Shown in pieces: positions 1 to 21,141 of a stretch of DNA of 21,141 nt. The stretch covers positions 1 to 21,141 of IMG/VR virus record IMGVR_UViG_3300042870_000380; one strand, given 5' to 3'. The notes beneath the pieces are model-generated. The model saw nothing but the letters and a program-made list of their open reading frames with translations, was not told where the DNA came from and ran no database searches. The position numbers were made by a program, and so were the translations under genes. The stretch's first letter is position 1; the number at the start of each line of letters is the position of its first letter. The DNA comes from a virus.

Positions 1-7
1 AAACAAA

Positions 8-898
8 ATGGAAACAGAAAACAACACAGTTGGCGTCATGCCAATTTTTACAGCAGGAACATGGAAAGTTGATAAGCGAACCAAAATTGGAAAGTTAATT
101 ACCGAACTAACCAAATGTGACGATTATCAAGTTCAACTTGGCTTTACAGAAAGACAAGCATGGATTCCAGCAACACAAACTTACGGTACAGAACCCGTGG
201 AAGCATTTATCGTTGAAGCCAACGAGATGATTCACGACCTTCTTCACAACGAAGTATTCCGCAACGAAACAAAGTACGGCACAAACAAAAACTCCTACTA
301 CGCAACCAAGTTGCTTTACAAAAGTGGATGGGGCGAAGCCGAATGTATTTGGATTCAAGGAACAGTCGTTAACCCAGAAGGCGAAGCCACAGTTGTTGAA
401 ATCAATCAAGGTGAAACTGCAACTGGTCACTACCGAGACTGGTATGAGTTCCTAGATGCTTTTGCAAGTGGCGACCAACTCGGACGTATGTTTGCAAAAA
501 TCAAGCGAGAAGAAGAACAAGCCCAAGCAAAAATTAATTGGGATAACAAACTTGTTGTACTTAGGGAAACCCAACCGCTATCAAAAGATTCAGAACGTGC
601 TATTAAAGTTTGTGAACAATGGATTGCAAAATTACTTCCATATTCAGAGCCAGCCACTACAGAACAAATGTTGGAAAACACAATTCACTTTGGCGTAGTA
701 ACACAAATGCGAATTACCAAAAACCTTATTGGTTCTGTTATTGAACATTGGAGTTCAGAGCCTCGCATCGTTCAGTACAAAGAAGCAGTAGCAATGGTTC
801 TTGAACAAGCACTTAGCAACAGTTGGCGTTCAGACCTTCCAGACTTGTTAATCGTTCCAATCATTAAGAAGTACCAAGCAGTATTTGCATACTTCTAA
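8..898 (+). CDS. Uncharacterised phage protein, 296 aa
   Basis: I do not recognise this protein. It begins with METENNTVGVMPIF and ends KYQAVFAYF. Composition is that of a soluble cytoplasmic protein: Glu/Lys-rich, no signal peptide, no membrane segment, and no obvious metal-binding cluster or nucleotide-binding loop. A charged helical stretch around residues 160-180 (KREEEQAQAK) may be a short coiled coil, and the C-terminal third looks alpha-helical. It lies upstream of the structured RNA gap and the DUF932 gene and is probably co-transcribed with the latter, since no terminator separates them. Only 7 nt of upstream sequence are present, so the start cannot be tested against a ribosome binding site. 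The reading frame is long and open with normal phage-like codon use, so it is confidently coding although its function is unknown. Confidence 0.75.
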   Translation: METENNTVGVMPIFTAGTWKVDKRTKIGKLITELTKCDDYQVQLGFTERQAWIPATQTYGTEPVEAFIVEANEMIHDLLHNEVFRNETKYGTNKNSYYATKLLYKSGWGEAECIWIQGTVVNPEGEATVVEINQGETATGHYRDWYEFLDAFASGDQLGRMFAKIKREEEQAQAKINWDNKLVVLRETQPLSKDSERAIKVCEQWIAKLLPYSEPATTEQMLENTIHFGVVTQMRITKNLIGSVIEHWSSEPRIVQYKEAVAMVLEQALSNSWRSDLPDLLIVPIIKKYQAVFAYF

Positions 899-902
899 CA
901 AA

Positions 903-919
903 TCGTTTCCCCCAAACGA
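903..919 (+). other. Hairpin with all-C loop after the first gene
   Basis: A perfect 6-bp stem (TCGTTT paired with AAACGA) encloses a five-cytosine loop, starting just after the stop codon of the upstream gene. There is no following T-tract, so it is not an intrinsic terminator. It may be an RNA 3'-end stabiliser or processing element, or simply chance in an A/T-rich gap. It directly precedes the tRNA-like fold. Confidence 0.4.
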
Positions 920-923
920 AACA

Positions 924-970
924 GGGTGGGCGATATGGTCGCCTAGTCGGGTTCAACTCCCGACCACCCA
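924..970 (+). ncRNA. tRNA-like structure with T-arm and acceptor stem but no anticodon arm
   Basis: Read as RNA, positions 924-929 (GGGTGG) pair perfectly with 964-969 (CCACCC). Inside lie two hairpins: 930-942, a 4-bp stem GCGA/TCGC with loop TATGG, and 947-963, a 5-bp stem TCGGG/CCCGA with the 7-nt loop TTCAACT. The second matches a tRNA T-arm exactly in stem length, loop length and the TTCAA loop consensus. As in tRNA, its 3' strand runs straight into the acceptor-like strand with no gap. Base 970 (A) would be the discriminator. CCA is not encoded, and an anticodon arm is absent, with only CTAG (943-946) between the hairpins. A canonical tRNA would be about 73 nt; this is 47. It is either a decayed phage tRNA or a deliberate tRNA mimic. 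No translation role can be claimed. Confidence 0.55.
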
Positions 971-972
971 CT

Positions 973-986
973 ACGCCGAGAGGCGT
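973..986 (+). other. GNRA-tetraloop hairpin 3' of the tRNA-like fold
   Basis: ACGCC pairs with GGCGT around a GAGA tetraloop, three bases after the acceptor-like strand of the tRNA-like fold. GNRA loops are stable RNA tertiary-contact motifs. It sits 37 nt before the DUF932 start codon and does not cover that gene's ribosome binding site (AAAGGA). It could be part of one RNA element running from about 903 to 986. Confidence 0.45.
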
Positions 987-1022
987 TAAACCAAAACCCT
1001 ACAAATAAAAGGAACAAATAAA

Positions 1023-2027
1023 ATGGGAACAGAAACAACAGAGTGGTATAACCAAAACATTTTGATTGGCATGACAAGTAAGCGTGGTAAAGCATGGCAT
1101 TACAAAGAATCCAGTCAAGGTGCAGAACCAAACCACTATGAACTTGCAATACCAGTAGAAGATGTTGAACGCCGTCTTTTCTTTTGGAACGCAATAGAAC
1201 TACCAATGGAATACACAACTCCAAACGGTGACAAGATGGTGGTACCAAACAAGAAAGTAATTGTTCGTGACGACACATTTGCAAGTCTTGGCGTACCTTC
1301 AACCAAGTACCAATCACACCAGTACAGCGAATGGCTCATCAAGAACGTTGCAAACTTCTTGGACGATGACCTAGTTATCGGTTCTGCTGGACTACTTAAA
1401 GGCGGTGCAGTTGCTTGGGTACAAGTTGAAATGCCAGAAAACATGAAAGTTGCTGACGTAGAGTTCAGACCAACACTTCTGGCTACTACGTCATTTAATG
1501 GTTCCATTGCGACAACGTACAAGCGTGTTGTAACAATTGTGGTTTGCGATAACACTCGTGAAATGGCATTGGACGAAAATGGACAGACATACCGTATTCG
1601 TCATACTTCCAAATCACTTACACGAATCGCAGAAGCACGTTCAGCGTTAGATATCATTCACACAATGTCTGATGAGTTCACAAAAGAATTGGAGACACTT
1701 CTTGCTATTAAGGTTTCGGATAACCAGTTTGACAAGTTTCTTACCAAGTTTGCACCAGCGACAGGTGCAGATGGGGCGAACAAACAAACTCGTGCCGATA
1801 ACGTTCGTGAGCAGTTAAAGAACTTGTACATCTCAGATGAGCGAGTATCACCGTGGAAAGGTACTGGCTATGGTGTTCTACAAGCCGTTAATACATACCG
1901 TCAGCACGAGCGTCCTATACGGGGTAACACCATCGCTGTAGAACGTACGATGATGGAAACGCTTAAAGGCAAAAACGCCGAGGCTGATATTCACGCAATG
2001 GAGTTACTGCTTCAAGTAACCCGATAA
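1023..2027 (+). CDS. DUF932 / TIGR03299 phage-plasmid protein
   Basis: This 334-aa protein matches the DUF932 family (phage/plasmid-like protein TIGR03299), widespread in phages and plasmids and of unknown biochemical role, though often found near replication or recombination genes. The assignment rests on overall pattern: an N-terminal region setting up a substrate-like fold (RRLFFWNAIELPMEY, then VRDDTFASLGVPSTKYQ), a central beta-rich block (KRVVTIVVCDNTREMAL, residues about 165-185), a basic helical segment with repeated Arg/His (RIRHTSKSLTRIAEAR), and a C-terminal YGVLQAVNTYRQHERP block. Length is normal for the family. The start is preceded by AAAGGA at a spacing of about 9 nt. A strong terminator follows the stop codon, so this is the last gene of its transcript. 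No catalytic residues can be named. Confidence 0.82.
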   Translation: MGTETTEWYNQNILIGMTSKRGKAWHYKESSQGAEPNHYELAIPVEDVERRLFFWNAIELPMEYTTPNGDKMVVPNKKVIVRDDTFASLGVPSTKYQSHQYSEWLIKNVANFLDDDLVIGSAGLLKGGAVAWVQVEMPENMKVADVEFRPTLLATTSFNGSIATTYKRVVTIVVCDNTREMALDENGQTYRIRHTSKSLTRIAEARSALDIIHTMSDEFTKELETLLAIKVSDNQFDKFLTKFAPATGADGANKQTRADNVREQLKNLYISDERVSPWKGTGYGVLQAVNTYRQHERPIRGNTIAVERTMMETLKGKNAEADIHAMELLLQVTR

Positions 2028-2045
2028 CCAATCCCCCCAACAGAA

Positions 2046-2083
2046 AAGCCCCTGACCTGAGAAATTGGGTCGGGGGCTTTTTT
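2046..2083 (+). terminator. Rho-independent terminator after the DUF932 gene
   Basis: A 12-bp stem (2046-2057 with 2068-2079), with one G-T wobble and a GCCCC/GGGGC core, encloses a 10-nt loop and ends in a run of six T (2078-2083). It lies 19 nt past the DUF932 stop codon and separates that transcript from the DNA-modification cluster. This is the clearest terminator in the window. Confidence 0.92.
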
Positions 2084-2096
2084 ATGTCTCCCTAAT

Positions 2097-2148
2097 GTTG
2101 GGGCTACCGTATAACCATTTCTGGTAAGGAACTAACGATAACCCCAAC
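2097..2148 (+). repeat. Inverted repeat upstream of the ParB-like gene
   Basis: GTTGGGG (2097-2103) is an exact reverse complement of CCCCAAC (2142-2148), with a 38-nt spacer that itself holds a small ACCA/TGGT hairpin (2114-2125). The arms bracket the region just upstream of the proposed promoter at 2171. It could be a bipartite operator for the modification cluster or a folded leader. Neither is shown. Confidence 0.4.
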
Positions 2149-2170
2149 GAACTCACTAGGGGAATGAGAG

Positions 2171-2198
2171 TTGTAAGTGTATCTCAGCGTGGTAGAGT
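2171..2198 (+). promoter_or_regulatory. Candidate leaderless promoter for the modification cluster
   Basis: TTGTAA (2171-2176) and TAGAGT (2193-2198) are separated by 16 bp, resembling -35 and actinobacterial TANNNT -10 boxes. The ATG at 2206 lies 7 nt after the -10 box, so transcription would begin at or next to the start codon. It follows the terminator at 2083, where a new promoter is needed. The same layout recurs at 5739, 12124 and 14795. Confidence 0.5.
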
Positions 2199-2205
2199 TT
2201 GCGAC

Positions 2206-2718
2206 ATGAGCGATGGGATTCCACAAATTAAACGTGTCAAGATTGGGTCGTTAATACCACACCCAAAGAATGTACGTCAGGGCGACATTGGTGCAATTAG
2301 CCAAAGTCTTGAAGCACATGGTCAATACAGACCAATTGTTATTCAACAATCAACTAAATACATTCTTGCTGGCAACCACACATGGAAAGCAGCACAATTA
2401 CTTGGCTGGAAAGAGATTGACGTAGTTGAAATAGACTGTGACGAATCCAAATCCATTCAAATAATGCTGGCTGATAACCGTTCTAATGATTTGGCTACTT
2501 ACGACCAAGCAGAACTTGCAGAATTGCTTACCGAGGTTGAAAAGACAATCGGGTTGAATAGCACTTTATTTTCGCAAGATGATTTAGATGATTTAATTAA
2601 ACTTGTTAATCCAAAGGTTCACGAGCCACCAGTTGATTTTCCAGAGTACGACAATGAAATTAAAACTGACTTCTGTTGTCCTAAGTGCGGTTACGAATGG
2701 TCGGGCAAAGCCAAATAG
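2206..2718 (+). CDS. ParB-like N-terminal domain protein with C-terminal CPxC knuckle
   Basis: The 170-aa product has a ParB/sulfiredoxin-type domain over about residues 8-100: KIGSLIPHPKNVR, then a glycine-ended helix (SLEAHGQYRPIVIQ), the AGNHTWKAA segment in the position of the family's GERR-like motif, and the downstream ADNRSNDLA block. The last 15 residues carry CPKCGYEW, half of a zinc-ribbon knuckle. It has no helix-turn-helix region as in chromosomal ParB, so partitioning is unlikely. Stand-alone ParB-like proteins of this sort are common in phage DNA-modification and methyltransferase neighbourhoods. An in-frame ATG at 2164 would add 14 residues that do not resemble the family. I prefer 2206, which begins just before the domain and sits 7 nt after a -10-like box. 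Its 3' end overlaps the next gene, implying translational coupling. Confidence 0.8.
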   Translation: MSDGIPQIKRVKIGSLIPHPKNVRQGDIGAISQSLEAHGQYRPIVIQQSTKYILAGNHTWKAAQLLGWKEIDVVEIDCDESKSIQIMLADNRSNDLATYDQAELAELLTEVEKTIGLNSTLFSQDDLDDLIKLVNPKVHEPPVDFPEYDNEIKTDFCCPKCGYEWSGKAK

Positions 2719-3545
2719 AACATCCAACTGCGAAAGCAATACGCTCACTTATCTTGGAACATTGCCAAGACACAGAGAACGTTGGTGTGTTTCTTTCTGG
2801 TGGGGTGGACAGCAACGCTATTCTTGCGGCATATCTCGCCAATGGGGTACGTCCTATGGTTATTTCTTTCTGTCTTGATGGTCGTCCGTCAAGCGACTTT
2901 AGGACGGCTCAAAAGACCGCTAAACAAGAGGGCTTAGTATTTACCCCTATTTTCCTTCCTACAGGCTTAGAAACCGTCCTAGGCGACCTACAAAGCCTGA
3001 TACTTAACTATGGACTCAGGCGAAAAGCAGGAATTGAATCGTTTTGGCCTTGCTGGTATGCGATAAAAGAAGCACGCAAAATTGGTATCAGAGTTATCGC
3101 TAACGGCTTAACTGCTGGTGGCTTGTTTGGTGACGATAGAGATTGTTCTATCCGTGGTCACGGTGCAGATGGTGATGACCCGACTTGGCTGGATGAGATA
3201 CGTGCTGAAAAGTTTGCTAACCCAGACTACGGGCAAAAACTTGCATGGGATAAATTAACTACCGAGTTAGGTATCAAAGTGGTGTCACCTTATCGTGACC
3301 CAAGATTTAGGGAAATACTTTACGGTCACTCATACAAATCTTGTAATACTCCAGAGCAGAAGCAACCAATTCGTGACGCATTTCCTGAAATAATGAAATG
3401 GAATGTAAAGAAACACGTAAACCTGCAACTTGGTGACTCTGGTATCTCTGCTTTGTTTTCTGAACTGGTTAATCATCCAGTAAACACAAAAGGCTACAAA
3501 TCAGTAGTTGGTATATACAACGAGATAATCCGTGGACAAGCCTAA
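2697..3545 (+). CDS. Asparagine-synthase-like PP-loop ATPase, no glutaminase domain
   Basis: The 282-aa protein resembles the synthetase half of asparagine synthetase (Asn_synthase family). It shows the PP-loop FLSGGVDSNAI (residues about 32-42), which binds ATP pyrophosphate in enzymes that adenylate a carboxylate. Other family-like blocks follow: SDFRTAQKTAKQEG, the helix WPCWYAIKEARKIGIRVI, and a C-terminal SPYRDPRF with a downstream Lys-rich helix as in the P-F-L-D/K motifs. The N-terminal glutamine amidotransferase domain is absent, so ammonia or another amine would be the nucleophile. The usual GEGADE motif is replaced by GLTAGG (about 137-142), which argues for an altered substrate. 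It overlaps the ParB-like gene by 22 nt and the methyltransferase by 14 nt. A GTG at 2685 is an alternative start adding four residues. I infer a role in base modification. Confidence 0.75.
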   Translation: MVGQSQIEHPTAKAIRSLILEHCQDTENVGVFLSGGVDSNAILAAYLANGVRPMVISFCLDGRPSSDFRTAQKTAKQEGLVFTPIFLPTGLETVLGDLQSLILNYGLRRKAGIESFWPCWYAIKEARKIGIRVIANGLTAGGLFGDDRDCSIRGHGADGDDPTWLDEIRAEKFANPDYGQKLAWDKLTTELGIKVVSPYRDPRFREILYGHSYKSCNTPEQKQPIRDAFPEIMKWNVKKHVNLQLGDSGISALFSELVNHPVNTKGYKSVVGIYNEIIRGQA

Positions 3546-4596
3546 ATACAAAATCCCTTCTATGAAAGAAATAGCCAAAGTTAAAGGCACAAACGGCTAC
3601 AAAGTCGTTTCTACTTTCTCTGGTGCTGGCGGTTCATGCTTAGGGTTTGAAATGGCTGGTTATAAAGTTGTTTGGGCTAATGAGTTTGTAGAAGAAGCAA
3701 GAAACACTTACGTCCTTAATCATCCCAACGTTAAATTGAGTGCTGACGACATTAGAACTGTTAATCCAATGGATATTTTGTCAGAAGCACGCTTGAAACG
3801 TGGCGAGTTGGACGTATTGGAAGGCTCACCACCCTGCTCATCTTTCTCTACTGCTGGCAAACGGGAACGCTTATGGGGCAAAGACAAAGCCTATTCAGAC
3901 ACTAACCAAATAACTGACGACTTGTTTTTTGAGTATGTGCGCCTTCTTAAAGGCTTACAACCAAAAGTTTTTGTAGCCGAGAACGTTGCTGGACTTGTTA
4001 AGGGCGTGGCTAGGGGTTACTTCCTAGAGATACTTCAAGAATTAAAGGACGCTGGTTACAACGTTAAAGCCAAAGTGCTTGACAGTTCCTTTCTTGGTGT
4101 TCCACAAGCCAGACAAAGACTTATCTTTATAGGCGTTAGGAACGATTTAGGGCTTGAACCAGTATTCCCTACTCCTAAGTCCCCTAGATACACAATGCGT
4201 GACGCTATGGACGTTGTGATACGCCACACGAACGACCCTGAAACGGGTAAAGACATAACGCTAGACAGATACGCCCTCGGTAGAAAATGGAAACTTCTTA
4301 AAGAAGGAACCAAAGCCGAGACACCATTCTTGTTAGTTAGGTCGCATAGAGATAAGCCAATACAAACAATTACGGCTGAATGTGGAAACGTCCCTGCTGC
4401 TGGTGTTACCCACCCAACTCAATGCCGTAAGTTTACCCTTCACGAAGTACGCCGACTGTCAGGTTTTCCTGACGACTTTGAACTAACTGGAACGTTTGAA
4501 CAACGATGGGAAAGATTAGGACGGTCTGTACCGCCACCCATGATGAAAGCAATTGCTGAAACAATCAAGACAGAGATACTGGATAAAATAAAATGA
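3532..4596 (+). CDS. DNA cytosine-C5 methyltransferase family enzyme with Arg in motif X (possible carboxymethyltransferase)
   Basis: This 354-aa protein has the ordered C5-methyltransferase motifs: motif I TFSGAGGSCLGFEMAG (28-43, SAM binding), motif IV GSPPCSSFS with catalytic Cys102 (98-106), motif VI ENV (150-152), motif VIII QARQR (192-196), a variable target-recognition region (about 205-298), motif IX RKFTLHEVRRLSGFP (299-313) and motif X LGRSVPPPMM (329-338). In nearly all family members motif X reads GNSV; here Asn is Arg331. The equivalent residue lines the SAM pocket, and from memory an Asn374Lys change in M.MpeI permits use of carboxy-SAM. The natural Arg plus the nearby CmoA-like gene suggest transfer of a carboxymethyl group; plain methylation remains the alternative. 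The GTG start overlaps the preceding gene, and the stop overlaps the next start as ATGA. Confidence 0.93.
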   Translation: MDKPKYKIPSMKEIAKVKGTNGYKVVSTFSGAGGSCLGFEMAGYKVVWANEFVEEARNTYVLNHPNVKLSADDIRTVNPMDILSEARLKRGELDVLEGSPPCSSFSTAGKRERLWGKDKAYSDTNQITDDLFFEYVRLLKGLQPKVFVAENVAGLVKGVARGYFLEILQELKDAGYNVKAKVLDSSFLGVPQARQRLIFIGVRNDLGLEPVFPTPKSPRYTMRDAMDVVIRHTNDPETGKDITLDRYALGRKWKLLKEGTKAETPFLLVRSHRDKPIQTITAECGNVPAAGVTHPTQCRKFTLHEVRRLSGFPDDFELTGTFEQRWERLGRSVPPPMMKAIAETIKTEILDKIK

Positions 4597-4670
4597 CCGA
4601 CATACTCGTACTATTAATTATGTGCTTTAGTTTGTTCTACTGTGGCTTCCTGTTAGGGAGAACTAAATGA
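4593..4670 (+). CDS. 25-aa single-pass membrane microprotein
   Basis: A short ORF fills the gap between the cytosine methyltransferase and the CmoA-like gene exactly. Its ATG overlaps the upstream TGA (ATGA, 4593-4596), and its own TGA overlaps the next ATG (ATGA, 4667-4670). The product is almost entirely hydrophobic (LVLLIMCFSLFYCGFLL) with a polar N-terminus (MTD) and a basic tail (GRTK), as expected for one transmembrane helix oriented N-out/C-in. TTAGGGAGA, ten bases before its stop, would also serve as a Shine-Dalgarno for the downstream gene. It could be a true microprotein or a translated spacer that couples the two enzymes. No function can be assigned. Confidence 0.5.
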   Translation: MTDILVLLIMCFSLFYCGFLLGRTK

Positions 4671-5335
4671 ACGACAAGTTTGACATTCCTACTGATTGGA
4701 CGTTTAAGGATGAGTCAGTAGCCAACCATTTTGACCGTCACGTACGGGAAACACTGCCGTGGTATGAACTTGTATCTGGTGCTGTAGCCCATATAGCCCG
4801 TCACTACATTCCAGAGAACGGGCGGATGTACGACATTGGATGCTCAACAGGAAACATCTCGGCGCTACTAATGGACACTTTGGCAACTCGTAACGCCAAA
4901 TGTATAGGCATTGACTCCAGTAAAGAAATGGTATCTATATGGAAAGGGTGGGGAGAAGTAACAGTAGGTGACGCAACTAAGTACGACTACCAACCCCATG
5001 ACGTAACAATCTTATTCCTTTGCTTAATGTTTATATCTATTGAAGAACGCCAAAAACTAATAGCACAACTTGTCAATACTTCTAGGAAGGGTGGGGCAAT
5101 CATTATCGTGGACAAACTTGAAACAGCCAACGGCTACTTCGGCACCATCCTTCACCGCTTAACCATCGCAGGCAAAGTCGCATCGGGCATAACACCAGAC
5201 GAAATACTTGCCAAGGAACTCTCCCTATCAGGAGTACAAAGACCCCTACAAGAACAAGAACTACCAGACACATTCCAACCATTCTTCCGCTTCGGAGAGT
5301 TCGCAGGGTGGATACATGAAACACCATTGACATAA
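4667..5335 (+). CDS. CmoA-like class I SAM-dependent enzyme
   Basis: The 222-aa protein aligns by eye with CmoA, which makes carboxy-S-adenosylmethionine from SAM and prephenate. Shared features are DWTF near the N-terminus (10-13), an E-VA--F---R--P-Y helix (16-33), motif I YDIGCSTG (55-62) against YDLGCSLG, the acidic loop GIDSS (81-85), a GGAIIIVDK strand in the place of GGALVLSEK, and a C-terminal FQPFFRFGEFAGW resembling FQCFNFGSLVAL. It is about 25 residues shorter than E. coli CmoA. The loss falls between the last helix and the C-terminal strands, and the diagnostic Arg199 has no clear counterpart (Glu or Leu in my alignment). It is therefore a CmoA relative whose product, carboxy-SAM or otherwise, is unproven. 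Position next to an Arg-variant C5-methyltransferase supports a cofactor-supply role. GGGAGA precedes the ATG. Confidence 0.72.
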   Translation: MNDKFDIPTDWTFKDESVANHFDRHVRETLPWYELVSGAVAHIARHYIPENGRMYDIGCSTGNISALLMDTLATRNAKCIGIDSSKEMVSIWKGWGEVTVGDATKYDYQPHDVTILFLCLMFISIEERQKLIAQLVNTSRKGGAIIIVDKLETANGYFGTILHRLTIAGKVASGITPDEILAKELSLSGVQRPLQEQELPDTFQPFFRFGEFAGWIHETPLT

Positions 5336-5337
5336 CG

Positions 5338-5667
5338 GTGATACAAAGACCCTGCCTGAACTGCGGTGCATTAACACCACAACTATCACGTTGCGAACCA
5401 TGCCAAACACAATGGAACAATCAACACCCACGACCACCCAGACCACCACGCCCACACTACAAAGGCAACTACAAACGCAAAGCAAAAGAAGTCCGAGACA
5501 ACGCATCCATCTGTTGGCTATGTGGAAAGGGACCAAGACCAAATGACCCATGGACAGCAGACCACGTAATAGCAGGAGACCCCAACAGCCCACTACTTGC
5601 AGCCCACAGGTCATGCAACTCACGCAAAGGCAACAAACCAATAACCACCCCCCCATTTTTTTCATGA
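5338..5667 (+). CDS. HNH endonuclease with two CxxC pairs
   Basis: The 109-aa protein has cysteine pairs CLNC (6-9) and CEPC (19-22), a Pro/Arg-rich linker (about 31-40), another pair CWLC (59-62), and the HNH core ADH76 ... AAH90RSCN94SRKGNK. The order and spacing fit a small zinc-stabilised phage HNH nuclease. Such genes commonly lie directly upstream of terminase, and in HK97-like phages the HNH protein works with terminase in DNA cleavage at packaging, so the same role is likely here. The start is GTG, two bases after the previous stop. The 3' end runs through seven C, one A and seven T, a homopolymer tract where a sequencing indel would alter the last residues. The coding strand in this gene is unusually rich in C and A. 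Confidence 0.85.
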   Translation: MIQRPCLNCGALTPQLSRCEPCQTQWNNQHPRPPRPPRPHYKGNYKRKAKEVRDNASICWLCGKGPRPNDPWTADHVIAGDPNSPLLAAHRSCNSRKGNKPITTPPFFS

Positions 5668-5716
5668 GAACCCCTATGGTTACCCCTGAGACCTTCAAGA
5701 GGGACGCGTGTCCGTA

Positions 5717-5744
5717 TTAAAACTTTTGTTATGTCTGGTATGTT
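5717..5744 (+). promoter_or_regulatory. Candidate leaderless promoter for the packaging/head operon
   Basis: TTAAAA (5717-5722), a 16-bp spacer, and TATGTT (5739-5744, TANNNT type, preceded by TGG as in an extended -10). The terminase small-subunit ATG follows exactly 6 nt later, and no Shine-Dalgarno sequence precedes it, so a leaderless transcript is the simplest reading. It lies in an 83-nt gap, the only sizeable space between the HNH gene and the head genes. Confidence 0.55.
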
Positions 5745-5750
5745 TTAGTT

Positions 5751-6233
5751 ATGGCTACACGAGGCGCAAAACCAATGCCGTTAGACCGCAGAGAACATTT
5801 GGGGCTAAGGGATAAAAAGAAAAACACACGACCAGTCTTGGAAGTGTTACCAGATATTGAAAAAACCATCCCTGAACCACATAGGCAACTCATTCGTAAC
5901 ACGGCTGGTGGCAAAGGTCCTGGGTTAGAATTGTGGGAACGCTTTTGGCAGGCTGGCGCAGGCTGGCTTCAAGATGCTGATATTGAACTGTTGATGATAG
6001 TTTGTGAGCAAGAAGATGAGAGGGCTATTTTGAGGCGTTTGGTTTTTACTGATGCGACTGACTGGCGTGCACGTACAGGATTAAGACAACTTGAAAAGTT
6101 AATAACTGACAATTTGAGCCTTCTTGGTTTCACTCCAACAGATAGGGCGCGTATTGGTTTCCGTTCTGCTGGAACAAGTGACCCTTTGGGAGAGTTCAGG
6201 AAACGTGTCCACGAACAACGCAACCAAGCCTAA
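5751..6233 (+). CDS. terS: Terminase small subunit
   Basis: A 160-aa, highly charged helical protein directly upstream of the large terminase. The N-terminus is basic (ATRGAKPMPLDRREHLGLRDKKK), followed by a central helical region (ELWERFWQAGAGWLQDADIELLMIVCEQEDERAIL) and a C-terminal LLGFTPTDRARIG block typical of actinophage and P27-like small terminases, where it supports oligomerisation and large-subunit contact. It would recognise the packaging site and load the large subunit on DNA. There is no Shine-Dalgarno; the ATG lies 6 nt after a -10-like TATGTT. Its 3' end overlaps the large-subunit gene by 29 nt. Confidence 0.85.
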   Translation: MATRGAKPMPLDRREHLGLRDKKKNTRPVLEVLPDIEKTIPEPHRQLIRNTAGGKGPGLELWERFWQAGAGWLQDADIELLMIVCEQEDERAILRRLVFTDATDWRARTGLRQLEKLITDNLSLLGFTPTDRARIGFRSAGTSDPLGEFRKRVHEQRNQA

Positions 6234-7695
6234 TCCTAAGTGGGCTCCGACCTACTACACAGAACGTAAGTACGATGACAGCGATGGCAAACTAATTACA
6301 GACTTTGCTTACAACTGGCTTACATTAACTAAAGGTATGAGGTCTGGTCAGCCTTTGGAGTTCATGGATTGGCAAGAGTGGCTTCTTGGTAATTTACTTG
6401 AACGTAGAACAGATGGTCGTTTGCGGTATCGCCGTGCGCTTGTCGGGGTTCCAAGAAAACAAGGTAAAAGTCTTTTGGGTTCTGCGCTTGCCCTTTATGG
6501 TTTGTTTGCTGGTGAGGCTGGTGCAGAGGTTTATTCGGCTGCAGGTGACAGACAACAAGCACGAATTGTATTTAACGAAGCCCGTGACCAAGTTGTAAAT
6601 AGCCCAGTTTTGTCTAAGAAATGCAGGGTGTTTCGTGATGTTATTGAAGTTCCAGAGTTTAATGCTATCTATCGTGTTCTCTCAGCAGATGGAAAACTAC
6701 AGCAGGGGCTAAACCCTTCAATGGTTATATTTGATGAACTTCACATTCAGCGACACGATGATTTGTGGGATGCCTTAACTCTTGGTTCTGGTGCCCGAAG
6801 AGACCCATTAGTAGTTGCTATTACTACGGCTGGCTATGACTTAGATACCATTGCAGGCAAACTTTATACTTACGGTAAAAGCCTTGCAGCCAAAGAAGTA
6901 GTTGATGACTCTTTTGGTTTTTTTTGGTGGGAAGGAAAATTAGATTGCGACATTAATGACCGTAAGGAATGGGTAAAAGCAAACCCAAACTTGTCTCACG
7001 GATTGCTAGATATGGAAGATATGGAAGTGTCTGCCAAACAAACAAGCGAAATGGCTTTCCGCCGTTACCGCCTTAACCAATGGGTTCGCACACAAGAGTC
7101 TTGGCTACCAGTAGGCGCATGGGAACGTCTTGTTGGAGAAACAGTTATAGACCCAGAACTACCGTGCTATGTGGGTATTGACATGGCTTTGAAACACGAC
7201 TCAATCGGTGTGGTTCTTGCCCAACAACAAGGTGAGCGATATGTGTTGCTTCCTCAAATTTGGAATCCAAACGATTTTGGCGTTGATATTGCAGCCGTTG
7301 AACATTATTTAAGAGATTTACACCTACGTTACAATGTGCAAGAGTTTGCTTATGACCCTGCTTTTTTCCAAAGGTCAGCAGAGGCACTTTCAGATGATGG
7401 ATTACCAATGGTTGAATTTCCACAGTCAGCACAACGTATGGTTCCAGCCTGCGGAGTGACATACGAATTAATTGTTAATGGACAAGTCATACATGATGGT
7501 TCACCAACCTTCACAGACCATGTGCTTTCAGCAGCACAACGCATGGCAGATAACGGTTGGCGACTATCAAAAGGCAAGTCAAGACGCAAAATTGACGCTT
7601 GTATTGCTATGGTAATGGCATTGGACAGGGCTACCCATAAACACAAATCACCAATAGAACCGCTTATCCTAGATATTTGGGGAGACAAAATATGA
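6205..7695 (+). CDS. terL: Terminase large subunit (ATPase-nuclease)
   Basis: The 496-aa packaging motor has the Walker A-like GVPRKQGKS (81-89), Walker B VIFDE (174-178), a coupling-type segment AITTAG (205-210), and a C-terminal RNase H-like nuclease domain with acidic residues in YVGIDMAL (Asp326), AYDPAFF and KIDACIAMVMA. Domain order and length fit the HK97/actinophage type. The reading frame is open back to 6124, but those residues overlap the small-subunit gene and do not resemble terminase. The GTG at 6205 (STNNATKPNPKWAP) has an upstream AGG four bases away and gives the usual N-terminus. The stop codon overlaps the start of the next small gene (ATGA at 7692). Function: ATP-driven translocation of DNA into the prohead and cleavage of concatemers. 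Confidence 0.95.
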   Translation: MSTNNATKPNPKWAPTYYTERKYDDSDGKLITDFAYNWLTLTKGMRSGQPLEFMDWQEWLLGNLLERRTDGRLRYRRALVGVPRKQGKSLLGSALALYGLFAGEAGAEVYSAAGDRQQARIVFNEARDQVVNSPVLSKKCRVFRDVIEVPEFNAIYRVLSADGKLQQGLNPSMVIFDELHIQRHDDLWDALTLGSGARRDPLVVAITTAGYDLDTIAGKLYTYGKSLAAKEVVDDSFGFFWWEGKLDCDINDRKEWVKANPNLSHGLLDMEDMEVSAKQTSEMAFRRYRLNQWVRTQESWLPVGAWERLVGETVIDPELPCYVGIDMALKHDSIGVVLAQQQGERYVLLPQIWNPNDFGVDIAAVEHYLRDLHLRYNVQEFAYDPAFFQRSAEALSDDGLPMVEFPQSAQRMVPACGVTYELIVNGQVIHDGSPTFTDHVLSAAQRMADNGWRLSKGKSRRKIDACIAMVMALDRATHKHKSPIEPLILDIWGDKI

Positions 7696-7841
7696 AAGAA
7701 AAATTACAAACTATTATTTCAACAGGGTTTGAAGTATTGGGGTTTATATTGCTGATTGGGGGAGTCTCTACATTTAGTGTGCCAATTAGTGCTATTGTGG
7801 CAGGCATAATTCTAATTATTGTAGGCGGTCTAGCAGCGTGA
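7692..7841 (+). CDS. 49-aa membrane protein between terminase and portal
   Basis: A short ORF linked at both ends: its ATG overlaps the terminase stop (ATGA), and its TGA overlaps the portal GTG start (GTGA at 7838-7841). The product has a short polar N-terminus (MKEKLQTIISTG) and two hydrophobic segments, FEVLGFILLIGG and ISAIVAGIILIIVGGL, separated by a short SVP turn, so a two-helix hairpin membrane protein. No family is recognised. Very small membrane proteins at the terminase-portal junction are not part of the HK97 head assembly scheme. It may act in early membrane-associated events or be a translational bridge. Confidence 0.65.
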   Translation: MKEKLQTIISTGFEVLGFILLIGGVSTFSVPISAIVAGIILIIVGGLAA

Positions 7842-9001
7842 GCATTTGGCGCAAAACAGAACAACGGGCATTGCCACAATCTATAGACCCTTATGGTATT
7901 TCTGCTCGTCCCTATTACGCTAATTATTCTGGAGAAATTGTAAGTGAGGTAAATGTTTTTGCTTCATCCGCAATCTTATCTGCTGTCTCACTTCTTGCAG
8001 ACTCAATCGCTTCAATGCCAATAGACATTACTCAGCGCAAAGCAAACCAAATAGCACGACTACCAGTACCTTCTGTCTTTCAATACCCTAACGACAAGCA
8101 AAATATGTTTGAGTTTATGCACCAAACAATGACTACCCTTGCAATTCACGGTAACGCATACATTTATGCGCCAAGAGGCAAAAATGGTTTGCCAGTAGAG
8201 ATGCAGAACATTCATCCCAAAGCCGTAAAAGGTTTAGTGCAAACCGATACTGGCGCAATGGTTTATGAAATTGGGAAGCAGCAGTTTGCTAAAGAGGACA
8301 TTAAAGCAATACATTGGATAGTTCTTGCAGGTCAGGAAACTGGAGTTTCACCCATTGAAGCCTTGCGAAATACTATTGGTACTGGTTTGGCGATGGAACG
8401 CTTTTTGGCGCAGTTCTACGGAGAAGGCGCAACACCATCCTCTGTTTTGGAAACTGACGGGGCTATTACACCTGAGCAGGCACAACAAATTGCTCAAAAT
8501 TGGGAACAAGCCCATTACAAACATCGCAGACCTGCAGTTTTGCAGGGCGGACTTAAATGGCGAAGCATTACAACTTCAGCAGCCGATATGCAAATGCTTG
8601 AACACAAAGAGAGCATTATTCGTGATATTGCTCGTGTTTACCGCATTCCCTTACATCTAATTATTGGTACAGGTGGCGACACCCAGACTTACACCAATCT
8701 TGAAGGAACAGGTGCGGCATTTTACAAGTACACACTACTTGGATGGGTAAGGCGACTTGAAACAGCCTTTAGTGAGTTCCTTCCTGCAAACCAACAAATG
8801 CGCTTTGACGCAACAGAGTTCTTGCGGGCAGACCTGATGACCCGTGTTCAGGCGCAAACTATGCAGATTGCAAACGGCTCGCTGACTCCAAACGAAGCCC
8901 GTGAAATTGAAAATCGTGAACCATACGATGAAGGTAATGAGTTTGTACGCTCTAATACTGTAATTCCTGTTGGTCAAGACGCAGTTCCACCGAGTAAATA
9001 A
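7838..9001 (+). CDS. Portal protein, HK97 family
   Basis: A 387-aa protein with the recognisable HK97-type portal pattern: an N-terminal wing (NVFASSAILSAVSLLADSIASMPI), the conserved NAYIY segment after the MHQTMTTLAIHG helix, a central SPIEALRNTIGTGLAMERF stretch, and the clip/stem region around RDIARVYRIPLHLIIGTGGDTQTYTNLE (the family's DIARxFxIPxxLLG motif). The C-terminus (LTPNEAREIENREPYD) is the common portal NEaR...EgLpP-like ending. Twelve copies form the ring through which DNA enters the capsid. The GTG start is coupled to the preceding small gene. The stop overlaps the next start as TAATG. Confidence 0.95.
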   Translation: MSIWRKTEQRALPQSIDPYGISARPYYANYSGEIVSEVNVFASSAILSAVSLLADSIASMPIDITQRKANQIARLPVPSVFQYPNDKQNMFEFMHQTMTTLAIHGNAYIYAPRGKNGLPVEMQNIHPKAVKGLVQTDTGAMVYEIGKQQFAKEDIKAIHWIVLAGQETGVSPIEALRNTIGTGLAMERFLAQFYGEGATPSSVLETDGAITPEQAQQIAQNWEQAHYKHRRPAVLQGGLKWRSITTSAADMQMLEHKESIIRDIARVYRIPLHLIIGTGGDTQTYTNLEGTGAAFYKYTLLGWVRRLETAFSEFLPANQQMRFDATEFLRADLMTRVQAQTMQIANGSLTPNEAREIENREPYDEGNEFVRSNTVIPVGQDAVPPSK

Positions 9002-9255
9002 TGAAGTCAATCGCAGTTACAGTCACAACATCACCAACATTGGTTATAGCGGCAGATAATATCCCACGCCACTGTTATCTACATTCATCATCAGGTTCCC
9101 TTTATATTGGCGGCAATGATGTGACTGCTGCAAATGGTTTCCACTTATCTAATGGTGAAAGTATTGAACTCTTCGTGCAAACTAACGAAACTGTCTATGC
9201 GATTGCCTCATCCAGTAGCCACACAATGCGTGTTCTAACGCCTGATGTGGATTAG
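9001..9255 (+). CDS. Small beta-rich head-associated protein, 84 aa
   Basis: A small protein of alternating beta-strand-like segments (KSIAVTVTTSPTLVIAA, SSGSLYIGGNDVTAANGFHLS, ESIELFVQTNETVYAIASS) with no Cys cluster or membrane helix. The IGGNDVTAANGFHL-GESIEL pattern recurs in small uncharacterised proteins of phage head modules and fits a compact beta-sandwich. Its place between portal and prohead protease suggests a decoration or connector role, but this is positional inference. The ATG overlaps the portal stop codon, and two bases separate its stop from the protease start. Confidence 0.6.
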   Translation: MKSIAVTVTTSPTLVIAADNIPRHCYLHSSSGSLYIGGNDVTAANGFHLSNGESIELFVQTNETVYAIASSSSHTMRVLTPDVD

Positions 9256-9257
9256 TT

Positions 9258-10631
9258 ATGCCATACGGGATTTCTGATAAACAGCCTGACTGTAACGGTT
9301 GGGCAACTGTTAAAGAAGTACAGAATGGTTACGAAACTATTGGCTGTCATGTTTCTAAGCAAGATGCAATAGACAACATGGTTGCTGCATCAATTACTGA
9401 AGATATTGAACCGATTGGTGAAGTTCGCGCACTGCCTAGTAATTACAGACCTGCGCTTGCTGATGACGTTCCCGAAGGTAGAGCGTGTGGCAACTGTGAA
9501 TACTATGACGAAGACAACAAAGACGATTCAGGAGAAAAGGCATACTGCACACGCTGGAACGATTATGTCAGTGGTGCCTTCTACTGTAACGCTTGGGAAC
9601 CTCATGAAGACGATGACGAGATGGAAGATGACGAATATCGTGCCGTAAATCTCTCTGCACCTGAGTTTATGCGTGCAAATGCAAGGCGTGGACTTAAATA
9701 CCATGAAGAAGGTTTGTCAGGCGATGGGCTTCAACCACAAACAGTAGAAGATGCTCGTAAAATGGCATCGGGTACTGTTACCGAAGCCAAATGGCGCAAG
9801 ATTGCACCTTGGATAGCAAGACACACCGTTGATTTAGAATCCGAAGGTGTTAAGGCTGGAGACATTACACCTGGTCTAGTTGCCCATTTACTGTGGGGCA
9901 GTGGCACAACCAAAACAGCAGCAGCAAGAACTCAGCAATACGCTGAACGGGTTGTTGCACGATTAGAACAAGAAAAAGATTCACGCACTCGCATTGCATC
10001 AGAATTATTTGCTAATATAAGGAGCATTATGACGGAATCAAATACAATTAATTGGGTTGTACGGGAAGAGAACGAAACTCGCCGTATTGCCTACTCTGAC
10101 CTAGAGATTAGAGCGTCAGACGATGGAACCAAAATTGTAGGATATGCCGCCATTTTTGACTCGCCTTCCGAACCAATGCCATTTACTGAATATGTTAGAA
10201 GTGGTGCATTTTCTAAAACCCTTAACGATGGTGCAGATGTAAGACTTCTTATAGACCATGAAGGCATCCCGTTAGCAAGAACTAAATCGGGAACCTTACG
10301 TTTAGAGGAAGACGACATTGGGTTGCGTATTGAAACAGACCTTGACCCGATGAACCCAGATGCTGCACGTTTAATTTCTGCAATGAAGCGAGGCGATATG
10401 TCACAAATGTCATTCGCATTCCGTACAGTTAAAGACTCTTGGAACTCAGACCGTTCTGTAAGAGAACTAAAAGAGGTGCAACTTTATGATGTTAGCGTTG
10501 TAACTTTTCCCGCTTATGAGGAAACCGTAGCCGAGTTGCGTTCTCAAATGCAAAATGTTACAATCCCACCAGTTTCTAATTTAAGTCTCAGAAAAAATGA
10601 GATTGCAATTCAGAGATACCGAAGCCGTTAA
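9258..10631 (+). CDS. Multi-domain head maturation protein with C-terminal prohead protease
   Basis: A 457-aa protein in four parts. Residues 1-50 form a small Cys/His module (PDC12NGW, GC30H31). Residues 74-115 form a four-Cys cluster (C77GNC80, C97, C110), an iron-sulphur or zinc-type module. Residues 135-245 are a helical domain (ANARRGLKYHEEG, EARKMASGTVTEAKWRKIAPWIARH, PGLVAHLLWG) seen in phage head-protein fusions. Residues 265-430 form the HK97-family serine prohead protease with a candidate catalytic His334 (LLIDH) and Ser in the MSQMSFAF block (382/385). HK97 protease alone is about 225 aa, so this is twice the normal size. A strong internal Shine-Dalgarno and ATG at 10029 lie precisely at the domain border. 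The fused form may place the first domains inside the prohead as scaffold cargo. Confidence 0.88.
   Translation: MPYGISDKQPDCNGWATVKEVQNGYETIGCHVSKQDAIDNMVAASITEDIEPIGEVRALPSNYRPALADDVPEGRACGNCEYYDEDNKDDSGEKAYCTRWNDYVSGAFYCNAWEPHEDDDEMEDDEYRAVNLSAPEFMRANARRGLKYHEEGLSGDGLQPQTVEDARKMASGTVTEAKWRKIAPWIARHTVDLESEGVKAGDITPGLVAHLLWGSGTTKTAAARTQQYAERVVARLEQEKDSRTRIASELFANIRSIMTESNTINWVVREENETRRIAYSDLEIRASDDGTKIVGYAAIFDSPSEPMPFTEYVRSGAFSKTLNDGADVRLLIDHEGIPLARTKSGTLRLEEDDIGLRIETDLDPMNPDAARLISAMKRGDMSQMSFAFRTVKDSWNSDRSVRELKEVQLYDVSVVTFPAYEETVAELRSQMQNVTIPPVSNLSLRKNEIAIQRYRSR
10019..10024 (+). promoter_or_regulatory. Internal Shine-Dalgarno within the protease gene
   Basis: AAGGAG is followed by four bases (CATT) and an in-frame ATG at 10029. 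It is among the strongest ribosome binding sites in the window, and it lies inside an open reading frame just where the helical domain ends and the protease domain begins. Confidence 0.65.
10029..10631 (+). CDS. Nested in-frame start: stand-alone prohead protease (200 aa)
   Basis: Translation from the internal ATG gives MTESNTINWVVREEN... and then the complete protease domain, 200 aa, close to the size of free-standing HK97-type proteases. All candidate catalytic residues are retained; residues 334, 382 and 385 of the long form become 77, 125 and 128. The long and short forms would share a C-terminus. Two isoforms from one gene have precedent in phage head genes such as lambda C/Nu3. Use of this start is inferred from the Shine-Dalgarno and its position only. 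Confidence 0.55.
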   Translation: MTESNTINWVVREENETRRIAYSDLEIRASDDGTKIVGYAAIFDSPSEPMPFTEYVRSGAFSKTLNDGADVRLLIDHEGIPLARTKSGTLRLEEDDIGLRIETDLDPMNPDAARLISAMKRGDMSQMSFAFRTVKDSWNSDRSVRELKEVQLYDVSVVTFPAYEETVAELRSQMQNVTIPPVSNLSLRKNEIAIQRYRSR

Positions 10632-10701
10632 TCAGCCGCACCATTGGCGCACTGTAAAAACACTTAATAAACAACCAACAACCATTATTGGAGAAAATTA
10701 A

Positions 10702-12024
10702 ATGTCCATGACACAAAACCTTACAGAAAAGCGTGATGCTGCTCTTGCAAAAGCAGAAGCAATTGTTGAAGCCGCAAAAACAGAAGCCCGTGAACTTACC
10801 TCAGAAGAGGACACAGAAATCACAGCATCTCTTGATGAATGCCGTTCACTTGACGAGCAAATTAAGACTCATTCTGAACTTGAAAAGCGTTCAGCAGAAG
10901 CAGCCGAACTGCGTAAAGCAAACAAGTTTGACAGTGCAGTAGCACCAACGATTGTAAAATCTGAGGCTCGCACCTACTCACCACAAGCGCCAACCTCTTT
11001 CGTTCGTGACGCTTTTGCTGCACAATTTAACAACGACTACGAAGCACAGAGTCGCCTCACCCGCCACATGAACGAAGAAAAAGTAGAACGCCGTGATGTA
11101 ACAAGCGCAAACTTCGCTGGTCTCATCGTTCCACAGTTTCTTACTGAATTGGCAGCACCGTTTGCTCGTGCAGGTCGCCCTTTCCTTGAAGTAGCCCGCA
11201 AACACGCACTACCTGATGCTGGTCTTGTAATTTCATTGTCTAAGGTCACTACTGGTTCTGCAACCGCAGTACAGACCGAAGGTGCCGCAGTTCAAGAAAC
11301 AAACATGGATGACACAAAGTTGGACATTTCAGTTGTAACTGTTGCAGGTCAGCAGAATGTTTCTCGCCAGTCAATTGAGCGTGGAACAAACATTGACTCG
11401 CTTGTAATGGCAGACCTTGTTTCTGCATACCACACGAACCTTGATTCGTTGTTCGTAACAACAAGTGCAACGTCACTCACAAACACCATTACACAAGTAG
11501 TTACCTACACCGATGCCAGTCCAACAGTAAGCGAACTATATCCAAAGTTTGCTGATTGTATTCAGCGTATTCAGACCAACTTCTTTGCGGGTCCGAACTT
11601 CATCCTGATGCACCCACGCCGTTTGGCTTTCATCCTTGCAGCGCAAGATGACCAAAAGCGCCCTCTTGCAGTGCCAGTTCCAAACTTCAATGGACAGCCT
11701 GCTGTTATGTCAGGTAACGGTGCGCCAATCTACGGCAACAGTGGTTACACAATCATGGGTCTCCCTGTCATCACGGATGCCAATGTCATTACAACCAATG
11801 GTGCAGGTGCAAACGAGGATGTCATCATCTTCGGTAACACCCAAGAAGCACACTTGTTTGAACAGGGTACTGGCGAGCCAATGATGCTTCGTTTTGAACA
11901 GCCAAAGGCTGCCGAACTTGATATCACAATGATTGTCTATGGATACTCAGCATTTACTGCTAACCGTTACCCAAATGCATTCTCTCTCATCGGGGGAACT
12001 GGATTGGTCACACCAACCTTCTAA
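10702..12024 (+). CDS. Major capsid protein, HK97 fold
   Basis: The 440-aa protein has the HK97 layout. Residues about 1-85 form a charged helical, coiled-coil delta domain acting as internal scaffold (AEAIVEAAKTEARELTSEEDTEI, LDECRSLDEQIKTHSELEKR), to be removed by the upstream protease. The mature shell domain follows, starting near residue 100. Shell blocks include the GLIVPQFLTELAAPF N-arm, the P-domain strand TTGSATAVQTEGAA, SRQSIERGTNIDSLV, the MHPRRLAFILAAQD helix, and the GLPVITDANV loop with a C-terminal E-loop/A-domain ending. GGAG lies nine bases before the ATG. A terminator follows the stop, as expected for a gene whose product is needed in the highest amount. Confidence 0.95.
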   Translation: MSMTQNLTEKRDAALAKAEAIVEAAKTEARELTSEEDTEITASLDECRSLDEQIKTHSELEKRSAEAAELRKANKFDSAVAPTIVKSEARTYSPQAPTSFVRDAFAAQFNNDYEAQSRLTRHMNEEKVERRDVTSANFAGLIVPQFLTELAAPFARAGRPFLEVARKHALPDAGLVISLSKVTTGSATAVQTEGAAVQETNMDDTKLDISVVTVAGQQNVSRQSIERGTNIDSLVMADLVSAYHTNLDSLFVTTSATSLTNTITQVVTYTDASPTVSELYPKFADCIQRIQTNFFAGPNFILMHPRRLAFILAAQDDQKRPLAVPVPNFNGQPAVMSGNGAPIYGNSGYTIMGLPVITDANVITTNGAGANEDVIIFGNTQEAHLFEQGTGEPMMLRFEQPKAAELDITMIVYGYSAFTANRYPNAFSLIGGTGLVTPTF

Positions 12025-12055
12025 TCCAAAGTTGGTAAAAACCTTAAAATTAGTT

Positions 12056-12095
12056 GAAGTCGGACAGGCAAATGCTTGTTCGGCTTCTTCTATTT
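12056..12095 (+). terminator. Terminator-like hairpin after the major capsid gene
   Basis: A 13-bp stem (12056-12068 with 12075-12087), including three G-T wobbles, encloses a 6-nt loop CAAATG and is followed by TTCTATTT. The U-tract is imperfect, so read-through to tail genes is likely and the element may attenuate rather than stop transcription. Confidence 0.75.
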
Positions 12096-12100
12096 AAGGC

Positions 12101-12129
12101 TTACTTTCCACAGTAGAAAGATGTATGAT
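12101..12129 (+). promoter_or_regulatory. Candidate leaderless promoter for the connector/tail operon
   Basis: TTACTT (12101-12106), a 17-bp spacer and TATGAT (12124-12129). The ATG at 12136 follows 6 nt after the -10 box, with no Shine-Dalgarno. Sitting directly after the capsid terminator, it would restart transcription for the connector and tail genes. Confidence 0.6.
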
Positions 12130-12135
12130 TGCAAT

Positions 12136-12366
12136 ATGAGTAAGTACATTGAAGCATTATTGGCTGAACGCAAAGGCTATGAGGTGAGGGGACTAAAAGA
12201 CAGGATTGCTGCTGTTGATAAAGCGTTAGCAGAACTTGGTTTCAGCCACAAATATCTAAGCCCTTCTAAAGAAGTTGTTACTGAGGTTGCTGCACTAGAA
12301 CCTGAAATGGAACAGGCTGTTGTAAAGCGTGGGCGCAAGCCAAAGGACAGTAATGGCAATAACTAA
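12136..12366 (+). CDS. Small coiled-coil protein with basic RGRKPK tail, 76 aa
   Basis: This protein begins MSKYIEALLAERKGYEVRG and forms an amphipathic helix with heptad-like Leu/Ala spacing through about residue 38. A variable linker and a basic tail, KRGRKPKDSNGNN, follow; RGRKPK resembles an AT-hook core and could touch DNA. I do not recognise a family. Similar short helical proteins follow the capsid gene in many actinophages. The frame is open 20 codons further upstream, but those codons run through the terminator hairpin and encode an unlikely sequence (MFGFFYLRLTF). The ATG at 12136 fits the promoter spacing. It overlaps the connector gene by 14 nt. Confidence 0.65.
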   Translation: MSKYIEALLAERKGYEVRGLKDRIAAVDKALAELGFSHKYLSPSKEVVTEVAALEPEMEQAVVKRGRKPKDSNGNN

Positions 12367-12955
12367 TGGATATTGCACTCTCGCCGAAGTAAAGGCAGCA
12401 CTAAGACTTACTGACAATGTGGATGACACACTTCTTGAAAACTCTATTGAAGGTGCTTCACGAAGAATTGACGGATACTGTGGAAGATGGTTTTACAAGA
12501 CTGCAAGTACCGCCGTACCAATTTACCCATACGATGAATACTTGTGTGTGTTTCCTGCTGATTTACCTACAACATCGGTGACAATTAAACTGGATTCGGC
12601 TGCTAACGGGACTTATGCAACCACCATCACTCAAGGTGTTGATTACATTCTAGAACCAACAGATGCGCCACTTAGAGGGCGACCATACCGCCAAGCAAGA
12701 ATGGTAGGCGGTGCCACCTTTTCACTTGAAGTGACACCATCTTTTCCAACTGTACAATGCACTGCTGAATGGGGTTGGAACGCTATTCCTGATGACATTC
12801 GTGAAGCCGCCATTTTGCTATCAATGAGGCAGTTTGCAAGACTAAACGCTGCACTTGGAGTTGTTGGTTTTGCTGACATGGCGATGCAAGTAAGAGCCAT
12901 TGACCCTGACGTACGTGACCTTCTTAACCCTTACCGTGACTTTGGAATTGCCTAA
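12353..12955 (+). CDS. Head-tail connector (HK97 gp6-like)
   Basis: A 200-aa protein whose N-terminus (TLAEVKAALRLTDNVDDTLLENSIEGASRRIDGYCGRWF) is the classic gp6-like/Phage_connect_1 helical pattern. A beta-rich middle insert and a C-terminal helix (PDDIREAAILLSMRQFARL) follow. It would form the ring between the portal and the tail. AAAGGA lies five bases before ATG 12353. An upstream in-frame start at 12329 lacks this and overlaps the previous gene more. The stop overlaps the next ATG as TAATG. Confidence 0.85.
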   Translation: MAITNGYCTLAEVKAALRLTDNVDDTLLENSIEGASRRIDGYCGRWFYKTASTAVPIYPYDEYLCVFPADLPTTSVTIKLDSAANGTYATTITQGVDYILEPTDAPLRGRPYRQARMVGGATFSLEVTPSFPTVQCTAEWGWNAIPDDIREAAILLSMRQFARLNAALGVVGFADMAMQVRAIDPDVRDLLNPYRDFGIA

Positions 12956-13362
12956 TGCCTGCAACCGTTACACAGGTGACAGACGGACTTAAAGCCCGCC
13001 TTGCAACCATTAGTGGACTTCGGGCGTACTCTTATCAGCCTGACCAACTAAACCCGCCATTTGGTTTTCCTGTCTTAAACTCTGTTACTTACCACAGAGC
13101 ATTTAATGGTGGAGATGTGGTTTTTAATTATGCAATCGTTGTGGTTGTGGGTAGGTACACGGACAGAACAGCCGATGCCCTGCTTGACGGGTATTTGTCC
13201 TACTCAGGGGCGAGCAGTATCAGAGCAGCAATTGAAGCCGACAAAACGCTTGGTGGCATTTGTTCAACTTTAATAGTACAATCATCAGCAGATGTTACAA
13301 GCCTAAGTGCAGGAGACGCAGAGTTTCTTGAAATTAGGTTTTTAGTGGAAGTTCACGGATAA
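12955..13362 (+). CDS. Probable tail terminator / tail completion protein
   Basis: A 135-aa alpha/beta protein: an N-terminal helix (TQVTDGLKARLATISGLRAYSY), a PPFGFPVLN loop, strands VVFNYAIVVVVGRY, a helix (ADALLDGYLSYSG), SIRAAIEADKTLGG, and a last strand FLEIRFLVEVHG. This order matches the gpU-like tail terminator fold of siphophages, and the position between connector and tail-tube genes is the usual one. The evidence is pattern and location; no motif is diagnostic. It is coupled at both ends by TAATG overlaps. Confidence 0.65.
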   Translation: MPATVTQVTDGLKARLATISGLRAYSYQPDQLNPPFGFPVLNSVTYHRAFNGGDVVFNYAIVVVVGRYTDRTADALLDGYLSYSGASSIRAAIEADKTLGGICSTLIVQSSADVTSLSAGDAEFLEIRFLVEVHG

Positions 13363-13526
13363 TGGCACAATATAAAGTTATTTCAGATAATTGCGGTCTT
13401 GGCAATCAGGGCGAAACAGTTGATAGTGATAAGTTTGAGGGTGTTAATTTTGATGCTCTTGTTGAAGGTGGACATATCGCAGAAGCAAAAGGCAAAACTG
13501 AACCTAAAGAACAGGACACAAAGTAA
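13362..13526 (+). CDS. Small conserved-type connector-region protein, 54 aa
   Basis: A short acidic protein (MAQYKVISDNCGLGNQGETV...) with the pattern of a beta-hairpin, a glycine turn, then FDALVEGGHIAEAK and a Lys/Glu-rich disordered tail. The ALVEGGHI ending recurs in small proteins next to tail genes of actinophages. Its function is unknown. ATG overlaps the preceding stop (TAATG), and its own TAA is followed at once by the next ATG. Confidence 0.65.
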   Translation: MAQYKVISDNCGLGNQGETVDSDKFEGVNFDALVEGGHIAEAKGKTEPKEQDTK

Positions 13527-13933
13527 TGGCTCAACTAGTTCTAACTAATTGCAGTATTAAAGTTAATACAGTAGCACTTGCCAGTCGTGCAAACAGCGTT
13601 ACACTTAATTATGAGATTGACTCTGTTGAAGTAACCGCTTTTGGTTCAGGCGGACACACCTTTACTGGCGGATTACAAAACAACAGTATTGAAATGGCGT
13701 TGATGCAGGATTTTGCAGCAGCAAATGTTGAAGCCACTATCTACCCACTTGTAGGCACAACCACAACGGTTGAAATTATCCCTGTGGACACAACAGTTAG
13801 TTCAACCAACCCTAAATACACAGTCTCAGGCACATTCCTTGCAGCACACAGCCCAGTTGCAGGCGCAGTCGGAGAACTAGCAATGACCTCTTTAACCTTT
13901 ACGGGTGGCACACTCGTTAAAGCAACTTCATAA
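13526..13933 (+). CDS. Major tail (tube) protein, copy 1
   Basis: A 135-aa beta-rich protein (NSVTLNYEIDSVEVTAFGSGGH, GGLQNNSIEMALMQDFAAANVEA, PVAGAVGELAMTSLTFTGGTL) matching siphophage tail-tube proteins. The immunoglobulin-like extra domain of larger tube proteins is absent. Position before the tail assembly chaperone and tape measure agrees. It is about 71 percent identical in a gap-free hand alignment to the adjacent copy 2, so it arose by tandem duplication. Either both copies build the tube or one is specialised. Confidence 0.8.
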   Translation: MAQLVLTNCSIKVNTVALASRANSVTLNYEIDSVEVTAFGSGGHTFTGGLQNNSIEMALMQDFAAANVEATIYPLVGTTTTVEIIPVDTTVSSTNPKYTVSGTFLAAHSPVAGAVGELAMTSLTFTGGTLVKATS

Positions 13934-13943
13934 GGAATAACAA

Positions 13944-14351
13944 ATGGCAACTCTTGTTTTAACAAACGCATACATTTCAGTAAACGCAGTCGTCCTATCT
14001 GACCACGCTAATTCTGTAACGCTTAACTACGAAAATGACTCAATTGAGATTACGGCTTTTGGCGATACAGGGCACAAGTTCACAGGTGGACTTCAGAATA
14101 ACTCTTGCGAAATCGCCTTTATGCAGGACTTTGCCGCTTCTAATGTTGAAGCCACGCTCTACCCTTTGGTAGGCACCACAACCAACGTGATTATTAAGCC
14201 AAACGGTTCGGTAACCAGCGCAACAAACCCTGCCTACACTCTTACAGGTGCTTACCTTGCTTCACATACTCCTGTGGCTGGCGCAGTTGGCGAACTGGCA
14301 ATGACTAGCGTTACCTTCACAGGTGGCACATTGGCTAAAGCAGTCTCTTAA
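13944..14351 (+). CDS. Major tail (tube) protein, copy 2
   Basis: A paralogue of the gene just upstream, with no insertion or deletion. The most conserved blocks are NSVTLNYE, FTGGLQNNS, MQDFAA and PVAGAVGELAMTS. Differences cluster in residues 9-21 and 81-91, likely surface or inter-ring loops. It has its own Shine-Dalgarno (AAGGA with a 7-nt spacing) and may be made in a different amount from copy 1. Either copy could be the main tube subunit. Confidence 0.8.
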   Translation: MATLVLTNAYISVNAVVLSDHANSVTLNYENDSIEITAFGDTGHKFTGGLQNNSCEIAFMQDFAASNVEATLYPLVGTTTNVIIKPNGSVTSATNPAYTLTGAYLASHTPVAGAVGELAMTSVTFTGGTLAKAVS

Positions 14352-14372
14352 ATAAACAAAGGAAGGGACAAC

Positions 14373-14645
14373 ATGAAAATTGCCCTAAAGGTAACATTCA
14401 ACAACGGCGAAACCGCCCAAGCAGATGCGGTCTTTGCAGACTTTGTGGCTTTTGAGCGCACATGGAACCGCAGTATTGCTAAATTAGAAGATGAACTACG
14501 TCTGACAGATATTGCTTGGCTTGCTTGGCACTCTGAAAAACGGCGTCAAAAAACAACAGACGCTTTTGACCCTACATGGTTGAACGGAGTTGAAACAGTT
14601 GAAGTGTTTGATAATGATGAAGTCGGTGAGACCCCTTTGGCTTAG
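14373..14645 (+). CDS. Tail assembly chaperone, short form (gpG-like)
   Basis: A 90-aa acidic helical protein (MKIALKVTFNNGETAQADAVFADFVAFERTW...) with the DIAWLAWHSEKR helix typical of siphophage gpG-type chaperones. It sits between tail tube and tape measure, where this family always lies. The C-terminus ends VGETPLA. Just before the stop, a C_CCT_TTG slippery site lets some ribosomes shift to -1 and make a longer product. GGAAGGGA precedes the ATG at good spacing. Confidence 0.88.
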   Translation: MKIALKVTFNNGETAQADAVFADFVAFERTWNRSIAKLEDELRLTDIAWLAWHSEKRRQKTTDAFDPTWLNGVETVEVFDNDEVGETPLA

Positions 14646-14794
14646 GGTCAATTCATTGGCTTGTTACACATTTAGCCTTTAATTTTCATATTGCTCCGTC
14701 AATTTTAATGGAACAAGACGACATAACTATTGCTACTATGGTTCAATACTTACAAAATCATGTTAAGGAACAAAACAAAGGGATGCGGAAATAG
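14373..14794 (+). CDS. Tail assembly chaperone, -1 frameshift fusion (gpGT-like), 140 aa
   Basis: After a -1 shift at 14633-14639, the reading frame continues for 51 further codons to TAG at 14792-14794. The extension begins GLGSIHWLVTHLAFNF and continues through a MEQDDITIATMVQYLQNH helix. It looks like the T part of gpGT fusions, which recruits tape measure and tube proteins. No other gene occupies this interval, so without the shift 160 nt would be empty. The shift is not drawn in these coordinates: bases 14373-14639 are read in frame 0, and from 14639 onward in frame -1. Confidence 0.8.
14633..14639 (+). other. -1 programmed frameshift slippery heptamer
   Basis: CCCTTTG fits X_XXY_YYZ read as C_CCT_TTG in frame 0. 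After slipping, both codons re-pair: CCC with tRNA-Pro and TTT with tRNA-Leu through the first two bases. It is four bases before the zero-frame TAG (14643), close to the end of the gpG-like gene as in other siphophages. I did not identify a confident downstream stimulatory pseudoknot. Confidence 0.78.
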
Positions 14795-14800
14795 TAGTAT
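14795..14800 (+). promoter_or_regulatory. Candidate -10 box for a leaderless start
   Basis: TAGTAT (TANNNT type) directly follows the stop of the frameshift extension and is 6 nt before the ATG of the gp10-like gene, which has no Shine-Dalgarno. No convincing -35 box is present, which is not unusual for actinobacterial promoters. This is weaker than the candidates at 5739 and 12124. Confidence 0.4.
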
Positions 14801-14806
14801 TAACCT

Positions 14807-15316
14807 ATGGCTACTGCGATTGAAGTACACGGATTAAAGAATTTGCTGGCTGAACTCCGCAAATACGAACCTACTTTGTATAAGGCTATTTCAAGTGAAT
14901 TATTGTCGGGTTCGCAACAGTTAGTAAATGCTGTTGGTAGTGATTTTCCATCCCGACCTTTAAAAAACTGGCCTTCTTCGCCAGCCAGACTTGGTAACGC
15001 TAGATTGCCCGCATACAACGCTGGGAAGGCGCGTAAGGGTGTTAAGGCTGTCGTTGCTCGTAAGAACGGTATTTTACGTTTGGAACAGCGTGACGCTGGT
15101 GGTGCAGTTTATGACTCTGCTGGTGGTGCCAACATTTCTTTGTTTGTAAAAAACTTAGACAAACATCTTAAAACAAAATCTAAACCACCTAAAACACGCT
15201 CAAGGGTTATGTATTCTAGTGTTCGTCAGCATATTGGACTTGTAGAAGCAGACATTTTAAAGATAATTGGCAAGACAGACAAAATGGTAGAAGCAAAGAT
15301 TGTTAGGGACGCATAA
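14807..15316 (+). CDS. HK97 gp10-like tail/neck protein
   Basis: A 169-aa basic protein with an N-terminal block (IEVHGLKNLLAELRKYEPTLYKAISSELLSGSQQLVNAV) characteristic of HK97-gp10-like proteins, which help complete the neck or tail. A Lys/Arg-rich middle and a C-terminal helix (VEADILKIIGKTDKMVEAKI) follow. In most siphophages this gene lies between the connector and the tail terminator; here it stands after the tail chaperone and directly before the tape measure, with TAATG coupling. The name rests on pattern only, and a tape-measure partner is an alternative. Confidence 0.6.
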   Translation: MATAIEVHGLKNLLAELRKYEPTLYKAISSELLSGSQQLVNAVGSDFPSRPLKNWPSSPARLGNARLPAYNAGKARKGVKAVVARKNGILRLEQRDAGGAVYDSAGGANISLFVKNLDKHLKTKSKPPKTRSRVMYSSVRQHIGLVEADILKIIGKTDKMVEAKIVRDA

Positions 15317-17712
15317 TGGCTCTTGGCGTAAATATAGTTTCAGATTTTGATGCTAAAGGCATTAATAAGGCTATTTCTGATTTTAAGAAACTAAAAACAA
15401 ATGCTGACAAGGCTGCTTTTGGTCTTAAAACTTCAACAAGTGCTGTTAATAATGGTGTTAAAAACTTTGCTAAATTTGCTGGTGCAGGTGCATTGGTAGC
15501 AGGCGTCATTGGCAAAAACCTTGTAAATGCTGGTTCTGACCTTGAGGAATCCATATCTAAGGTTCGTGTTGTTTTTGGTGAATCAGCAAAAGTAGTTGAA
15601 GATTTTGCTAAAAAAGCAGCATCGTCAATGGGTATTTCTAATCAGCAAGCATTAGAGGCTGCTGGAACCTATGGAAACTTGCTTCAAGCGTTTGGAACAA
15701 CCCGTGAAAAAGCCACCGAAATGAGTACCACAATGGTGCAGTTGGCTGGAGACCTTGCATCATTTAATAACGTACCTATCGGTGAAGCGTTGAATGCGAT
15801 TAGGTCTGGTTTGTCAGGTGAAGCCGAACCGTTGAAGCGTTTTGGTGTAGCAATTAATGATGTACGCCTTAAAGAAGAAGCATTACGCCTTGGACTTTAC
15901 GCTGGCAAAGGTCAATTAAGTGTTTTGGCAAAATCACAGGCTGCATACTCCTTAATCCTGAAAGACACGGCACTTGCACAAGGCGACTATGGCAGAACTT
16001 CTGATGGTGTTGCAAACCGTCAAAGAACCTTAACAGCAACTTTTGAAGACATAAAAGCCAAACTTGGTACGGGACTTTTGCCAATTTATAAGTCTATTTT
16101 AAGTTATACACAAGAAAAACTAATGCCAGCATTTGAAGAGTTTACAAAAATTATGGGAGAAGATGGTTTAGGTGGTGCATTTAAGTATCTTGGTGGTAAA
16201 GCACTTGACGCTATCGGCAGTCTTAAAGGTTGGGGAACCTTAATTTATGGCATTGTTACAGCAGTAATAGCCCTTAATGTTGCCACAGGTATTTATAATG
16301 CTCTGTCAATTGTTTCAACAATTGTTACAGCAGCCTTTGGCGTAACACTAAATGCTGCTTTTATGGGTATTCCAGCCCTTATCGGATTAGTAATTGTTGT
16401 ATTTGTAGCCTTGCTTCTCAAGTTTAAGGCGTTACGAGATGTAGCAATACCAGTCTTAAAAACAGTTGCTAACGCCTTTCTTGCAGTTTTTGTAAATCCA
16501 ATAATTAACGCAATAAATGTGTTAATTACAGCGTGGAACCTTCTGCCGTTTCATAAAGATGTTGCAAAAATAGATGAATTTAACATTTCAATGGATAAAA
16601 CCGCCAAAAAAGTTGAAACCGTTGGTCAAGAAATGGCAAAACTTAAAGGTGGATTAAAACTAGGTCAAGCATCTGTGCCTCTGCCAAAGGTTAAACCAAC
16701 TGGCGGTGGTGGTGGTGGTGGTGGAACCGTTGATACAACTGGCATAGATAAACTAAAAGCCAAACTAAAAACATACTCAGATTTAGTAGTTAAAACAACA
16801 GGATTCCAAAAAGACCTTAAAGACGCATTAAAAGTTACCAAATCCGCTAATGATGATTTAACTAAAGCAACCGAGAATGTAACTAAAGCACAAGAAGAAT
16901 TCAATAAAATATCTCAAGGTTATGGGGCTGGTTCAGGCGAAGCCAAAACAGCACAAGAAGAATTGTCACAAGCACAGCGAGATGCTACCCGTGCAGGTTT
17001 TGACCTTGAAGAAGCAAACTTTGCAGTTACAGATGCCGAAAAGGCATTAAATGAAGCACGAGCAACTGGCACTGCTCAAGAAATTAGGCAAGCCGAAATA
17101 GACCTTGCCGAAGCCAAAATGACCGTAACAGAAAAAACTATTGCATTAACTACAGCAACTACAAATGCTGCAACGGCTCAAGCAAACTTAAATGGGACTG
17201 TTTCAGGGTTCCCTGCTGAATCAACCAAATACAAAGACGCTTTAACCCTTCTGAAAGAGGCTCAACAAGAACAGGTAGATGCTACTGACAGAGTTAATGA
17301 TGCAAAACAAAGAGAATTAGAAACTACAAATAAACTGATTGCAGCCAATAAAGAACTTGCAAGAAAAAAAATGGGGATTACAAAAAAAGAAGCCAAATCT
17401 ATTGCTAAAGGGTTAAAAAATGCGGGTATAACAGTTACTCAGGATATGTTTGATGTGCTAGGTATTACACCATTTGCCGAAGGTGGAATTGTCCGTAGTC
17501 CTGTTAATGCTTTAATTGGTGAGGCTGGTCCCGAAGCCATAATTCCATTAGACCAATACAACAAAATCAACAAAATGGGCAATATGGGTAGTGGCATGAA
17601 CATTACGATTAACACAGGCGTGGGCGACCCTGTAGCCATTGGCAAAGCAGTCGTTTCATCATTGCAGGCATACGAAAAACGCTTTGGCAACTTACCAATA
17701 AAAGTTGCTTAG
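15316..17712 (+). CDS. Tail tape measure protein
   Basis: A 798-aa protein and the longest gene here. The N-terminal part has the tape-measure core (SKVRVVFGESAKVVEDFAKKAASSMGIS, GTYGNLLQAFGTTREKATEM, PIGEALNAIRSGLSGEAEPLKRFG). Hydrophobic segments follow at about 310-365 (LIYGIVTAVIALNVATGIY; MGIPALIGLVIVVFVALLL), usual for the part that enters the cell membrane on DNA ejection. An eight-glycine linker (463-470) leads into a long Ala/Lys/Glu/Gln coiled coil (about 480-690). The C-terminus has the family's FAEGGIVRSPVNALIGEAGPEAIIPL motif. At about 1.5 angstrom per residue the tail would be roughly 120 nm. It forms the ruler and is threaded inside the tube with the chaperones' help. Confidence 0.93.
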   Translation: MALGVNIVSDFDAKGINKAISDFKKLKTNADKAAFGLKTSTSAVNNGVKNFAKFAGAGALVAGVIGKNLVNAGSDLEESISKVRVVFGESAKVVEDFAKKAASSMGISNQQALEAAGTYGNLLQAFGTTREKATEMSTTMVQLAGDLASFNNVPIGEALNAIRSGLSGEAEPLKRFGVAINDVRLKEEALRLGLYAGKGQLSVLAKSQAAYSLILKDTALAQGDYGRTSDGVANRQRTLTATFEDIKAKLGTGLLPIYKSILSYTQEKLMPAFEEFTKIMGEDGLGGAFKYLGGKALDAIGSLKGWGTLIYGIVTAVIALNVATGIYNALSIVSTIVTAAFGVTLNAAFMGIPALIGLVIVVFVALLLKFKALRDVAIPVLKTVANAFLAVFVNPIINAINVLITAWNLLPFHKDVAKIDEFNISMDKTAKKVETVGQEMAKLKGGLKLGQASVPLPKVKPTGGGGGGGGTVDTTGIDKLKAKLKTYSDLVVKTTGFQKDLKDALKVTKSANDDLTKATENVTKAQEEFNKISQGYGAGSGEAKTAQEELSQAQRDATRAGFDLEEANFAVTDAEKALNEARATGTAQEIRQAEIDLAEAKMTVTEKTIALTTATTNAATAQANLNGTVSGFPAESTKYKDALTLLKEAQQEQVDATDRVNDAKQRELETTNKLIAANKELARKKMGITKKEAKSIAKGLKNAGITVTQDMFDVLGITPFAEGGIVRSPVNALIGEAGPEAIIPLDQYNKINKMGNMGSGMNITINTGVGDPVAIGKAVVSSLQAYEKRFGNLPIKVA

Positions 17713-17714
17713 TT

Positions 17715-19520
17715 ATGCCTTTTCCAACACCAATAGTTGAAATCGCTTTTGACGATGGCCCTTATGTAGCAAGCCCAACATGGACAGACGTTACGAGTTA
17801 TGTACGGTCAGCCGATATAACCCGCGGGCGGTCATCAGACGACCAAGAGTTTGGTTCGGCAAATGCCAACATTGTCCTTGATAACCGTTCTGGCATTTTT
17901 AACCCAATGAATACCACTGGGACTTATTACGGCAAACTTTTACCACGCCGTCAAATAAGAGTTCGTGCTACAAACGCGGCAACTACTTACGATGTTTTTC
18001 GTGGCTATGTGCAGGGTTGGCCTGTTTCGCTAACAAATGCAGGGTATGACTCTGTTGTTACGCTGTCGTGTTTTGATGCTTTAGGTTTGTTGGCGCAAAG
18101 CACCACACCGTCAAACTGGGCTTCGTATTACATCTCTAGTCTTTCGCCGTGGCACTATTACAAATTTGACGATGCTATTGACGTTACAAGCAGCGTAAAC
18201 ACTTTTAAAGATTATGGTTCTGCTGGTGCTTCTTGGATACAAAACGGTGGAAAATGTTACAACGAAGCAACTCTTTCAGACGCATTAGCAGGTCAAGCCT
18301 TTTCACCTCTTTCTGGTTTTAGTTTTACAGGTGGTCAAACCCCTAATGGGCCAGAAGAAGATATATCCGTTTCAGGTTGGGGTGCTTACAACAACACTGG
18401 GGGCAGCGCTCTTATTTCGGGCGTTACTGGTAATGGCTGGGTAATAGGAAAAAATGGAAGTGGAAATTTAACAGTCGGTGTAGGTTACGGCGCAACGCAA
18501 TACACAATGACCACATCGTTTCCAACCAACAACACCCAACCAAACCACATTGCTTTTTCATGGAACAACACAACCAAAACAGGTGTTATCTATATCAACG
18601 GAACCCTAATTGCAAACACAATCACAACAACCACCCTCGGAATTATATCTGCAGTAGACACTGTTAGTTTTAACCAAAATGTACGAACCCAAGATATTGC
18701 AGTATGGAAACGCCAACTAACTGCAACAGAAATGCAAAACATTTACCAATTTTCAGTTGGTTTAGTACCAGAAACAACAAGCGCACGACTTAACCGCCTA
18801 ATAGCAACCACAAGTTTTCCAGCAGCCTTGACAAGTTTCACTGGTTCACCAGTTGCATCAGTTCTAGCCATCACACCTAACGCAACAAGCCTTACAAGCG
18901 AGGTGCAAACTGTGAACAACTCCGAAGGCGGAGAACTCTTTGTAACCAAAGCAGGTGTCCTTAAAAGCGTAAACCGCACCTACTACCAGTCTGGCACATC
19001 TTTCACCAGCCAAGCCACTTTTGGTGGTACAGGCAACATTGGCATTGGAACTGAAATTAGTTTCTTTATTGACGCTGATTCTATGACCAATGCGCTTTCA
19101 GTTAATTTTACTAATGGCGGTACAGCACGAACCGAAGATGCCACGTCTATATCAACATACGGTTTGGCTGAGACAACTTTGGAAACTCAACTGCCTAACT
19201 CAACAGCAGCCAATAGCCTTGCCAGTCAGATTGTTGGCTTTGGTAAAACACCTCAGATAGTTATTGCCCCTATTGAAGTAAACCCTGAGGCTTCTACGGC
19301 TAATTGGACAACTATTCTTGGGCTTGAGTTGCTGGACAAAATTACTGTTAACATTGTCCCTCAATCGGGAACATCTATCAACCAGCCTGAACTTATCCAA
19401 AGCATTAACCACCGTGTTGTGCCTGGGGAATGGAATACAACTCTTGTTGGTTCTGTTCGGTACGCTAATCTCTTTATTATCGGAACTAGCCTTATCGGCG
19501 GAACCGACCTTCTCGGATAA
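17715..19520 (+). CDS. Minor tail protein with inserted LamG-like domain
   Basis: The first 140 residues (FPTPIVEIAFDDGPY, TRGRSSDDQEFGSANANIVLDNRSGIFNP, YDVFRGYVQGWPVSL) match the baseplate-hub-like minor tail proteins of actinophages. Residues about 148-350 form a laminin-G/concanavalin-like sugar-binding domain: HYYKFDDA, a jelly-roll series of strands, HIAFSWNNTTKTGVIYINGTLIA and the terminal AVWKRQLTATEMQNIY. From about 355 the protein returns to hub-type sequence (TSARLNRLIATTSFP, ending LVGSVRYANLFIIGTSLIGG). At 601 aa it may replace the separate distal tail and hub proteins seen in larger siphophages. The LamG domain is a likely receptor or glycan contact. Two bases separate it from the tape measure stop. 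Confidence 0.85.
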   Translation: MPFPTPIVEIAFDDGPYVASPTWTDVTSYVRSADITRGRSSDDQEFGSANANIVLDNRSGIFNPMNTTGTYYGKLLPRRQIRVRATNAATTYDVFRGYVQGWPVSLTNAGYDSVVTLSCFDALGLLAQSTTPSNWASYYISSLSPWHYYKFDDAIDVTSSVNTFKDYGSAGASWIQNGGKCYNEATLSDALAGQAFSPLSGFSFTGGQTPNGPEEDISVSGWGAYNNTGGSALISGVTGNGWVIGKNGSGNLTVGVGYGATQYTMTTSFPTNNTQPNHIAFSWNNTTKTGVIYINGTLIANTITTTTLGIISAVDTVSFNQNVRTQDIAVWKRQLTATEMQNIYQFSVGLVPETTSARLNRLIATTSFPAALTSFTGSPVASVLAITPNATSLTSEVQTVNNSEGGELFVTKAGVLKSVNRTYYQSGTSFTSQATFGGTGNIGIGTEISFFIDADSMTNALSVNFTNGGTARTEDATSISTYGLAETTLETQLPNSTAANSLASQIVGFGKTPQIVIAPIEVNPEASTANWTTILGLELLDKITVNIVPQSGTSINQPELIQSINHRVVPGEWNTTLVGSVRYANLFIIGTSLIGGTDLLG

Positions 19521-19532
19521 CAAAGGAACCAT

Positions 19533-20102
19533 ATGGCCATTAAAACCTTCTCAGACGGCAACAGCCTTCCAGCAAGCGATATTAATACGTATTTGGCTAA
19601 CTCGGGGCTAGAGTATATTACTAGCGGTTCATTAAATGCTGCTGCAACCAATTTTCAAGGTTGTTTCACCTCTGCCTATCGTAACTATCACATCGTTATT
19701 GACCGCATTACCCCTAGTGCTTCCACAGATATTTATATGCGTTACATGACGGGTGCAACTCCCAATACTGGTGCTAATTATTACTACGGTTTTGTGGCTT
19801 TGTCGGCTGCTGGTACAAACTTAAATGTTAGCGGTGCAGGCATTAACGCAGGCTTTCTAAATGTGAGGTTGAACAACAGTAGTGCGACTGGAAATATCAT
19901 TATAGATATTTACAATCCACAGTTAGCCACTATCACTCATTGCAATGCCAAATCTGCATACAGCATTGCTGCTGGTTATTCTTTTTCCCATGGCGGAATG
20001 TCTTTTGACGCTTCAACTGTTTTTGATGGCTTCCAAATTAACACTCTCGGCGCAGTTACCTTGACAGGCAATGTAACTATTTACGGATACAGGCAGGCAT
20101 AA
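19533..20102 (+). CDS. Tail fibre-like / receptor-binding protein
   Basis: A 189-aa protein opening with FSDGNSLPASDINTYLANSGL, a recurrent N-terminal tag of tail-fibre proteins in environmental phages, probably the tail attachment part. The rest is beta-rich (YHIVIDRITPSASTDIYMRYMTG, NYYYGFVALSAAG, VFDGFQINTLGAVTLTGNVTIYGYRQA), fitting a beta-sandwich head. As the last tail gene before the lysis region it is the best candidate for host recognition. AAAGGA precedes the ATG by six bases. Confidence 0.75.
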   Translation: MAIKTFSDGNSLPASDINTYLANSGLEYITSGSLNAAATNFQGCFTSAYRNYHIVIDRITPSASTDIYMRYMTGATPNTGANYYYGFVALSAAGTNLNVSGAGINAGFLNVRLNNSSATGNIIIDIYNPQLATITHCNAKSAYSIAAGYSFSHGGMSFDASTVFDGFQINTLGAVTLTGNVTIYGYRQA

Positions 20103-20105
20103 ACG

Positions 20106-20243
20106 ATGAGCAACAAACCACAAATTACAACGCACTACGCAGACGGAACACCAAGCGAAACCCGTGACATGACACCCGAAGAAATAGCCCTACAACAAGC
20201 ACCGATGGAGCCTTTGACAGATGAAACGCCTACTGCTGATTAG
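20106..20243 (+). CDS. Small acidic tail-adjacent protein, 45 aa
   Basis: A short ORF (MSNKPQITTHYADGTPSETRDMTPEEIALQQ...) three bases after the fibre gene. The YADGTPSETRDMTPEE pattern is typical of tiny proteins following fibre genes in aquatic phages and loosely resembles the starts of larger tail-fibre-assembly-type proteins. Its function is unknown. It overlaps the lipoprotein gene by 23 nt in another frame. It is below the size where gene calling is safe, but its position and spacing support it. Confidence 0.6.
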   Translation: MSNKPQITTHYADGTPSETRDMTPEEIALQQAPMEPLTDETPTAD

Positions 20244-20430
20244 CGCCACCCTCATAGCCCTCACAGGCTGTGCAGATCGTTTCCGCTACCCATGCCAAGA
20301 CCCAGCCAACACCAACAAAACCGAATGCCAATGCAACCAAGAGCCACGCACCAAAAACAAGGCTTTAGGCGCTGTTGAGTCTGCCATAACCACCACCACC
20401 CTCAAAGAAATTTTAGGATTTGACTGCTAA
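20221..20430 (+). CDS. Small phage lipoprotein
   Basis: A 69-aa protein with a lipoprotein signal peptide: basic MKR, hydrophobic LLLISATLIAL, lipobox LTGC with the modified Cys17. The mature part (ADRFRYPCQDPANTNKTECQCNQEP) has further Cys residues that may form disulphides outside the membrane. Similar small lipoproteins with an FRYPCQDPAN signature occur near lysis genes of environmental phages. Possible roles are o-spanin-like fusion, superinfection exclusion or envelope stress; none is shown. GGAG lies upstream of the ATG within the overlapping gene. It is coupled to the next gene by TAATG. Confidence 0.75.
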   Translation: MKRLLLISATLIALTGCADRFRYPCQDPANTNKTECQCNQEPRTKNKALGAVESAITTTTLKEILGFDC

Positions 20431-20696
20431 TGAAACTTAGACCACGCCTCACCAACGAAGAAATAAAAGCACGCCTAGTGCTGACTGTAGGCATTGGGCT
20501 AACTGTTGTTTTTGTCATGTCAATCGGCTTCATGCTGTACGGTTTGCAATTTGTTACACAACCACGCACAATGTCCGAAGCCGACCAAGAGGCATATTCA
20601 GTCCTGTCACCTTTGCTTATGTCCCTATCGGGCGGGCTGTTGGGCTTGCTTGCTGCCAATGGCCTTAAAGATAAACAACCACCGCCTGCACCATGA
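20430..20696 (+). CDS. Two-helix membrane protein, holin-like candidate
   Basis: An 88-aa protein with a charged N-terminus (KLRPRLTNEEIKAR), a first hydrophobic helix (LVLTVGIGLTVVFVMSIGFMLYGL), a polar loop (QPRTMSEADQEAYS), and a second helix (VLSPLLMSLSGGLLGLLAANG) ending in a polar KDKQPPPAP tail. Size, topology and location in a run of small membrane proteins before a probable lysin fit a class II holin or antiholin. No family motif proves it. Confidence 0.6.
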   Translation: MKLRPRLTNEEIKARLVLTVGIGLTVVFVMSIGFMLYGLQFVTQPRTMSEADQEAYSVLSPLLMSLSGGLLGLLAANGLKDKQPPPAP

Positions 20697-20706
20697 GTAA
20701 GCCCTG

Positions 20707-20907
20707 ATGAATGAGATTATTGTTGCTGTTATTGGTATGACTACAGCGTTGATTGTGGCGTTAATTGAAACTACACGCAGGCAAAACAATCGTGACCATG
20801 CATCTAACGCAGATAAATTAGATTCAGTTATTGATAAGATTGACAAGGTTGATGACCGTCTTGGCGGTCATATTGACTGGCACGCTCACAAAAAGGATTC
20901 CAAATGA
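20707..20907 (+). CDS. Small membrane protein with coiled coil, holin-module candidate
   Basis: A 66-aa protein with one N-terminal helix (IIVAVIGMTTALIVALIE) followed by a basic and then heptad-patterned acidic region (NADKLDSVIDKIDKVDDRLGGHIDWHAHKK). This IE-TTRRQN...KLD...HIDWH layout is common in a short protein next to actinophage holin genes. It may be an antiholin or accessory lysis factor. The stop overlaps the start of the next gene (ATGA, 20904). Confidence 0.6.
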   Translation: MNEIIVAVIGMTTALIVALIETTRRQNNRDHASNADKLDSVIDKIDKVDDRLGGHIDWHAHKKDSK

Positions 20908-21098
20908 AATTATCTAAAACAAACAAGGCTCTATTGGCTTCTTACGGAAGAAGTTTTTTAAGTGCTGCACTTGCTGTTTATATCTCAACAGGGGATGTTA
21001 AAATGGCTGCTAACGCATTTTGGGCTGCTGCACTTCCAGTATTAATGCGATATTTAAACCCTAATGATGTGGCATTTGGAAAAACCAGCAATGACTAG
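20904..21098 (+). CDS. Putative holin, 64 aa
   Basis: A short protein with a SYGRSFLSAALAVYISTG helix, a short polar turn (DVKMAAN), then AFWAAALPVLMRYLNPNDVAFGK. The R-S-F-L-A-A-L-A-Y and LP-L-R-LNPND-AFG pattern is seen in actinophage holin-like membrane proteins placed before or after endolysin genes. AAAGGA precedes the ATG. It is the best single holin candidate of the three membrane proteins here. Confidence 0.65.
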   Translation: MKLSKTNKALLASYGRSFLSAALAVYISTGDVKMAANAFWAAALPVLMRYLNPNDVAFGKTSND

Positions 21099-21141
21099 AA
21101 AATATACGGGTTCGTCTGATGGTGTAAGCAAAGTTGGCGCA
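21091..21141 (+). CDS. Start of next gene, truncated by window end (possible endolysin)
   Basis: Seventeen codons are present (MTRKYTGSSDGVSKVGA), starting 8 nt inside the holin-like gene. The YTGSSDG opening resembles the N-terminus of phage peptidoglycan hydrolases in similar positions, and the gene follows a run of holin-like proteins, so an endolysin is likely. Too little is visible for a family call. Confidence 0.5.
   Translation, partial: MTRKYTGSSDGVSKVGA

Follow-up and report, generated by a model that had tools for sequence, protein, structure and literature searches.

The question raised by this locus is whether a phage head-maturation protease is made only as the C-terminal half of a longer protein or also as a free enzyme, from a ribosome start inside the gene. 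The window, by which we mean the whole stretch of DNA analyzed, is a 21,141-base record from an uncultured phage. Its protease gene encodes a 257-residue N-terminal part followed by a 200-residue protease part and lies in the position expected of an S78 protease gene, in the order portal (7838-9001), small gene, protease gene and capsid protein (Table 1). The match to PF04586 is significant across the whole Peptidase_S78 domain, all of which is retained in the short form. Elsewhere in the window, two adjacent 135-aa open reading frames (13526-13933 and 13944-14351) look by eye like tandem copies of one protein, and an open reading frame at 3532-4596 resembles a DNA cytosine methyltransferase, judging by eye from its motif.

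Table 1. Coordinates of the protease gene, its parts and its neighbors in the window
Feature	Position	Strand	Size or basis
Small upstream gene	9001..9255	+	Stop ends 2 nt before the ATG of the long form
Long form, N-terminal module plus prohead protease	9258..10631	+	457 aa; PHROG_80 head maturation protease, residues 1-432, E 1.5e-84
N-terminal domain, residues 1-52, strands plus one helix, C12 and C30	9258..9413	+	AlphaFold model
Four-Cys stretch, residues 71-113, HiPIP-like below the Pfam cut-off	9468..9596	+	PF01355; Cys counted by eye
Helical domain, residues 136-241; its last helix continues to 251 in the model, at low confidence from residue 242 on	9663..9980	+	AlphaFold model
Low-confidence inter-domain linker, residues 242-267, containing the internal start	9981..10058	+	pLDDT <50 at 242-286
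Shine-Dalgarno AAGGAG of the internal start	10019..10024	+	-7.4 kcal/mol anti-SD pairing
Internal ATG, M258, 8 codons before the conserved Trp	10029..10031	+	Sequence
Short form, predicted free prohead protease	10029..10631	+	200 aa; Peptidase_S78 entirely inside
Peptidase_S78 domain, long-form residues 281-434	10098..10559	+	PF04586, E 8.8e-44, profile 2-162 of 165
Major capsid protein, downstream	10702..12024	+	PHROG_2263 major head protein, E 9.6e-44

The first-pass annotation described AAGGAG, four nucleotides and an in-frame ATG within this gene, giving products of 457 and 200 aa, and this description is exact. The site reads TAATATAAGGAGCATTATGACGG, with AAGGAG at 10019-10024, CATT at 10025-10028 and ATG at 10029-10031; the ATG is in frame with 9258, 257 codons on, and the frame is open to 10631. 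Judged by sequence, the head-protease genes of the window and of some relatives contain a candidate in-frame internal start with a Shine-Dalgarno (SD) sequence. Given the protein sequence and the codon use of the window, AAGGAG has a probability of about 0.006-0.007 at this place. Across 22 genes of the window, a single internal in-frame ATG carries a 6-nt SD, where synonymous recoding gives a mean of 0.59 (P 0.36). Taken by itself, the motif is weak evidence, since about one such site per window is expected by chance, and the case is therefore carried by the position of the site and by comparative data.

By anti-SD pairing, the internal site ranks behind two of 23 usable gene starts (27 are listed, four with start coordinates that are in-frame placeholders). 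The SD of the long form itself, before 9258, is weak (-3.5 kcal/mol), which together with the start 2 nt past the upstream stop makes translational coupling possible. Accessibility of the internal ribosome-binding site (RBS) is ordinary, with a mean unpaired probability of 0.39; in the window, gene starts average 0.49 and internal ATGs 0.46. The strongest anti-SD pairing beside an internal ATG is found at 10398, with GCGAGGCGAT upstream (-8.7 compared to -7.4 kcal/mol). That site is very probably spurious, as it lies inside the protease domain and a start there would cut the domain, and it serves as a useful false positive for anti-SD pairing scores. A promoter within the linker was considered and rejected: two promoter-like sites occur in 9200-10760, both on the minus strand, compared to a mean of 3.1 in shuffles.

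The position of the ATG was examined in an AlphaFold model of the long form, built from 34 sequences (mean pLDDT 64.9, pTM 0.32). Residues 1-60 are modeled with pLDDT 69-91 in blocks of ten, and C12 and C30 are invariant across 34 aligned rows. The Cys region, residues 59-128, is poorly predicted, and its likeness to HiPIP proteins stays below the PF01355 cut-off of 22 bits (15.5 for the long form, 16.9 for the N-terminal part alone). PHROG_2859 weakly matches residues 133-241, covering the helical domain (E 4.6e-05). A fold search with the whole model gave no PDB match at E <=0.001; the hits were weak only, a herpesvirus protease among them. Confidence falls below 50 over residues 242-286, a stretch in which the protease half begins its first strand, at 268. 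The first-pass annotation had placed the internal start exactly at a domain border; in the model M258 does lie between the helical domain and S78, but within a low-confidence linker that has no sharp edge.

Relatives of the window’s subfamily were collected from IMG/VR in three scans, keeping the best 80 loci each of 171, 473 and 322 relatives. Counting the window, this gave 231 loci, of which 138 were unique, that is, different in their final 600 nt; one locus without an anchor (L131) was left out. Fused and split counts also omit L168, which reaches a contig end and belongs to clade B by tree with a different linker, and L228, which has no ATG. Among the best 80 loci per scan, the protease is fused to the upstream frame in 71 of the 138 unique loci and is a separate gene starting at the domain border in 65. 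These standalone genes start 6 codons before the conserved Trp in 64 cases and 11 codons before it in one, compared to 8 codons for the window’s ATG. Nearly all standalone starts (64/65) have an SD of at least 4 nt, 30 of the 65 have one of at least 5 nt, and in 59 of the 65 loci an open reading frame for the N-terminal part lies upstream. The existence of the protease as a separate gene in 65 loci indicates that covalent tethering is not required in the split clade. A protein tree with distant outgroups was set aside, its outgroup branches having 1-9 changes per column, and an ingroup DNA tree was used. In this tree of 136 loci, the 64 split rows and one fused row, L057, form a single group (support 91/88), and the fused and split states need two changes. 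L057 retains a 4-nt SD and the ATG. In L228 (1589-2503), the N-terminal part stops about 0.9 kb before the protease Trp, and no ATG lies near the border in the protease frame.

Within the fused genes of this subfamily, SDs are enriched at the linker. Of 71 ATGs at most 20 codons from the Trp, 16 follow an SD of 5 nt or more, compared to 38 of 918 other in-frame ATGs of the same genes. After thinning at 84% rough protein identity (70 fused loci without L165, a 14-codon limit and a median of 16 representatives), the median count was 3/12 compared to 9/222, with a median Fisher p of 0.016 (range 0.005-0.034). The window’s own clade has an SD of 5-6 nt in all seven unique loci, in the three forms AAGGAG, AAGGA and AGGAG. 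Other fused loci carry GAGGT or GAGGTG (L014, L017, L047, L049 and L050) or AAGGA (L056, L194 and L229) in the linker, and L020 alone has its SD site 18 codons before the Trp. A 6-nt SD is limited among fused loci to five members of the window clade (AAGGAG) and L014 (GAGGTG). In the fused L017 and the standalone L132, the leader, RBS and start are nearly identical: AACTATGGTGAGGT, four other bases and ATGAGC.

This signal is far from universal. No linker SD of at least 5 nt was found in 55 of the 71 fused loci; in a count restricted to the 14 codons before the conserved Trp, 15 have one of at least 5 nt, three have 4 nt, 31 have the ATG only and 22 have no ATG. Clade B, six unique loci (L007, L008, L010, L011, L067 and L165), contains the full-length proteins next most similar to the window’s, yet it stands apart in the protease tree. 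Its members keep the fused frame and the ATG and have CGC in place of the window’s AGG, which removes the SD. The first-pass annotation had held that relatives losing the SD or the ATG while keeping the fused frame would speak against its proposal, and such relatives exist, both in clade B and among the 22 loci without a linker ATG. The internal start is thus not required throughout the window’s subfamily. The same annotation had looked to conservation of the SD against synonymous drift as a check, and the outcome does not set the SD apart: the linker of the window clade is low in synonymous variation, but clade B is equally quiet without the SD and 8-10% of the stretches compared are as low, so the quietness cannot be credited to the SD. 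Codon invariance at single Arg and Glu columns was too weak and was dropped as evidence. Little variation is also seen in the window clade at 10570-10700, from the final codons of the protease gene into the spacer ahead of the capsid gene, and the end of the protease gene likewise varies little in clade B; this stretch may act on the capsid gene as an RNA or regulatory element.

A sister subfamily, that of Pontimonas phage phiPsal1, provides the decisive evidence for an internal start at the border. A scan of species genomes identified two fused relatives, L240 and L241, in one Microbacteriaceae MAG, both with GGAGG 8 nt before an in-frame border ATG. Scans with L241 and phiPsal1 gave 80 loci each, of 80 and (best 80) 322 relatives. 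Adding L240, L241 and phiPsal1 to these 160 loci made 163; a usable protease match was present in 160 of them, and of these 118 were unique and 114 were kept. Three loci (L342, L344 and L345) were out because they had no passing protease match, and four distant ones that match only the query’s protease part (L339, L340, L341 and L343) were removed by hand. Rows were anchored on the first motif match. In 113 of the 114 loci, 97 or more open codons precede the GYAA motif; in the exception, L333, the contig ends after 40.

The border codon of these genes, just before SK-x-ETR and 25-27 codons before GYAA, is ATG in 37 of the 114 unique fused loci, TTG in 56, GTG in nine, Lys in ten, and CTT and CTC in one each, so that 102 have a start-type codon and only two of the 104 rows with Met, Val or Leu do not. 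Leu is encoded by TTG in 56 of 58 rows, compared to 31% of Leu codons elsewhere in sister genes, and Val by GTG in 9/9, compared to the usual 38%. No such limit to start codons applies to a control column three codons downstream, where TTG makes up 18 of 53 Leu codons and Ile occurs in 40 rows and Met in 17. Of the 102 start-type border codons, 101 follow an SD of at least 4 nt, compared to 26.5% of 3920 other start-type codons, and 42 follow one of at least 5 nt, compared to 6.9%. The ten Lys rows each have a GTG five codons upstream with an SD of 4-5 nt. The best explanation of the sister border, where Met, Val and Leu are almost always written as ATG, GTG or TTG, appears to be a start codon.

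One search pattern of the L241 scan, EAKDMAKI, spans the start site and favors ATG rows, and the test was therefore repeated on the loci of the phiPsal1 scan alone, whose patterns avoid the site. This set (best 80 of 322 relatives; 61 unique after removal of 19 duplicates) has TTG for 50/50 Leu, GTG for 4/4 Val, one ATG and six Lys. Thinned at 85%, TTG remains at 10/10 (P 2.5e-5), with 2/7 in the downstream control. SDs of at least 4 nt precede 55/55 border codons, compared to 679/2334 elsewhere; those of at least 5 nt are not enriched in this set (3/55 compared to 192/2334), so that the signal there rests on 4-nt SDs and start codons. Part of the sister 4-nt SDs (AAGG) is dictated by a Lys-Gly pair with either Lys codon, and Lys before Gly shows no AAG bias (p 0.40; thinned, 0.98). 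Codon choice is skewed at other sister SDs: Gly before Glu is GGA in 17/31, compared to the usual 12% (p 1.3e-8; thinned 4/9, p 0.016), and Val-Glu is written GTG GAG in 32/35 (thinned 7/9; GTG p 0.017, GAG p 0.15). The window’s start lies 37 codons before GYAA and the sister’s 25-27, so the two may be non-homologous and of separate origin. The two distant loci L339 and L343, whose protease frames begin as little as 28 and 37 codons before a GYAA-type motif, have an ATG with a 6-nt SD 25 and 26 codons before that motif, the position of the sister internal start.

Several explanations could account for these observations. The SD and ATG could have arisen by chance, or be left over, unused, from a separate protease gene, with only the fused protein made. 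One such match is expected per window, clade B and the 22 fused loci without a linker ATG manage without the signal, and a stronger pairing, at 10398, is very probably spurious. On the other hand, the SD of at least 5 nt occurs in all seven loci of the window clade in three forms, and the limitation of the sister border to start codons speaks for working internal initiation in the family; we consider chance or a remnant unlikely. About as unlikely, or slightly more so, is release of the protease by self-cleavage in the linker, with the internal start secondary. Self-processing is known for phage head proteases, fused relatives without a start signal would need cleavage if a free protease is needed, and the predicted low confidence of the linker is as expected of a flexible stretch. 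An excerpt of one report describes phage proteases that cut scaffold and capsid proteins in head maturation (PMC3185693). Against cleavage, the linker sequence differs greatly between clades, with no motif shared by eye, and TTG at 56 of 58 sister Leu positions would be left unexplained.

It is very improbable that the signal acts in ribosome pausing, or in folding during translation where the two domains meet, instead of in initiation. An SD-like stretch at a domain border with ordinary RBS accessibility would fit such a role, yet pausing needs no downstream ATG, GTG or TTG, and the sister subfamily keeps them; moreover, the same border is a gene start in standalone relatives. We conclude that internal initiation is very probably real, as far as sequence comparison can tell, though not universal. 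The earlier proposal that the internal start yields a free protease is supported by standalone relatives that begin at the same border and by sister ATG, GTG and TTG codons with SDs, but does not hold as a general rule. As the same annotation suggested, the two forms may coexist and the N-terminal part may bring protease into the prohead.

In 20-codon blocks, DNA identity between the window and L007 of clade B is 95-100% over residues 21-80 and 50-87% elsewhere, a pattern that points to a recent exchange of this N-terminal segment. The segment, window 9318-9497, has 95-100% DNA identity to L007, L008 and L067. Two loci, L060 and L067, one member from each of two clades, have about 122 extra residues inserted at the same border, between the helical domain and the linker; the stretch scored as DUF5824 in L060, and L067 is alike by eye. 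Of the 26 split N-part proteins listed, 13 finish in a similar stretch, judged by eye. These comparisons indicate that the N-terminal part of the protease gene is mosaic. A broader scheme, which we regard as possible but tentative, is that the head-protease family combines a portable mosaic N-terminal module with a linker carrying the protease’s own ribosome site, so that modules would be swapped, added (as with DUF5824) or split off without stopping production of free protease; the fused form would bring the module or extra protease into the prohead.

Nested in-frame genes for head proteases are known, with scaffold as the short product; the window differs in that the predicted short product is the protease. 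In lambda, Nu3 has an internal in-frame start within gene C. According to a passage in PMC8508860, P2 and lambda use one gene for both protease and scaffold. Lambda C/Nu3 and P2 gene O resemble the window’s gene in being head-protease genes with a second function in the C-terminal part, but their C-terminal short product is the scaffold, whereas the window’s is the protease itself. A section of another report describes a protease gene, gene 27 of the Mu-like Pseudomonas phage PaMx73, within which an in-frame start has an SD of its own (PMC4378225); it and Mu I/Z share this arrangement with the window, although their internal product is again scaffold. The window’s gene therefore falls outside the type in which scaffold is the short product, as its short form holds the whole protease domain. 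Scaffold function may reside in the capsid protein’s own N-terminal region. Standalone HK97-type S78 proteases belong to the same Peptidase_S78 family as the window’s C-terminal half but have no N-terminal module in the protease frame. In open-licence literature, the titles and abstract openings among the matches listed mention no internal start that releases the protease itself. The prohead protease of phiPsal1 (MG835450, AUV61415.1) also has an N-terminal part and S78 in one frame, with 45.5% identity over 93%. It has TTG at the border with GGAG 5 nt upstream, compared to ATG in the window, and its internal codon lies 25 codons before GYAA, compared to 37; it is annotated as one gene. A passage of the phiPsal1 paper says that this phage is not discussed further (PMC6106888).

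Taken together, the 457-aa gene is likely a nested in-frame protease gene that encodes a fused long form and an independently started, free 200-aa protease. Ribosomes would start at 9258, perhaps coupled to the upstream gene, to make the fused long form, and a separate initiation at 10029, directed by AAGGAG, would yield the whole S78 protease in free form. A free protease would be kept in many lineages, as a separate gene in one clade and through an internal start in others, and the N-terminal module would be an accessory that a gene can gain, lose or exchange while keeping the internal start. We infer that ribosomes use the internal site in the window phage, that the short form may be more abundant than the long form, and that the free form would be the one acting in the prohead.

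The nearest named phage that we found, phiPsal1, is annotated with one long protein. If the internal start is used, the head-maturation enzyme would be partly a product that is absent from such annotation, and the N-terminus sought in structural studies and proteomics would be the wrong one. Leu and Val written only as start codons within a fused frame provide a simple comparative signature, for which other phage genes could be scanned.
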